From positions 1 to 58,622 of the forward strand of contig JANQLO010000077.1 in assembly GCA_028280505.1 (NCBI GenBank): DNA of 58,622 nt, read 5' to 3'. The notes under the pieces were generated by a model. The model made no database searches, was not told the DNA's origin, and worked only from the letters and a program-made list of their open reading frames with translations. Shown here piece by piece: positions 1 to 58,622 of this stretch. Positions within the stretch are counted from its first letter, which is position 1; the number at the start of each line of letters is the position of its first letter. The position numbers and the translations under genes were made by a program. Source of the DNA: Chromatiales bacterium (GTDB lineage: Bacteria > Pseudomonadota > Gammaproteobacteria > Chromatiales > Chromatiaceae).

Positions 1-121
1 TAGCCGGCTCTCCCACAAAATCCGACGAAACCGCCGGGAGCGGTTTCGAACAGCCGACAGGCTGGCCCGAAGGGCGAAAGGCAGGATGCCTGAAGTCATC
101 CTTCGTGCAATAGGCGGGCTA
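1..121. repeat. REP/MITE-like hairpin-rich element, left part cut by window edge
   Basis: This non-coding stretch is a chain of small hairpins: CGAAACCGC/GCGGTTTCG at about 25-49, then CAGCC/GGCTG, CCCGAAGGG and GGCAGGATGCC. It ends in TTCGTGCAATAGGCGGGCTA at 102-121. The same 20-mer with one change ends a second element at 32251-32270. The last three bases read on the minus strand are the TAG stop of the Fic gene. The left end of the element may lie outside the window. It is not recognised as a named family. Confidence 0.55.
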
Positions 122-1435
122 GAGCTTTTCGAGTCGTGTTTCGAGGTCGTGAGGCGCGATGAACACCAGCGTTTTCCTGCCGCGCCGCTGTTGGGCCAGT
201 AGGCCCAGACCGGAGAGCTTGAGCAGATCTGATCTTGCTGTGGCGTAAGCCACGCGGTGGCTGGTTTGATGGCTCTTGATGCTGTATTCCTGATCGGGGT
301 GCCGTATTGCGTGACTGAGCAGTGCGATCTCTCTGTGATTGAGGTCCGAGTGTTTTAAAAGTCTTTCGACTTTCGCCAGTTGGTCGATCTTGCGTTCCAT
401 GTAGGTTTCGAGTTCGCCGATCGCGGTCTCCATTACACCGAGCTGATGCAGGATGAAATAGGTTAGGTCGTTGTCGTCGGTTTCGGTATGCAAAAAGGCG
501 CGTGCATATTTGGCTGGGGCGTGTTTGATAACGCGAGAGATCGAGAGAAACTCGAACATCCAATAACCGCGATGCAGCATTGCCCAGTAAAAGAGTGCCC
601 GTGCTGTCCGGCCGTTGCCGTCTTCGAACGGATGCAAATAAGCGAGCCAGAAGTGCAGGATGACGGCATGCACGACAGGGTGGATGAAGGGTTCTGCCGA
701 TTCAGCCCGATTTGCAAATGCAATCAATGCCTCTACTTGTTCACGTAGCCCCTCGGCTGGCGGTGGCGTGTGCAGCACGCGGTGGGTGGTGTGGTCGACG
801 ACATCGACGCGCTTCTCTCCTGGTTGTTGGATACGCCCGGCTGCCTTTTCGTTCGACAGGGTTTCTTCTGTCAAGGTGCGGTGGAGCGACATCAAGGATT
901 CGAAGCTGATCGGCGCGCTGCGGATCTCACGCACTGATTGCATGGCTCGATAGTTATTGAGGATCATCCGTTCGCTATGGTCGCGAGGTTTGCGCTGGTA
1001 ACGGATCATATCGGCGGCGACCTGACGAGTCGTCGAAGCACCTTCTAGCTGGCTGGATGTAATCGCCTCTTCGACCAGGGAATTGAACACGAAGCGGTCG
1101 CGGTTTTCCTCCGTCGCGACCGGTGCAGACAGTCCGATCCTCCCACTTGTTCGGCTGTCTATCGCATGCAGCGCTGCCAGCACTTTGTCAGGTAGGTTGA
1201 ATGAGAAAGGGAGGCCGCTGATATCGCGCAGTGGAATCTGTTTCGATCCCGTTAGCCGCATCATCTTGATGCACAGCCACCAGGTTTCCGTGCTCAGGCC
1301 TTCGGGCGGTGTTTCGTGGCGAAGCTTGTCCCAATGCAGATATCCGGGATCCGGTGCCGTCATAATGCGGGGTATGTCCTTACCGTAATCCTGAAGGAGT
1401 TGGTCCAGCGGCGGTGGGCTGACAGGCCTTTTCAT
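119..1435 (-). CDS. Fic family protein with N-terminal inhibitory motif and C-terminal winged helix
   Basis: A 438-residue Fic-domain protein. The active-site motif HPFEDGNGRTAR is at residues 268-279, so the catalytic His is H268. Fic enzymes usually transfer AMP from ATP to target hydroxyls. An SSQLEG motif at 127-132 matches the (S/T)xxxE(G/N) autoinhibitory helix that blocks the ATP site, here on the N-terminal side of the Fic core. The C-terminal part (about 350-438) looks like a winged-helix segment, as in other Fic-wHTH proteins that may control their own gene. The start ATG is the first in frame. Two TTATCA-N13-TGATAA sites lie just upstream. The stop codon TAG is the first three bases of a repeat element. 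No antitoxin partner is visible, consistent with intramolecular inhibition. The target is unknown. Confidence 0.9.
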   Translation of the reverse strand: MKRPVSPPPLDQLLQDYGKDIPRIMTAPDPGYLHWDKLRHETPPEGLSTETWWLCIKMMRLTGSKQIPLRDISGLPFSFNLPDKVLAALHAIDSRTSGRIGLSAPVATEENRDRFVFNSLVEEAITSSQLEGASTTRQVAADMIRYQRKPRDHSERMILNNYRAMQSVREIRSAPISFESLMSLHRTLTEETLSNEKAAGRIQQPGEKRVDVVDHTTHRVLHTPPPAEGLREQVEALIAFANRAESAEPFIHPVVHAVILHFWLAYLHPFEDGNGRTARALFYWAMLHRGYWMFEFLSISRVIKHAPAKYARAFLHTETDDNDLTYFILHQLGVMETAIGELETYMERKIDQLAKVERLLKHSDLNHREIALLSHAIRHPDQEYSIKSHQTSHRVAYATARSDLLKLSGLGLLAQQRRGRKTLVFIAPHDLETRLEKL

Positions 1436-1457
1436 ATTGTTAGATTTGTATCGGAAA

Positions 1458-1533
1458 TTATCAGAACTCGAAAAATTGATAATTAAAATGTAGCAAAGTG
1501 ATCAGAATTTATCAAAATTCGTATAATTGATAA
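1458..1533. promoter_or_regulatory. Two operator-like inverted repeats upstream of fic
   Basis: Two copies of TTATCA-N13-TGATAA lie at 1458-1482 and 1509-1533, in the AT-rich 98-bp gap between the XRE-like gene and fic. Half-sites and the 13-bp centre are conserved, but the centres differ in sequence, as expected for a dimer binding site. They sit 22-98 bp upstream of the fic start, so they probably control fic. The ligand could be the Fic C-terminal winged helix or the neighbouring XRE protein; this is inference. Confidence 0.5.
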
Positions 1534-2280
1534 TCAAGCCGAATGATTGTTTCGTCGTAAATCCGAAAACAGCCCAAACCGCCAATCGCTCAACGCGACC
1601 ACCATAGTGACGCCATGCCGTTGCTCCAAAGGCAGGCCGGCATCGTCGTCGTTGAGTTCGGCGAACTCGCGTGAGAGGCGTTCCATTTTCTTTTGCAGTA
1701 TCGCGTTGGACTTGCGCGAGAGCATGCCGTTGACGACGATCAGGCGTTCGGCCTGACGGTCGAAACGTGAGTCGAAGAAATCGTCCTGCAATCGGCTGTG
1801 AAACAGTTGTTGTATCGGCCCGTTTTCGATCCAATGGAAAGTCGGTGAGATCAGCAGCTTGATCCGGTTTCCCGGCAACAATTCGATGATCTTCAATCGA
1901 TCGAGTCGTGCGAGACAGCGGATGGCGTCTGGTTCGGTAATCTTGAAGTTGGTGAGTATTTCGGCCAGCGTCCAACGATTGAGCGCACAAACGGTAACCA
2001 GTAACAAAACACGGTCACCGGCGATTTCCTGTTCCTGTTCCCGGGTAAGTTGCGAGATGTGCTGGGCGCGCTGATTCATCAGCTGCACCAAGTCTGAAAT
2101 TTCCATATTGAGCATCTGGCAGACCTGTTCGAGGCGCAGCAGCGACAGGTTTTTTTCGGCGAACAGCCGTTTCACACTGGCCTCCGATAGCTCGAGTACC
2201 GAGGCAACATCGGCATAGGTCTTTTTCTGTGCCTTGAGTGCATGCTTGAGGGTGTCAATCAGTTGTTGGGTCTGCGGCAT
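1534..2280 (-). CDS. XRE-like helix-turn-helix transcriptional regulator
   Basis: A 248-residue protein starting MPQTQQLIDTLK. Residues about 5-65 form a Cro/C1-type helix-turn-helix (TYADVASVLELSEASVKRLF is the recognition region, followed by LEQVCQMLNM). The rest is a helical domain with a second possible winged-helix stretch (WTLAEILTNFKITEPDAIRCLARL) and no catalytic motif. The open frame extends upstream to 2685, but the start at 2280 fits the family and leaves room for a promoter. It is divergent from the vWA protein gene at 2459 and lies upstream of fic on the same strand, so it could regulate either. Its target is unknown. Confidence 0.75.
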   Translation of the reverse strand: MPQTQQLIDTLKHALKAQKKTYADVASVLELSEASVKRLFAEKNLSLLRLEQVCQMLNMEISDLVQLMNQRAQHISQLTREQEQEIAGDRVLLLVTVCALNRWTLAEILTNFKITEPDAIRCLARLDRLKIIELLPGNRIKLLISPTFHWIENGPIQQLFHSRLQDDFFDSRFDRQAERLIVVNGMLSRKSNAILQKKMERLSREFAELNDDDAGLPLEQRHGVTMVVALSDWRFGLFSDLRRNNHSA

Positions 2281-2458
2281 GGCAATACGTCGTTGGCCAA
2301 AAGTATTGCTGAATAATACCTGTGTGCGCAGAAAGCGCGACGATTTCCTTTTTGATTGTGATATTTGCGACCGGACCGGAATCTGGTTGCGAGGCCCGAG
2401 CCGATTGCTTCGAAGCGATCGCCGGGCGTTCCGACAATCCAATCGAAAGGAAATCATC

Positions 2459-4546
2459 ATGAAAACAAACTCGTTTTCCGTCATTCGGTCGACACTGGTC
2501 GCCGCGGCGGCCTGGTTGCTGATGAGTGGTGCGCAGGCTGCGGGTCTGCTCACCCCGTCCGATGGCAGTGTCCCGCCCCTGACGATCAAGGACCACCATG
2601 TCGATGTGGTGATCGAGGACGGATATGCCATCACCACGCTGGAGCAGGTGTTCGAGAATCCGCACGACCGGGATCTCGAGGCCAATTACAGTTTCCCCGT
2701 ACCCGAAAAGGGCGCGGTATCGGGTTTTACGCTGTGGATCGACGGCAAGCCGGTGACCGGTGAGGTGGTCGAGAAGCAGCGTGCCCGCGAGATCTACGAG
2801 AGCGAAAAGGCAGCCGGGCGTGACGCCGGGCTGACCGAGCAGGATGCCTACCGCACTTTCGAGGTTTTCGTCTCGCCGGTACGGGCGAAGGGCGATACGC
2901 ATATTCGGCTTATGTATATGCAGCCTGCGCATGTGGATACCGGCATCGGTCGCTATGTCTACCCACTCGAGGAGGGGGGTGTCGACGAGGCCAAGCTGGC
3001 GTTCTGGACCGCAAAGGAGGAAGTCACCGGTTCGTTCAGCTTCGATGTCTGGATTCGGTCGGCCTATCCGATCGAGGCGGTGCGCGTGCCCGGGCAGCCC
3101 GGCGCGGTCGTGAGCCAGGTGGATAGCGGTGAATGGCGTATTCAACTGGCCAGCAGCAATGCGCAAGGTCCCGCGTCAGTTGGCCAAAACGACGACGATG
3201 TCGCACCGGCTGCACAAGGTGCGGCGTCGATGCCGCCGACCCAGTCCGGTCAACCGGCCTTCCGCCTGGACAGGGATCTGGTCGTCTACTGGCGCCACCA
3301 AGCCGGTTTGCCCGGTAGTGTCGACCTCGTAACGTACAAACCGACCGCCGAAGGGCGTGGCACCTTCATGATGGTGGTGACACCGGGTGAGGATCTCAAG
3401 CCGATCACCGAAGGCCGCGACTGGGTGTTCGTGCTGGACATTTCGGGTTCCATGCGTGGCAAGTACACGACATTGACCGCCGGGGTGCAGAAGGCGCTGA
3501 AAAAGCTCCGCCCGGAAGATCGCTTCCGCGTCGTGCTGTTCAACAACGGCTCGCGTGAACTCACCTCCGGCTTTGTCAATGCGACGCCTGAGAATGTGCA
3601 GGCGTTCAGCAATCAGGTCGCCAATGTCTCGCCGGATGGGGGCACCAATCTGTTCGCCGGTCTCAAGCTTGGATTGGATGCGCTCGATGCCGATCGCACC
3701 AGCGGTTTGGTGTTGGTAACCGATGGTGTTGCCAATGTCGGTGAGGTGCAGCAGCGCAAGTTCATCGACCTGATCCGCAAGAAGGATATCCGGTTGTTCA
3801 CCATGGTGATGGGCAACAGCGCGAACCGACCCTTGCTCGATGCCATGACCCGCGAGTCTGGCGGGTTCGCGATCAGTGTGTCGAACAGCGATGACATCGT
3901 CGGTCAATTGTTGACCGCGACCGGCAAGCTCACGCACGAGGCCTTACATGGCGTCGAGGTGAACATCAGTGGCATCAAGGTCGACGATTTGTCGCCGGCC
4001 AAGATCGGCAGTTTGTATCGCGGTCAGCAACTGGTGCTGTTCGGTCACTATTGGGGCGACGGTCAGGCAAAGGTCGAACTGAAGGGTAGGGTGTCAGGCG
4101 AAGACAAACGCTACCAAACACAGTTCGTTTTCCCTTCGATCGCTACCGAGAACCCGGAGGTTGAACGCCTGTGGGCCTTCGCGACCATCGAGGAGCTGAA
4201 CCAACAGATCGCTGATTTCGGTGAAAAGGCGGACATCAAGCAGGCCGTGGTCGATCTGGCCACGGAGTACGGCTTGGTGACCGACTACACCTCCATGTTG
4301 GTAGTCAGCGACGAGGTGTTCAAGCGTCACGGTATCGCCCGTGACAATCAGGCTCGCTTGGCAAACGAAGAGGCCGCACAAGCGCAGCGGGCGCAACGCG
4401 CGGTACCGTCACGCCGGGTGGATACCCAACAGCCAATGTACTCCGGTAGCCGGCCGAGTCATGGCAGTGGCAGCGTCGATCTTTGGGGACTGATGTTGTT
4501 GTTGCCTTTGGCATGGCTTGCCATGCGTCGACGGGTAGTTGCTTGA
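2459..4546 (+). CDS. VIT/vWA-domain surface protein with GlyGly-CTERM-like tail (rhombosortase substrate)
   Basis: A 695-residue exported protein resembling the marine proteobacterial sortase-target family. A signal peptide (residues 1-26, cleavage after GAQA) is followed by a VIT (inter-alpha-trypsin) domain at about 35-165 and a von Willebrand A domain from about 320 with the metal-binding DISGSM motif near 327. The C-terminus has a GSGS linker, one hydrophobic helix (WGLMLLLPLAWLAM) and an RRR end, which is a GlyGly-CTERM type anchor. No LPXTG motif is present, although the best-known family members use a sortase. The next gene encodes a rhombosortase, the expected processing enzyme. The start was chosen at the ATG following GAAAGGAAATC, since an upstream extension lacks a signal peptide. 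It is likely surface exposed or released after cleavage, with an adhesion-like role. Confidence 0.85.
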   Translation: MKTNSFSVIRSTLVAAAAWLLMSGAQAAGLLTPSDGSVPPLTIKDHHVDVVIEDGYAITTLEQVFENPHDRDLEANYSFPVPEKGAVSGFTLWIDGKPVTGEVVEKQRAREIYESEKAAGRDAGLTEQDAYRTFEVFVSPVRAKGDTHIRLMYMQPAHVDTGIGRYVYPLEEGGVDEAKLAFWTAKEEVTGSFSFDVWIRSAYPIEAVRVPGQPGAVVSQVDSGEWRIQLASSNAQGPASVGQNDDDVAPAAQGAASMPPTQSGQPAFRLDRDLVVYWRHQAGLPGSVDLVTYKPTAEGRGTFMMVVTPGEDLKPITEGRDWVFVLDISGSMRGKYTTLTAGVQKALKKLRPEDRFRVVLFNNGSRELTSGFVNATPENVQAFSNQVANVSPDGGTNLFAGLKLGLDALDADRTSGLVLVTDGVANVGEVQQRKFIDLIRKKDIRLFTMVMGNSANRPLLDAMTRESGGFAISVSNSDDIVGQLLTATGKLTHEALHGVEVNISGIKVDDLSPAKIGSLYRGQQLVLFGHYWGDGQAKVELKGRVSGEDKRYQTQFVFPSIATENPEVERLWAFATIEELNQQIADFGEKADIKQAVVDLATEYGLVTDYTSMLVVSDEVFKRHGIARDNQARLANEEAAQAQRAQRAVPSRRVDTQQPMYSGSRPSHGSGSVDLWGLMLLLPLAWLAMRRRVVA

Positions 4547-5163
4547 ATCTGTTGCTCGACAGGCTCCGGGGCGGCGACCGATTGTGGTCGCTGCCCTGGC
4601 TTACCCTCGGGTTGGCCGGGCTGATAGTGGCCTTGTTTGCCATTGCAGGCCCGGCACCCACGGCCTGGGTGTTCGATCGCGATGCCGTCCTCGCCGGTGA
4701 ATGGTGGCGATTGATCACCGGGCATTGGGTGCACAGCGATCTGAACCATCTGGTCTGGAATCTTGCGGCCTTCGGCCTACTTGCCGGGGGTGTCGAATCG
4801 CTCGGCCGCCGTTGTTTGCTTGGCGGCTTGGTCGCAGGCATGGCCGGGGTGAATCTGGTGCTGTGGTTCGGGCTACCGGGGCTCAGTTATTACTGCGGTC
4901 TTTCCGGCGTGCTCAACACCTTGCTGCTACTCGCCCTGCTCGCCCATTACCGGCTTGACCCGCGTTCTAGAGCGATTGTCGTTCTGGTCGGTTTGGCCTC
5001 GTTGGGCAAGATCCTGTTCGAGTTGCTGAGCCGACAGGCCATCTTCAGTTCGACTGCCTGGGCCAGCGTACCCGAGGCCCACCTCGCCGGCTGGTCAGCC
5101 GGTCTGGTCTTGTTGGTAATTCATGCCGCGACTTCAAGGTCGCAACATACGCGACCTCATTGA
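4543..5163 (+). CDS. rrtA: Rhombosortase (rhomboid-family intramembrane serine protease)
   Basis: A 206-residue polytopic membrane protein of the rhomboid fold. The diagnostic parts are GHWVHSDLNHLVWN in the N-terminal half, the serine motif GLSG (Ser near residue 120) and a catalytic His in AHLAGW (about 180). Rhombosortases cleave GlyGly-CTERM proteins, and such a protein is encoded immediately upstream. The start is uncertain. TTG at 4543 overlaps the upstream stop (TTGA) and suggests translational coupling; in-frame alternatives are ATG 4513 and TTG 4483. About six hydrophobic segments are visible. The gene pair looks like a dedicated enzyme-substrate unit. Confidence 0.8.
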   Translation: MNLLLDRLRGGDRLWSLPWLTLGLAGLIVALFAIAGPAPTAWVFDRDAVLAGEWWRLITGHWVHSDLNHLVWNLAAFGLLAGGVESLGRRCLLGGLVAGMAGVNLVLWFGLPGLSYYCGLSGVLNTLLLLALLAHYRLDPRSRAIVVLVGLASLGKILFELLSRQAIFSSTAWASVPEAHLAGWSAGLVLLVIHAATSRSQHTRPH

Positions 5164-5253
5164 GCATATTCCGCGACTTTTTCGGATCGGCTTTGTGTGG
5201 GGAAAGGGCCCGCCTAGGCTGAGATACCAAGAACAAACAAATGGATTGAACCA

Positions 5254-8200
5254 ATGACTGCACTATTTCGTACCGCCGGTTTTCTGGCCTTTGTTTCTGC
5301 GATTTTTCTGAACGCATTCGTCGATCTTGGGCACAAGATCATCATCCAGAATACCTTGTTCAAGGTTTACGACGGTGAGCTGCAGATCATGCTCACCGCG
5401 GTGGTGAATGCGCTGATCCTGATTCCCTTCGTGCTGCTGTTCACCCCTTCCGGATTTCTCTCCGACAAGTATCCGAAGAACAAAGTGATGCGACTGAGCG
5501 CCTGGGTCGCGGTCGGACTGACCCTGATGATCACCTTCAGCTATTACCAAGGTTGGTTCTGGGTTGCGTTCGCGATGACCTTTTTGCTCGCGGTGCAGAG
5601 CGCGATATTGTCGCCGGCCAAATACGGTTACATCCGTGAACTGGTCGGCACCGAACAATTGGCGAGTGCTAACGGTGTCGTGCAGGCGGCCACGACCACG
5701 GCGATCCTCGGCGGCATTTTCGTCTTCTCGATTCTGTTCGAGCACAATTTGGCCGGTCAGTCGTATCAGGATGCGTCCGAGCTGTTGCCGTTGACCGCAT
5801 CGGTCGGCTGGTGGCTGGTGCTCGGCAGCCTGGTCGAGGTCTGGTTCGCCTATCGTTTGCCGCCGAAGCGCGATACCGATCCGAGCCGTCGTTTCGATTG
5901 GTCGGGTTATGTCACGACGCGCTCGTTGCAACGTAATCTGCGCGAGGCCTTGCGGCGACCGGTGATTCGTCTGTCGATCATTGGTCTGTCCTTGTTCTGG
6001 GCGATTTCGCAGGTCATCCTGGCGGTGTTCCCGGCATTCGCAAAAGAGACGCTGGCGATCGAGAACACCGTGGTGATCCAGGGTCTGTTGGCCTGTAGCG
6101 GTGTCGGCATCATTCTGGGTTCGTTGTTGTCTAGCCGCTTGTCACGCGCCTATATCGAGACCGGACTGATTCCGGTTGCGGCCTTCGGTATCAGTGCCGC
6201 ACTGTTCATGTTGCCCGGATTGGATTCGGTCACGGCGCATGCGTTCAACTTCATACTGTTGGGTATGCTCGGCGGACTGTTCGTCGTACCGCTGAACGCC
6301 CTAATCCAGTATTACGCCGGTGAGCGGCAGCTCGGCCAGATCCTGGCGGCGAACAATCTGGTGCAGAACCTTGTAATGCTGAGCTTCCTCGGTATGACGG
6401 TGGTGGCTGCGATCCAGTGGTTGCCGGCGAGTGCCATGATTGCGGCGCTTGCGTTCATTGCGCTTATCGGCGGCCTGTATACCCTGTACAAGTTGCCACA
6501 GTCGCTGGTCCGTCTGTTGGTTTCCAGGCTGATGGCGACCCACTACAGGTTGGAGGTTCAGGACCTGCATCATCTGCCGTCCGAAGGCGGTGTGCTGATG
6601 CTCGGTAACCACATCAGCTGGCTGGACTGGGCCGTGTTGCAAATGGCCTCCCCGCGTCCGCTGCGTTTTGTCATGGTGCGCAGCATCTACGAGCGTTGGT
6701 ACCTCCGTTGGTTCCTCGATTTCTTCGGGGTCATCCCGATCGCGGGCGGCGCCAGCAAAGAGGCATTGGACCAGGTACGCGATACGTTGAACGCCGGTGA
6801 GGTGGTCTGTCTGTTCCCCGAGGGTGTGATCAGCCGCAGCGGTCAGCTCGCGGAGTTCCGCAAAGGCTTCGAGCAGGCGGCCAAAGATGCCGATGCGGTG
6901 ATCCTGCCGTTCTATCTGCGCGGCTTGTGGGGTAGCCGGTTCTCCCGTGCCGGCGAGAAGCTCAAGGCCAACCGGCGAAACGGCTGGGTACGTGATGTCA
7001 TCGTGGCCTTTGGCGCGCTCATGCCGATCGAGTCGTCGGCACCCGAAGTTAAGCAGGCGGTCAGCGAACTGTCGGTCAGTGCCTGGCACAAGCATGTTGC
7101 GACTCTGCCGACAGTGCCGGAGGCCTGGCTGAACACCGTGCGACGTGACGGCGGTGCGACCGCATCGGTCGACAGCAACGGCAAGCCGCTGAGCAGGCGA
7201 CGCTTCGCGACCGCGGCGATCCGTTTGTCGCGCGTGATGCGTCGGCGCAGCCCGGAACGTAATGTCGGTATCCTGCTACCGGCCAGCAGCGGCGGTGCCA
7301 TCGCCAATATGGCGGCGTTGGTCGCCGGCAAGACCGTGGTCAATCTTAACTTCACCAGCAGCATGCAGGCGATCGGTAGCGCCTTGGCCAAAGCCGAGAT
7401 CCGTTCGATCTATACCTCACGACGCTTCCTTGCCAAGCTCGAACAGAAGGGTATCGATTTAGGTGCCGTGTTCGCCGATGTCGAGTTGGTCTATCTGGAG
7501 GATCTGATTCCGGCGTTCGGTAAGCTCGGCAGCTTGGTAGTGATGGCGTTGGTCAGCCTGTTACCGGCGAGCTGGCTATCGGCAGTATTCGTGAAACGCG
7601 CTGCGACTGATGATACTGCCGCGATTCTGTTTTCCAGCGGTAGCGAGGGAGAGCCCAAGGGCGTCGAGTTGACCCATGCCAACATCATGGCCAACCTGAC
7701 CCAGGTTTCGGATGTGCTCGATACCCATGACGACGATCGCGTGATGGCGACGCTGCCGTTGTTTCATGCCTTCGGCCTGACGGTGACCACCTTCATGCCG
7801 TTGGTCGAGGGTATTCCGATGGTCTGTCATCCGGACCCGACTGATGCGGTGAACATCGCCAAGACAGTTGCCCGTCATCAGGCGACTATCCTATGTGGCA
7901 CCTCGACTTTTCTGCGTCTTTACAGTCGCAACAAACGGGTGCATCCACTGATGTTGGACTCGCTGCGTATCGTGGTTGCCGGTGCCGAACGCCTGAACCC
8001 CGAGGTGCGCGAGGCCTTCAGTCTGAAGTTCGGCAAGCCCATCTATGAAGGTTATGGCACGACCGAGACGACACCGGTCGCCAGCGTGAACCTGCCCGAT
8101 CGATTGGCATCGGACAATCTGCAGATACAGGTCGGTAGCAAACTCGGCACCGTCGGTATGCCCCTGCCGGGCACCAGCTTCCGCATTGTTGATGCGCAGA

Positions 8201-8700
8201 CTCTGGAGCGTCTGCCTGCGGGTGAAGACGGTTTGATCCTGATCGGTGGCGTACAGGTGATGAAGGGCTATCTGCACGATCCGGCACGTACCGCCGATAG
8301 CATTGTCGAGCTCGACGGTCAGCGTTGGTACAAGACCGGCGATAAGGGCCATATGGATAGCGACGGCTTTCTTACTATCGTCGATCGTTACTCGCGTTTT
8401 GCCAAGATCGGCGGCGAGATGGTGAGTTTGTCCGTGGTGGAACAACAGGCGCGCGCGGCCATCGGCGACAACGAGGCGGATCTAGTTGCCGTTAGCATTG
8501 CCGACGACAAGAAAGGCGAGCAGATCGTGTTGCTGACCACGGCTGCGATCGACAGTGGTGAATTGCGTGATGCCTTGTTGGTCGCAGAGCGTAATCCTTT
8601 GACCATTCCTTCACAGGTGCTCCAGGTCGGTGCGGTACCGACCCTGGGTAGCGGCAAAACGGACTTCAGCGCGGCAAAGGCGCTGGCACTCGCGGTGTGA
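5254..8700 (+). CDS. aas: Fused lysophospholipid flippase / 2-acyl-GPE acyltransferase / acyl-ACP synthetase
   Basis: A 1148-residue three-domain membrane enzyme for lysophospholipid repair. Residues about 1-410 are an MFS transporter like LplT, with a dozen hydrophobic helices. Residues about 425-615 are a PlsC-type acyltransferase with the HX4D motif in NHISWLD (near 452) and FPEG further on. Residues about 640-1148 are an AMP-forming synthetase with the ATP-loop ILFSSGSEGEPKG near 790 and YGTTET later. In E. coli LplT and Aas are separate, overlapping genes; here all three activities are in one chain, a known arrangement. It should import lyso-PE across the inner membrane and re-acylate it. 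Its stop lies 4 bp from the convergent antiporter operon. Confidence 0.93.
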   Translation: MTALFRTAGFLAFVSAIFLNAFVDLGHKIIIQNTLFKVYDGELQIMLTAVVNALILIPFVLLFTPSGFLSDKYPKNKVMRLSAWVAVGLTLMITFSYYQGWFWVAFAMTFLLAVQSAILSPAKYGYIRELVGTEQLASANGVVQAATTTAILGGIFVFSILFEHNLAGQSYQDASELLPLTASVGWWLVLGSLVEVWFAYRLPPKRDTDPSRRFDWSGYVTTRSLQRNLREALRRPVIRLSIIGLSLFWAISQVILAVFPAFAKETLAIENTVVIQGLLACSGVGIILGSLLSSRLSRAYIETGLIPVAAFGISAALFMLPGLDSVTAHAFNFILLGMLGGLFVVPLNALIQYYAGERQLGQILAANNLVQNLVMLSFLGMTVVAAIQWLPASAMIAALAFIALIGGLYTLYKLPQSLVRLLVSRLMATHYRLEVQDLHHLPSEGGVLMLGNHISWLDWAVLQMASPRPLRFVMVRSIYERWYLRWFLDFFGVIPIAGGASKEALDQVRDTLNAGEVVCLFPEGVISRSGQLAEFRKGFEQAAKDADAVILPFYLRGLWGSRFSRAGEKLKANRRNGWVRDVIVAFGALMPIESSAPEVKQAVSELSVSAWHKHVATLPTVPEAWLNTVRRDGGATASVDSNGKPLSRRRFATAAIRLSRVMRRRSPERNVGILLPASSGGAIANMAALVAGKTVVNLNFTSSMQAIGSALAKAEIRSIYTSRRFLAKLEQKGIDLGAVFADVELVYLEDLIPAFGKLGSLVVMALVSLLPASWLSAVFVKRAATDDTAAILFSSGSEGEPKGVELTHANIMANLTQVSDVLDTHDDDRVMATLPLFHAFGLTVTTFMPLVEGIPMVCHPDPTDAVNIAKTVARHQATILCGTSTFLRLYSRNKRVHPLMLDSLRIVVAGAERLNPEVREAFSLKFGKPIYEGYGTTETTPVASVNLPDRLASDNLQIQVGSKLGTVGMPLPGTSFRIVDAQTLERLPAGEDGLILIGGVQVMKGYLHDPARTADSIVELDGQRWYKTGDKGHMDSDGFLTIVDRYSRFAKIGGEMVSLSVVEQQARAAIGDNEADLVAVSIADDKKGEQIVLLTTAAIDSGELRDALLVAERNPLTIPSQVLQVGAVPTLGSGKTDFSAAKALALAV

Positions 8701-8704
8701 GGGT

Positions 8705-10390
8705 TCAGAAATAGTAGAGCAGCAACGACAGGCCGAGCAGCACGGCGACCCAGATCACCATGCTGCCGGTCGGCCAGGTGCGGGCGAGTAGTCCGCGCGG
8801 GCCATGATGCACATAGAGGTTGTCGATCAGTCGGGTGATGCTGTCGCGAACCTGTCGTTCCTTTTGCTTGCGGGCGACACTGGTCAGCACCGTGAATTCC
8901 TTGCCGATCTCTTTGAAGAACTTGCGGTAGAACCAGTCGAAGTCGAGGCTGATGGTCAAGGTGCGGCGCATCTGTTTGAGCATGACGAAGAAAGCGAAGC
9001 CCGCGAACAACAACACCTGGAACTGGGTGACCAGGTGATCGACCGTATAAGGTTGGTAGTCGACCGGATAGGGCAATATCGCGTACAGCGGTGCCGGGTA
9101 GACGCCGATCGCCAGACAAAGGAACGAGAACAACCACATCGCGATGCGCAGGTTCGCCGGTGGCTCGGGTGGTCGCAGCCCCGAGTCCTTCTGGAAGAAC
9201 ACGAACCAAGGGAACTTGATGCCGGCATGTAGGAAGACACCGGCGGACGCGGCCAACAGCAATAGCCAGACCAGCATCATGCCTTCGTTGGCCGCGGCCT
9301 GGGTCTCCAGCGACTTGGTGACAAAGCCGGATGTGAACGGAAAGGCGGAGATCGCCAGGGCGCCAATGATGCCGTTGATGGCGGTTGCCGGCATGCTCTG
9401 GAACAGGCCGCCTAGATCGGTACATTTGCGCTTGCCGGTCATCAGCAACACGCTGCCGGCGGACATCAACAGCAAGGCCTTGTAGATGATATGGGCGAAG
9501 GCATGCGCGGCCGCGCCGTTCAGCGCCATCGATGTGCCGATACCGATGGCCACGACCATGAAGCCGACCTGGTTGACGATGCTGTACGCCAGGATGCGCC
9601 GCATGTCGTTTTCCAGCAGCGCATAAATGATGCCGTAAAACACCATATAGAGGCCGATCCAGATCAGGATGTCCGCGCCGGGGAAGCCCATCAACAATGC
9701 GAACACCGCGGTCTTGGTGGTAAAGGCCGACAGGAACACGGTCCCGCTCGGGCTGGCCTCGGGATAGGCGTCGGCGATCCAGGCCGACAGCGGCGGTGCG
9801 CCGGCATTCACCAGGAAGCCGATCATGATCAGCGCGGTGCCCAAGGTATCCGGCTGCATGGCGGTGAACTCGACCGAGCCGGTCGCCGCGACCTGGGCGA
9901 CGATACCGACCATCAGGATCACGCCGCCGAGCAAATGAACAAACAGATAACGCATGCCGGCACGACGTGCGTTCTCGGTATCGGCCGACCAGATCACTAC
10001 GGTCGAGCCCAGCGCCATGAACTCCCAGAATACGAACAGCGTCAGCAGGTCGCCGGCGAAGGTGACGCCGATGGCCGAACCGGCATAGATATAGGCCGCG
10101 GTCAGTTCACGTATGCTGGCCTGACCATGGGCATAAAGACCGCCGGCGAAGACCATGATGGCGAACACGGTCGCGAACAAGCGGCCTTCGGTCGTCGACC
10201 GTACCGGCTCGATGACATAGTCCAGAAACGGCAGTTGCAACAGGCTGCCGAGCGGTAGCCACCAGACCGCGGCCAGCGTGAGCAGCGGCAGTCCGAGCAA
10301 CAGCGGTTTCCGGCGTTCGGCGACCAGCGGGATCAGCAGGGCGCCGAGGATCAGGATCAGGCCGGGTGGAAAGACGAACTCACCCGTCAT
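8705..10390 (-). CDS. Mrp-type cation/proton antiporter, D-like subunit (third copy, long C-terminus)
   Basis: A 561-residue ND2/ND4/ND5-type antiporter-like subunit with about 14 transmembrane helices (for example DLLTLFVFWEFMALGS and NDMRRILAYSIVNQVGF). The C-terminus after residue 470 is longer than in ordinary MrpD and carries a charged loop (MLKQMRRTLTISLDFDWFYR) and a last helix, recalling NuoL-like subunits. It is the last gene of the leftward antiporter operon and its start overlaps the small membrane protein gene by 11 bp. It probably conducts protons in exchange for Na+, or couples to a partner complex. The specific ion cannot be read from the sequence. Confidence 0.85.
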   Translation of the reverse strand: MTGEFVFPPGLILILGALLIPLVAERRKPLLLGLPLLTLAAVWWLPLGSLLQLPFLDYVIEPVRSTTEGRLFATVFAIMVFAGGLYAHGQASIRELTAAYIYAGSAIGVTFAGDLLTLFVFWEFMALGSTVVIWSADTENARRAGMRYLFVHLLGGVILMVGIVAQVAATGSVEFTAMQPDTLGTALIMIGFLVNAGAPPLSAWIADAYPEASPSGTVFLSAFTTKTAVFALLMGFPGADILIWIGLYMVFYGIIYALLENDMRRILAYSIVNQVGFMVVAIGIGTSMALNGAAAHAFAHIIYKALLLMSAGSVLLMTGKRKCTDLGGLFQSMPATAINGIIGALAISAFPFTSGFVTKSLETQAAANEGMMLVWLLLLAASAGVFLHAGIKFPWFVFFQKDSGLRPPEPPANLRIAMWLFSFLCLAIGVYPAPLYAILPYPVDYQPYTVDHLVTQFQVLLFAGFAFFVMLKQMRRTLTISLDFDWFYRKFFKEIGKEFTVLTSVARKQKERQVRDSITRLIDNLYVHHGPRGLLARTWPTGSMVIWVAVLLGLSLLLYYF

Positions 10391-10679
10391 AGTAGTCGTC
10401 CTTGCGCTTCAGGAAGATACCCAGAATCTTCGCCAATGCGACCATACCGGCGCAGGCCAAAAAGCCGTACCAGGCATAAAAGCCGAAACTGGCGTCGATG
10501 GTGACGCCGCTATCCTCGAAATGCGGATGATGGTGGATGAAGAATTCCGGGATCAATGCCAACACCAGCACGGCGATCTGAATCGCCCAAAGCTTTGGCA
10601 GGTTTTCGCTGCGGTACAGCCAGTGCTTCGACTTTTCCGACGTGTTGTTCTCTTTGGTTTGATCCGTTGGATTGTTCAT
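10380..10679 (-). CDS. Small two-helix membrane protein of the antiporter operon
   Basis: A 99-residue protein with a polar N-terminus (MNNPTDQTKENN), two hydrophobic helices (WAIQIAVLVLALIPEFFI and YGFLACAGMVALAKILGIFL) separated by a His/Asp-rich loop (HHHPHFEDSG), and a charged tail KRKDDYYDG. It sits between two D-like subunit genes and overlaps both (ATGA-type overlap upstream, 11 bp downstream), so it is very likely translated with them and may be an accessory subunit. I do not recognise the family. Confidence 0.75.
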   Translation of the reverse strand: MNNPTDQTKENNTSEKSKHWLYRSENLPKLWAIQIAVLVLALIPEFFIHHHPHFEDSGVTIDASFGFYAWYGFLACAGMVALAKILGIFLKRKDDYYDG

Positions 10680-12142
10680 GGTGAGGCCACCATTTGTTGG
10701 ACCAGCGCCAGTGGTGCGCCCGGGAAGAAGAACACCAATACCGCAAGTGTCGCAGTTGCGATCAATGCCAGCCGGATCGGCAGTACTGCCTCGCCATGAT
10801 CTGCATGTGTATCGCTGTCATCCGGTGCCTTGAAGAAGGCCGCATAGACGATGGGCATGAAGTACGCGGCATTGAGTACCGTCGAGATCACGATCACCGC
10901 GATGGCGAATAGCTGCTGCGCATCCAGTGCGCCCATCAGCAGATACCATTTCGAAATGAAGCCGGCCGCCGGCGGCGCGCCGATCATGGATATCGAGCCG
11001 ATCGCGAAGGCGCCCATGGTCCAGGGCATGCGTCGGCCGATACCGTTGAGTTCACTGACCTTGGTTTTGTGCGCGGTCACCATGATGGCACCGGCGCAGA
11101 AGAACAGCGTGATCTTGCCGAAGGCATGCATCGCGATGTGCATGCCGCCGCCGATTGCACCGGCGGCCACGCCGAGCATGGCGCCCAACACGATATAGCT
11201 GAGTTGACTGATGGTCGAATAGGCCAGCCGTGCCTTGAGATTGTCCTTACGCAGCGCGATCAGCGAGGCCATCAGTATGGTGAAGCCGGCGAGTACCAAC
11301 AGCCAGTCCGCCGCGGCGATGCGTGCGATGGTGTCGGTACCGAAGATGTAGACCGAAACCTTGAGTACGGTGAACACGCCGGCCTTGACCACGGCGACCG
11401 CGTGCAACAGGGCCGAGACCGGTGTCGGTGCGACCATGGCCGCGGGCAGCCAACGGTGGAAGGGCATCAAGGCCGCCTTGCCGGTGCCCAATACATAGAG
11501 CAAGAGCAATATGCTGAGCACGCCCTCGCTCACCTCCTCGCCGAATACGCCGCCGTGGGTGAAGTCCAGCGTGCCGGTGAGCTGCCAGGTCCAGATCATC
11601 GCGAACAACATGAAGCCGATGGACGTGCTCATCAGCAGGCCGAGATAGATACGTCCGGCCTGCTTGGCCTTGTCCGTACCGGCATGCGTGACCAGCGGGT
11701 AGGTCGCGACCGACAGAATTTCGTAGAACACGAACAGCGTAAACATGTTGCCGGCCAGCGCGATGCCCATGGTGGCGCCGATCGAGACGGCGAACGCCGT
11801 ATAGAAACGCGTTTGGTTTTGTTCGTGATGGGCGCGCATATAGCCGAGCGCATAAATCGTCGTAATCGGCCACAGGAAACTGGCGATCAACGCGAACAGA
11901 ACGCCGAGCGGCTCCGGGGTGAGCGCCAGTGCCAGGCCGGGTACGGGTTCGGCCAGCACCAGTGTCGGTGGTGCATGCCAGTCCATGTTGCCGGTCAGGG
12001 TTGCGACCAGTGCGAACAGGATGACGCCGGCACCGATACTCACGCCCTCGCGCAGATTCGGGTTGGCGCGGGTGAGCACCACGCCGATCGCGGCGAGTAA
12101 CGGCACCGCTAGGATCAGGCTCAGCAAGGTGGTGCCGCTCAT
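10676..12142 (-). CDS. Mrp-type cation/proton antiporter, D-like subunit (second copy)
   Basis: A 488-residue antiporter-like membrane subunit with about 14 helices. Typical signatures are NMFTLFVFYEILSVATYPLV, the helix-7/8 region with its buried lysine (GKAALMPFHRWLPAAMVAPT) and DNLKARLAYSTISQLSY. Family members form the ion path in Mrp antiporters and complex I. It overlaps its neighbours by 4 bp on both sides (ATGA), so the whole block is one transcription and translation unit. It is closer to MrpD/NuoM in length than the 561-residue copy downstream. Confidence 0.87.
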   Translation of the reverse strand: MSGTTLLSLILAVPLLAAIGVVLTRANPNLREGVSIGAGVILFALVATLTGNMDWHAPPTLVLAEPVPGLALALTPEPLGVLFALIASFLWPITTIYALGYMRAHHEQNQTRFYTAFAVSIGATMGIALAGNMFTLFVFYEILSVATYPLVTHAGTDKAKQAGRIYLGLLMSTSIGFMLFAMIWTWQLTGTLDFTHGGVFGEEVSEGVLSILLLLYVLGTGKAALMPFHRWLPAAMVAPTPVSALLHAVAVVKAGVFTVLKVSVYIFGTDTIARIAAADWLLVLAGFTILMASLIALRKDNLKARLAYSTISQLSYIVLGAMLGVAAGAIGGGMHIAMHAFGKITLFFCAGAIMVTAHKTKVSELNGIGRRMPWTMGAFAIGSISMIGAPPAAGFISKWYLLMGALDAQQLFAIAVIVISTVLNAAYFMPIVYAAFFKAPDDSDTHADHGEAVLPIRLALIATATLAVLVFFFPGAPLALVQQMVASP

Positions 12143-13623
12143 CCGCCGGCCCCCATCAATTGCGTGGCGGCCTGACTGGCGACACCGACACTGATGTCGG
12201 TGTGAATACCGAAATACACATTGGCGCCGACCAGCAGCCAGACCGGTATCAGCATCGACAAGGGCGCCTCGGCGACCGCCGGTGCATTAGCCGGTGCCGG
12301 TTTGAAATAGGCGGCTTCGACCAGCTTCCACACATAGATCAGGGCCAGTAACGAGCCAAACAGCACGAGCAGCGTGACCGGCCAAAGGCCTTGTTCCAGT
12401 GTGCCGAGCACCAGATACCATTTGCTGATGAAACCGGCGGTCGGTGGTACACCGATCAGGCTAAGGCCGCCGATTACGATGGCCGCCATGGTCCAGGGCA
12501 TGCGTCGTCCGAGGCCGGCGAAATCGCGCAGCGTCGCCGTGCCCAGGCGATAGGCGATGGCGCCCAGCGCGAGGAACAGTGCGCCCTTCATCAACGCATG
12601 ATTGAACACATGCAGAATCGCCGCGGTGACACCGGTGGTATTGGCCAGACCGATGCCGAGCACCATGTAACCGATCTGCGCGACGCTGGAATAGGCCAGC
12701 ATGCGTTTGATGTCGTCTTGGAACACTGCGACCAGCGAGGCCGAAACAATCCCGACCAAGCCGAGCACCATCAGAATCAGGTTCAGCGGCATCGCCTGCA
12801 GCGAAAACTCGACACCGAAGACGTCGAGCAGGACGCGCAACAGGGCATAGACGGCCACTTTGGTTGCGGTTGCCGCCAGAAAGGCCGTCACGGTGGACGG
12901 TGCATAGGCGTACGCGTTCGGCAGCCAGAGGTGCAACGGGAACAAGGCCAGCTTGAGGCCGATGCCGACGGTAAGAAACGCAAAGCCGGCGCGCACGGTG
13001 CGGGTATCGGACACTTCGGGCAGGAGTGCCGCCAGATCCTGCATGTTCAGCGTACCGGTCATCATGTAGAGGAAACCGATACCGATCAGGATGAAGGTGG
13101 CGCCGATGGTGCCCATCATCAGGTATTGGAAGGCCGCGTTCAATGCCCGCCGATCGCGGCCCATGCTGATGATGGCGTATGAGGCCAGCGACGAGATCTC
13201 CAGGAACACAAACACATTGAAGGCGTCGCCGGTGGTGGTGATCCCGGCCAGCCCGGCAAAGGCCAGCAGCAGCGCGGCATAGAAGCGGGCGATACGCTCA
13301 GACGGGATCTCGCTTTCGACACTGTGCCAGGCGAAGACCATCACCACTGCGGCGATTGCGGTCACGATCAGCAGCACATAGGCGCTCAGCAGGTCGATGC
13401 GGTATTCGATGCCCCAGGGCGGAGGCCAGCCACCGAGGTGGTAACTGATGGTGCCGCTCTGCGTGACTTGCAACAACAGTAAGATCGCGGCGCCGAAGCT
13501 TAACCAGGACGCGGCGAGTGCAATCAGCCAGGCCGGACGGGCGCGGTCGATCAATACGCACAACGGTGCGGCCAACAACGGCACGATGACCGCCAGCACC
13601 GGAAGATGATCGATCAGGGTCAC
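12139..13623 (-). CDS. mrpD: Mrp-type cation/proton antiporter subunit D (first copy)
   Basis: A 494-residue ND2/ND4-type subunit and the first of three D-like copies, directly after mrpC as in standard Mrp operons. Signature stretches include GDAFNVFVFLEISSLASYAI, LALFPLHLWLPNAYAYAPS and DDIKRMLAYSSVAQIGYMVL. About 14 transmembrane segments are visible. The gene overlaps both neighbours by 4 bp. It is the best candidate for the canonical MrpD of the complex, with a role in Na+/H+ exchange at the inner membrane. Confidence 0.9.
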   Translation of the reverse strand: MTLIDHLPVLAVIVPLLAAPLCVLIDRARPAWLIALAASWLSFGAAILLLLQVTQSGTISYHLGGWPPPWGIEYRIDLLSAYVLLIVTAIAAVVMVFAWHSVESEIPSERIARFYAALLLAFAGLAGITTTGDAFNVFVFLEISSLASYAIISMGRDRRALNAAFQYLMMGTIGATFILIGIGFLYMMTGTLNMQDLAALLPEVSDTRTVRAGFAFLTVGIGLKLALFPLHLWLPNAYAYAPSTVTAFLAATATKVAVYALLRVLLDVFGVEFSLQAMPLNLILMVLGLVGIVSASLVAVFQDDIKRMLAYSSVAQIGYMVLGIGLANTTGVTAAILHVFNHALMKGALFLALGAIAYRLGTATLRDFAGLGRRMPWTMAAIVIGGLSLIGVPPTAGFISKWYLVLGTLEQGLWPVTLLVLFGSLLALIYVWKLVEAAYFKPAPANAPAVAEAPLSMLIPVWLLVGANVYFGIHTDISVGVASQAATQLMGAGG

Positions 13624-14024
13624 TGCTTGGCGTCCTCTTCAGCGGACGCCTCGCTGGAGCTTGCCGTCGATTCGGCCTCGTCGGCCGCCTGGATGTCGTC
13701 TTCCTCGACGCTGCCGTAGGCTTCGTGAATGCGTACCACCAGGGCCAGACCGACCGCGGTGGTCGCTACGCCGACCACGATGGCGGTCAGGATCAGGACA
13801 TGCGGCAGCGGGTTGGAATAGATGGCGATAGCGGGATCGTAAATGGGTGCATGGCCCCCGGCGACCTTGCCGAGCGAGATGTACAGAATGAACACCGAGG
13901 TCTGGAACAGCGCCAGGCCGACCAGTTTTTTGACCAGATTGCCCTGGGAGATGACCACGTAGAAGCCGGCCATCATCAGAAAAATGGCGACCCAGTCGTT
14001 ATACAGGCCCGGTAGTTCGTTCAT
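13620..14024 (-). CDS. mrpC: Mrp-type antiporter subunit C (NuoK-like)
   Basis: A 134-residue NuoK-like subunit with three helices: VAIFLMMAGFYVVISQ, LVGLALFQTSVFILYIS and LPHVLILTAIVVGVATTAVGLAL. The conserved PLPHVLILTAIVVG segment is diagnostic for MrpC/MnhC. The C-terminal 30 residues are an acidic Ser/Glu-rich tail (EEDDIQAADEAEST) longer than in most homologues. It overlaps mrpB and mrpD by 4 bp each. Confidence 0.9.
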   Translation of the reverse strand: MNELPGLYNDWVAIFLMMAGFYVVISQGNLVKKLVGLALFQTSVFILYISLGKVAGGHAPIYDPAIAIYSNPLPHVLILTAIVVGVATTAVGLALVVRIHEAYGSVEEDDIQAADEAESTASSSEASAEEDAKQ

Positions 14025-14983
14025 GCGCGGCGTGCCCTGCCCGCCAGGGCGTAGAAAATCGCGAGAATGATCGAAAACACCGTGATGCCGACACCGATCT
14101 CGACCAGCATGACGCCGAGGTGTTGTCCGTGTACCGGATCGTGTGCCAGCGCGGAATAGTCGAGAAAGGGCTTGCCGGCAAACAGCGAGTAGAGGCCAAC
14201 CCCGCCGTAGATCAATACACCGAGTGCGCCGAGTCGAGGCAGCCAGTCCGGGGGTACCACCAATCGGGCGTCGCCTTCACCGAACACCAGATCGTAGAGG
14301 ATGAAGCCGGTTGCGAAAATCACGCCGGCCTGGAAGCCGCCGCCGGCACCGAAATCGCCATGGAACTGCACGTAGAGCCCATACAGCAAGATCAGCGGGA
14401 TCAGCAGCTTCACGACGACTCGCAGCACGATTTGGTCGCCGATGGCCGTTCGGCCGGGTCGGGTATGCGGGCCCTCCTGGATGCCGAGTAGCAGCAGCAC
14501 GGCGATCCCGGCGGTGAAGATCACGACGGTCTCGCCGAAGGTGTCGTAACCGCGATAGCTGGCGAGTACCGCGGTGACCATATTGGGCATGCCGACCTCG
14601 ATCGGACCTTGTTCGATATAGCGCGGCGCGACATGTTGGTGTGCCGGTGCGTTCGGGTCGCCGAGCAGTGGCGCGTCCAGGGTGCCGTAGACCAGGGCTG
14701 TGCCGGTGGTCGCGACCACGATCAGGGGCAATAGCGGGCTGTGTTTGGGACGGCGTTCCCAACGTCCGGTCAGACGCAGACACGAGAGCATCAATACCGT
14801 GGTCACGCCGGCACCGACCGCGGCCTCGGTGAAAGCGACGTCCACTGCGTCGAGATCCATGAACAGCGCTGCCGTCATGAAGCTGTAGATGCTGAACAGG
14901 ATGACCACGCCGAACAAATCGCGCATGCGGATCGCGGCGATCGCGATCAGTACCAGAAAGACCAGCAGGATGACGTCGATCAG
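14021..14983 (-). CDS. mrpB: Mrp-type antiporter subunit B fused to MbhD/DUF4040 domain; probable CTG start
   Basis: The N-terminal about 100 residues are an MbhD/DUF4040 domain (LDAVDVAFTEAAVGAG), equivalent to the C-terminal part of MrpA. The remainder is an MnhB domain (GDFGAGGGFQAGVIFATGFIL). The first ATG in frame is at 14926 (301 aa), but the frame is open back to a stop at 15010 and encodes IDVILLVFLVLIAIAAI, a complete first helix that this domain normally has. No ATG, GTG or TTG exists there. A CTG at 14983 overlaps the mrpG stop as CTGA, mimicking the ATGA overlaps elsewhere in the operon, so it is proposed as the start (320 aa). If that is wrong, the protein begins at 14926 and lacks its first helix. 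Confidence 0.8.
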   Translation of the reverse strand: MIDVILLVFLVLIAIAAIRMRDLFGVVILFSIYSFMTAALFMDLDAVDVAFTEAAVGAGVTTVLMLSCLRLTGRWERRPKHSPLLPLIVVATTGTALVYGTLDAPLLGDPNAPAHQHVAPRYIEQGPIEVGMPNMVTAVLASYRGYDTFGETVVIFTAGIAVLLLLGIQEGPHTRPGRTAIGDQIVLRVVVKLLIPLILLYGLYVQFHGDFGAGGGFQAGVIFATGFILYDLVFGEGDARLVVPPDWLPRLGALGVLIYGGVGLYSLFAGKPFLDYSALAHDPVHGQHLGVMLVEIGVGITVFSIILAIFYALAGRARRA

Positions 14984-15324
14984 GGCTTCGATGAGGGCTC
15001 TCCCGTGTCATTCGGGTCGTCTTCCGACACCAAAGGCTTGAGCCCGCCGTGAAGCGCGGCTTTCGCGGTTGCGTGGGTGGCGGTTGGATTGGTGGCCAGT
15101 ACGAAGATCATGATCATCACGACCTTGAGCAGATCGAGCGACCAATCCATTTGCAGCATCAGCCCGAACAGCAACAAGGGTGTCGCCAGGGTCTCGGTGA
15201 CGCCGGCGGCATGTACCCGGGCGAAGAAGTCCGGCATGCGAATCAGTCCGATACCGCCGGTGATACACAAGAAACTGCCGGCCAACAGGCAGGCGGCGCT
15301 AAGCATGTCCAGCAGCAGGCTCAT
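14980..15324 (-). CDS. mrpG: Mrp-type antiporter subunit G
   Basis: A 114-residue membrane protein starting MSLLLDMLSAACLLAG. The motif GLIRMPDFFARVHAAGVTETLATPLLL is the MnhG/PhaG signature. Three helices are followed by a polar tail. The start overlaps the mrpF stop as ATGA, which fixes it against a longer open frame reaching 15450. It is required for assembly of Mrp complexes; the ion path runs through other subunits. Confidence 0.92.
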   Translation of the reverse strand: MSLLLDMLSAACLLAGSFLCITGGIGLIRMPDFFARVHAAGVTETLATPLLLFGLMLQMDWSLDLLKVVMIMIFVLATNPTATHATAKAALHGGLKPLVSEDDPNDTGEPSSKP

Positions 15325-15605
15325 CTCGGTTCGCTCGCTTCGCCGGTCTCGTCGGCCGGACTGCTGTACTCGAAGAAACGCATTACCGCAATGGTGCCGA
15401 CGAAGTTGACCATGGCGTAGAGCAAGGCGATGTCGAGAAAACTGGCCCATTCCAGCGCATGGCCGCCGAGTGCGATCAGCAGTACGGTCTTGGTGCCGAA
15501 GGAGTTCGCCGCCAGCATGCGGTCGTACTCGGTCGGACCGAGAAAGGCCCGGGTCAGGGCCAGGACCATGGTGATGATGACGGCGATGATGGCGGCGTAT
15601 AGCAA
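15321..15605 (-). CDS. mrpF: Mrp-type antiporter subunit F
   Basis: A 94-residue protein with three helices and the MnhF motif RAFLGPTEYDRMLAANSFGT, followed by FLDIALLYAMVNFVGTIAV. The start is TTG at 15605, with AAGG about 9 nt upstream and 4 bp after the mrpE stop; no nearby ATG serves. The C-terminal tail is acidic. It is part of the E-F-G cluster found at one end of many Mrp operons. Confidence 0.9.
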   Translation of the reverse strand: MLYAAIIAVIITMVLALTRAFLGPTEYDRMLAANSFGTKTVLLIALGGHALEWASFLDIALLYAMVNFVGTIAVMRFFEYSSPADETGEASEPR

Positions 15606-15609
15606 GCTG

Positions 15610-16077
15610 TCAGACCTTCAATCGTAGGATTCGACGCTCCATCTCGCCTTCACGCAGTTCCTCCACACCCTCTTGCGATAGCGCATGGATCATGAAGTGA
15701 TCCTCTTTGATATCGGTGGTCAGGGTGCCGGGGGTCAGCGTAATCGAGTTGGCGTAAAGGGTTTTTTCCAGCGGCGTTTCGACCCGGGTATCCAGACGAC
15801 ACCAGCACGGCTGAATCGGCAGCCTCGGATGCCAGATACGGCGGGCCAGGTCGATGTTCGATTTGACCACGCACCACAGCAGCCAAAACCAATAGCCGAA
15901 CAAGGCCGGGCCGGGGTAAAGCCTGCCGGGCTCCTTGTCGGTTTGGTCCATCCGGCGGACAAACCAGACCACGAGCAACACCGACAGTGCGCCAAGGCCC
16001 AGTAACAGCCCAGTGAAGTACCCCGACAGCAGTACCCAGAACACTGCCAGGAAGATTGATACGACCAGATAGTGCAT
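15610..16077 (-). CDS. mrpE: Mrp-type antiporter subunit E, first gene of operon
   Basis: A 155-residue membrane protein starting MHYLVVSIFLAVFWVLLSGY, with two or three N-terminal helices and a soluble C-terminal domain containing NSITLTPGTLTTDI, the hallmark of MnhE. An upstream in-frame extension to 16173 lacks hydrophobic character, so the start at 16077 is preferred. It heads the leftward operon, so a promoter should lie in 16080-16330; no convincing -35/-10 pair was seen there. Confidence 0.9.
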   Translation of the reverse strand: MHYLVVSIFLAVFWVLLSGYFTGLLLGLGALSVLLVVWFVRRMDQTDKEPGRLYPGPALFGYWFWLLWCVVKSNIDLARRIWHPRLPIQPCWCRLDTRVETPLEKTLYANSITLTPGTLTTDIKEDHFMIHALSQEGVEELREGEMERRILRLKV

Positions 16078-16325
16078 TCTTTTTTGTATATCGCGCCGCG
16101 ATCCGGCGGCAAAACTCGACAATCGACCCCAGATTCGATTGCCGACGGTAATAAAAGCCGTGGTGTCTGACAATCGCCGCGGTACTTAAAAGTACGAATA
16201 ATCAACCGCGGGGTAGGACGCAACGGCACTCGGTATCGAGATTTAACGGCCGAATTCTGCCGGACTTTGACGTCGCTTGCATTGAATTTTGGCGATATGG
16301 TGCTGCCACGGCGTGCCCCGATTCG
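16078..16325. other. Intergenic region upstream of the antiporter operon
   Basis: About 250 bases with no supported gene. It should hold the leftward mrpE promoter. On the plus strand a perfect TATAAT occurs just beyond it at 16338-16343, without a good -35, and could drive rightward transcription toward the small ORF and mtgA. Confidence 0.4.
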
Positions 16326-16643
16326 GTGCAAAGCGCCTATAATCCACGGCCTGTGCCGGTTTTCCACCGTCTTGCAGTGTCGACGCAAACTCATAAATGT
16401 CACTGCCAGCGAATTGATCGTGCGTTGCCTGGAGTATCGGAACGTAGTGTCGCCGCGATCGAATACAGTCGGGCGCGTTTGCATGAATGGGCCCGGTTGC
16501 TGCGGGATTGGCGGTCGACGCTGTTGTACGGTTATGCCCCGGCACCCACCGAATTTGCGCGCTTCATGCTTGCCGAAGGTATCGCGCCGCCACAGGGGCT
16601 GATAGCGGTCTATTCAACTGCCGAGATGTTGAGCGGTGCATAG
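16326..16643 (+). CDS. Possible small hypothetical protein
   Basis: A 105-codon open frame (GTG start at 16326, alternative GTG at 16377). The C-terminal half looks protein-like (EYSRARLHEWARLLRDWRST, then FARFMLAEGIAPPQGLIAVY), while the first 35 residues do not. A TATAAT lies inside the first codons, so if that promoter is used the later start is more likely. No clear ribosome binding site and no recognised domain. It is followed by about 245 bases without a gene before mtgA. Confidence 0.25.
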   Translation: MQSAYNPRPVPVFHRLAVSTQTHKCHCQRIDRALPGVSERSVAAIEYSRARLHEWARLLRDWRSTLLYGYAPAPTEFARFMLAEGIAPPQGLIAVYSTAEMLSGA

Positions 16644-16888
16644 CGCGAAACGATGCAGCAGGGTTTTGGTTGTCGGGTGTACAACCAACGCGGCTGTCGT
16701 GAGGTGCCGAACATCGCCTGGGAAAATCTACACGTCTTTTCCGATGTCGTGCATCCTGGGAGTCCGTCAAGTCAACGGTGACGACCGTTTGCCGGTGACC
16801 TCGTTTACCGAGTCGGCTTGGTTTTAGAGGCCGGTTGTACCCGTTGGGCGATAATGCGTTTTCGATCGGTATGTAGTAGGTAATCGGC

Positions 16889-17608
16889 ATGGCGCGGAAG
16901 CGAGGGTTCGTCGGCAGGCAACTGGTTCGGATCAGGCGTCTGCTACTGATCTCGGTACTGGTTGCGGTGGTGTTCTCGGTCGGTTTGGTTTCAGCCTTTC
17001 GTTGGATCGATCCGCCCTGGTCTGCAGTGATGTTGCAACGCCTCGCCGGCGAAGGTGGGCCACAGCATCAGCATTGGGTTCCACTCGACGCCATCGACCC
17101 CGAGTTGGCTTTGGCTGTGGTCGCTGCCGAGGATCAACGCTTTCCGCAACACTGGGGTTTCGATACCCATGAGATCGTGGCCTCGATCGAGAGCCATCTC
17201 GACGGCAAGCCTTTACGTGGCGCGAGTACTATCAGTCAGCAAGTTGCCCGCAATCTTTTTTTGTGGCAGGGCAGGAGCTGGCTGCGCAAGGGTTTGGAGG
17301 TCTGGTTCACCGGCTTGATCGAGGCATTGTGGCCCAAACGCCGGATTCTGGAGATGTATCTGAATTTTGCCGAAATGGGCGAGCGGACTTTCGGCGCGGG
17401 TGCAGCGAGTGAGCGTTTCTTCGGTCGTTCACCCGACAAGCTCGGCCGGCAGAGGGCCGCTTTGCTGGCTGCGGTGTTGCCGAACCCTCGGCTCATGCGA
17501 GTCGATAAGCCGTCGGATTATGTGCGTCAGCGGCGTGATTGGATCGCACGCCAGATGCGCAATCTCGGTGGCATTGCCTATCTCGACAAAGTATTTGCCG
17601 CTCAGTGA
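16889..17608 (+). CDS. mtgA: Monofunctional biosynthetic peptidoglycan transglycosylase
   Basis: A 239-residue GT51-family glycosyltransferase that polymerises lipid II into glycan strands in the periplasm. After a short basic N-terminus comes one membrane anchor (LLLISVLVAVVFSVGLV). The catalytic Glu lies in VVAAEDQRFPQHWGFD (about residue 85), followed by GASTISQQVARNLFLW, KGLEVWFTGLIEALWPKRRILEMYLN and GAASERFFG. It has no transpeptidase domain, which separates it from class A PBPs. A strong hairpin follows 14 bp after the stop. Confidence 0.95.
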   Translation: MARKRGFVGRQLVRIRRLLLISVLVAVVFSVGLVSAFRWIDPPWSAVMLQRLAGEGGPQHQHWVPLDAIDPELALAVVAAEDQRFPQHWGFDTHEIVASIESHLDGKPLRGASTISQQVARNLFLWQGRSWLRKGLEVWFTGLIEALWPKRRILEMYLNFAEMGERTFGAGAASERFFGRSPDKLGRQRAALLAAVLPNPRLMRVDKPSDYVRQRRDWIARQMRNLGGIAYLDKVFAAQ

Positions 17609-17621
17609 CAGAAAACGAAAA

Positions 17622-17650
17622 ACGGGATCGGTCCAAAGGACCGATCCCGT
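17622..17650. terminator. Bidirectional terminator between mtgA and the small secreted-protein gene
   Basis: A perfect 13-bp stem (ACGGGATCGGTCC at 17622-17634 with its complement at 17638-17650) has an AAA loop. On the minus strand it is followed by a T-rich tail (GTTTTTCGTTTTC), so it is a strong terminator for the leftward gene at 17680. On the plus strand the tail (CTGCCTTGTTTC) is weaker but usable for mtgA. Confidence 0.85.
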
Positions 17651-17679
17651 CTGCCTTGTTTCAGGCGAGGTCGAGAGTA

Positions 17680-18102
17680 TTACGAATCGCCGTCCCGGCT
17701 CTGGACGTCTGCGGCGATGCCTTCGTTGAGCTTGTTGGCACGATATTCACGTGCAACCTGATCCCAGTCGGTGTCCGCTGCAAAGCGCTGGTGATAGTCG
17801 GAGTAAGACAGGCCTTCCGGGCTGTCACGGACGACTTCGTACAGGCTGATGCGGCTCGGACCCCAGGTGTCGATGGTGCCACGGAAATCGTTCAGGGCGA
17901 TGCCGTCGACGTTCGACTCGATGACCAGGCGGTTCAGCGATGCCACGCGGTCGGACTTTTCAACCGGGGCGAAGGTCATGCCTTCGGTGCCGTAGTTAAA
18001 GTCGTACTCGGGGCCACCGATGTGTGAAAGGAAGTCACTGCTACCGGCGGTAGCGGCGGTGGAAGCAAGGGCGAAGATGCCAGCGATGATTACGGTTTTC
18101 AT
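17680..18102 (-). CDS. Small secreted protein of unknown function, paralogue A
   Basis: A 140-residue protein with a clear signal peptide (MKTVIIAGIFALASTAATA, cleavage before GSSDF). The mature part has no recognised domain; it is moderately acidic and has no cysteines. It is a paralogue of the protein at 25302-25727, identical across GSSDFLSHIGGPEY, NYGTEGMTFAP and ALNDFRG. The DW/DYHxRF...DTDW.QVAR.(Y/F)RA segment is also shared. The two copies bracket the CRISPR-Cas locus and share a conserved 5' leader. The ribosome site is TGAGGAGAC just before the ATG. Confidence 0.85.
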   Translation of the reverse strand: MKTVIIAGIFALASTAATAGSSDFLSHIGGPEYDFNYGTEGMTFAPVEKSDRVASLNRLVIESNVDGIALNDFRGTIDTWGPSRISLYEVVRDSPEGLSYSDYHQRFAADTDWDQVAREYRANKLNEGIAADVQSRDGDS

Positions 18103-18190
18103 GATTTCAGTCTCCTCAATGATGTTTTTTTCGGCGGCGTCAGCACCGCCTACGGTGATAGAGACCCGGGTGCAGGAAAACTTTTTTCAA
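18103..18190 (-). promoter_or_regulatory. Conserved 5' leader of paralogue A (candidate cis-regulatory RNA)
   Basis: Read on the minus strand, this leader contains AAAAGTTTTCC, then GGGTCTCTAT-N2-CCGTA-N-GCGGTG, then a hairpin (GGCGG/CCGCC region), about 60-90 nt before the start codon. The same series of blocks stands at the same place before the paralogue at 25302. The bases that change between copies keep a stem. It does not match a riboswitch class I can name. Confidence 0.5.
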
Positions 18191-18296
18191 TGAATACAAA
18201 TTAAAGTTTCCGAATAAAACCTCACACAGCTTAAGGATACTGTTGAGAGAACAGCATTGACACTTCTCGTATGAAGTGAAATTTTCAAGCAGCGGC
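18191..18296. other. AT-rich spacer before the CRISPR array
   Basis: No gene. A TTGACA at 18257-18262 could be the -35 of a rightward promoter reading into the array, but the hexamer 17 bp further on (AATTTT) is a poor -10. The leftward promoter of the secreted-protein gene should also lie here. Confidence 0.35.
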
Positions 18297-20177
18297 GTTG
18301 TAGTCAAACCGCGGTTTCCGATTTGCTAAGCTTCGTTGCGGAAACAAGTGTCGGCCAGCAGGGTTGTAGTCAGACCGCGGTTTCCGATTTGCTAAGCTGT
18401 GCGAATCGATCACGCCGTCGTCGAGCAAGTTGTAGTCAGACCGCGGTTTCCGATTTGCTAAGCTAGCGCTTCTGGAACGATCCCATCAACAATAGTTGTA
18501 GTCAGACCGCGGTTTCCGATTTGCTAAGCTGGTGCCGTTCGTGGAGTGCGAGATTTCGCAGTTGTAGTCAGACCGCGGTTTCCGATTTGCTAAGCTTCAC
18601 TCGATCATTGCCGTACGTACGGAACAGTTGTAGTCAGACCGCGGTTTCCGATTTGCTAAGCTAAACAAGGCTTTACAAACAACGACAAGGTAGTTGTAGT
18701 CAGACCGCGGTTTCCGATTTGCTAAGCTGCCAACTTCTGCATGCGCTGCTGGGTCATGTTGTAGTCAGACCGCGGTTTCCGATTTGCTAAGCTGCAAAAC
18801 CCGCTAATAGCTGTTACTCAACGGTTGTAGTCAGACCGCGGTTTCCGATTTGCTAAGCTATCCGGTGTGACGATCAACACAACTGATTTGTTGTAGTCAG
18901 ACCGCGGTTTCCGATTTGCTAAGCTGTGATCACCTCGCCGGTGCTGATCTTTCAGGTTGTAGTCAGACCGCGGTTTCCGATTTGCTAAGCTCGGCGAGAT
19001 CGTGACTGTAACCCCGAACGGGTTGTAGTCAGACCGCGGTTTCCGATTTGCTAAGCTTGGCAAGACATATTCATCTGCCTAACAAGTGTTGTAGTCAGAC
19101 CGCGGTTTCCGATTTGCTAAGCTCGACCGTCAACGCGCGGTGCAGAAGCGGCTGTTGTAGTCAGACCGCGGTTTCCGATTTGCTAAGCTACAATGTTGGA
19201 CCGGTCAAAGTTCATTGAGTTGTAGTCAGACCGCGGTTTCCGATTTGCTAAGCTCATCCTTACATCGTCGTCTGTGAGCCTATCGTTGTAGTCAGACCGC
19301 GGTTTCCGATTTGCTAAGCTGTGCCTCTCCATTTCGAGGGAGCACAGGCGGTTGTAGTCAGACCGCGGTTTCCGATTTGCTAAGCTCGTTACCCTGACGG
19401 CATCGAACCGTTGGGGGTTGTAGTCAGACCGCGGTTTCCGATTTGCTAAGCTGGAGCTGCTACGCAAGTACAACACGTTTCGTTGTAGTCAGACCGCGGT
19501 TTCCGATTTGCTAAGCTAGGCTGTCATTCAAGATCTGGGTATATCTCGTTGTAGTCAGACCGCGGTTTCCGATTTGCTAAGCTAATGAGCAGGCGTCGAA
19601 TGACTCGGCGGATGTTGTAGTCAGACCGCGGTTTCCGATTTGCTAAGCTTCTCTCCTGGCATGGGGTTCGACTTCGTGCGTTGTAGTCAGACCGCGGTTT
19701 CCGATTTGCTAAGCTTATACCCTGGCAAGGCCCGCTATCGTCTCAGTTGTAGTCAGACCGCGGTTTCCGATTTGCTAAGCTCGATCACGTCTACCAGCAA
19801 GCGCCCTATGAGTTGTAGTCAGACCGCGGTTTCCGATTTGCTAAGCTTCTGGTCCAAACAGCACGACTCGGCCATCCGTTGTAGTCAGACCGCGGTTTCC
19901 GATTTGCTAAGCTTGAGTGTCTTGCGACCGTCCGCCGCTACCCGTTGTAGTCAGACCGCGGTTTCCGATTTGCTAAGCTAAAGGTCGCCATGGTCGGGAT
20001 CGGCGTATGGTTGTAGTCAGACCGCGGTTTCCGATTTGCTAAGCTCTTCTTCTGGCAAACCAAGAAGGCTCGCGTGTTGTAGTCAGACCGCGGTTTCCGA
20101 TTTGCTAAGCTGCGCGGGGTTTGGATGCGATACGGCCGCCGGTTGTAGTCAGACCGCGGTTTCCGATTTGCTAAGCT
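18297..20177 (+). CRISPR. Type II-C CRISPR array, 29 repeats and 28 spacers
   Basis: The array has 29 copies of a 36-bp repeat that begins GTTGTAGTCAGACCGCGG and ends TTCCGATTTGCTAAGCT. Twenty-eight are identical; the first (18297-18332) has one change (CAAACC for CAGACC). Spacers are 30 bp except three of 29 bp (7, 14 and 18), and no two are the same. The GTTGTAG start is typical of II-C repeats. The tracrRNA anti-repeat is complementary to the plus strand, so crRNAs are read rightward. The last nine bases TGCTAAGCT resemble an extended -10 element (TGN-TAnnnT), as in Neisseria arrays where each repeat carries its own promoter. Open frames through the array are artefacts of the repeat. Confidence 0.98.
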
Positions 20178-20189
20178 CCGATGTCCGTA

Positions 20190-20213
20190 AGCCACTGTTA
20201 ATGCAGTGGTTTT
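20190..20213 (+). terminator. Terminator-like hairpin at the end of the array
   Basis: A stem CCACTG (20192-20197) with CAGTGG (20204-20209), extendable by two pairs, is followed by TTTT. It lies 14 bp after the last repeat and would stop rightward crRNA transcription before it reaches the convergent cas2 gene. Confidence 0.55.
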
Positions 20214-20249
20214 CGGGCTTTCGGGCAACTGTATTTCGTGTCATTGGCA

Positions 20250-20579
20250 TCAGAACAGCGTGAATTGTTTGGGATTTTTCTTAACCTGCCGCGTCCGACC
20301 GACGAAGCTGTAAATGCTTTCGTACTGTTTGTCGGTGATCGTTACGATATCGACACGCCCCCCTTCGGGTAGGTGTTCCTTGATTCTGCCATAAAGCGTT
20401 TCGGCCTGCTCTTTGCCGCTGACCAGTCGCATGTAAACGGAGAACTGCGCCATTTCGAAACCTTGGTCGAGCAGGTAGTTACGAAACTTTGTGGCGTCTT
20501 TGCGCTCGGCTTTGGTTTTGGTCGGTAGGTCGAACAGCGTCATGATCCACATCAGTCGATACGCCGACAATATGCTCAT
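20250..20579 (-). CDS. cas2: CRISPR-associated endoribonuclease/integrase subunit Cas2
   Basis: A 109-residue Cas2, the structural dimer that bridges Cas1 in spacer integration. It begins MSILSAYRLMWIMTLFDLP, with the ferredoxin-fold first strand and the conserved Asp in FDLP, then FRNYLLDQGFEMAQFSVYMR and VDIVTITDKQYESI. The start codon overlaps the cas1 stop as TAATG, fixing the start. Its stop is 72 bp from the last repeat, so the leader and new-spacer end of the array should be that short gap. It is last in the cas9-cas1-cas2 operon. Confidence 0.96.
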   Translation of the reverse strand: MSILSAYRLMWIMTLFDLPTKTKAERKDATKFRNYLLDQGFEMAQFSVYMRLVSGKEQAETLYGRIKEHLPEGGRVDIVTITDKQYESIYSFVGRTRQVKKNPKQFTLF

Positions 20580-21496
20580 TACACGAGTGCCAGGGCTTGG
20601 CAATTAAGTGGCGTCGGCGGCTCCGGCAGTGTGAGTTTGGTTTCTTCGCCCAGGAACACCTGTGCCAGTGAGACGGCGAGATCGCTAATGCAATTGATCA
20701 CCGGTGTTGTCACACCGGATTGTGCCAGGTCGGCATATAGCAATTCGGCAAGTGCTGCCTTGGTGTCTCTGTCGACTTCCAGGCGGCCTTGTTTATCCAG
20801 TGCGAAGACACGCAGGTCGACCAAGGGGCGAAAGGGTTCGATTAGGTCGTCGACCAGTTGCATGGCATTGTAGGCGTTGCGGTGGTGCATACCGATACTG
20901 GGATGCAGGCCGGCAGCGACGACGGCACGGGCGGTAGCGGATCGGACGATCGCATAGCCGTAGTTGAGCAGGCTGTTGTGGCCGCCCGCCTCGCGGTCGC
21001 GGCGAAAATCTTCGCCGAACAGTAGTTGCCAATAACGTCTCGCCGCCTGGGCCTCGATATTGTCGGGATCGCCGGATCGCACCTTCGCGATCAGAGCCCT
21101 GACGGGTACGACCGGTTGGCCGGCATATTCGAGTACTGCCGCCTGCATGGCCAGCTTGGATTTGACCAGTGACTGCCACAGCCGCTTGTGTAGCGGTTTG
21201 CTTGCCGTGAGCTGGGCATTGATACGTTTTGCTTGTTGATAGTTACCGTCGATGGCCAGAAGCATGCCGACGGGTTGGTAGTTGTTGCCGCACAAGACGA
21301 AGGGTGCGCCACGTTCGGCGAGGGCGGCCAGTAAGTTACTGGTATGGCTGATGCCGTGACCGGACGCGATGACGGCAGCGAGTTCGTCTAGCGGTACGCG
21401 CCCGAGTTCTTCGCGGCCGGTCGATACCACCATGAACCCGCGGTGCAGATGCAGGTGACGGTTGTCGTCGTGTATATCGATGATCCGTCCGGGCAT
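20579..21496 (-). CDS. cas1: CRISPR-associated integrase Cas1 (type II-C)
   Basis: A 305-residue Cas1, the catalytic subunit of spacer acquisition. Metal-binding residues are expected at E148 (PDNIEAQAARRYW), the His pair at 204-205 (GMHHRNAYNA) and the Asp/Glu of VDDLIEPFRPLVD. The start ATG at 21496 follows a near-perfect Shine-Dalgarno (AAGGAGG) and the family's short N-terminal beta strands; a longer open frame to 21637 is rejected. It is co-transcribed with cas9, 86 bp downstream of its stop. No csn2 or cas4 is present, which supports type II-C. Confidence 0.97.
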   Translation of the reverse strand: MPGRIIDIHDDNRHLHLHRGFMVVSTGREELGRVPLDELAAVIASGHGISHTSNLLAALAERGAPFVLCGNNYQPVGMLLAIDGNYQQAKRINAQLTASKPLHKRLWQSLVKSKLAMQAAVLEYAGQPVVPVRALIAKVRSGDPDNIEAQAARRYWQLLFGEDFRRDREAGGHNSLLNYGYAIVRSATARAVVAAGLHPSIGMHHRNAYNAMQLVDDLIEPFRPLVDLRVFALDKQGRLEVDRDTKAALAELLYADLAQSGVTTPVINCISDLAVSLAQVFLGEETKLTLPEPPTPLNCQALALV

Positions 21497-21582
21497 GGCG
21501 GCCTCCTTGCGTAGGCGTGAAAGTGCGCGAGCTTCGCAAAGCATCGCGGGCTTTTGCCCACTCCTTATCGGCAGGAGGCAGG

Positions 21583-24500
21583 CTAGCCTTGAAAGCCGGG
21601 GTCGTGGATGCGCCCCAGCACGTCGACCCTGACCCACCGTGCGCGAAGTGAACGTAATGCTCCGGGCGATTTGGTGAGGTAGCTGAAGGGATCATCTTTG
21701 TCGCGGTCGCGACCATCGACGTTGGCTTCAAAATGGTCACAAAGCACGACCTTTCCTTCAGACATTTTTTGAATTCGCATCACCCGCTTGCCGCCCGGCA
21801 CCGGTTCGACAATGATCATATCGTTATTGATGAGCCGCATGATTAAAGGTTGGCCATCGAACGTAGTTGATGCAAATCTCGGTTTATCCTGCATGAATGC
21901 CTGGTAACTCGATTGATTCGCTAGGAAAGAGCTGATGATCTGGCCGTGCCAAGTACCGTTATCTTCGCGGTAGATCTCGTAGCAATAGTTACCGCCGCCG
22001 CGGTACAGCTTGGCCGGCATTGCCGGTCGATTCTCCGGATACGGTGAGATCGCGGTGCCCTTCAGTTCGACCGTCACACCGGAGATCTTTCTCAGCAGAT
22101 AGGCCTTGTGCGGCCAATTGCCGTGACTTTGTAGTTCTGCCAGTTTTTCCTTGAATTCCGCGTCGCTCAATCCCATCGAGATTTGTTTCAGACGCTCGGC
22201 CAGTTGCGTGTCTTGGAGCGCATCGAGATCCCTGGGTTTGAGGTCGGCTAAAGGAACGCGATTGCGTGCAAGATAGCGGTCTTTGTCATCGGGGCCGTCG
22301 ACGATACCGTAAGCCGTCGCTTCGTGCAGTTGTGCGCGTGGATTGTGATCCGGCTTGTGCGACACGATACAGTGTGTGAGTCGGGTTTGGAGTTGGTCTC
22401 GAAAGCCTTGCGGTAATTCGTCGTCGATGCCTTTGAACAATGAGGCTTCGTCGATCTGCTCCATACGTGCCGCCCGTCGCGATACCGCGCCCAATAGACT
22501 GCGATCGATCAGTCCCACGACCGCAGCGTCGATCGCGTGATGACGATGGTCGTCGCGATTCTTGCCGTTGTGATCGCTAAGTAATTTGTTCAATCCCCAT
22601 TTGCCGCGGAGCAGCGCGGTCAGTCGACCCGGTGACGTAACGATCTTGTTGCTCTCACATATCGTCTGAAGATACTCGCGCGCGACCCGTGACAGGTAGG
22701 CGGTATCGGTGAGTTGGCGTTGAATGAAACCGGCACCGTCGTCTGTGAATTCGCCGCTGCTGCCCAGCCATTCTTCAATGGCGTTCCGTGCGAAGCGTTT
22801 GTGCTTGTTGTAGGGCAGCAGCGATGCGCGTTGTTGAATATCGTCCCAGTTGTAACCGGGGCGTTGCGCCAATTCCTCGATCGAGCGGTTGCCTTTGTCG
22901 GCATTGGCTTTACGTGTGATCAGAATCTTGTTGTTGAAGCCGTCGTCGAGGGTTTTACTGAACGGCAGGATATGATCGATTTGGTAGTGATTACCTTCGA
23001 AAAGCTTTCTTGCGCTTATGTGGTCGCCGCTGAGTACACACCGATGGTTGAGTGGTCCGAGTTCTTCGAACAGTTTGAGCTTGAGCCGATTTTCAGCATT
23101 TCGTTTTTGACCCCCATATTGGTCGTTAAGTCTTTTGTTAAGTTCATCGTTGCGTTCGCGATTAAGGCGGTTTTGCTTGGCTTCTTCGGCTTTGGCCGCC
23201 CGGCTTTTCTTGAGATCTCTTGCCAGTTCAATATGGATTTCGGAAGGTGCGCCGTACTTGCCGATCACGGCGTTGACCAGCCGGCGCAATTGATTGAGTG
23301 CGATATGTACGGTCGGGTTGGTGATGCGTTCCTCGGGGTGTTCCGGGTCGCTCGATGCGACCTCTTGGCAATGCCGCCATAGAACTTCGTTGTACGGTGG
23401 TAGACGATCCAGCAGGCGTTCGGGTTTCTGTATGCGGTGGTCTTTAAACCCGGCCGCGAAGACGGCCTTGTCGTAGCTCAGCGGGTGACCCTCTGGACGG
23501 TCGTCTTGCTGCCAACCGTTTTTTAGTTCATCCAGCACCCGACTGATGGCCTCACGACTGAATCGCAGGTGGCCGTCTTCGAGTCTCGCACGTGCGATAT
23601 AGCGTACGTTCTCTTCGGCCAGATCGTACTCGGTGTGAAGCCAGGCGATCAGTTCGTCCTCTTCTTCGACATCGAGTAGTTGTTCGACGATACGGTCTTG
23701 CTCGATCAGATCGAGATCGTGCCATGCCTTGCCGAAAGCCTTTTTGTGGGCCAGCGTATGACTGGTTTTGTTACCGTGTACGCTGATGCGCCCGAGCGTT
23801 GATGCCTCGATGGTAAACAGATATTCCGATGCGCCGGATCGCCCGAATAATTGTTGGCGCATCTGCGCGTATTTGGCATCTTTTCGGCGTTCCAGCCAAG
23901 CGGCTAGCTGATCGCGTTGTTCGCGTGTCAGCGGCAACTCGGTGTTGTCGGTCTCGCCTGTGTGTGAATCGAGCTGCAGCAGGCGTAGATGATTGACCTC
24001 CTGGTAAAGGCGAAACTGTTGTGCTGACGGCAGTGCCTTGGGTGCGCGGGGTTGGTCCGGCAACAAGGTGCATTTGCCGACTGGCGGCGCTTTAAGTAGC
24101 CGCTGAAAGAAGATGATGCGGTGCAGTTTTTGCCGTGCTTTGTCGGTGAGTAAGTCAGGATGGTGAGCTTGTTGACGCCGCCAGAGCTGGTCGAATTCAT
24201 CTTCGACCATGTCGCGTGATACATAGAAGTCGTAGTAAGCCTTTGCACCGCTGCCGCGAAGACGGGCGCGCGTACCGCCTCCGTTTTGCAGGCGGCTAAA
24301 CAGTGCTTCGCCAACAGTGCGGGCATTGCCCATTTCTTTTTGGAAAGCCGCGATGGCCTGTTTGATCTTGCCGGACTCGTTGTCGCCGCTGTCGCTCTTG
24401 CGGTTGGACTTGAAACCGCGCCGCTGGTTGAGATGGAACAAAGCACGCCCCAGATGGTGGGTCGGAATGCGTTCTTCCAGGGCGCGGGCGCGCAGTTCGT

Positions 24501-24834
24501 AAGGGTTGAGTTTTTGCAATGCTTTGCGTTCGGCCGCGCTCTCTGGCATTAGGCCGAACTCGGTCAGGGCCTTCAGTAAATCGCTACGCCGTCGCACATA
24601 GCGGTCGCGCCTACGGCGCTGGCTGCGCGGTATGCGCCGCCCCTGGGCCAGAGAGTCGCCGGTCTTAGGGTGTCGGCCGGCACCGATCTGGCTGTCGTTG
24701 TTACTGAAGATGCGCGAGCCGACCCGTATCAGTTCGACCGGCTGTGGGCGTTTGTCGTTCTCGCCTTGGTGTAACCGGAATACCGCCCAGCCGATGGAAT
24801 TGGTACCGAGATCGAGGGCGAGACGGTATTGCAT
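21583..24834 (-). CDS. cas9: CRISPR effector nuclease Cas9 (type II-C)
   Basis: A 1083-residue Cas9, the same size class as the compact Neisseria enzyme. RuvC-I is at the N-terminus (LALDLGTNSIGWAV, Asp near residue 8), followed by an arginine-rich bridge helix (RRRRDRYVRRRSDLL). RuvC-II is near 530 (SEIHIELARDL), the HNH domain near 600-640 (YQIDHILPFSKTLDDGFNNK, catalytic His) and RuvC-III near 768 (HHAIDAAVVGL). All four nuclease motifs look intact, so both strands should be cut. The C-terminal PAM-interacting domain is present. AAGGAG lies 9 nt before the ATG. The tRNA gene on the same strand ends only 31 nt upstream, so cas9 probably shares its promoter and is released by tRNA 3' processing. 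Confidence 0.98.
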   Translation of the reverse strand: MQYRLALDLGTNSIGWAVFRLHQGENDKRPQPVELIRVGSRIFSNNDSQIGAGRHPKTGDSLAQGRRIPRSQRRRRDRYVRRRSDLLKALTEFGLMPESAAERKALQKLNPYELRARALEERIPTHHLGRALFHLNQRRGFKSNRKSDSGDNESGKIKQAIAAFQKEMGNARTVGEALFSRLQNGGGTRARLRGSGAKAYYDFYVSRDMVEDEFDQLWRRQQAHHPDLLTDKARQKLHRIIFFQRLLKAPPVGKCTLLPDQPRAPKALPSAQQFRLYQEVNHLRLLQLDSHTGETDNTELPLTREQRDQLAAWLERRKDAKYAQMRQQLFGRSGASEYLFTIEASTLGRISVHGNKTSHTLAHKKAFGKAWHDLDLIEQDRIVEQLLDVEEEDELIAWLHTEYDLAEENVRYIARARLEDGHLRFSREAISRVLDELKNGWQQDDRPEGHPLSYDKAVFAAGFKDHRIQKPERLLDRLPPYNEVLWRHCQEVASSDPEHPEERITNPTVHIALNQLRRLVNAVIGKYGAPSEIHIELARDLKKSRAAKAEEAKQNRLNRERNDELNKRLNDQYGGQKRNAENRLKLKLFEELGPLNHRCVLSGDHISARKLFEGNHYQIDHILPFSKTLDDGFNNKILITRKANADKGNRSIEELAQRPGYNWDDIQQRASLLPYNKHKRFARNAIEEWLGSSGEFTDDGAGFIQRQLTDTAYLSRVAREYLQTICESNKIVTSPGRLTALLRGKWGLNKLLSDHNGKNRDDHRHHAIDAAVVGLIDRSLLGAVSRRAARMEQIDEASLFKGIDDELPQGFRDQLQTRLTHCIVSHKPDHNPRAQLHEATAYGIVDGPDDKDRYLARNRVPLADLKPRDLDALQDTQLAERLKQISMGLSDAEFKEKLAELQSHGNWPHKAYLLRKISGVTVELKGTAISPYPENRPAMPAKLYRGGGNYCYEIYREDNGTWHGQIISSFLANQSSYQAFMQDKPRFASTTFDGQPLIMRLINNDMIIVEPVPGGKRVMRIQKMSEGKVVLCDHFEANVDGRDRDKDDPFSYLTKSPGALRSLRARWVRVDVLGRIHDPGFQG

Positions 24835-24865
24835 GAACCTGCTCCTTGGTTGGTGCTAAACTCTT

Positions 24866-24953
24866 TGGTGCCCCTGGTGGGAGTCGAACCCACATGCCTT
24901 TGCCGGACGTTGGTTTGGAAGACCAAAGTGTCTACCGTTTCCACTACAGGGGC
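24866..24953 (-). tRNA. tRNA with UCC (Gly) anticodon on a class II, leucine-like body
   Basis: An 88-nt cloverleaf with encoded CCA. The acceptor stem GCCCCTG/CAGGGGC is perfect. The D arm GTGGAAACGGTAGACAC and discriminator A73 are leucine-like. The anticodon stem TTGGT/ACCAA closes the loop CTTCCAA, giving anticodon UCC, which reads glycine GGA. A variable arm of 16 nt (CGTCCGGCAAAGGCAT) makes it class II. The T arm GTGGG-TTCGACT-CCCAC is perfect. Normal bacterial glycine tRNAs are class I with a 4-5 nt variable loop and U73. A scanner will likely call it tRNA-Gly(TCC), but the amino acid attached is uncertain. It lies directly upstream of cas9 on the same strand. Confidence 0.88.
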
Positions 24954-25107
24954 GTTTTCTTTTGTGCGCAAATCAGAAACGCACGCATTCATTGCTACAA
25001 CACCACAAGGAAGTTTCTTCTCGGTGATTTGGGAGGAAGAGGTTTCAGAGTGGTTGGTGATTCTTAGGATAGCAGGAAAATTCCCTACCACAAGGAAAAG
25101 TAATATT

Positions 25108-25135
25108 TTGATTTTTTAGCCTAGCTTGCTAAGCT
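25108..25135 (+). promoter_or_regulatory. Predicted tracrRNA promoter
   Basis: A -35-like TTGATT (25108-25113) is followed after 16 bp by TAAGCT (25130-25135), preceded by TGC to give an extended -10. The 10-mer TTGCTAAGCT at 25126-25135 is identical to the 3' end of the CRISPR repeat. The anti-repeat begins 8 bp downstream. Confidence 0.6.
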
Positions 25136-25140
25136 AAAAA

Positions 25141-25231
25141 CCGCAAATCGGAAACCGCGTAAGTTTTGTTTGCTACTAACAAGGCTTTATGCCAACAGAT
25201 CGAAGGCCGGGCATTGCCCGTCCTTTTTGTT
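25141..25231 (+). ncRNA. tracrRNA
   Basis: GCAAATCGGAAACCGCG (25143-25159) is an exact 17-nt complement of the repeat. It is followed by an imperfect second pairing block (TTGCTACTAAC) that can pair with GTTGTAG at the repeat's 5' end, leaving a bulge. A small hairpin GGC-TTTAT-GCC (25183-25193) then resembles the AAGGC nexus of the Neisseria tracrRNA, and a terminator hairpin CGGGC-ATT-GCCCG (25208-25220) with a T-rich tail ends it. The orientation is set by the terminator and by complementarity to rightward crRNAs. Its position beyond cas9, transcribed away from it, is unremarkable for II-C loci. Confidence 0.88.
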
Positions 25232-25234
25232 TTT
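25208..25234 (+). terminator. Intrinsic terminator of the tracrRNA
   Basis: A GC stem CGGGC/GCCCG with loop ATT is followed by TCCTTTTTGTTTTT. This is a standard Rho-independent terminator reading rightward. Confidence 0.8.
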
Positions 25235-25242
25235 CCGGTAAA

Positions 25243-25276
25243 AACACAAAACCGGCCATTCGGCCGGTTTTGTGTT
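25243..25276. terminator. Terminator of paralogue B
   Basis: A 15-bp perfect stem (25243-25257 with 25262-25276, GC core ACCGGCC/GGCCGGT) has loop ATTC. Read leftward it ends in TTTT after the stem, ending transcripts of the gene at 25302; it also stands downstream of the tracrRNA terminator on the other strand. Confidence 0.8.
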
Positions 25277-25301
25277 GCTGTGAGGCGTTATCTCACGGTG
25301 C

Positions 25302-25727
25302 TTAGGAATCGCTGTTCGAGGTGTCGACATCGGCAGCGATACCCTGAGCTTCGAGCTGTTTCGCACGGAAGTCACGTGCAACCTGTGCCCAGTCGGTGTC
25401 AACGGGGAAGCGCTCATGGTAGTCGCGATAGGCGATGCCTTCGGGGCTGTCGCGCATGACTTCCCATAGCGCAATGCGGCTGGGGCCGTACTCGATGATT
25501 TCGCCTCGGAAATCATTGAGCGCGATGCTGTCGACATTCGATTCGACCATCAGTCGGGTCAATGACGGTACACGATGGCTCTTTTCGATCGGAGCGAAGG
25601 TCATGCCTTCGGTGCCGTAGTTAAAGTTGTACTCGGGGCCACCTATGTGCGACAGAAAGTCGCTGCTACCGGCGGTGGCGGCGGTTGAAGCGGCGACAAA
25701 GGCGCCGGCAAGAATCAAAGCTTTCAT
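25302..25727 (-). CDS. Small secreted protein of unknown function, paralogue B
   Basis: A 141-residue protein with a signal peptide (MKALILAGAFVAASTAATA, then GSSDFLSHIGGPEYNF), paralogous over its whole length to the protein at 17680-18102. Conserved blocks include NYGTEGMTFAP, LNDFRG and GPSRI; the ends diverge most (AADVDTSNSDS). The ATG follows GAGGAGATC, and an upstream extension to 25781 is rejected because it would bury the signal peptide. The function is unknown. Both copies are leftward, with the whole CRISPR-Cas locus between them. Confidence 0.85.
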   Translation of the reverse strand: MKALILAGAFVAASTAATAGSSDFLSHIGGPEYNFNYGTEGMTFAPIEKSHRVPSLTRLMVESNVDSIALNDFRGEIIEYGPSRIALWEVMRDSPEGIAYRDYHERFPVDTDWAQVARDFRAKQLEAQGIAADVDTSNSDS

Positions 25728-25805
25728 GGTTGGGATCTCCTCGTTAATGACGCCGGTGGCGTTACCACCGCTTACGGCCATAGAGACCCGGCGTTCCGGG
25801 AAAAC
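25728..25805 (-). promoter_or_regulatory. Conserved 5' leader of paralogue B (candidate cis-regulatory RNA)
   Basis: On the minus strand: AAAAGTTTTCC, GGGTCTCTAT-N2-CCGTA-N-GCGGTG, then a hairpin that can form CGGTGG/CCACCG or GGTG-GUAA-CGCC with a GNRA-type loop, then GAGGAG and the start. The block order and spacing are the same as before paralogue A, although the hairpin bases differ. Confidence 0.5.
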
Positions 25806-25880
25806 TTTTCAGCTTGGTGGGAAAGTCGATCTGGTTGACGGGCGTGACGAGGCAGCCTGTTTGCCAGGCCGGGGCAGGGC

Positions 25881-26042
25881 TTAACTGGCGCTGGGCTTAT
25901 CGCACCAGCACGAGTACCACCCGATCACGAATGGACGGATTTTGGCGCGAAATCCCTTGTCGAGCTGTTTGTTGCGCATACAGACGCAAACGCGTTTACC
26001 GAGCTTCATAAACAAGGACGCCTTTCCAATACTCTTTAGCAT
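25881..26042 (-). CDS. Possible 53-residue basic, cysteine-containing small protein
   Basis: ATG at 26042, with GGAG 10 nt upstream, opens a 53-codon frame: MLKSIGKASLFMKLGKRVCV, then CMRNKQLDKGFRAKIRPFVI and GWYSCWCDKPSAS. It has five cysteines/tryptophan-rich tail features and a net positive charge, with no recognised domain. It lies between paralogue B and the DUF484-GGDEF gene in an otherwise gene-free 340 bases. It could be real or chance. Confidence 0.3.
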   Translation of the reverse strand: MLKSIGKASLFMKLGKRVCVCMRNKQLDKGFRAKIRPFVIGWYSCWCDKPSAS

Positions 26043-26147
26043 TTTCTGTTCGCTCCAGTTGAGTTAGTAGTTTAGCATGTATTAAATTTCAGATATTTGA
26101 TTCTACGGACTGCCAATCTTGCCGAGAGTTCCGGATTGCGAGACCGA

Positions 26148-27269
26148 TCACACTGTGCCATCCGTACAAGCGACCCGGTTACGCCCATCCGTTTTGGCCC
26201 GGTAAACGGCCTGATCGGCGGTCTGCAGCAGTGTCTCGCCCGCAGCCTGGGTCGATTGCCGCGGATCGTTCCGCAGGGTGGAGACCCCGATCGAGACCGT
26301 GATGTCCACGCTGGTCCCGTCTTCAAGAGAGATCGGTTCGGCGGCGATCGCATCGCAAATCTCCTGTGCCAGCCGGCATGCGCTATCGCCGTCGGTCTGC
26401 GGTAGCAGAACGGCAAACTCCTCTCCGCCGTAGCGCGTTGGCAGATCGCTGGTGCGCAGCCGCGAGCGCAGTCGCTGGGCAAGCGCAACCAGTACCTGGT
26501 CGCCTGCGGCATGGCCGTGGCGATCGTTGATCCGCTTGAAATGGTCGGCATCGACGAATAAACACGACAGCGCTTGACTATAACGACGCGCGCGGGTGAC
26601 CTCTTGTTCCAATCGGTGTTGTAAATGTCGACGGTTGTACAGCCCGGTCAGACTGTCGGTCAGTCCGGCCAGCCGTAATCGCTCGCGATTGACGGCGTTT
26701 TCCAGGCATACCGCGGAAATGCTGGCGAGGTGGGCCAGAAAATCGTGGGCACTGTCGGCCCGAAAGCGGTTCGGGTCGCGACTGCCCAGGCACAAAAAAC
26801 CGGCCAGACCGTCCGGTTGACGCAGCGGCAGCAGGGCAACGCTGCCGCCGATACGATGACCGAACAAAGGTTGATGGCTGGCGTCGTTCCAACTACCCAG
26901 CCACGGACGATGCAGATCGTCGAATTTGGCGCGGGTTGCGCGGACGTCGCGGCATAGCTCGACATGGCGCAGGCTGCTGTGGTCCCGCCGGTCATCCGGC
27001 AGCAGATCCTGGATGACGGAAAAGGGGTCGAGTAGCAACAGTTTGACGGCGTCGAGCGAGAACGAGCTTCGCATGCCCTGGGTTAGGCGCTCGAGCAACA
27101 AGACGAGATCGGCAGCTCCGAGCAGGGCCAGTTCACGCTCGTGAAAGCGTGCCAGTACCTGTTGGTTGTGTGCGGCATCGCGCCCCAGCGTCTCCAACAG
27201 GCCGCGCAGCATGGCGTTTTCCTGATGCAGGACCTGTTCGGTCGAATTGACGCGACCATGCGGTTTCAT
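26148..27269 (-). CDS. DUF484/GAF-like sensor diguanylate cyclase
   Basis: A 373-residue soluble protein. An N-terminal coiled coil (residues about 5-60, VLHQENAMLRGLLETLGRD) leads to a DUF484/GAF-like sensor domain (about 60-215; PFSVIQDLLPDD, GSVALLPLRQ). The C-terminal GGDEF domain has the active site GGEEF near residue 280 and the D/N-rich DSLTGLYNRRHL upstream. It should make cyclic di-GMP from two GTP. No RxxD inhibitory site was seen immediately before the active site. The start at MKPHGRVN was chosen over a longer frame to 27437 for lack of homology-like sequence upstream. Confidence 0.85.
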   Translation of the reverse strand: MKPHGRVNSTEQVLHQENAMLRGLLETLGRDAAHNQQVLARFHERELALLGAADLVLLLERLTQGMRSSFSLDAVKLLLLDPFSVIQDLLPDDRRDHSSLRHVELCRDVRATRAKFDDLHRPWLGSWNDASHQPLFGHRIGGSVALLPLRQPDGLAGFLCLGSRDPNRFRADSAHDFLAHLASISAVCLENAVNRERLRLAGLTDSLTGLYNRRHLQHRLEQEVTRARRYSQALSCLFVDADHFKRINDRHGHAAGDQVLVALAQRLRSRLRTSDLPTRYGGEEFAVLLPQTDGDSACRLAQEICDAIAAEPISLEDGTSVDITVSIGVSTLRNDPRQSTQAAGETLLQTADQAVYRAKTDGRNRVACTDGTV

Positions 27270-27451
27270 TTTGTCAACATCGGCCTCTGGCGTTAAGGCT
27301 TGAGTCGACGGGGCGGGTATCGAGCCGTTATCCGCTCCGCGGTGCAAAAGGCGAATGTTTAGTCCGGCGGGGGCGCGCGTTACACTGGCGCTGTCCAACA
27401 CAAGGCGCTCATGGATCGGGTGCCGATCAACGTGCACTCCAGGGAGGGATC

Positions 27452-27877
27452 ATGCGATTTTGGGCATTGTTATGGCTAGGTATCGTGTCGTGGCCGGCGG
27501 CTGCATCGGCGACGGTCTATCGTTGTGTCGGCGAGGCCGGCGAACCCGAGTTTCGGCAGCACCCCTGTGGGGCGACCGCGGTGATGCGAACGGCCGTGGA
27601 AAAGCCGCCGGTCGCTACCGGCGTGCGTCCTTCGGAGCGTGCCTGGCTGAAAACGCGTGAACGCGCCAAGACAGGTAAAACGAAAAAACGTACCACGGCG
27701 TCGGATGCCGGGCGGGCTGATAAGGCACGGAAACAGGCTTATCGTTGCACAAGAAAGCAACGCGCCCTGGATGCGGTGAATGCCGAATTGCGTCGGGGCT
27801 ACAAGCCTGCGAAAGGCGACAGTTTGCGTCGGCGTCAGCGCGGGTATCGTGATTATCTGGATGCGTTTTGTTCTTGA
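27452..27877 (+). CDS. DUF4124-type secreted protein
   Basis: A 141-residue protein with a signal peptide (MRFWALLWLGIVSWPAAASA) followed directly by TVYRCVGEAGEPEFRQHPCG, the DUF4124 pattern with its two cysteines. A long Lys/Arg-rich linker follows, with a C-terminal helix (RRRQRGYRDYLDAFCS). GGAGGGATC precedes the ATG. Its role is unknown. It ends convergent to, and overlaps by 25 bp, the double-thioredoxin gene. Confidence 0.8.
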   Translation: MRFWALLWLGIVSWPAAASATVYRCVGEAGEPEFRQHPCGATAVMRTAVEKPPVATGVRPSERAWLKTRERAKTGKTKKRTTASDAGRADKARKQAYRCTRKQRALDAVNAELRRGYKPAKGDSLRRRQRGYRDYLDAFCS

Positions 27878-28950
27878 GCGACGTCGGGCGGCCCGTCGAG
27901 TACCCGGCGGGTGCGCGAACTCCAGCGCAGAAAGTTCGGTTCGGTCAGGTAACCGCGGCTGACGACATAGTTCAGTACATTGCGCAGTCGGAAGAAGTGT
28001 ACGACCGAGTCGACCCGGATGACCTCTTGTCCACGCTCGTCGAAAAACACAATCGACGGGGCGTAGAAGATGCCGAGTTCTTCGGCCCATTGGCGAGCCG
28101 TCGACGGTGTTCCGTCTGGCTTTATCAAGGGAGTATCGCCCCACATGTCGAGTTGGACGCTTTCGAAACGATTGAGCAGCTGGCGGACCACACGTCGGCT
28201 CAGGGGTTGAGTGTGCAGAATGTCGCAGGCGTGGCAGTCGCCTTGCTCGAAGAACACGACCAGCGGTAGTTCGGCGGGGAAGTGCGAGCGATCGAGATTG
28301 TGCGGTGGCGGCGAAAAGAAGGGCTGTTCGACGAGGTCACCGGGTTCGAAGCGCAGTGTGCTGTCGCCGCGTGCCATGTACACGGGAAACTTCTCACGCA
28401 AATAGTGATCGTCGGCCGCATATTCGAGCGCAGCGCGGAACTGATAGGGCGGATAGTAGCCGCGCAGACGCAATGCGATACGGCCTTCGGCGTCGTAGAA
28501 CACCAGTGACGGGGTGAAATTCGTGCCGAGCTTGATCGAGTATTCGCGCTGGGACATGGTTTCGCCGTCGGGTGTCGTGACTTCCTCCGGGCTCCAAATG
28601 TCGATTGCGACGACGTCGAAGTTGCGTTTCGTGTAGGTGACGATGTCGGGTGTCTTGAAATTCACCTCCATCAGCATTTTGCAGTAGGCGCAACGTCGTT
28701 GCCCGAAATACACGATCAGGCCTTTCTTCCCGGCCTCGATCGCCTCGTTCAGATCCTCGTCGAGATCGAGAAAGCTTTCTTTGAACCAGCTCGGGTGTTC
28801 GAGCAACTCGTCAAGTGGTGTATCGTCGAACTGAAGGCCGTCGGCACTGACGGCATCGGCGGGTGGTGCGGTAAGCATCGCGAATACACCGAGTAAAGCG
28901 ATAAGCCGGTAGCAACTGGCCGCATGTCGATGCCCGATGATCCGCGTCAA
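27853..28950 (-). CDS. Exported protein with two thioredoxin-like domains
   Basis: A 365-residue protein. After a signal sequence (YRLIALLGVFAMLTAPPADA) come two thioredoxin-fold domains of the SoxW/thioredoxin_2 type. The first has CAYC near residue 87 (LIVYFGQRRCAYCKMLM), the second CHAC near 239 (VVFFEQGDCHACDIL). Each is followed by the cis-Pro strand (TNFTPSLVFYD and IFYAPSIVFFD). The start is TTG at 28950, with GGAGGAG six bases before it, overlapping the cysQ stop as TTGA; this coupling is better than the later in-frame ATG. A periplasmic thiol reductase or disulfide-repair role is likely. Confidence 0.85.
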   Translation of the reverse strand: MTRIIGHRHAASCYRLIALLGVFAMLTAPPADAVSADGLQFDDTPLDELLEHPSWFKESFLDLDEDLNEAIEAGKKGLIVYFGQRRCAYCKMLMEVNFKTPDIVTYTKRNFDVVAIDIWSPEEVTTPDGETMSQREYSIKLGTNFTPSLVFYDAEGRIALRLRGYYPPYQFRAALEYAADDHYLREKFPVYMARGDSTLRFEPGDLVEQPFFSPPPHNLDRSHFPAELPLVVFFEQGDCHACDILHTQPLSRRVVRQLLNRFESVQLDMWGDTPLIKPDGTPSTARQWAEELGIFYAPSIVFFDERGQEVIRVDSVVHFFRLRNVLNYVVSRGYLTEPNFLRWSSRTRRVLDGPPDVAQEQNASR

Positions 28951-29732
28951 AGGTAGCTCCTCCAGTCCTCGCTTTTGTCCCCGAATACCAGGAAGTGTGG
29001 GTTGAGTAGGGATTCCTTGGTGTTGTAGCGCAAGGGTTGGAGTTCGGTATCCGTTACCTGTCCGCCAGCCGCCTCGACAACCGCTTGGGCCGCGGCGGTA
29101 TCCCACTCGGATGTCGGCCCGAGCCGCGGATAGACGTCAGCGGTACCTTCGGCGACCAGGCATAGCTTGAGCGAGCTGCCCATGCTGACGATTTCGTGAT
29201 CGCCGATGCGTTCGAGAAAGCGCAGCAGACTGTCACCGGCATGCGAACGGCTGCCGGCGACTCGCACGGTCGCCGCACGCCGTTCGCTGACGTGTATCGG
29301 CGTACGTTTACCGTTGGTGTCGATCTTCCAGGCGCCGACGCCGAACTGTCCGAGATAGCTCTGGTTGCTGACCGGTACATGGACAACGCCGGTGACCGGT
29401 CGGCCGTTTTCGATCAGCGCGATATTGACGGTGAATTCGCCGTTTCGCTTGATAAATTCACGGGTGCCGTCGAGCGGGTCTATCAGCCAGTAGCGCTGCC
29501 AGACGCTGCGGGTCTCGAACGGGATGTCCGCGCCCTCTTCGGACAGTATCGGCGTATCCGGATCGAGTACTGTCAGGCCGGCCGTAATCGCCCGGTGTGA
29601 TGCTAGATCGGCGGCCGTGAGCGGCGAGTCGTCGTCTTTGTGCTCGACCGAAAAGTCCTGGTGATAGACTGCCAATATCGCCCGGCCCGCCGCGGTGGCG
29701 ATTTCGAGCAGGCTTTCCATCTGTTGGTCCAT
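28947..29732 (-). CDS. cysQ: 3'(2'),5'-bisphosphate nucleotidase
   Basis: A 261-residue inositol-phosphatase-family enzyme that converts PAP to AMP (and PAPS to APS) to recycle the by-product of sulfate activation. Metal-binding motifs are visible: DSPLTAADLASH, LSEEG and WLIDPLDGTREFIKRNGEF (about 80-98), and the C-terminal EWDTAAAQAVVEAAGG. It is upstream of, and translationally coupled to, the double-thioredoxin gene. Length and motif order are normal. Confidence 0.95.
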   Translation of the reverse strand: MDQQMESLLEIATAAGRAILAVYHQDFSVEHKDDDSPLTAADLASHRAITAGLTVLDPDTPILSEEGADIPFETRSVWQRYWLIDPLDGTREFIKRNGEFTVNIALIENGRPVTGVVHVPVSNQSYLGQFGVGAWKIDTNGKRTPIHVSERRAATVRVAGSRSHAGDSLLRFLERIGDHEIVSMGSSLKLCLVAEGTADVYPRLGPTSEWDTAAAQAVVEAAGGQVTDTELQPLRYNTKESLLNPHFLVFGDKSEDWRSYL

Positions 29733-29842
29733 GGTGTTGTCCCCAATTTCGGATCAGCAGTCGGCGAGGCAGTGACGGAATGTTCGGCCACGCGGGCAAT
29801 TAATCATACAAAAATCCCGCGAATCGTGGGTTGAGGTACGTT

Positions 29843-30511
29843 GTGTTTGACTGGAAAGCCATCGATACGGTGCTGTTGGATATGGATGGCACCCTGCTGG
29901 ATTTGCACTTCGATAACCATTTCTGGCTGGAGTTCGTGCCGCTGCGTTATGCCGAGGCCAATGCCTTACCGTTGGCGCAGGCACGGGAGGAGCTGCTGAA
30001 TCGTTATCGGGACATCCAGGGTACCCTGGAATGGTATTGCGTCGATCATTGGACACGCGAGCTGGGACTCGATATCGCGTTGCTCAAGGAAGAGGTCGAC
30101 CATCTGATCAGTGTGCATCCACATGTCACCGAGTTCCTCGACCTGTTGGCAAAAGCCGGTAAACGCCGTGTGCTGGTGACCAATGCGCACCAGAAGTCGT
30201 TGCAACTGAAAATGCGTAAGACCCGATTGGGTGATCGGCTCGATCGGGTTGTTTGTGCCCACGACCTCGGTTCGCCGAAGGAAGAGCAAACGTTTTGGGT
30301 TCAGTTGCAGCGGCTGGAGGCATTCGACCCCGAAAAAACCCTGTTTGTCGACGATAGCCTCGCGGTATTGCGGTCGGCGAGGCGTTATGGGATTGCAAAT
30401 CTGCTGGCGATACTGCTGCCGGACACCCAACAGGCGCTGCGCCAGGTCAGCGAGTTTCCTGCGGTGCCCGGTTTTTCGACACTGCTACCGGCATTGCACG
30501 ATGCCCTTTGA
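29843..30511 (+). CDS. yrfG: GMP/IMP nucleotidase of the HAD family (YrfG type)
   Basis: A 222-residue HAD hydrolase. Motif I is VLLDMDGTLLDLHFDN at residues about 10-25, with the nucleophile Asp; motif II RVLVTNAH; motif III Lys in GSPKEE; motif IV TLFVDDSLAVL. The HFDNHFWLEFVPLRYAE stretch is typical of YrfG. It should dephosphorylate GMP and IMP. The GTG at 29843 follows GAGG by 6 nt and gives the normal N-terminus; a TTG at 29831 is also in frame. Divergent from cysQ. Confidence 0.88.
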   Translation: MFDWKAIDTVLLDMDGTLLDLHFDNHFWLEFVPLRYAEANALPLAQAREELLNRYRDIQGTLEWYCVDHWTRELGLDIALLKEEVDHLISVHPHVTEFLDLLAKAGKRRVLVTNAHQKSLQLKMRKTRLGDRLDRVVCAHDLGSPKEEQTFWVQLQRLEAFDPEKTLFVDDSLAVLRSARRYGIANLLAILLPDTQQALRQVSEFPAVPGFSTLLPALHDAL

Positions 30512-30524
30512 AACGGCAGGTCGT

Positions 30525-32138
30525 TCAGGTTCGGGGCCCTGCGACCGGCTTGCCGACGAGATAGCCCTGGATATAGTCGCAGCGTTCGGCGGTTAGGAAG
30601 TCGCGTTGGTGTTCGGTCTCGACACCCTCTGCAACGACCTGCATATCAAGCGCATGCGCCAGACGGATGATGGCTTGTACCAGTTTTTCGTCGGTTGTCA
30701 GCCGGCCGATACCCGCGGTGAAGGATCGATCGATTTTGATGTAATCGAACGGGAAGCGTCGTAGGTGACTGAGTGACGCCTGGCCGGTGCCAAAGTCGTC
30801 CAATGCGATGCGTACGCCATGTTTTTTGAGTGCGTGTAGCGTGCGCGCCGCGCCGCGCAGGTCGGCTTCCAGGGTGTCCTCGGTGATTTCCAAAATCAGA
30901 TGCCGCGGCATCAGACAGCCTTCGTCGAGACGTTCGAAAAGCCGTTGTGCGAAGGCCTCATCGTGCAGTAACCGGGCACTTAGGTTGATCGACAGTACGG
31001 CATCCGGGTTTGGAGGCGACGTTTCCAGGTGGTCGAGTGCCCAGTCGCTGATCCGGGTGCAGAGGCCGGCATCGTTGAGGGCATTCATGAACGACGCCGG
31101 GCGTAGCATGCCTTGTTCGGCATGCGGCCAGCGCAGCAGCGATTCATAACAATGAATGCGGTCGTCATCGGTTGCCACAACCGGTTGATAATGCAGCGCC
31201 AGTCGATGGTGCTGAACGGCGTCGCGCAGCTCGTTTTCGAGCACGTGCCGGGCAGCGGCCTTTGCGGTCAAGTCATCGCTGACGAAACGAAAACTCGAGC
31301 CCTCTTCGCGTTTTACGGCGTACATCGCGGCATCGGCGAGTTGGATAAGCCGGTCCGGGTCGGTGCCGTCGTCGGGGGCCACGGCAATGCCGATCGAGGC
31401 CCCGCTGTAGAACAGGCGGCCGTCGATTTCGTAGGGCCGTTGAATTGCATTCAAGGCCTTTTGCGCCAGTTCCGTCATTTGTTCACGCTGGCGCTGATCG
31501 GGCAGCAGAACTGCGAATTCATCGCCACCCAAGCGAGCGATCAGGTCGTCCTGGCGGAACACTTTGTGAAGCCGCTGGGCAACGTCTTGCAGCATGCGAT
31601 CGCCCGTAGCGTGCCCGTAGCTATCGTTGACTTGTTTGAATCTGTCGAGATCGATGAACAATAGCCCGGTCAGGGTATGGCTGGTCTCTGCGGCCTCGAT
31701 CGCGTCGCTCAGGCGACCGCGAAACCGTACACGGTTCGGCAGGCCGGTGAGGGTGTCGTGATGGATCAGATGGTCGAGTTCTTGTTCGCACGACATCAGG
31801 CGTGTTCGAAGCGCAACAAACGCTTCTGTTGCGTTGATGAATTCCCGTGGTAACGCATCCGGTAGTGTTTCGTCGTTTTCATCGAGAGATTCGATATTGT
31901 CGGTGAATCGCCGGATAGGATGCAGGATCAGCAGATTCGCAACGATATACGCACAAATGCTGATCAATAGAGCGAATGCGAGCGGCGGCCATATGGCCGG
32001 GTTGTTGTCGAGCCGAAAGATGACGAAAGCGATCAGCCCGGCTGCCAGGCCGGTCAGCAGAGCACTCGACAGCAGGCGGTGTCGCAGGCTTGGCGTTCGT
32101 CCACTGAGCGCTTGTCGCTGTGTACGCTCGGCGTTCAT
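30525..32138 (-). CDS. Membrane GGDEF-EAL protein (c-di-GMP turnover)
   Basis: A 537-residue protein with two N-terminal helices (LLSSALLTGLAAGLIAFVIF and PPLAFALLISICAYIVANLL) and a short HAMP-like linker. A GGDEF domain with intact active site (ARLGGDEFAVLLP, about 206) precedes an EAL domain (about 290-530). In the latter the signature is ESL rather than EAL (CYESLLRW, near 332), but LEITEDTLEAD, ALDDFGTGQASL, IKIDRSF and VVAEGVET are all present, so phosphodiesterase activity is plausible. Both activities may be present or one regulatory. Its start is 14 bp from a repeat element. It converges on yrfG with a 13-bp gap. Confidence 0.9.
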   Translation of the reverse strand: MNAERTQRQALSGRTPSLRHRLLSSALLTGLAAGLIAFVIFRLDNNPAIWPPLAFALLISICAYIVANLLILHPIRRFTDNIESLDENDETLPDALPREFINATEAFVALRTRLMSCEQELDHLIHHDTLTGLPNRVRFRGRLSDAIEAAETSHTLTGLLFIDLDRFKQVNDSYGHATGDRMLQDVAQRLHKVFRQDDLIARLGGDEFAVLLPDQRQREQMTELAQKALNAIQRPYEIDGRLFYSGASIGIAVAPDDGTDPDRLIQLADAAMYAVKREEGSSFRFVSDDLTAKAAARHVLENELRDAVQHHRLALHYQPVVATDDDRIHCYESLLRWPHAEQGMLRPASFMNALNDAGLCTRISDWALDHLETSPPNPDAVLSINLSARLLHDEAFAQRLFERLDEGCLMPRHLILEITEDTLEADLRGAARTLHALKKHGVRIALDDFGTGQASLSHLRRFPFDYIKIDRSFTAGIGRLTTDEKLVQAIIRLAHALDMQVVAEGVETEHQRDFLTAERCDYIQGYLVGKPVAGPRT

Positions 32139-32151
32139 CGCGGCTTGGGCC

Positions 32152-32270
32152 TAACCCGCGTAGTGCACGAAGGCGGAGCCGGTACGATCGACGAAACCAT
32201 GGCCATCAAACATTCGCACATCGATTTGCTCTCAATGATGCGGAGACACTTTCGTGCAATACGCGGGCTA
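32152..32270. repeat. 119-bp inverted-repeat element (MITE/BIME-like)
   Basis: The ends are 20-bp imperfect inverted repeats: TAACCCGCGTAGTGCACGAA at 32152-32171 and TTCGTGCAATACGCGGGCTA at 32251-32270 (18 of 20 positions pair). The interior has no open frame that looks real. The right end is nearly the same as the element at 102-121. Its outer TAG is the stop codon of the gene at 32268. Confidence 0.65.
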
Positions 32271-32648
32271 ATCGTCCCAGCGTTTGAAACGTTTGCGACA
32301 GTAAGCCAGTAGTTCGGCATGGTTGCGAAAATGGTGTGTGAAATGGGTTTCTGCCGGTTCGTCGAACTCGCACCAGTCGTTACTGTAGTCGCGACAGACC
32401 TGCGGCCGGCTGTCATAGATACCGCATGCGCCATCCGGCTGCAGGTGTTCGCAAGAGCCGCGGATCAGCAGGTACCAACCATCCTTGTCACGGTAGACCT
32501 CGACATTGGCATGCGAGATCTGCCAGAGCACATGATCGAAATCGGCCTTGGATCGCAATGGCCCGAGGGCCTCGGTGGTGTAGGTACAACAGGTCGAGCC
32601 GAGGCACCGGCTGCATTTGTTGTCGACGGGAATGGCCGGCTGGCTCAT
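32268..32648 (-). CDS. YkgJ-type cysteine cluster protein
   Basis: A 126-residue protein of the zinc- or iron-binding YkgJ family. The pattern [10 protein letters not shown] at the N-terminus, then [23 protein letters not shown] and a late Cys (LAYC) is diagnostic. A metal centre is likely; the function is unknown. The start overlaps the rhlB stop by 4 bp (ATGA), so the two genes are coupled. The stop TAG is the first triplet of a repeat element. Confidence 0.88.
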
Positions 32649-34012
32649 GCCGGTGCCGAATCGCCGCTCTTGGGTTTGCGCCGGCGACGACGGCGCGGGC
32701 GTTTCTCGCCTTCCTGCTCGCCTTGCGGTTTGGTCTGCTTGTTGCCGGAGGGTGCACCACGTCGTGGGCCGCGGCCACCGCCGTCCCGCCGTTGCAGCCG
32801 GTCGCCCTTTTGGATGTGTACCCGACTTTTGGGATCGACGTCGGCCAGGAGTTCGGCCGCGACGGGTTCGACCGGAATCTTGTGACCGATGTACTGCTCG
32901 ATCTCCGGCAGCGAGAAGGCATAGGTTTCGCAGGCGAATGAGACCGCGTCGCCTTCGGCACCGGCGCGTGCGGTGCGGCCGATGCGATGGACATAGTCCT
33001 CGGCGTCATCCGGCAGGTCATAGTTGATGACGTGGGTGACGCCCTCGATGTGCAAACCGCGAGCGGCGACATCGGTCGCGACCAGCACCGAGACCTCGCC
33101 GCTGGAAAAGCGCTTGAGCAGGCTCAGGCGCTTTTTCTGTGGGACGTCGCCGGACAGGATTGCAGCTTTGTGGTCGTTACCTTCGAGATAGCCCCAGACT
33201 TTGTCCGCCTCGCGTTTGGTGTTGATAAAGACAATCGCCCGTGCTTCTTCGAGACGATTCATCAGCCCGATCAGCAAGGGGATCTTCTCGTCATTCGCGA
33301 CCATGTAGGCGGTTTCACGCACCCGGTCGGCGGTAATCTGCTCTGCCTCGACCACGACCTTCTCGGGGTTGTTCATGTGTTCGTAGGCCAGTTCGGTCAC
33401 GCGGTATGACAGCGTGGCCGAAAACAACATACTTTGCCGATCGGCGGGGGCTGGGCAGCGTCTGAGCAGGTAGCGAATGTCTTTGATGAAGCCGAGGTCG
33501 AACATGCGGTCGGCTTCGTCGAGTACCAGCACCTGCAAGGCGCGTAAATCGAACACCCGTTGTTTGAAATAGTCGATGATCCGGCCGGGGGTGCCGATCA
33601 GGATGTCCACGCCGTCTTCGAGCGATTTGCGTTGGGTGTCGTAGCCGGTGCCGCCATAGACGACGCGCACTTTGAGGCCCGTGTGCGCTGCCAACACGCA
33701 GGCATCGTTGTAAATCTGAACTGCCAGTTCGCGGGTCGGGGCAAGCATTAACGCACGGGGTTGGTTGGCGCGGCGGCTTTTCTCCGCCGGTTCCTGATCG
33801 AGTTCGTGCAGCGTCGCCAGCAGAAAGGCGGCGGTCTTACCCGTGCCGGTTTGCGCCTGTCCCGCGAGGTCGCGGCCGTCCAGCGCGATTGGCAGCGTCT
33901 GTGCCTGGATCGGTGTGCAGTATTCGAATCCTGCGTCGCGAATGCCGGCCATGATGGCGTCGGAAAAGGGAAAACCGTCGAATCGTGTCTTGGTCAAGTG
34001 TTTTTCGCTCAT
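32645..34012 (-). CDS. rhlB: DEAD-box ATP-dependent RNA helicase RhlB
   Basis: A 455-residue helicase starting [17 protein letters not shown] motif [11 protein letters not shown], motif I AQTGTGKT, Ia [40 protein letters not shown] and [12 protein letters not shown] are all present. The C-terminal tail from about 390 is basic and Gly-rich ([12 protein letters not shown]), ending [10 protein letters not shown], which would bind RNA and, in E. coli, the RNase E scaffold. The placement divergent from trxA and rho is as in E. coli, supporting RhlB rather than another DEAD-box paralogue. An upstream extension to 34123 is not supported. Confidence 0.93.
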
Positions 34013-34201
34013 GGCGCGCAAGCATACCTGAATTCCCGGTCGTGAAACGCTAAGGGCTTGAATTAAGTGGGTTGATCGGCTCAAATGCCGGTATCTGCGC
34101 ACGTCCGAACCCGGACATCGCACGACGCGGGCCTGTTCCGCGATACCGACGCGTTCCCTTCAGGCGCGTTTTTTGAATGCCGATTTTTTTGGAGACAGTC
34201 A

Positions 34202-34528
34202 GTGAGTGACAAGATCGTTCATGTGACGGACGACGATTTCGAAACCGAAGTACTCAAGTCGTCCGAGCCCGTTTTGGTCGACTATTGGGCCGAGTGGTGT
34301 GGCCCGTGCAAGATGATTGCCCCCGTGTTGGATGAGATTGCCAACGAATACGACGGCCGGGTGAAAATTGCCAAATTGAATATCGATGACAATCCGAATA
34401 CCCCGCCCCGCTATGGGATCCGTGGCATTCCGACCTTGATGCTGTTCAAGGACGGCGAGGTCGAGGCGACCAAGGTCGGTGCCGTTTCCAAGTCGCAATT
34501 GACGGCATTTATCGACAGCAATCTCTAG
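34202..34528 (+). CDS. trxA: Thioredoxin 1
   Basis: A 108-residue thioredoxin with the active site WCGPC at residues 32-36, and the [14 protein letters not shown] cis-Pro loop. It reduces protein disulfides in the cytosol using thioredoxin reductase. The start is GTG (VSDKIVHV) with GGAGACAGTCA upstream; an open frame reaching 34085 is rejected. Followed by rho on the same strand. Note PPRYGIRG in place of the usual AxxYxIRG. Confidence 0.95.
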
Positions 34529-34538
34529 TTTCTACCGC

Positions 34539-34558
34539 TGCGGCGCATCGGCGCCGCA
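34539..34558 (+). promoter_or_regulatory. GC-rich hairpin in the trxA-rho gap
   Basis: An 8-bp perfect stem TGCGGCGC/GCGCCGCA has loop ATCG, without a T-run after it. It may weaken read-through from trxA into rho or act in the rho leader, which is autoregulated in other bacteria; the role is inferred. Confidence 0.4.
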
Positions 34559-34715
34559 ATTAAACTTGGATGCACGCGAGTCGCATGCTAGACTTGCAAA
34601 AGGTCTCAATCGGGACCGCACTTCCTATTACTTAAAAAATCCAAACGATCTGGGCGCCTTCGCGTCGTTCCCCGAATCGATCCCAACAACAACCCAACCG
34701 TCTTCCAAGCTGGAC

Positions 34716-36727
<2,012 letters not shown>

Positions 36728-36792
36728 AACATTTTGCGTATCGGTGCCGTAAAGTCGGGCAAGCGCCGGCTTTGCGCGTTAATCTTGGTGTC

Positions 36793-38214
36793 ATGGGACA
36801 GGAGATCACCGATAGCCGGTTCGATCAGGCGGCCTTCGTCGAATTCAAACGTCGATTGGACGATGAAACGGCTCTGCTAAAGGAATGGCTGGCACAGGGG
36901 CGGTTGCGCTCGACGCAGCGTCGGTTTGGTGTTGAGGTCGAAGGTTGGCTGGTCGATGCCGATTCCTTGCCGGCGGCGCAAAATCAGGCCTTCCTCGATT
37001 TGGTCGCCGATGATTTCGTGGTGCCGGAGTTGGCGCGATTCAATTTCGAGATCAACTCGACGCCGGCTACGTTGACGCCGGGTGCATTGGATGCGATGCA
37101 TGCCGAGCTGTTTGCGCGTTGGCGGCGTTGCGAGACGAGTGCCGGGCGCCTGAATCTGCGGCCGCTGTTAATCGGCATATTGCCGACGGTGCGAAGTCGC
37201 GATCTAACCCTAGAAAACATGTCGCCTTTGGCGCGCTATCAGGCGATTAACGACCAGGTCTTTCGTTTGCGCGGCGATGCGCCTATCGTGCTGGATATTC
37301 GCGGTACCGAGGAGCTAAAACATCAGCATCGGGACGTAATGCTGGAAGCCGGCACCACCTCTTTGCAAATCCATGTGGAGATCGATGCGGCCGAGGCCGC
37401 GCGAGCCTTCAATGTCTGTAAGATGATCTCGGCGATCACCGTGGGTGTGGCGTCGAATTCGCCTTACCTGTTCGAACGTGAATTATGGCGGGAGACGCGG
37501 ATTCCACTGTTCGAGCAGGCGGTGTCGGTCGGTGCCAGCGATTACAGCAAGCGCGTGACCTTTGGCATCAGGTATGCCCGTGAGAGTATTCTCGAATGCT
37601 TCGATGCGAACCGCACGCGCTATCCGGTGATCTTGCCGGATTTGATGGAGCAGCCTCGTGAGGCCCTGAGTCATCTGCGTTTGCACAATGGAACCATCTG
37701 GCGCTGGAACCGGCCGTTGATCGGCATGGACGAGTCCGGTGAGCCGCATTGCCGAATTGAGCATCGCGTGGTTGCAGCGGGCCCTACGCCGAGCGATGTG
37801 ATGGCCAATACGACACTGTTTCTCGGCTTGTTCGAGGCCTTGATGCGATCGTCGGAGCCCTTGGAGAGCCTGCTGCCGTTCGAGATCGCAAAGGCCAATT
37901 TCTATGCCGCGGCGCGTGCCGGGCTGGCTGCCGAGGTGCAATGGTTCGACGGTAAAAAACGTGATTTGGCACATCTTCTGGATGAACACTTGCTGCGTGT
38001 GGCCGGTGAAGGCCTTGCCGCTGCGGGAATGCCGCAGACGGAGATCGGTCGTTGGCTGGGTGTTATCCGGGGTCGACTCGAACGCGGTATGACCGGTGCC
38101 GATTGGCAGGTTGCCTGGGTGGCGCGTCACGGGTGTCATTTCCAGCATCTGGTCGATGCCTATGTCGAGCACCAAGCGGGTGATCGACCGGTGCATGAAT
38201 GGAGTTTGTCATGA
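36793..38214 (+). CDS. Glutamate-cysteine ligase family 2 (carboxylate-amine ligase)
   Basis: A 473-residue protein of the GCS2/YbdK superfamily. The conserved active-site parts are RRFGVEVEGWLVD (Glu residues binding Mg-ATP), FNFEINSTP, and SLQIHVEI, followed by the aromatic-rich NSPYLFERELWRETR. Family members ligate glutamate to amines such as cysteine. It is directly coupled (ATGA overlap) to an M14-type deacylase gene, so the two may make and cleave the same amide. The exact substrate is unknown. The ATG at 36793 gives the standard N-terminus. Confidence 0.8.
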   Translation: MGQEITDSRFDQAAFVEFKRRLDDETALLKEWLAQGRLRSTQRRFGVEVEGWLVDADSLPAAQNQAFLDLVADDFVVPELARFNFEINSTPATLTPGALDAMHAELFARWRRCETSAGRLNLRPLLIGILPTVRSRDLTLENMSPLARYQAINDQVFRLRGDAPIVLDIRGTEELKHQHRDVMLEAGTTSLQIHVEIDAAEAARAFNVCKMISAITVGVASNSPYLFERELWRETRIPLFEQAVSVGASDYSKRVTFGIRYARESILECFDANRTRYPVILPDLMEQPREALSHLRLHNGTIWRWNRPLIGMDESGEPHCRIEHRVVAAGPTPSDVMANTTLFLGLFEALMRSSEPLESLLPFEIAKANFYAAARAGLAAEVQWFDGKKRDLAHLLDEHLLRVAGEGLAAAGMPQTEIGRWLGVIRGRLERGMTGADWQVAWVARHGCHFQHLVDAYVEHQAGDRPVHEWSLS

Positions 38215-39251
38215 CAGAGCTGTTAAGCGAGGTGGATGATCTACCGGTTTCCCTATTGGAAGCCGATGCGGCTGGGCTGCATGCGCATTTAAATGGACCG
38301 ACGTTGTTCCATTTACGCGGTCGGCGCGAGCCGGCGCTATTCCTTGTCGTGTTGATGCACGGTAACGAAACCACCGGGTGGGATGCCATACGGCGGGTCT
38401 TGCGAGGTTATCTTGGGCCAGACGGCTACGATCTGCCGCGTTCGTTGAGTTTGTTTGTCGGCAATACCGCTGCGGCCGAGCGCGGGGTGCGGCACTTGCC
38501 GGAGCAGCCGGATTACAATCGCGTGTGGCCGGGTAGCGAAACCGGCGGTACGCCGGAACATGCGTTAATGCAGGATGTCATGCGACGTATGGCCGACCGG
38601 GAGATTTTTGCGTCCATCGATGTTCACAACAATACCGGGCTCAACCCTCATTACGCCTGCGTCAATGTCCTTGAGCATCAGTCGCTCCATCTGGCCGCGC
38701 TGTTTGGCCGTACCGTGGTTTACTTCGTACGCCCGCGGGGTGTCGCATCGATGGCCATGGCCGCACTCGGTCCGTCGGTCACCTTGGAATGTGGCAAGGT
38801 TGGGCAACAGCATGGGATAGAACATGCCGCCGACTATTTGCATGCCTGTCTTCAGTTGTCCGAGATACCCGGTCACGCGGTGGCGGCGCACGATATCGAT
38901 CTCTATCACACGGTTGCGGTGGTGAGGGTGCCCAAGCACCATTCTTTTGTGTTTGGAGAGACCGGTGCGGCAATCAGCTTCCCATTGCATCTGGATACCC
39001 TGAACTTTCGCGATTTGCCGGTTGGTAGCCTGATCGCCGAATGTGGCAATGGCATCGAGCAGCCGTTGGACGTTCGCGACGAGCAGGACCATCAGGTGGC
39101 CGATCGTTATTTCGAACTCGACGACGGGCGGCTGGTGACCCGTGTGCCGGTCATGCCGTCGATGCTGACCTGTAATCCCGACGTCATCCGGCAAGATTGC
39201 CTGTGCTATTTGATGGAACGCTATAACGATCACCTGGCCGACGCCGGTTAA
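38211..39251 (+). CDS. Succinylglutamate desuccinylase/aspartoacylase-family amidohydrolase (M14)
   Basis: A 346-residue zinc amidohydrolase. Zinc ligands are expected in VVLMHGNETTGWDA (H..E) and SIDVHNNTGLNPHYA (His), with LECGK further on. It is unlike AstE of arginine breakdown in context, since no ast genes are near. ATG at 38211 overlaps the ligase stop as ATGA; another ATG four codons earlier (38199) is in frame. A deacylase working with the adjacent ligase is the natural inference. Confidence 0.8.
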   Translation: MTELLSEVDDLPVSLLEADAAGLHAHLNGPTLFHLRGRREPALFLVVLMHGNETTGWDAIRRVLRGYLGPDGYDLPRSLSLFVGNTAAAERGVRHLPEQPDYNRVWPGSETGGTPEHALMQDVMRRMADREIFASIDVHNNTGLNPHYACVNVLEHQSLHLAALFGRTVVYFVRPRGVASMAMAALGPSVTLECGKVGQQHGIEHAADYLHACLQLSEIPGHAVAAHDIDLYHTVAVVRVPKHHSFVFGETGAAISFPLHLDTLNFRDLPVGSLIAECGNGIEQPLDVRDEQDHQVADRYFELDDGRLVTRVPVMPSMLTCNPDVIRQDCLCYLMERYNDHLADAG

Positions 39252-39372
39252 GCAGACATGGCGGGGCGCAATATCTTCGTCGCATCATGCGATTAGACTG
39301 AAGTTGTAAGCATCAATGGCCGCTAGTGTTCTGGGCCGGGGCGCTGGGTGCCGGCAAGGGCAGAGGGAATAG

Positions 39373-39864
39373 ATGGCGACGCCTATCGTGATCGATATTG
39401 AGGCCTCCGGATTCGGCAGGGGGAGTTACCCGATCGAAATCGGTGTAGTGCTACCGGATGGTTCACGTCATTGTTATTTGATTTCGCCGGCGCGCACCTG
39501 GAGTGCGTGGGACACGGAGGCTGAGGGGGTGCACGGCATCAGTCGTGAGGTGCTGTCAGCCTATGGGCGACCGCCACAAGACGTGGCGTGGCGGTTGAAC
39601 GAGATGCTGCGTGGCAAGACGGTGTATAGCGACGCTTGGTCATTCGATCTGTCTTGGATGGGTAAGTTGTTCGACGTGGCCGATATACAGCAGGGTTTTC
39701 GTATCGCCGACATCGCCGATCTCATGGACGAGGACCAACGGCGGTGTTGGCACCAGACCAAGGCCGAGGTCACGGCTGAGTTGAACATCCGGCGGCACCG
39801 TGCCAGTGGTGATGCGCGCATCTTGCAGGAGACCTGGCGACGTTTGAGTCGGCACGCTGCTTGA
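39373..39864 (+). CDS. DEDDh-type 3'-5' exonuclease-like protein
   Basis: A 163-residue RNase T-fold protein. The first metal motif is VIDIEASGFG (D..E) at residues 6-15, the second Asp is in YSDAWSFDLSW, and the last motif is HRASGDAR with the His and Asp spaced as in DEDDh enzymes. There is no extra domain. It should trim nucleic acid 3' ends; whether the substrate is DNA or RNA is not apparent. It lies alone between the M14 gene and a convergent gene. Confidence 0.8.
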   Translation: MATPIVIDIEASGFGRGSYPIEIGVVLPDGSRHCYLISPARTWSAWDTEAEGVHGISREVLSAYGRPPQDVAWRLNEMLRGKTVYSDAWSFDLSWMGKLFDVADIQQGFRIADIADLMDEDQRRCWHQTKAEVTAELNIRRHRASGDARILQETWRRLSRHAA

Positions 39865-39948
39865 ATCCATCGGCGGTGCGCTCGATAGCTGCTCGCGGAT
39901 TCGGGGGCTTCGCGGACAAGGGTCGGCGGGTAGTGATTTGCCCGTACG

Positions 39949-40926
39949 CTATGAATCGTAATCCGAGCGCATGCGCGGCTTGAGTCGGTCGTAACCTTTG
40001 AGGTGCCACAAACGCATCTGCTTGTAAGGTTTGTAGCTCTGGCTCCAGATCTCGTCGTCACGCAGAATGGCACAAGCCGTTTGCTGGTAGTCTTTGTTGC
40101 GTGCTTCGTCGTCGATATAGTCACTGCCGCCAAAACAACAGGTTTCGTACAGATGGGTCAAGTCGGGATAAATGGCGCTGTGTTGGTGGCCCAACCAGTG
40201 CACCGTCTCGTGGAATAGCAGCGCAGGACGTTTTTTGTAGCGGTGGAGGTTTGCCGGGCGTAGAGGTTGGCCGTTACGGTGCTCCTGGATTTCCGACTCT
40301 TCGAGATGAAAGAAGGCGCGATAGGTTTCGTCGTCGTGCTTTCGGCTGAGAATGCCGCCGAGGCGATAGGTGTCGAGCAGGATGCCGGGGTGTTCTACCA
40401 GGCTCAGCTGGCGTACCAGCGGGTCGTCGAAATCGGTGCCGCCGGGGCTGGTGGCGATCGCGGTGGCGAACATTTGATCGGCGACACAATGCAGTGTTTT
40501 TGGTCGATCGTTCTCCAGGAGCGTCAACAACCGGTGTGCCTGGTATTCGTGATAAGGGTGTAGGCGTCCCATCGGACCTTGGCCGGCCAGGCACCGCAGA
40601 CCCGTTTCGAGACCGGAACGCAAATCTTCGACAAGTTGAGGTGCGCCGCTGGGGGTTACGGTCGGGTCATGGTAGGGGTAGGCGTCGCAGCGCTGGATTT
40701 GAATCCGGAGTGCCGGCAGGGATTGAAGATCGCTGTCCGGTTGCGTGCGAAGGCCGCCGCTGTCGAGCTGTTCGGTCAGCATGGCAATGCGTGCCGACAG
40801 GGGTATTGTCGCTGCGTCGCTGGCATGCGACGGCATCGACAAGCCCACGAAAAGCAATGTACTCATACATCGAGCGATGAACGGCAATGGCGATGTCGGC
40901 CGGTCCAGCAACCCACCTTCCCCCAC
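39949..40926 (-). CDS. Secreted HEXXH metallopeptidase-like protein
   Basis: A 325-residue protein with an N-terminal hydrophobic segment (CMSTLLFVGLSMPSHASDA) consistent with export; the GTG at 40926 is the longest reasonable start, and ATG at 40866 is the alternative. The zinc motif HETVHWLGHQH near residue 240 fits HEXXHxxGH of metzincin-like peptidases. Many cysteines follow (ETCCFGG, TACAIL), perhaps disulfides. No propeptide or repeat was seen. The family is not recognised. Leftward and independent of its neighbours. Confidence 0.65.
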   Translation of the reverse strand: MGEGGLLDRPTSPLPFIARCMSTLLFVGLSMPSHASDAATIPLSARIAMLTEQLDSGGLRTQPDSDLQSLPALRIQIQRCDAYPYHDPTVTPSGAPQLVEDLRSGLETGLRCLAGQGPMGRLHPYHEYQAHRLLTLLENDRPKTLHCVADQMFATAIATSPGGTDFDDPLVRQLSLVEHPGILLDTYRLGGILSRKHDDETYRAFFHLEESEIQEHRNGQPLRPANLHRYKKRPALLFHETVHWLGHQHSAIYPDLTHLYETCCFGGSDYIDDEARNKDYQQTACAILRDDEIWSQSYKPYKQMRLWHLKGYDRLKPRMRSDYDS

Positions 40927-41013
40927 GAGTCTCGTGACAAAACGATGACGATTAAGGAAAAAGTGTAGTCGATCCGGTCAGATTGTATACACAATGTGTG
41001 GTGATTAAGGAAG

Positions 41014-41784
41014 TTAATTCCGTGCGAGCCTGTACCAAAGCAGGCCAACCATCTCGTGCAATACGAGGTAGCTGTAGGAGAGGTTGTGGGCGCTCGGTAC
41101 CCAGTCGGAGGCGTCAAAATCCGAAGTTTGCGTGTTGTGAGTGAAGGCGAAGGGTGCCGGTACGGCATCGATTCCGGCGGCTTTTGTGCTGAACAGGGCG
41201 CGTGGCATGTGGTACGCGTGTGTCACCAAAAGCGGTCGTTTGAGTCCGATTTCTCTCAGCAATTGCGCGCTATTGGCAGCGTTTTCCCAGGTGTCGCGAC
41301 TTGTGTTGTCGAGCGCAACAGGTGTAACGCCGGCCTGTCGGTGCAGCCATTCCCGACCGAGGTCGGCAAGTGTCTCGGTACCGTATTTGAGTCGGCCGCC
41401 GCTAAGAATGACCGGCAAACCGGTTTGGCGGTGAAGCGTTAGCGCGAAGTCGATGCGTTCCAGGCTTAAATTCGACAGGCTGTCTTTGCCATCGAGCTCG
41501 GGGTTTTTTTCGCGGATGCCTGCGAGGAAGACCAGGATGGCATCGCCACCGCCGGAATTTAGCGTATTGAGTGGGGTTGCGGGGATTGTCTCGACACGAT
41601 TGGCAAGCCAGCCGACGCCGAAAGATGTGGTCAGCAGGTAGAAAACCGCAACGGAAAAAAACAGCAGTACGCGACCGAATGCCCTGCGTGCGAACAACCA
41701 ACCGATCAGCAGCAGGATGAGCAATATCCCGGGGGGTAACAGCCATGCCTTCAGAATGGCCCGGGTCCCGACATCCAACTCCAT
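41014..41784 (-). CDS. YdcF/ElyC-type DUF218 membrane protein
   Basis: A 256-residue protein with two N-terminal helices (PPGILLILLLIGWLFARR and VLLFFSVAVFYLLTTSFG) and a periplasmic DUF218 domain. Conserved pieces are AILVFLAGIR, PVILSGGRLKYGTE, NTSRDTWENA, LLVTHAYHMPRALFSTKAAG and SYLVLHEMVGLLWYRL. ElyC in E. coli acts in envelope biogenesis. A 72-bp gap separates it from lipA upstream. Confidence 0.85.
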   Translation of the reverse strand: MELDVGTRAILKAWLLPPGILLILLLIGWLFARRAFGRVLLFFSVAVFYLLTTSFGVGWLANRVETIPATPLNTLNSGGGDAILVFLAGIREKNPELDGKDSLSNLSLERIDFALTLHRQTGLPVILSGGRLKYGTETLADLGREWLHRQAGVTPVALDNTSRDTWENAANSAQLLREIGLKRPLLVTHAYHMPRALFSTKAAGIDAVPAPFAFTHNTQTSDFDASDWVPSAHNLSYSYLVLHEMVGLLWYRLARN

Positions 41785-41856
41785 GATTACCAGCCTATGG
41801 TCGACAGCATAAGACGACGTTCGCCAAATGTGCGATACCGGCGTCGAAAAAACGGA

Positions 41857-42828
41857 CTAGCCGGCCAATACCGGGTTGGCCTGCAGGTCGGCGTGATAGG
41901 AGGATCGTACCATCGGTCCGCTGGCGACGTTCGAGAAACCCATGTTTTCGCCGAGTATCCGCAGCCGGTCGAATTCCTCGGGAGTGACGAAACGTGCGAC
42001 CGGCAAATGGTCGCGACTGGGTTGCAGGTATTGGCCGAGCGTGAGCATGTTGCAGCCGTGTTCACGAAGATCGCGCATGACGACCTCGACCTCTTCCAAG
42101 GTTTCGCCCAGGCCGAGCATGATGCCCGACTTTGTCGGTACCTTCGGATGGGTGTGTTGGAAGCGTTCGAGCAGATCGAGCGACCAGTCGTAATCGGCGC
42201 CCGGTCTGGCCTGGCGATAGAGCCGCGGCACGGTTTCCAGGTTGTGGTTGAACACATCCGGCGGATGTTGCTCGAACTGTCCCAGAGCGACATCCATGCG
42301 GCCACGGAAATCCGGTACCAGAACCTCGATTGCGGTATCGGGTGTCAACTTGCGTACCGCTTCGATGCACGCGGCGAAGTGGCCGGCGCCGCCGTCGCGC
42401 AGGTCGTCGCGGTCGACCGACGTAATCACCACATAGCGCAAGGCCATTTCGGCGATTGCCTCCGCCAGTTGGTACGGTTCACTGGCATCCAGGGGATCGG
42501 GTTTCCCGTGGGCGACATCGCAAAATGGGCACCGTCGGGTACAAATGTCGCCCATGATCATGAAGGTCGCGGTACCGTGGCTGAAGCATTCACCCAGATT
42601 GGGGCATTGAGCCTCTTCGCAAACCGAGCTGAGTTGGCGGTCGCGTAAAATCTGCTTAATACGCCCGACCCCGGGGCCGGTCGGCGGTTTGGCGCGTATC
42701 CATGCGGGTTTCTTCGGCATCACCTTGGTCGGTTCGACCTTGACCGGAATCCGACTGACCTTGTCGTGGCCGCGTTGGTGAGTGTCCGGTTGGCTGCGTG
42801 AAGGGGCTTGGAAGCTTTTGATCGGCAT
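41857..42828 (-). CDS. lipA: Lipoyl synthase
   Basis: A 323-residue radical SAM enzyme that inserts sulfur at C6 and C8 of octanoyl groups on lipoyl domains. The auxiliary cluster ligands CX4CX5C are C70, C75 and C81 ([12 protein letters not shown]); the SAM cluster ligands CX3CX2C are C96, C100 and C103 (CTRRCPFC). [12 protein letters not shown] ends the protein with the conserved RSSY. The N-terminus has a 40-residue basic extension. LipB is not in the window. Confidence 0.97.
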
Positions 42829-42959
42829 GAACGAAGACCGGTTGGGTGAACCAGGGAAATTGTAACGGGTTTGTCGGTGCCCAGCGTGAATTAGGACGGA
42901 GCCCTGGTATTGAGCAGGGTTATACTGGCAGCCCTAACTGAATCCACAGGATCGGCGAC

Positions 42960-43883
42960 ATGAGCGAGTTTGGTGTATTTACTCTGTTTTCGTTCGGCTT
43001 GGCGGCCGTCATTTTGTTCCTCGGGGTCAAATCGGTGCCGCAGGGCAACGAATGGACGGTCGAGCGCTTCGGCAAGTTCACCCGTAGCTTGCGTCCCGGT
43101 TTGAATCTGATCGTGCCCGTGGTCGATCGTATCGGGAATAAGTTGAATATGATGGAGCAGGTTCTGGATGTGCCGACCCAGGAGATCATCACCAAAGACA
43201 ACGCCATGGTCTCAGTCGACGGGGTGGTGTTCTACCAGATACTGGACTCGGCGATGGCGGCTTATGAAGTCAACAATCTGCAGTATGCGATTCTCAATCT
43301 GACCATGACGAACATCCGTACCGTCATGGGCTCCATGGATCTCGACGAATTGTTGTCCAAACGCGACGACATCAATGCCCGCCTGCTTACGGTTGTCGAC
43401 GAGGCGACCACCCCCTGGGGTGTGAAGGTGACCCGTATCGAGATCAAGGACATCAGTCCGCCGACGGATTTGGTCGAGTCGATGGCTCGGCAGATGAAGG
43501 CCGAGCGTGACAAGCGTGCCGCGATCCTCGAGGCCGAGGGTCAGCGTCAGGCCGAGGTACTCAAGGCCGACGGTGAAAAGCAGGCCACGATCTTGCAGGC
43601 CGAGGGTGAGAAAGAAGCGGCTTTCCGCGAGGCCGAAGCAAGAGAGCGTTTAGCCGAGGCGGAAGCCAATGCGACCCGCATGGTGTCGGAAGCGATCGCG
43701 CAGGGCGACGTTCAGGCGGTAAACTACTTTGTCGCGCAAAAATACGTCGAAGCCTTGCAAACGATCGGTACGGCACCCAACCAGAAACTCATCTTCATGC
43801 CGGTCGAGGCCAGCGGGGTGATTGGTGCCATCGGCGGTGTCGCCGAACTGGCCAAAACCGCCATGGACAAGAACAAGGCGTGA
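42960..43883 (+). CDS. qmcA: SPFH/stomatin-family membrane protein QmcA
   Basis: A 307-residue protein with one N-terminal helix and an SPFH domain ([36 protein letters not shown]). It then has a long charged coiled coil ([20 protein letters not shown] and following repeats) and a C-terminal hydrophobic end. SPFH proteins scaffold membrane microdomains. It is followed by nfeD, with GTGA overlap, a classic pair. Divergent from lipA. Confidence 0.93.
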
Positions 43884-44365
43884 TCGATATGGGCGGCTAT
43901 CAACCCGATTTTTGGCACTGGTGGATTTTGGCATTGGGTTTGATCATTGCCGAGACCTTGTTGCCGGGCACCTTCTTTTTGTGGATGGGCGTGGCGGCCC
44001 TGGTACTCGGTCTGCTGGCCTGGTTGATTCCGTCGATGGGTTGGGAAGTTCAGGTGATGCTGTTCGCGATTTTGTCCATGATCGCGATCGTCGCTTGGCG
44101 AAAATGGCAAAAGAAACACCCCGTCGAAAGCGAACAGCCGATGCTGAATCGTCGTGGCGAACAGTACGTCGGTCGAGTGTTTACGCTCGAAGCGCCGATC
44201 GAGAACGGTTTCGGTAAGGTCAAGGTCGGCGACACCCTGTGGCGGGTTCAGGGTGATGAGGCGGCGGTAGGTACCCGGGTGCGGGTTACGGCAGCCGACG
44301 GTGTCGTGTTGGTGGTCGAGCTTGCCGATGACTCGGCTACGCCATCATCCCCTCACTCTGTGTGA
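43880..44365 (+). CDS. NfeD-family partner protein of QmcA
   Basis: A 161-residue protein with two or three N-terminal helices ([20 protein letters not shown] and [14 protein letters not shown]-like region) and a C-terminal OB-fold ([30 protein letters not shown]). NfeD proteins bind SPFH partners. GTG at 43880 overlaps the qmcA stop; ATG at 43889 is also possible. The 3' end overlaps the convergent HDOD gene by 29 bp. Confidence 0.9.
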
Positions 44366-45212
44366 GCACGAGGTACATGGCGTCGACCATTTCCATGGTC
44401 GATGCGTCGAGCGCGGCGACGCCGACTTCCGGCGGCAGCTCCGCCAAGCGCCAGATCGGCGGCCGAATGCGTTGTACGATGTCGTCGATCAGTAGATCCG
44501 AATCGATGCCGACGCTGAACTGGACCGCGATGTGCAGCATGGCGATCTCGCGTGCATTGCTGCCGGTGACGTCTTCCGGGCGCATCAGGTGTTGAAAGGA
44601 CTCGATGAACGACTTGGGTAGTTGCCATATACGTGACAATTCAGCGGTCAGCTGAAGGCCGTCCACCCCGATTTTTTGGTGTTCTTCGTAAAGCCGGGTC
44701 TCCAGTCCTTCGTCGGAGAACGCCAGGGCCTCTCGGCATTCCTTGGGATAGTGACTGAACAGCACGAGATGGCCGATGTCGTGCAATAGACCCCGTACGA
44801 ACAAGCTTTCGGCATTCCGCATGCCCGCGCCTTCGGCGATCGCCTGGGCCATGAAACCGCAGTGCACGCTGCGGTACCAGAAGGTATCGATGTCCATCAG
44901 TTCATTGCTGATGCTGCTTACCGTCTGTGAGACCCCGGCCGCCAGTACCAGATCGTGGATTTTCTGGACGCCGAGGATATTGGCCGCGCGGGTGACGGTA
45001 TCGACCTTGGAGCGGAAACCGTAGAAGGCGCTATTGGCAATTCGCAACACGCGTGCGGTCAGTGCCGGATCGAGCGACATGATCTCTGCGATGTCGTCCA
45101 TCGATGCGTTCTCGGAGTCCATGACCTCGCGCAGACGGACATAGACGTCCGGCAGCGTGAGCGATTCGAGTGAATCGTAGAGCAGTTCGTCGATTTTGGT
45201 GGCTGCTGACAT
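44337..45212 (-). CDS. HDOD-domain signalling protein
   Basis: A 291-residue protein covered mostly by an HDOD domain: LPDVYVRLREVMDS, LDPALTARVLRIANSAFYGF, NILGVQKIHDLVLA and RGLLHDIGHLVL. The HD pair is present in LLHDIGH, although HDOD domains are usually non-catalytic. The C-terminal about 80 residues are helical with no known domain. Family members act in signalling linked to motility or stress; the role here is not known. Convergent with nfeD. Confidence 0.88.
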   Translation of the reverse strand: MSAATKIDELLYDSLESLTLPDVYVRLREVMDSENASMDDIAEIMSLDPALTARVLRIANSAFYGFRSKVDTVTRAANILGVQKIHDLVLAAGVSQTVSSISNELMDIDTFWYRSVHCGFMAQAIAEGAGMRNAESLFVRGLLHDIGHLVLFSHYPKECREALAFSDEGLETRLYEEHQKIGVDGLQLTAELSRIWQLPKSFIESFQHLMRPEDVTGSNAREIAMLHIAVQFSVGIDSDLLIDDIVQRIRPPIWRLAELPPEVGVAALDASTMEMVDAMYLVLTQSEGMMA

Positions 45213-45343
45213 AGTGTGTGCCTGCCAGGTTTGTAGACGGGCCTTTCGTTCCTGTGGTTATCGGCGGGGCATATGCAGTCTTGAGGTGCTAAATGCCGGT
45301 CGATAGACCGAGGTCAGAGCATCGGTTTCCTGTGCGACCCGGC

Positions 45344-48300
45344 TCACAGCAACACACGTTCGATACCGCCGGCCTTCGCCTTGGTGACGAAGGCCTGTTG
45401 CCATTCGGTGCCGAGTAAATGATGCGCGAGTTCCACGACGATGTAGTCGGTTTTGAGACCGGTTTCGTCGGCATAACGCGCCAAGCCCTGCTGACAGGCC
45501 GGGCAGCTGGTCAGCAGTTTGACCTGTCCCCGGGTGGTGTCGTCGCCGGTCAGATCGCGAATGCCTTTGTGCAGTTCTTCGGCTTTGCGGAAACGCAGTT
45601 GGTTGGCGATGTCCGGCCGTGCCGTGCCGAGGGTGCCGGCCTCGCCGCAGCAGCGATCCGACAATGCGACTTCTTGGCCGAGCAGTTCTGCGGCGACTTT
45701 GGTTGGCTGATATTGCTTCATCGGCGTGTGGCAGGGGTCGTGATACATGTATTGCACGCCCTCCACGCCGTCGATGTGCATGCCCTTTTCCATCAGGTAC
45801 TCGTGGATATCCAGCAAGCGGCAGCCGGGGAAGATTTTTTCAAACTCATATTGCAGCAGTTGATCCATACAGGTGCCGCAGGACACGATCACGGTTTTGA
45901 TATCCATGTAGTTCAGGGTGTTTGCCACCCGGTGGAACAGCACGCGGTTCTCGGTCGTGATCTGTTGACCCTTGGTCGCCAGGCCCGCCGAAGTCTGCGG
46001 ATAGCCGCAGCAAAGATAGCCGGGCGGTAGCACGGTCTGGGCACCGGATTCGTAGAGCATCGCCAGGGTTGCCAGGCCGACGTCCGAGAACAGGCGTTCC
46101 GAGCCGCAGCCGGGGAAATAAAATACCGCGTCGGACTCATCATTGACCTTGGCGCTGTCACGGATGATCGGAATCATGGTGCGGTCTTCGAGTCCGAGTT
46201 CCGCGCGGTACGAACGTTTCGGCAACTCGACCCGGATCGGCCGTCTTACCAGTTCGATCACGGTCTCCTTGACCTTGGGTTTACCGTTGGTGGCTTGGGG
46301 GATCGCGTCGGATTTGCCCAGCAACTTGGTCTTTTTGACCATGTCGTGGGCGAGCGTTAGGCCTTTGAAACCCCATTCGAGCATGCCTTTGCGCAGGACC
46401 TTGATGGTGCGCGGATCGGTCGCATTCAGAAAATGCATCGCCGCCCACGTGCCGGCGTTGAAGCGCTTTTTGCCCCGTTCGGTGAGGATTTTGCGCATGC
46501 GTATCGTGACATCGCCGAAGTCGATGTTCACCGGGCAGGGGCTTTCACATTTGTGGCAGACGGTACAGTGATCGCCAATGTCGTTCATTTCGTCGAAATG
46601 CCCGCGTGACACACCGCGCCGGGTCTGTTCTTCGTAGAGAAACGCCTCGATCACCAGGCCGGTACCGAGGATCTTGTTTCGCGGCGAATACAATAGATTG
46701 GCGCGCGGTACGTGAGTCATGCATTTGGGCTTGCATTTGCCGCAGCGCAGACAGTGCTTGATATCGTCGTTCAGGGCGCCCAACTCGCTCTCTTCCAGCA
46801 GGATGGCCTCTTGCTGCACCAGGCGGAGTGACGGCGTGTAGGCGCCTTCGAGCCCGGAACCGGGCATAAGCTTGCCGGGGTTGAATACCTGATTCGGGTC
46901 GACCTGGTTTTTATAGTCGACGAAGGCGTCCATCTTCTCCTGTTCGAGATACTGCACCTTGGTGATGCCGATCCCGTGCTCGCCGGAGATCACGCCGCCG
47001 AGATCACGCGCCAGTGCCATGATGCGATCGACGATTCGGTCGGCCTCGCGCAGCATGCGGTAGTTATGCGAATGCACCGGAATATTGGTGTGGACGTTGC
47101 CGTCGCCGGCATGCATGTGCAGGGCAACGAAGAGGCGATTATTGCGTACCTCGGTATGAATCTGCCGTAGCTGTTCGCGCAGGGGTTCGAGCACTGAGCC
47201 GCGAAACATCTCGCGCAGCGGTTGCTTGAGCTCTTCCCGGTAAGACACCCGGATATCGCTTCGCAGCAACATGTCGAGTAGAGTGTCGCCATCGCGCAGG
47301 CGAGATGCCTCATCCGGCAGCAGTACATCGTCGGTAAAGTCGGTGGCCGGTTGGTCGAGGCGGTCGGCCAACGTATGCCAGCGTCGGCGCACCCGGGTCA
47401 GCAGTTCGCGTGCGAGCAGGTATTTGTTGCGTGCGATGTCATCGTCTTCGCCCTCGCCTTCGGCAGGGGTTCGCTCCTCCAGCAGTTGGTCGAACTGCTC
47501 CAGGATTTCCAGCTTGTTGGCGATCGATTGCTCGATGTTGATGCGTTCGATGCCCCGGCTGTAGTCGGCCAGGCGTTCGAGTGGGATCACGACGTCTTCG
47601 TTGATCTTGAAGGCATTGGTGTGGGCCGAGATCGCGGCGGTGCGTGCGCGGTCGAGCCAGAAGCGTTGGCGTGCCTCGGGGCTGGTTGCGATGAAGCCCT
47701 CGCCGTCGCGCGCATTGGCCAAACGTACGACCTCGGATGCCGCCGTCGCAACGGCCTGTTCGTCGTCGGATACCAGGTCGGCGATCAAGACCATTTTCGG
47801 TAGCTCGCGCCGCGCCGCCTTGGTCGCATAGTTGACGGCCTTGATGTAACGGTCGTCGAGGTGTTCCAGGCCGGCAATCTGGACGCCGCCGGTGCCTACT
47901 ATATGGTCTATGATCTCGACGATGGCCGGCACGGCCTGACCAAGATCGTTACCGAAGAACTCCAGGCAGACGGTACGTACCTGTGACGGCATGCGATGGA
48001 GTACAAAACGTGCCGACGTGATCAGACCGTCGCAGCCTTCTTTTTGCACACCCGGCAGACCGGACAGGAACTTGTCCGTGACGTCCTTGCCCAGACCGGT
48101 CTTGCGGAAGGCCGCGCCCGGCATCTCCAGTATCTGGGGTTCGCCGCGCGGTGTGCGGCCGTTGGCCTCGTAACGGCTGATGCGAAAGCGCACCGTTGCT
48201 TGTTCGTGGATTTTGCCGAGGTTGTGGTCCAGGCGTTCGACCTCGAGCCAGTCGGCGTGCGGTGTAACCATGCGCCAACTCGCCAGGTTGTCCAAGGTGG

Positions 48301-49165
48301 TGCCCCAGAGCACGGCCTTCTTGCCACCGGCATTCATGGCGATGTTGCCGCCGATGGTCGAGGCATCCTGCGACGTGGGGTCGACCGCGAAGGCCAGACC
48401 GTTGGCATCGGCGAGTTCGGACACCCGGCGGGTCACCACGCCGGCACCGGTGCGCACGGTGGCCACCTTGCCGTCCACACCTGGCAATTCGATGTGTTCG
48501 ACCGGCGACAGGTCTTCGAGCTTTTCGGTATTGATGACCGCACAATGGGCGTCGAGCGGCACGGCCGAGCCGGTGTAGCCGGTGCCGCCGCCGCGCGGGA
48601 TCAGGGTGAGGCCGCAGTCGATACAGGTTTTAACGATCGCGGCGATTTCGTGTTCATGATCGGGCGAGATCACGACGAAAGGCATTTCGACCCGCCAGTC
48701 GGTCGCATCGGTGGCATGGGATACCCGCGCCAGACCGCTGAAGTCGATGTTGTCCTTGCGGGTGATTTTGGACAACGCGCGCGTCACGCGCGCACGCAGG
48801 GCCTGGCGTTCGCCGAAGCAGTTGGAGAAGCGATCGACCGCCTTGCGCGCCGACTCGAGCAGGCGTGCGGCGTCCTGGTTGTCGTTGAGGCGTTTCTCGA
48901 ATTGTGCAAGGCGGTGATTGAGTGCCTGAACCAGCGCGTCGCGGCGGTCGACATTGTGGATCAAATCGTCCTGCAGGTACGGGTTGCGCTCGACTACCCA
49001 CATGTCGCCCAGCACCTCGAAAAGCATTCGTGCCGAACGACCGGTGCGGCGAGTGCCGCGCAGGTCTTCGATCAGACGCCAGTTGTCCTCACCGAGATAG
49101 CGAATGACGATTTCTCGGTCGGAGAACGAGGTGTAGTTGTAGGGGATCTCGCGGATGCGCTCCAT
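45344..49165 (-). CDS. Giant FAD/Fe-S oxidoreductase (DUF3683, FAD-oxidase, 2x[4Fe-4S], CCG)
   Basis: A 1273-residue fusion. An N-terminal DUF3683 region (to about 140) is followed by an FAD_binding_4 domain ([17 protein letters not shown]) and an FAD-oxidase C-terminal domain ([15 protein letters not shown]). Two [4Fe-4S] motifs follow ([11 protein letters not shown] and [12 protein letters not shown]). Two CCG-type domains end the protein (FPGCGSER...YLCCGYPQ and HDPCHTPM...RCCGEAGT). It combines in one chain what GlcD and GlcF do apart, so a D-2-hydroxyacid (D-lactate or glycolate) dehydrogenase passing electrons to the quinone pool is likely. The start at [11 protein letters not shown] was chosen over an 8-residue extension. 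Confidence 0.9.
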
Positions 49166-49207
49166 TTCGTCACCACCGCCGTACTGCAAAAGCTGTAGAA
49201 AACCGAA

Positions 49208-49229
49208 AGGCCCGGATGTTTTCGGGCCT
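49208..49229 (-). promoter_or_regulatory. Hairpin with T-rich tail in the leader of the FAD/Fe-S oxidoreductase gene
   Basis: A stem AGGCCCG/CGGGCCT with an 8-nt loop; read leftward it is followed by TTTCGGTTTTC. It lies about 40 bp before the start of the 1273-residue gene, with no leftward gene upstream of it in the window, so it may act as a transcription attenuator. The evidence is structural only. Confidence 0.35.
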
Positions 49230-49382
49230 GTGCGACGAGTTTATCCGAAATGCCGGCCGTCGGGTGAGTAGCGAATAGCCTCCCGGTTAAATCCGATCAA
49301 GATTGAGTATTGCGATCTTTCGAAAGAAACTACGATCGCAGGGGGCTTTTCGACGGTTGAATTTCGATTTGAGGACAAGATC

Positions 49383-49763
49383 ATGAATCCCATTTGGTTA
49401 ATACGATTACCGTTCGCCGCGGTATTTGCCGGTCACGGCATCGGCAAGTTGATCATGCCGGCGGCTTCCGCCGAGATGTTGGCACTGCCCATAGTGCTGG
49501 TATTGCTGGTTGGCCTCGCCGAGCTGTTGGCCGGAATCGGAGCCGTAGTCGCCGGCCTGGATCGGGCTCCGCATCGTGCGCTGGTCGATCGGCTTACCGG
49601 GCTTGCCGCCGTACCGGTATTGATCGGAGCCATCGCGATGGTCCATTGGCCTCGTTGGTCATTCGTGGCGACCGAGTCGCATCCGATGGGCGGCATGGAG
49701 TTTCAGGTAGTGTTGCTTGGAATGGCGTTGTACTTCCTATTGGGCGCGCGAGAGAGAGCCTGA
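49383..49763 (+). CDS. DoxX-family membrane protein
   Basis: A 126-residue protein with four hydrophobic helices. RLPFAAVFAGHGIGKLIMP and LVGLAELLAGIGAVVAGL match the DoxX family, with the conserved GHGxxKL motif. Such proteins are of unclear function, some linked to redox stress or thiosulfate-quinone oxidoreductases. A gap of 217 bp separates it from the divergent oxidoreductase gene. Confidence 0.8.
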   Translation: MNPIWLIRLPFAAVFAGHGIGKLIMPAASAEMLALPIVLVLLVGLAELLAGIGAVVAGLDRAPHRALVDRLTGLAAVPVLIGAIAMVHWPRWSFVATESHPMGGMEFQVVLLGMALYFLLGARERA

Positions 49764-49835
49764 CCGGTCTTGTTTCGTGGTCGTCGGGGCGGCGTGCTAA
49801 CGTCGCACTATGGTCATTGTTCAGGACAATCATTC

Positions 49836-50789
49836 ATGAAGGGCGTATTTCTCGATATTGCCAGTCTTGCCGAACGGGATCTCGATCTCAGCGGATTCGA
49901 TGATGTTTTGGGTGACTGGCGCAGCTTCGCGGCGACGGCGTCCGAAAGCCGTTTGGCGAATATCGGTGATGCCGAGATCGTGATTACCAACAAGGTCGTG
50001 CTCGATGATGCGCTGCTGCGTGCGGCGCCGGCGATCCGACTGATTTGCTTGACTGCGACGGGCTATAACAATGTTGCCGTCGAGACCGCGCGCGAGTTGG
50101 GCGTCGTGGTCAGCAACGTGGTGGGCTATGCGACCGACAGCGTGGTGCAACATGTGTTTGCACTGATGTTGGCGCATCACACCCGATTGTTCGACTATAC
50201 CGCGGCAGTGGTACGGGGCGACTGGAGTCGTAGTCCGCAGTTTTGCCTACTGGATTATCCGGTGCGGGAGCTGAGCGGGATGACCTTGGGGATTGTCGGT
50301 TATGGTGAACTCGGTCAAGGAGTGGCCCGGGTCGCCGAGGCTTTCGGCATGCGGGTGATGGTTTCGCAGCGTCCCGGTGGCGACCCGGTGAAAGGACGTT
50401 ATCCGCTCGACGAATTGCTGAGTAAAGCCGATGTCGTCAGCTTGCACGTGCCGTTGTTGGAAAACACGAAGCACCTTATCGATGCGCATGCGCTGGAGTT
50501 GATGAAATCAACCGCCCTGCTGATCAACACCGCGCGCGGTGCGGTGGTCGACAACGCGGCGTTGGCCGATGCACTGCGAAACGGGGTGATCGGCGGCGCG
50601 GCTGTCGATGTACTGGACGAGGAACCGCCGTCGCCGGGGCATCCGCTGTTGGCCCAGGATATGCCCAATTTGATCGTAACGCCCCATAGCGCTTGGGCCG
50701 GGCGTCAGGCTCGGCAGAATGCGGTAGACCGGACGGTGGCGAATATTCGGGCCTTTCTGGCCGGAGAGCCCATGAACAGGGTGGTTTGA
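49836..50789 (+). CDS. hprA: D-2-hydroxyacid dehydrogenase (glycerate/hydroxypyruvate type)
   Basis: A 317-residue NAD(P)-dependent dehydrogenase. The Rossmann motif is GIVGYGELGQGVARVAEAFG. The catalytic triad is the Arg in LINTARGAVVD, Glu in DVLDEEPP and His in VTPHSAWAGR. The N-terminal substrate domain has TATGYNNVAVETARE, which fits hydroxypyruvate/glycerate dehydrogenases rather than phosphoglycerate dehydrogenases; no ACT domain is present. The start ATG at 49836 replaces a longer frame from 49770. The substrate is inferred. Confidence 0.85.
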   Translation: MKGVFLDIASLAERDLDLSGFDDVLGDWRSFAATASESRLANIGDAEIVITNKVVLDDALLRAAPAIRLICLTATGYNNVAVETARELGVVVSNVVGYATDSVVQHVFALMLAHHTRLFDYTAAVVRGDWSRSPQFCLLDYPVRELSGMTLGIVGYGELGQGVARVAEAFGMRVMVSQRPGGDPVKGRYPLDELLSKADVVSLHVPLLENTKHLIDAHALELMKSTALLINTARGAVVDNAALADALRNGVIGGAAVDVLDEEPPSPGHPLLAQDMPNLIVTPHSAWAGRQARQNAVDRTVANIRAFLAGEPMNRVV

Positions 50790-50819
50790 TAGCGGTACGT
50801 GTCGCAAGCTTGGGCTGAC

Positions 50820-51605
50820 TTACGGGTGTTCACGCTTGGGTGCGCCGTCTGTCGCTGGGCGGTTGTCATCGGGCGTTTCGTCCATCAAGGGCCTCATGGT
50901 GTGCAGTAGGTTGGCGAACAAATGTGGGTGTTCCCGTTCCTCGCGGGCCAGCAAGGTCTTCATATGGGCGCGTTGGGTGGGTGCGGTGAAGCAGGCGGGG
51001 CAGGAATCCGGAATGATCGGTAGCTCGGCGTCGGCGGCGAAGGCTGTTGTTTGTGTTTCGCGCACATAAACCAGTGGCCGAATGATGCGCAAATCGCCAG
51101 CATCGTTGACATAGTGTGCCTTCATGGTACCGAGCTTGCCTTGGTGAAAGGCCGACATCAGGAAGCTTTCCGCGAGATCGTCGAGGTGTTGCGCCAGTGC
51201 GAGTACGTTGTATCCGTGCTCGCGGCAGGTGCTGTACATGATGCCGCGTTTCATGCGCGCGCAATAGGCGCAGAAGGAATCGCCATCGAGCCGGGTTTTG
51301 GCCTCCGCCATGATGGGTTGACGGCAATAGTGCCAGGGTACGCCCAGGCTGTCGTAGTAGCCGGTCAATGACGACGGATTGAAACCGTCGACCTCCGGGT
51401 CCACGGTAATTACGCCAAGCTCGAAACGCACCGGAGCATAACTTTGCAGGTGTTTGAGGATGAGTAACAAACTCAGCGAGTCCTTGCCTCCGGATACGCC
51501 GAGCAAGATACGGTCGCCCTCGCGTACCATGGTGTAATCGGCGATCGCGCGCCCCACTTTTCGCAGCAGGGATTTTGGGGGCATGATGGCAGATTTTGGC
51601 GGCAT
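50820..51605 (-). CDS. ttcA: tRNA 2-thiocytidine(32) synthetase
   Basis: A 261-residue PP-loop enzyme that thiolates cytidine 32 of some tRNAs. SGGKDS is at residues 38-43, CAYCARMKRG supplies two of the cluster cysteines and DSCPACF the last region. The N-terminus holds an imperfect tandem repeat (MPPKSAI-MPPKSLL) from a 14-bp direct DNA repeat, so the true start could be either methionine. Convergent with the hydroxyacid dehydrogenase, 30 bp apart. Confidence 0.93.
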   Translation of the reverse strand: MPPKSAIMPPKSLLRKVGRAIADYTMVREGDRILLGVSGGKDSLSLLLILKHLQSYAPVRFELGVITVDPEVDGFNPSSLTGYYDSLGVPWHYCRQPIMAEAKTRLDGDSFCAYCARMKRGIMYSTCREHGYNVLALAQHLDDLAESFLMSAFHQGKLGTMKAHYVNDAGDLRIIRPLVYVRETQTTAFAADAELPIIPDSCPACFTAPTQRAHMKTLLAREEREHPHLFANLLHTMRPLMDETPDDNRPATDGAPKREHP

Positions 51606-51801
51606 CGGGCGATTCTAGCGTCAACGATGCTCGTGTGCTCCGTTGGGTTTCTCTTGTCCGAGGTCTGGCTGAGGTTAAGGGAGCTGCTGCCGTTATACTT
51701 GTTGGGCCCGGACGACACTTATGCATTGAGCAGGTCTATGTTTTTTACCACCGAGCCGCTTGTTTGGCGCTTTTTCTACGGTATTTTCGGAATGAAGTTG
51801 T

Positions 51802-53214
51802 ATGGATAGTCCTGTGTATCGTGTCTTGCTTACGGGCGAGTTGGTGCCGGGGTTCAGTCGCCAGGCGGTCATTGCCGCGCTGGCACGTTTCTTCAACGTT
51901 TCGGCTGCGCGCCTGGTGGGCTTGCTCGATAGGGGCGATTTACCGATTGGCGATGTTTTGTCTGCCGATCAGGCGTCGGAACTGCAACGACGGTTCGAGA
52001 AGTTTGGTGCCCGGGCACGGGTCGAGCGGGTTTTTGCGACCGACCCCGTGCCGGCCGATGCAATTCGCTTGCCGCAACAATCGGATGCCGTAGATGCGGG
52101 TTTGATGCGTTGCCCGGCCTGTGGCCATGAGCAACTCGTCGCGGATACTTGTGACGAATGTGGCGTGGTGTTCGCCGAGTACAATCGTGGACAGGGTGCC
52201 TCACCGTCGCCGCGACAGCCGAATGCGGTGCCTCAGCAAAAACCGTCTCATCCAACGTTTGCATCGCCGCATGTGCAGGATGCTTGGCAGGAAGAATGGT
52301 TGGACGACGGTGATGGGGTGCCGACCGAGGATTACCATCTTGGCCTGTTCATGGGGATGCGTTCATCCCATCTGAGCGAGCCGTGTAAGAAAATGTCCCT
52401 CGGTCGGCGTACGCGCATGAAATTGTCGTGGGCCTGGGGTGCGGTGTTGAGTCCCTTCCTATGGGCGATGTATCGCAAGATGTGGGCTTGGGGAGTGGTG
52501 ATCTTTCTTGCGGAAATCTTTGTGCCGGTCTTGTTGATTACGCTGGGTACGAAGGAAGGCATATCGGATCGTCTGACCTATGCCGGTTTTGCCGTGCTGC
52601 TGATCAATCGGTTGTTTTGGCCGGCTTTGTTAAAGGGGCTTTATTGCCGGCACGCCAGGCGCACTATCGCCAATATGCACCGTATGTCGCCGACCTATGC
52701 GCCCGACATCGACATTGCGACCCGTGGCGGGACCAGTCGAACTTCGGTTTTCGTCGGGACGGTGATGGCGATTGTGCTATCCCTGCTGACCTGGAATATC
52801 GTCGATTCCCTGCATCGAACGTTTGTGCGCCCGACGCCGGTCTTCCTCGAACCGCCGAGTCTTCCCGAATTGACCCCCGATGCTGCGCAGCCGGATACGC
52901 CCACTACGGCGTTGCAGGACGATCTGCTGGTTAACGAGAATCGTTGGGTCGCGACGCGCAACAAGCTGCGCTCTCTGGGTCAACGCGTGAATGCCTGGTT
53001 GGCTGACAATGCAGGCAGTGTTGATGCGGCAACGCTTGACCTTGACGACTTGGTGCGAGTGCTTCAGCTGGATCAGGGTGACGTGCTCGACGGATGGGAT
53101 AATCGTATCGAGTACCAATCCGATGGGCAGGGTTATCGACTGATCTCGGCCGGTCCGGATGGCGTATTCGGCAATACCGATGATGTCGACTACCGTCGGA
53201 CTTTGCGGCGCTGA
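51802..53214 (+). CDS. Zinc-ribbon membrane protein with pseudopilin-like C-terminus
   Basis: A 470-residue protein of unusual build. The N-terminal about 80 residues (YRVLLTGELVPGFSRQAVIA) look like a small helical domain. A zinc ribbon CPACGHEQLVADTCDECG is at about 97-115. Residues 215-300 hold a DUF2628-type membrane region (RRTRMKLSWAWGAVLSPFLW, then VVIFLAEIFVPVLLITLG), with one more helix near 315-335. The last 40 residues (DVLDGWDNRIEYQSDGQGY, then SAGPDGVFGNTDDV) match the C-terminal calcium-binding part of GspG-type pseudopilins. The function is unknown. The start ATG was chosen by coding potential. Confidence 0.75.
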   Translation: MDSPVYRVLLTGELVPGFSRQAVIAALARFFNVSAARLVGLLDRGDLPIGDVLSADQASELQRRFEKFGARARVERVFATDPVPADAIRLPQQSDAVDAGLMRCPACGHEQLVADTCDECGVVFAEYNRGQGASPSPRQPNAVPQQKPSHPTFASPHVQDAWQEEWLDDGDGVPTEDYHLGLFMGMRSSHLSEPCKKMSLGRRTRMKLSWAWGAVLSPFLWAMYRKMWAWGVVIFLAEIFVPVLLITLGTKEGISDRLTYAGFAVLLINRLFWPALLKGLYCRHARRTIANMHRMSPTYAPDIDIATRGGTSRTSVFVGTVMAIVLSLLTWNIVDSLHRTFVRPTPVFLEPPSLPELTPDAAQPDTPTTALQDDLLVNENRWVATRNKLRSLGQRVNAWLADNAGSVDAATLDLDDLVRVLQLDQGDVLDGWDNRIEYQSDGQGYRLISAGPDGVFGNTDDVDYRRTLRR

Positions 53215-53235
53215 TGTTTGATTGCCGTGTTTGGG

Positions 53236-53778
53236 TTAGGGTTTCCAGTCCGTCAGCGAGAATCGGTGCGGTGTCAGTACCCAGCGGTCTTTTCGGGCAT
53301 TGAGCACGATACAGGCCGGGCCGCCATAGGTTCGGCTGCGACCTGCCGCGCCCGGATTTGCAACCCAGGGTCGTTCGGCGTCATCGACGATTTGGTGGTG
53401 GCTGTGCCCGTACAGCACCAGCTTGGCGCGCTTATACCGATTCCTCAGCTTTGTGTGACGTTGGTTGACGGGGTTGATTTTGTCGCCGTGTTCGACCGCG
53501 AGCATCCCGCCGGGTAGATCGAGCTCGAGCCGGGTTTGCAGGGCATTGAGCACGGCATGATCTTCGCTCGGCCATTTGTCTGTGATGTCGTTGTTGCCGC
53601 GTACTGCGTGCACCGCAGGCGCCGCTTTGGCCAGCTGGACGAGTATGTCGGCACGGCCGATATCGCCGGCATGTACAACGGCATCCACTGTTTGCGCGAT
53701 TGCGATGATCTTCGGGTGAATTTGCCCATGCGTATCGGCAATCAGCAGGATTTGGGCTTCTCGGCTATGGTTGGGCAC
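53236..53778 (-). CDS. YfcE/MJ0936-type metallophosphoesterase
   Basis: A 180-residue calcineurin-like phosphoesterase. The metal ligands are in LLIADTHGQ, HAGDIG, GNND, VEHGD and LYGHSHHQ, the full set for this family. Members hydrolyse phosphodiesters in vitro; the cellular substrate is unknown. Leftward, followed by an unrelated small membrane protein gene upstream. Confidence 0.9.
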   Translation of the reverse strand: MPNHSREAQILLIADTHGQIHPKIIAIAQTVDAVVHAGDIGRADILVQLAKAAPAVHAVRGNNDITDKWPSEDHAVLNALQTRLELDLPGGMLAVEHGDKINPVNQRHTKLRNRYKRAKLVLYGHSHHQIVDDAERPWVANPGAAGRSRTYGGPACIVLNARKDRWVLTPHRFSLTDWKP

Positions 53779-53788
53779 GTATCGGCTG

Positions 53789-53992
53789 CTAGCGTTTATT
53801 GGCCTGTGCGACGGGGGCGATGAACAGATAGATCAGCCAGCTGAACCAGGAAAAGAAGAAGATCAGAAGTATCCAGATCAGTTTCTCCGTGCCGCCGGTT
53901 TTGTCCGAGCTAAGAATGAGAATGATCGGTAGCCACCAGATCAGCGCTGCCATAAAGATGCCGATCATGCCCAGCCCGAGAATGGTCTCCAC
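53789..53992 (-). CDS. Small PLDc_N-type membrane protein
   Basis: A 67-residue protein starting with GTG (VETILGLGMIGIFMAALIWW). Two helices with SDKTGGTEKLIWILLIFFFSW between them match the phospholipase-D N-terminal (PLDc_N) family, found as stand-alone membrane proteins. Read from the reverse strand just upstream of the phosphoesterase gene and probably co-transcribed. Longer frames to 54115 would lack coding character. Confidence 0.75.
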   Translation of the reverse strand: METILGLGMIGIFMAALIWWLPIILILSSDKTGGTEKLIWILLIFFFSWFSWLIYLFIAPVAQANKR

Positions 53993-54040
53993 GCTAGATT
54001 CCCTCTTTGTATTACCTTGCTGATGTGGCAGTGTGGCGGC

Positions 54041-54661
54041 ATGAGTGACCGGCTTCAAGCACTTGAATCGCATCAGCGTGAACTCCGAGAATGTCGCCGT
54101 TGTCCGGCGATGCAAGGGCCGGTCGTCGTCGGGCAGCCGAATTTGTCGCCCGTTATGTTGATCGGACAGGCACCGGGCGATCGTGAAGGTAAATTAGGCC
54201 GCCCGTTTGCCTGGACGGCTGGAAAAACCTTGTTTGGCTGGTTCGAGCAGATCGGCCTTGATGAGCAGGCTTTTCGTCAGAGTGTCTATATGGCGGCGGT
54301 ATGTCGTTGTTTTCCAGGTAAGAAACCGAAGGGTGGGGATCGGGTGCCAAATCGGCAGGAGATCGCAAACTGTGCGCCGTGGATAGAAAGAGAGTTGCAG
54401 ATTGTTCAACCGTCTTTGCTGATTCCTGTCGGTAAACTGGCGATTGAACAGTTGTTCGCGGTGCACAAGTTGACTGACGTGATTGGGAAACAATGTTCAT
54501 GCACAATCGGTGGGCGATCGATCGATGTTGTTGCGCTGCCTCACCCTTCCGGCGCATCGCCTTGGCATAGAATCGAGCCTGGGAAAGGGCTGCTGCGTCG
54601 TGCGTTGAGCTTGATCGAAGCTCATCCGGCATGGCAATCGTTGAGCCTTGGCCCAGGATGA
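54041..54661 (+). CDS. Fe-S uracil-DNA glycosylase family protein
   Basis: A 206-residue protein of the family 4/5 uracil-DNA glycosylase group. The cluster cysteines are CRRCPAM at the N-terminus and AVCRCFPGKKPKGGDR, NCAPWIE in the middle. Motif 1 is MLIGQAPGDREGKLGRPF, and ALPHPSGASPWH is motif 2. It should remove uracil from DNA. ATG at 54041 was chosen over 54017. Confidence 0.85.
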   Translation: MSDRLQALESHQRELRECRRCPAMQGPVVVGQPNLSPVMLIGQAPGDREGKLGRPFAWTAGKTLFGWFEQIGLDEQAFRQSVYMAAVCRCFPGKKPKGGDRVPNRQEIANCAPWIERELQIVQPSLLIPVGKLAIEQLFAVHKLTDVIGKQCSCTIGGRSIDVVALPHPSGASPWHRIEPGKGLLRRALSLIEAHPAWQSLSLGPG

Positions 54662-54736
54662 GGTCGGGGCTTCATCATCCTGCTCAAGTCTTGTTCAGAT
54701 CTTTACCGTTGCAGGATTCTTCAGGAGTAAGCAACC

Positions 54737-55513
54737 ATGAAAAAACTGATATCTGCGTTTTTCCTATTCTCGCTGAGCGTTACCGCTTACGCAGAGGTGC
54801 AATCCAAGGCGGTCGCGTATCAGTACGACGATACCGCCTTGACGGGTTACCTATATTGGGATGACAGGATCTCCGGTAAGCGACCGGGCGTGCTGGTTAT
54901 CCATGAATGGTGGGGCTTGAATGATTACGCCAAGAAACGCGCACGCATGCTGGCGGAGTTGGGTTATGTTGCATTTGCCGCCGACATGTATGGCAATAAT
55001 CAGGTAACCACCAAACCCGACCAGGCGCGCGATTGGATGCAAGAGGTTACCGCTGACGTTGAAGGTTGGCGCGAACGTGCTTTGTTGGGTCTGGAGCAAC
55101 TCAAGGCCAGCGGTATGGTTGATGGCGACAAGCTTGCTGCGATTGGCTACTGCTTCGGCGGCGCCACTGTGCTGCAGATGAGTTACGCCAATGCGTCGGT
55201 GAAAGGTGTGGTGAGTTTCCACGGCGCTTTGCCGGCAGCGCCCGAGGAGGCCAAAGGTAAGATAGATCCGCGCATTTTGGTTTTGCACGGACAGGCCGAT
55301 ACATTCATTGCGCCCGAAGTCGTGACCAATTTTCGGAACAAGTTGGAAGCATCTGGTGCAGACTGGGAGATGAATACCTATGGGGGAGTACGCCATGGGT
55401 TTACCAATCCGGACGCGGGGGCGTTCGGCATCGACAATTTGGTTTACGACCAGCGTGCGGATGAACGGTCGTGGTCGCGGATGCAAGGGTTTTTCTCGGA
55501 GATTTTTGATTAG
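54737..55513 (+). CDS. Secreted dienelactone hydrolase family protein
   Basis: A 258-residue alpha/beta hydrolase. A signal peptide (MKKLISAFFLFSLSVTAYA) directs it to the periplasm. The triad is Cys in GYCFGG (in place of Ser), Asp in LHGQADTFIAP and His in VRHGFTNPDA. VLVIHEWWGLNDYAKKRARMLAELGY is the family N-terminal block. Substrates of exported members are not known. GGAGTAAGCAACC precedes the ATG. Confidence 0.88.
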   Translation: MKKLISAFFLFSLSVTAYAEVQSKAVAYQYDDTALTGYLYWDDRISGKRPGVLVIHEWWGLNDYAKKRARMLAELGYVAFAADMYGNNQVTTKPDQARDWMQEVTADVEGWRERALLGLEQLKASGMVDGDKLAAIGYCFGGATVLQMSYANASVKGVVSFHGALPAAPEEAKGKIDPRILVLHGQADTFIAPEVVTNFRNKLEASGADWEMNTYGGVRHGFTNPDAGAFGIDNLVYDQRADERSWSRMQGFFSEIFD

Positions 55514-56005
55514 TACTACGGAAAAAGGACCGAGTTGATTGATTTTGGGATCACAAATTCATGCGATGAGCAGACCTCGGTTGAGCTCTGCTGAATGCTC
55601 GAGCCCCTGGCCTTTCTTCGGGTCTTTAGTAATTGGAAAACCGATACCTGGGTGAAGTGACGAGGTAAAGAGAAAGTCTTAAGGCTTTGATGGGCTGCTG
55701 TGATTTTTCGCGCAGAATTATTTGTAAACAAAGCCGGAAGCACGTCGTCTCGATGTTTTGAAAAACTCGAATCACCAAGCGACATGCTTTTGCCGACCTG
55801 GTCGGATTGCCGGGTAGTGCAAGGCAGCTCATCCCGAGTTCGCTGGATTGGGTGCCCGGGTTTGCCTGTGTTGATCATGGTTGAACGATTCCCAGGGTGA
55901 ATAAAGCCAAGTTTATGTATTTTAATCGCTCAACCTCATGTGTGCGTGAATTGTCTGTGGTGTTCTTGAAACAAACTTTCTGAAGCGGATTTATCAATAC
56001 GCCTC
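55514..56005. other. Gene-free 490-base stretch before the polysaccharide cluster
   Basis: Nothing is supported here. A 120-codon frame on the minus strand lacks protein-like composition and was dropped. Base composition becomes more AT-rich toward 55900, and the region probably holds the promoter of the O-ligase gene (no clear -35/-10 read). Confidence 0.5.
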
Positions 56006-57319
56006 ATGCCTATACGCGATATCGTCATCGTTACCATCGTCTTAGTGCTCGCATTGTGGGCACTTCGCCGTCCTTGGATCGGCGTAATGAATTGGACGTG
56101 GTTGTCCATTATGAACCCTCACCGTTATACCTGGGGGTTTGCATACACCGCGCCCGTAGCCGCAATTGCTGCAGCTTCAACGCTGGTAGGGTTGCTACTT
56201 ACGAAGGATAAGCGATCGCCGTTTCAAGGCGCCCCTGTATGGTGGTTATTCGTTTTCGCAATCTGGGTAACCGTATCTTGGTTGTTGGGCTACGATCCGG
56301 AAGGCGATTACGAACAATGGGATAAGGTCATGAAGATCTATCTCATGACCTTTGTTGCGCTTTCGTTGCTTAAAACGAAACACCACATAATGGCTTTTGC
56401 ATGGGTGACGATCGGGTCCCTGGCTTTTCTTGCGGCAAAAGGAGGGGTGTTTACCATCCTGACCGGTGGTAGCTATCGTGTGTGGGGGCCGGCAGGGAGC
56501 TTTATCGCGGACAACAATCACTTCGCGCTCGCGGTGATCGTCATTATTCCCATGCTGCATTTTTTACAGCTGCAGTTTGCAGCCGGATGGAAGCGCCATG
56601 CGATGAGTGTCGTCATGGTGCTTTGCATCGCTGCGGCGCTTGGAAGTCACTCGCGCGGTGCGCTGCTTGCCTTGATCGCAATGGGCATGGTTTTTTGGTG
56701 GAGGAGTTCCAAAAAAGGCCCGATTGCCGTAGCGGTATTGGTAACCCTTTTCGCATTTCTGCCCATGATGCCCGAAGAATGGTGGGAGCGCATGGGTACG
56801 ATTGCAACATATGAAGAAGATGAATCGGCCATGGGGCGAATCAATGGCTGGTTGGTCGCTATACAAGTCGCCATGCATAACTTTTTCGGCGGAGGAATGA
56901 GCTATCAGCACCAACTCTTTTTTACTATGTATGGCGTGCATAACACCAATGTCATCGCGGCGCACAGCATCTATTTCCAGATATTAGGCAACCATGGGTT
57001 CGTGGGGTTGTTCCTTTATCTCATGATTTGGATCAGCACATTTCGTCTTGCCGGTCGTTTAAGAAAACAGGCGGCAGCGAATGACGAGTTGCATTGGGTG
57101 GCTCAACTCGGAGCAATGGTCCAAGTCAGTTTGGTAAGTTTTGCGGTCGGAGGTGCTTTCCTATCGATGCCTTATTTTGACCTGCCGTATAATTTGATGG
57201 TGCTGTTAGTGATCGCGGCGAAATGGGTGGAGGATAAGCGTTGGGAGGTGGAGCAGAAAATCTCTTTCTTGGAATATGTGGGATTCAATAGAAAGAAGTC
57301 TCGCGCCAGAACAGCGTAG
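56006..57319 (+). CDS. Exosortase-associated O-glycosylation ligase-type membrane protein
   Basis: A 437-residue polytopic protein of the O-antigen ligase superfamily, matching the 'probable O-glycosylation ligase, exosortase A-associated' type. It has about 10 helices, the N-terminal WIGVMNWTWLSIMNPHRYTWGF block, and the Wzy_C region with the large periplasmic loop (GSHSRGALLALIAMGM, ERMGTIATYEEDESAMGRIN). AHSIYFQILGNHGFVGLFLY is typical. It probably joins sugar polymer or glycan to lipid or protein. No exosortase is in the window. Confidence 0.85.
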   Translation: MPIRDIVIVTIVLVLALWALRRPWIGVMNWTWLSIMNPHRYTWGFAYTAPVAAIAAASTLVGLLLTKDKRSPFQGAPVWWLFVFAIWVTVSWLLGYDPEGDYEQWDKVMKIYLMTFVALSLLKTKHHIMAFAWVTIGSLAFLAAKGGVFTILTGGSYRVWGPAGSFIADNNHFALAVIVIIPMLHFLQLQFAAGWKRHAMSVVMVLCIAAALGSHSRGALLALIAMGMVFWWRSSKKGPIAVAVLVTLFAFLPMMPEEWWERMGTIATYEEDESAMGRINGWLVAIQVAMHNFFGGGMSYQHQLFFTMYGVHNTNVIAAHSIYFQILGNHGFVGLFLYLMIWISTFRLAGRLRKQAAANDELHWVAQLGAMVQVSLVSFAVGGAFLSMPYFDLPYNLMVLLVIAAKWVEDKRWEVEQKISFLEYVGFNRKKSRARTA

Positions 57320-57378
57320 TTTTGGTTTGTTTCGAAGGTGAACTTGATCTTATAGGTGGTTTTTCATCAAATTCTGAT

Positions 57379-58305
57379 TCAGCTGACCATTTTTTTATAG
57401 CTGGCAAATAGGTTTCTTCCGGGGACGTACTTTTTTGCCAAAAGCTGTAACCATTGCGAAACCCGCCAAGGCATTTTATTGAAAACATAAAAAAGAGGGG
57501 AGTGTTTCGCGTGAAGGTGTTTTAAGTAGACTTCCCAGAAGTAGCCGTGATCGAATAGCGGTTCTGACCGGACTTCTATCAGTTTTAACGGGAAATGATT
57601 GGCTAATAGCTTGAGAGAGGATTTGTCCCAGAGACCCATGTGGTGAGGCGGTAAGTTAAGTGCATGCAATTTGTCGAATTTAAATAAGTATGGGTTGTTG
57701 TTGGGTACGCCAACGATCAGTATTCCGTTCGGCTTCAATAAATTACATGCGCCGTTTAAAAAGCCACGAACATCGGGGACATGCTCAAGAACTTGAAACG
57801 TGCATACCGCATCGAACTGTGCTTTGTGTTGTCTGGAAAAATCTTCCACACGTATATCGTATACATCTAGATTCTGCTCTTTCGCCACTTTTATAGCATT
57901 TGGATTAAATTCCAATCCAGAAACATGCTTGTCGTGCTGATCACGTAGCTTCTTTAAAAAGTTTCCTGTTCCACATCCGATTTCTATAATCTTATTACAG
58001 TGCGTGAGCGCCGAAATTGACTGTTCATGTTCCCATCTCCATTCAGCGTAGTATCCGCCCTTGCGTTGTAGCTTTTGGTAAAAGTCGGATTTTCCGGCGA
58101 GTGAGTGAGGATAAAAAAACCGATAACCCGTGTCCTTACATCGATAAACCGGTAGGTCCAATTGGCCTTGGAACGAGTTTTCTACGTCAATATCCAGTTC
58201 TCGATAGGCTTCGATCACTTCTGAAACCGAAATACTATCTACGAGAACAGCTGCTTTCTTACCGGTGACAGGGCTTAGTGGTACTGATCGTTGTGACTCA
58301 TCCAT
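57379..58305 (-). CDS. Class I SAM-dependent methyltransferase
   Basis: A 308-residue methyltransferase. SAM motif I is KIIEIGCGTGNFLKKL, then VSGLEFNPNAIKVA, VCTFQVLEHVPD and GILIVGVPNNNPYL. The N-terminal 75 residues (LDLPVYRCKDTGYRFFYPHS) are like other carbohydrate-cluster methyltransferases. Codon and base use is more AT-rich than the rest of the window, fitting a surface-polysaccharide cluster. Confidence 0.88.
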   Translation of the reverse strand: MDESQRSVPLSPVTGKKAAVLVDSISVSEVIEAYRELDIDVENSFQGQLDLPVYRCKDTGYRFFYPHSLAGKSDFYQKLQRKGGYYAEWRWEHEQSISALTHCNKIIEIGCGTGNFLKKLRDQHDKHVSGLEFNPNAIKVAKEQNLDVYDIRVEDFSRQHKAQFDAVCTFQVLEHVPDVRGFLNGACNLLKPNGILIVGVPNNNPYLFKFDKLHALNLPPHHMGLWDKSSLKLLANHFPLKLIEVRSEPLFDHGYFWEVYLKHLHAKHSPLFYVFNKMPWRVSQWLQLLAKKYVPGRNLFASYKKMVS

Positions 58306-58346
58306 AATAGTTACAACCCTGATCGCTAGTTTTTAAACAGAGTTAG

Positions 58347-58622
58347 CTAGCTTGTATCGTGAGCTAGCGCTTCATCGATTGCACTGTTTATCGTTTGAAT
58401 ATGGATCGACATTCGATAGTTTTCCCAAGTGTGCTCTTTCGATGCTTTTCCAAGCTTTTCTGCCAATCCAGGTTCGGCAAGTAATCTGCCCATAAAATGG
58501 CTCATTGATGCTACGTCATGTTCATCGACGAGAAACCCCGTTTTTTCGTGTAGGATAGTATCGGCTATTCCGGCATGTTTCGTGGAAACAAGCGGTAATC
58601 CTGCGGCTCCCGCCTCGAGAAT
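58347..58622 (-). CDS. Glycosyltransferase family 4, C-terminal part (truncated by window)
   Basis: An open frame runs from the window edge to TAG at 58347 (91 residues). It starts ILEAGAAGLPLVSTKHAGIA, the E-x7-E nucleotide-sugar region of GT-B glycosyltransferases, continues DTILHEKTGFLVDEHDVASM and ends in a helix (EKLGKASKEHTWENYRMSIH). The N-terminal domain is outside the window. Confidence 0.8.
   Translation of the reverse strand: MLEAGAAGLPLVSTKHAGIADTILHEKTGFLVDEHDVASMSHFMGRLLAEPGLAEKLGKASKEHTWENYRMSIHIQTINSAIDEALAHDTS

Follow-up and report, generated by a model that had tools for sequence, protein, structure and literature searches.

Why does a tRNA gene that combines a glycine anticodon with a leucine-like body lie directly in front of cas9 in a Chromatiales bacterium? 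The window (the whole stretch of DNA analysed: 58,622 nt, contig JANQLO010000077.1 of assembly GCA_028280505.1) contains a type II CRISPR-Cas locus whose parts follow one another from left to right as array, cas2, cas1, cas9, tRNA, and tracrRNA. The array (18297-20177, plus strand) has 29 repeats of 36 nt and 28 spacers of 29-30 nt; cas2 (20250-20603, ORF as listed; Pfam PF09827), cas1 (20579-21637, ORF as listed, with a GTG start; PF01867), and cas9 (21583-24834; 1083 aa, with the Pfam domains RuvC_III, HNH_4, and Cas9_a) are consecutive on the minus strand, with 72 nt between cas2 and the array and neither cas4 nor csn2 in the operon, a layout that we take to be II-C-like. The tRNA gene (24866-24953) is on the same strand as cas9, and its 3′ end at 24866 is separated from the cas9 ATG at 24834 by a leader of 31 nt (24835-24865) with the Shine-Dalgarno sequence AAGGAG, just as a first, sequence-only reading of this DNA had placed it. 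On the plus strand, the predicted tracrRNA (25132-25235) comprises an anti-repeat up to 25180 (core from 25143; alignment score 42.3, shuffle maximum 36.5), AAGGCTTTATGCC, and a terminator hairpin (25208-25220), and its tail is conserved with that of the closest Cas9 relative, G016.

The only tRNA that ARAGORN calls in the window is a tRNA-Gly(tcc) (24866-24953, minus strand), and the sequence matches the Rfam tRNA family RF00005 with 58.6 bits (gathering score 29, E 3.9e-10). The sequence-only reading had described a class II tRNA in which all four stems pair, and we found the acceptor (GCCCCUG/CAGGGGC, 7/7), D (3/3), anticodon (UUGGU/ACCAA, 5/5), and T (GUGGG/CCCAC, 5/5) stems fully paired; likewise, we found the class II body, the 16-nt variable region (with a weak stem of 3 bp, including one G-U pair), and the UCC anticodon, and the gene itself includes both A73 and the CCA end. 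We computed cloverleaf energies for 43 distinct tRNAs of the same genome, the window tRNA counted in: its -27.3 kcal/mol is in the range of the intact tRNAs, since all others lie between -24.7 and -42.5 kcal/mol except for two degenerate-looking ones at -9.1 (L044) and -15.2 kcal/mol (L036). The unconstrained fold, as predicted for the isolated RNA, is not a cloverleaf and lies 7.1 kcal/mol lower; this difference is the third largest of the 43, and a genuine tRNA-Leu(GAG) has a similar one (-7.5).

We compared the tRNA with isotype profiles in which the anticodons were masked, built from 385 unique ARAGORN tRNAs (out of 430 sequences) for isotypes with at least five members. The Leu profile scored best (54.9 bits), followed by Ser (21.0) and Trp (20.8), and Gly was outside the top six. 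This margin is flattering, owing to a training set in which 68 of the 385 tRNAs are Leu (an enriched set, 30 loci having been chosen through a Leu D-arm pattern), yet it is large; as a control, the own isotype was best for 36 of 40 tRNAs of the same genome, which are also part of the training set, the exceptions being a Trp, two Met, and the odd L036. The leucine-like D arm and the conflict between a leucine body and a glycine anticodon, both proposed in the sequence-only reading, are thus borne out with the anticodons masked, here by purpose-built profiles in place of tRNAscan-SE.

The bacterial leucine determinants are listed as A73, A15-U48, G18G19, A20a, and a large variable region, the anticodon being unused (PMC9976931), and the tRNA has all of them. 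The glycine determinants in the same source are U73, G1-C72, C2-G71, G3-C70, C35, and C36; here G1-C72, C2-G71, C35, and C36 are present, and A73 and C3-G70 stand in place of U73 and G3-C70. With UCC, the anticodon is not a leucine one, so we call the tRNA leucine-type and not tRNA-Leu. It could instead be an odd extra tRNA-Gly whose glycylation relies on C35, C36, G1-C72, and C2-G71, all of which are in its sequence, and because these four do belong to the glycine set, partial glycylation is possible; but the replacements at 73 and 3-70, the complete leucine set, and the low rank of the Gly profile make an essentially glycine-charged tRNA improbable. Judged against these determinants, the tRNA is likely charged with leucine and would then read GGA as Leu.

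An ordinary class I tRNA-Gly(UCC), which the sequence-only reading had suggested looking for, lies elsewhere in the genome (G000:C33:302-375); it shares the UCC anticodon with the window tRNA but has 74 nt, a short variable region, and U73. The leucine-type tRNA is therefore an extra gene. The genome also has one tRNA-Gly(CCC) and, at two contig ends, tRNA-Gly(GCC) with identical sequences (possibly a single gene); the GlyRS alpha-subunit family has a single match in it. The two weakly folding tRNAs mentioned above deserve a description of their own: L036 (G000:C3:15890-15963) shows the converse mismatch, being class I tRNA-like with the leucine anticodon CAG (Asn profile best at 49.4, Leu 21.0), and L044 (G000:C80:41522-41593) is a degenerate second tRNA-Val(CAC) of 39.1 bits.

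Bacterial tRNA genes are described as structurally uniform (PMC4033280). A comparable combination is known from nematodes, where nev-tRNA-Gly(CCC) was reportedly found in aminoacylation and translation experiments to read GGG as Leu (Hamashima 2012, via PMC4033280); according to the same source its expression is very low and mostly rare codons are involved. The window tRNA resembles it in carrying a glycine anticodon, the anticodon of a class I codon, on a class II body of the leucine type, but the nematode tRNAs are eukaryotic, read GGG, and form a large gene family, whereas the window has a single prokaryotic gene with UCC, beside cas9, for which leucine charging is putative. GGA makes up 48 of the 614 glycine codons (7.8%) in the 15 long ORFs of the window, and since it is uncommon, limited leucine insertion might be tolerated. 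We also considered a recoding of cas9, in which GGA would stand for leucine, and rejected it: at the 7 GGA codons among the 73 glycine codons of cas9, the three closest relatives have Gly in 14 of 21 aligned residues and Leu in 0 of 21 (gaps counted), and the values for Gly at the other glycine codons are 81/120 (GGC), 40/57 (GGT), and 13/21 (GGG; gaps counted). In this alignment, cas9 gives no sign of adaptation to GGA read as leucine.

A full-length match was limited to the tRNA itself among 93 genomes (its own included), with matches to the 3′ part only in two further genomes (3/93 with any match), and the plasmid collection had no match. A pattern of Leu D arm and UCC loop, scanned in one genome each of 84,980 species (the genome of the window possibly left out, and other D arms escaping the pattern), yielded 16 stretches, in none of which ARAGORN called a tRNA; a looser pattern yielded 7 matches in 6 of the 369 genomes of the class, one being the window tRNA and the other six lacking an ARAGORN tRNA. 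In viral contigs, a pattern that included the T loop gave 10 stretches, and two of these are Leu-bodied Gly(UCC) tRNAs according to ARAGORN, with Leu as the best profile for both: L161:6484-6567, in a setting with terminase and NinG genes, and L105:600-683, near an integrase. A third viral stretch, L365, appears by eye to have a degenerate Leu-bodied Gly(UCC) tRNA, besides one tRNA-Thr call. Two viral contigs with similar tRNAs indicate that the combination recurs; the share of GGA among glycine codons in the sampled ORFs of these contigs is 33/160 (L161) and 8/155 (L105). Among 426 unique tRNAs compared, the closest to the window tRNA is a tRNA-Leu(UAG) from a phage record of 634,780 bases (64 of 87 columns), the second closest is the Leu(CAA) of G949 (62 of 89), and a viral Leu(CAA) (L430, a stretch with three tRNA-Leu calls) agrees in 60 of 86 columns, with a common T-arm pattern. 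A phage-type origin of the tRNA is likely.

Two other accounts of its origin were discarded. The T arm resembles that of the genome's tRNA-Gly(UCC) (90% over 21 nt, E 1.2), as a chimera of tRNA-Leu and tRNA-Gly would, yet the pattern also occurs in the viral tRNA-Leu(CAA), so that a chimera is not needed. We also discarded the idea that a genomic island had attached at the tRNA, since its position is within the cassette, with cas9 and tracrRNA on either side, and the window has no second copy of the T-arm 18-mer at up to 3 mismatches.

Is the tRNA tied to cas9? Cas9 matches at E <=1e-100 were found in 4 of 210 genomes of the order, that of the window included; the three closest relatives, G016, G446, and G510, share 63%, 58%, and 57% identity with its Cas9. 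In all three, the tracrRNA is divergent from cas9, the distance between the ATG and its anti-repeat core being 63, 63, and 88 nt, and no tRNA occurs in the 15-20 kb covered. The corresponding distance in the window is 308 nt, that is, about 220-245 nt more than in the relatives, and these extra nucleotides hold the tRNA and a degenerate CRISPR repeat (see below). More widely, 26 of 369 genomes of the class have a Cas9 match, and in 29 loci from these 26 genomes (many covering only part of cas9) tRNAs occur in L061 only, downstream. In the phylum sample, 37 of 398 genomes have the RuvC_III family; from the matches listed, we took one upstream stretch for each other genome, 29 in all (three with less than 500 nt upstream, and at least one with a broken cas9 frame whose start is not covered), and 2 of the 29 have a tRNA upstream of cas9: in one it is a Gln(TTG), roughly 0.4 kb from the frame, and in the other a Leu(CAA), roughly 0.3 kb from it. 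Among all Cas9 loci compared, only the window has a tRNA directly before cas9. In G949 (L521, G949:C4 near 364143-364226), the tRNA-Leu(CAA) lies 294 nt upstream of the cas9 ATG on the same strand, and a terminator-like hairpin, probably the tracrRNA, is between the two. A search of genome contigs for cas9 homologues returned 12 stretches, none of them confirmed, and the plasmid collection has 46 records with Cas9, at <60% identity.

The cassette is flanked by two copies of a small gene, both on the minus strand (17680-18102 on the left and 25302-25781 on the right; direct repeat D2), which match at 75% over 300 nt. Among eight same-genus stretches, four have one clear copy of this gene, G008 has a weak one, and three have none (one of the three not spanning the site). 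In seven of the eight same-genus genomes, the orthologous site consists of the transglycosylase and GGDEF flanks 0.35-1.6 kb apart, with neither cassette nor tRNA in between, and the contig of the eighth ends before the site; the G002 stretch (L381) has tRNA-Leu and tRNA-Ser calls, both outside the interval between the flanking genes. Since the cassette is absent from the orthologous site, it was most likely gained in the lineage of the window. The link between tRNA and cas9 is not conserved: the tRNA is missing from the three closest Cas9 loci, where it had been suggested to look for the same gene, and from all seven same-genus sites that could be spanned. Overall, the sequence-only reading holds in its conflict between isotype and anticodon and in the additional ordinary tRNA-Gly(UCC), whereas a tRNA tied to Cas9 in a lasting partnership is not supported.

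The array and the tracrRNA region contain further matches. Spacer 20 (19584-19613) is a self-targeting spacer, matching its own genome at G000:C15:20725-20756 in 29 of 30 nt, the mismatch being the last, PAM-side base; the short ORFs beside this match presumably resemble filamentous-phage coat and adsorption genes. Spacer 6 (18663-18692) and the tracrRNA region past the anti-repeat (25111-25235) have the 12-nt AACAAGGCTTTA in common, and a 12-nt match with any spacer was reached by 8 of 2000 shuffled tracrRNAs. At the start of the tracrRNA region (25105-25145), a predicted hairpin TTTTTTAGC...GCTAAAAA holds TTGCTAAGCT, a sequence identical, and in the same orientation, to the repeat's 3′ end. 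A viral scan with exact 18-19-nt pieces of 3 of the 28 spacers gave no match, and 16 phage records had weak matches to the spacers, with a lowest E of 2 among the matches listed.

Directly 5′ of the tRNA, and absent from the sequence-only reading, is a degenerate, crRNA-like CRISPR repeat (GTTGTAGC...GTTTCTGATTTGC, 24966-25001, minus strand), 12 nt from the tRNA 5′ end. Its alignment score is 34.9, between the 99% level (33.6) and the maximum (36.5) of 300 shuffles, and its predicted duplex with the tracrRNA has -39.4 kcal/mol, compared with -41.5 kcal/mol for a true repeat and with -20.1 +- 3.0 kcal/mol on average (best -30.9) for 500 shuffled sequences. Since some pairing survives in a decayed repeat by descent, the modelled duplex points to an ability to pair and not to use. 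By its position, the stretch of 30 nt before the repeat (25002-25031, minus strand) would be spacer-like; the 11 nt at its 3′ end (25002-25012), which end at the spacer/repeat boundary, recur as a second copy of TTCCTTGTGGT at 25087-25097 (minus strand), between cas9 and tracrRNA, where they form a putative self-target. With the match anchored at the boundary, 0 of 5000 shuffles of 25013-25131 reached 11 nt and 10 reached 8, in a test that was chosen after the match had been noticed. Read on the plus strand, 24966-25001 could be a second tracrRNA, but its pairing with the repeat, at -28.6 kcal/mol, is no stronger than some shuffles reach (minimum -31.6), and it lacks the AAGGC...GCC found after the real anti-repeat; we rejected this as the leading reading, although the strand is not settled by the sequence itself.

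The degenerate repeat and the recurring 11 nt raise the possibility that the tRNA of this one genome parts the cas9 mRNA from a guide that is crRNA-like and self-regulating. The minus-strand transcript would comprise a crRNA-like RNA (the 11-nt seed and the degenerate repeat), the tRNA, and cas9; the RNase P cut at the tRNA would create the 3′ end of the guide; guide and tracrRNA would bring Cas9 to the 11-nt match; and Cas9, binding there without cutting, would damp both promoters, with the tRNA as a natural processing spacer. The duplex nearly as strong as that of a true repeat and well beyond the best shuffle, the poor pairing of the element as a second tracrRNA, the match whose anchor falls exactly on the spacer/repeat boundary and which is repeated in the intergenic region, and the start of the tRNA 12 nt past the repeat all speak for it. 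Other facts count against it: it concerns one genome; the loci of relatives with a detected array have no second element above noise near cas9; any decayed repeat pairs with the tracrRNA to some extent by descent; the anchored test was selected post hoc; the flank of the own-genome protospacer, ACGAGCCA, is unlike the AGGGAATT beside the 11-nt site; and the promoter scan found no strong promoter.

Parts of this arrangement have counterparts. In engineered tRNA-guide RNA arrays, tRNAs serve as processing spacers that free the guide RNAs; the window would share the tRNA-spacer principle, the difference being that its case is natural and putative. The tracr-L of Streptococcus pyogenes reportedly uses a short guide match. 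This natural single guide sends Cas9 to its own cas promoter, with repression as the result, in a type II-A system (PMC11417352); the proposed guide would be like it in directing Cas9 to the locus's own cas promoter, but tracr-L is one long tracrRNA, whereas a crRNA-like RNA and a tracrRNA are proposed here. For several type II systems, RNAs that resemble the repeat have been predicted outside the array (PMC6199352), and scaRNAs and other natural Cas9 guides (PMC6199352, PMC13431127) are alike in being repeat-like RNAs outside the array, within the CRISPR-Cas locus, that are able to pair with the tracrRNA, as the degenerate repeat is predicted to be; the element in the window differs in lying right beside a tRNA within the cas9 leader and in having its own locus as its only proposed target.

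How would the tRNA be expressed? A scan of 24800-25320 found no sigma-70-type promoter at threshold. We propose that the tRNA would be co-transcribed with cas9 and excised by RNase P and the tRNA 3′-end nucleases, so that the remaining cas9 mRNA would keep a ribosome-binding site of its own; LeuRS would then load the released tRNA mainly with leucine, which would now and then enter proteins at the uncommon GGA codons, in weak competition with the ordinary tRNA-Gly(UCC), much as nev-tRNA-Gly reportedly acts at GGG. The leader might also act as a switch, a CU-rich stretch upstream of the tRNA pairing with the cas9 Shine-Dalgarno sequence and blocking translation until the RNase P cut turns cas9 on. 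In agreement with this, the Shine-Dalgarno sequence has a predicted unpaired probability of 0.00-0.28 when the leader is complete and of 0.95-1.00 without the 5′ part, also with the cloverleaf enforced; but pairing of equal strength arose in 272 of 2000 shuffles of 24954-25063 and in 554 of 2000 shuffles of 24954-25125. As the pairing is no better than in shuffles, we set the switch aside as very doubtful.

Our best explanation, with a probability of about 0.5, is that the gene is an intact leucine-family tRNA whose anticodon turned to UCC, which would be charged mainly with leucine, insert it occasionally at GGA, and be excised from the cas9 transcript, and which lies in the 220-245 or so extra nucleotides of a gained cassette. 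From its position, we think that a role in processing beside cas9, in which the cuts at its ends part the upstream RNA (perhaps the crRNA-like guide) from the cas9 mRNA, is a more likely reason for its place than mistranslation, which may be a side effect. The evidence for a tRNA at cas9 comes from a single genome, and the missing promoter at threshold, the lack of conservation with cas9, the weak variable-arm stem, and the non-cloverleaf fold count against this explanation. Several of the same facts would suit a harmless passenger, a fragment of phage or mobile DNA that is weakly transcribed and whose anticodon drifted without selection: the tRNA is found in one genome only, the closest tRNA compared is a phage tRNA-Leu, there is no strong promoter, and the same genome has other odd tRNA relics (L036, L044). 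The four main stems, A73, the CCA end, and the leucine tertiary nucleotides are intact, however, and the cloverleaf energy is unlike those of L036 and L044, although a recent arrival would explain an intact tRNA equally well; such a recent, harmless passenger is possible without being the favoured account, and about as likely as the self-regulating guide. Less likely than either is a leader in three parts, a self-targeting crRNA-like guide, a tRNA spacer, and cas9, in which shared tRNA-processing cuts would yield both a repressor guide and the cas9 mRNA and the freed tRNA would put Leu at GGA.

A literature search, mostly without subscription papers, had neither a bacterial Leu-bodied, Gly-reading tRNA nor a tRNA-released Cas9 guide among the matches listed. 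Should the degenerate repeat work as a guide, this would be a case of natural tRNA processing that releases a Cas9 guide, and of a short-guide autoregulator in a II-C-like system; if the three-part leader is true, a single transcript would link how much Cas9 and guide are made with mistranslation. A leucine-bodied, glycine-reading bacterial tRNA, together with its two viral recurrences, would offer a natural test of whether LeuRS is indifferent to the anticodon in vivo, and also of how much ambiguous decoding a cell tolerates.
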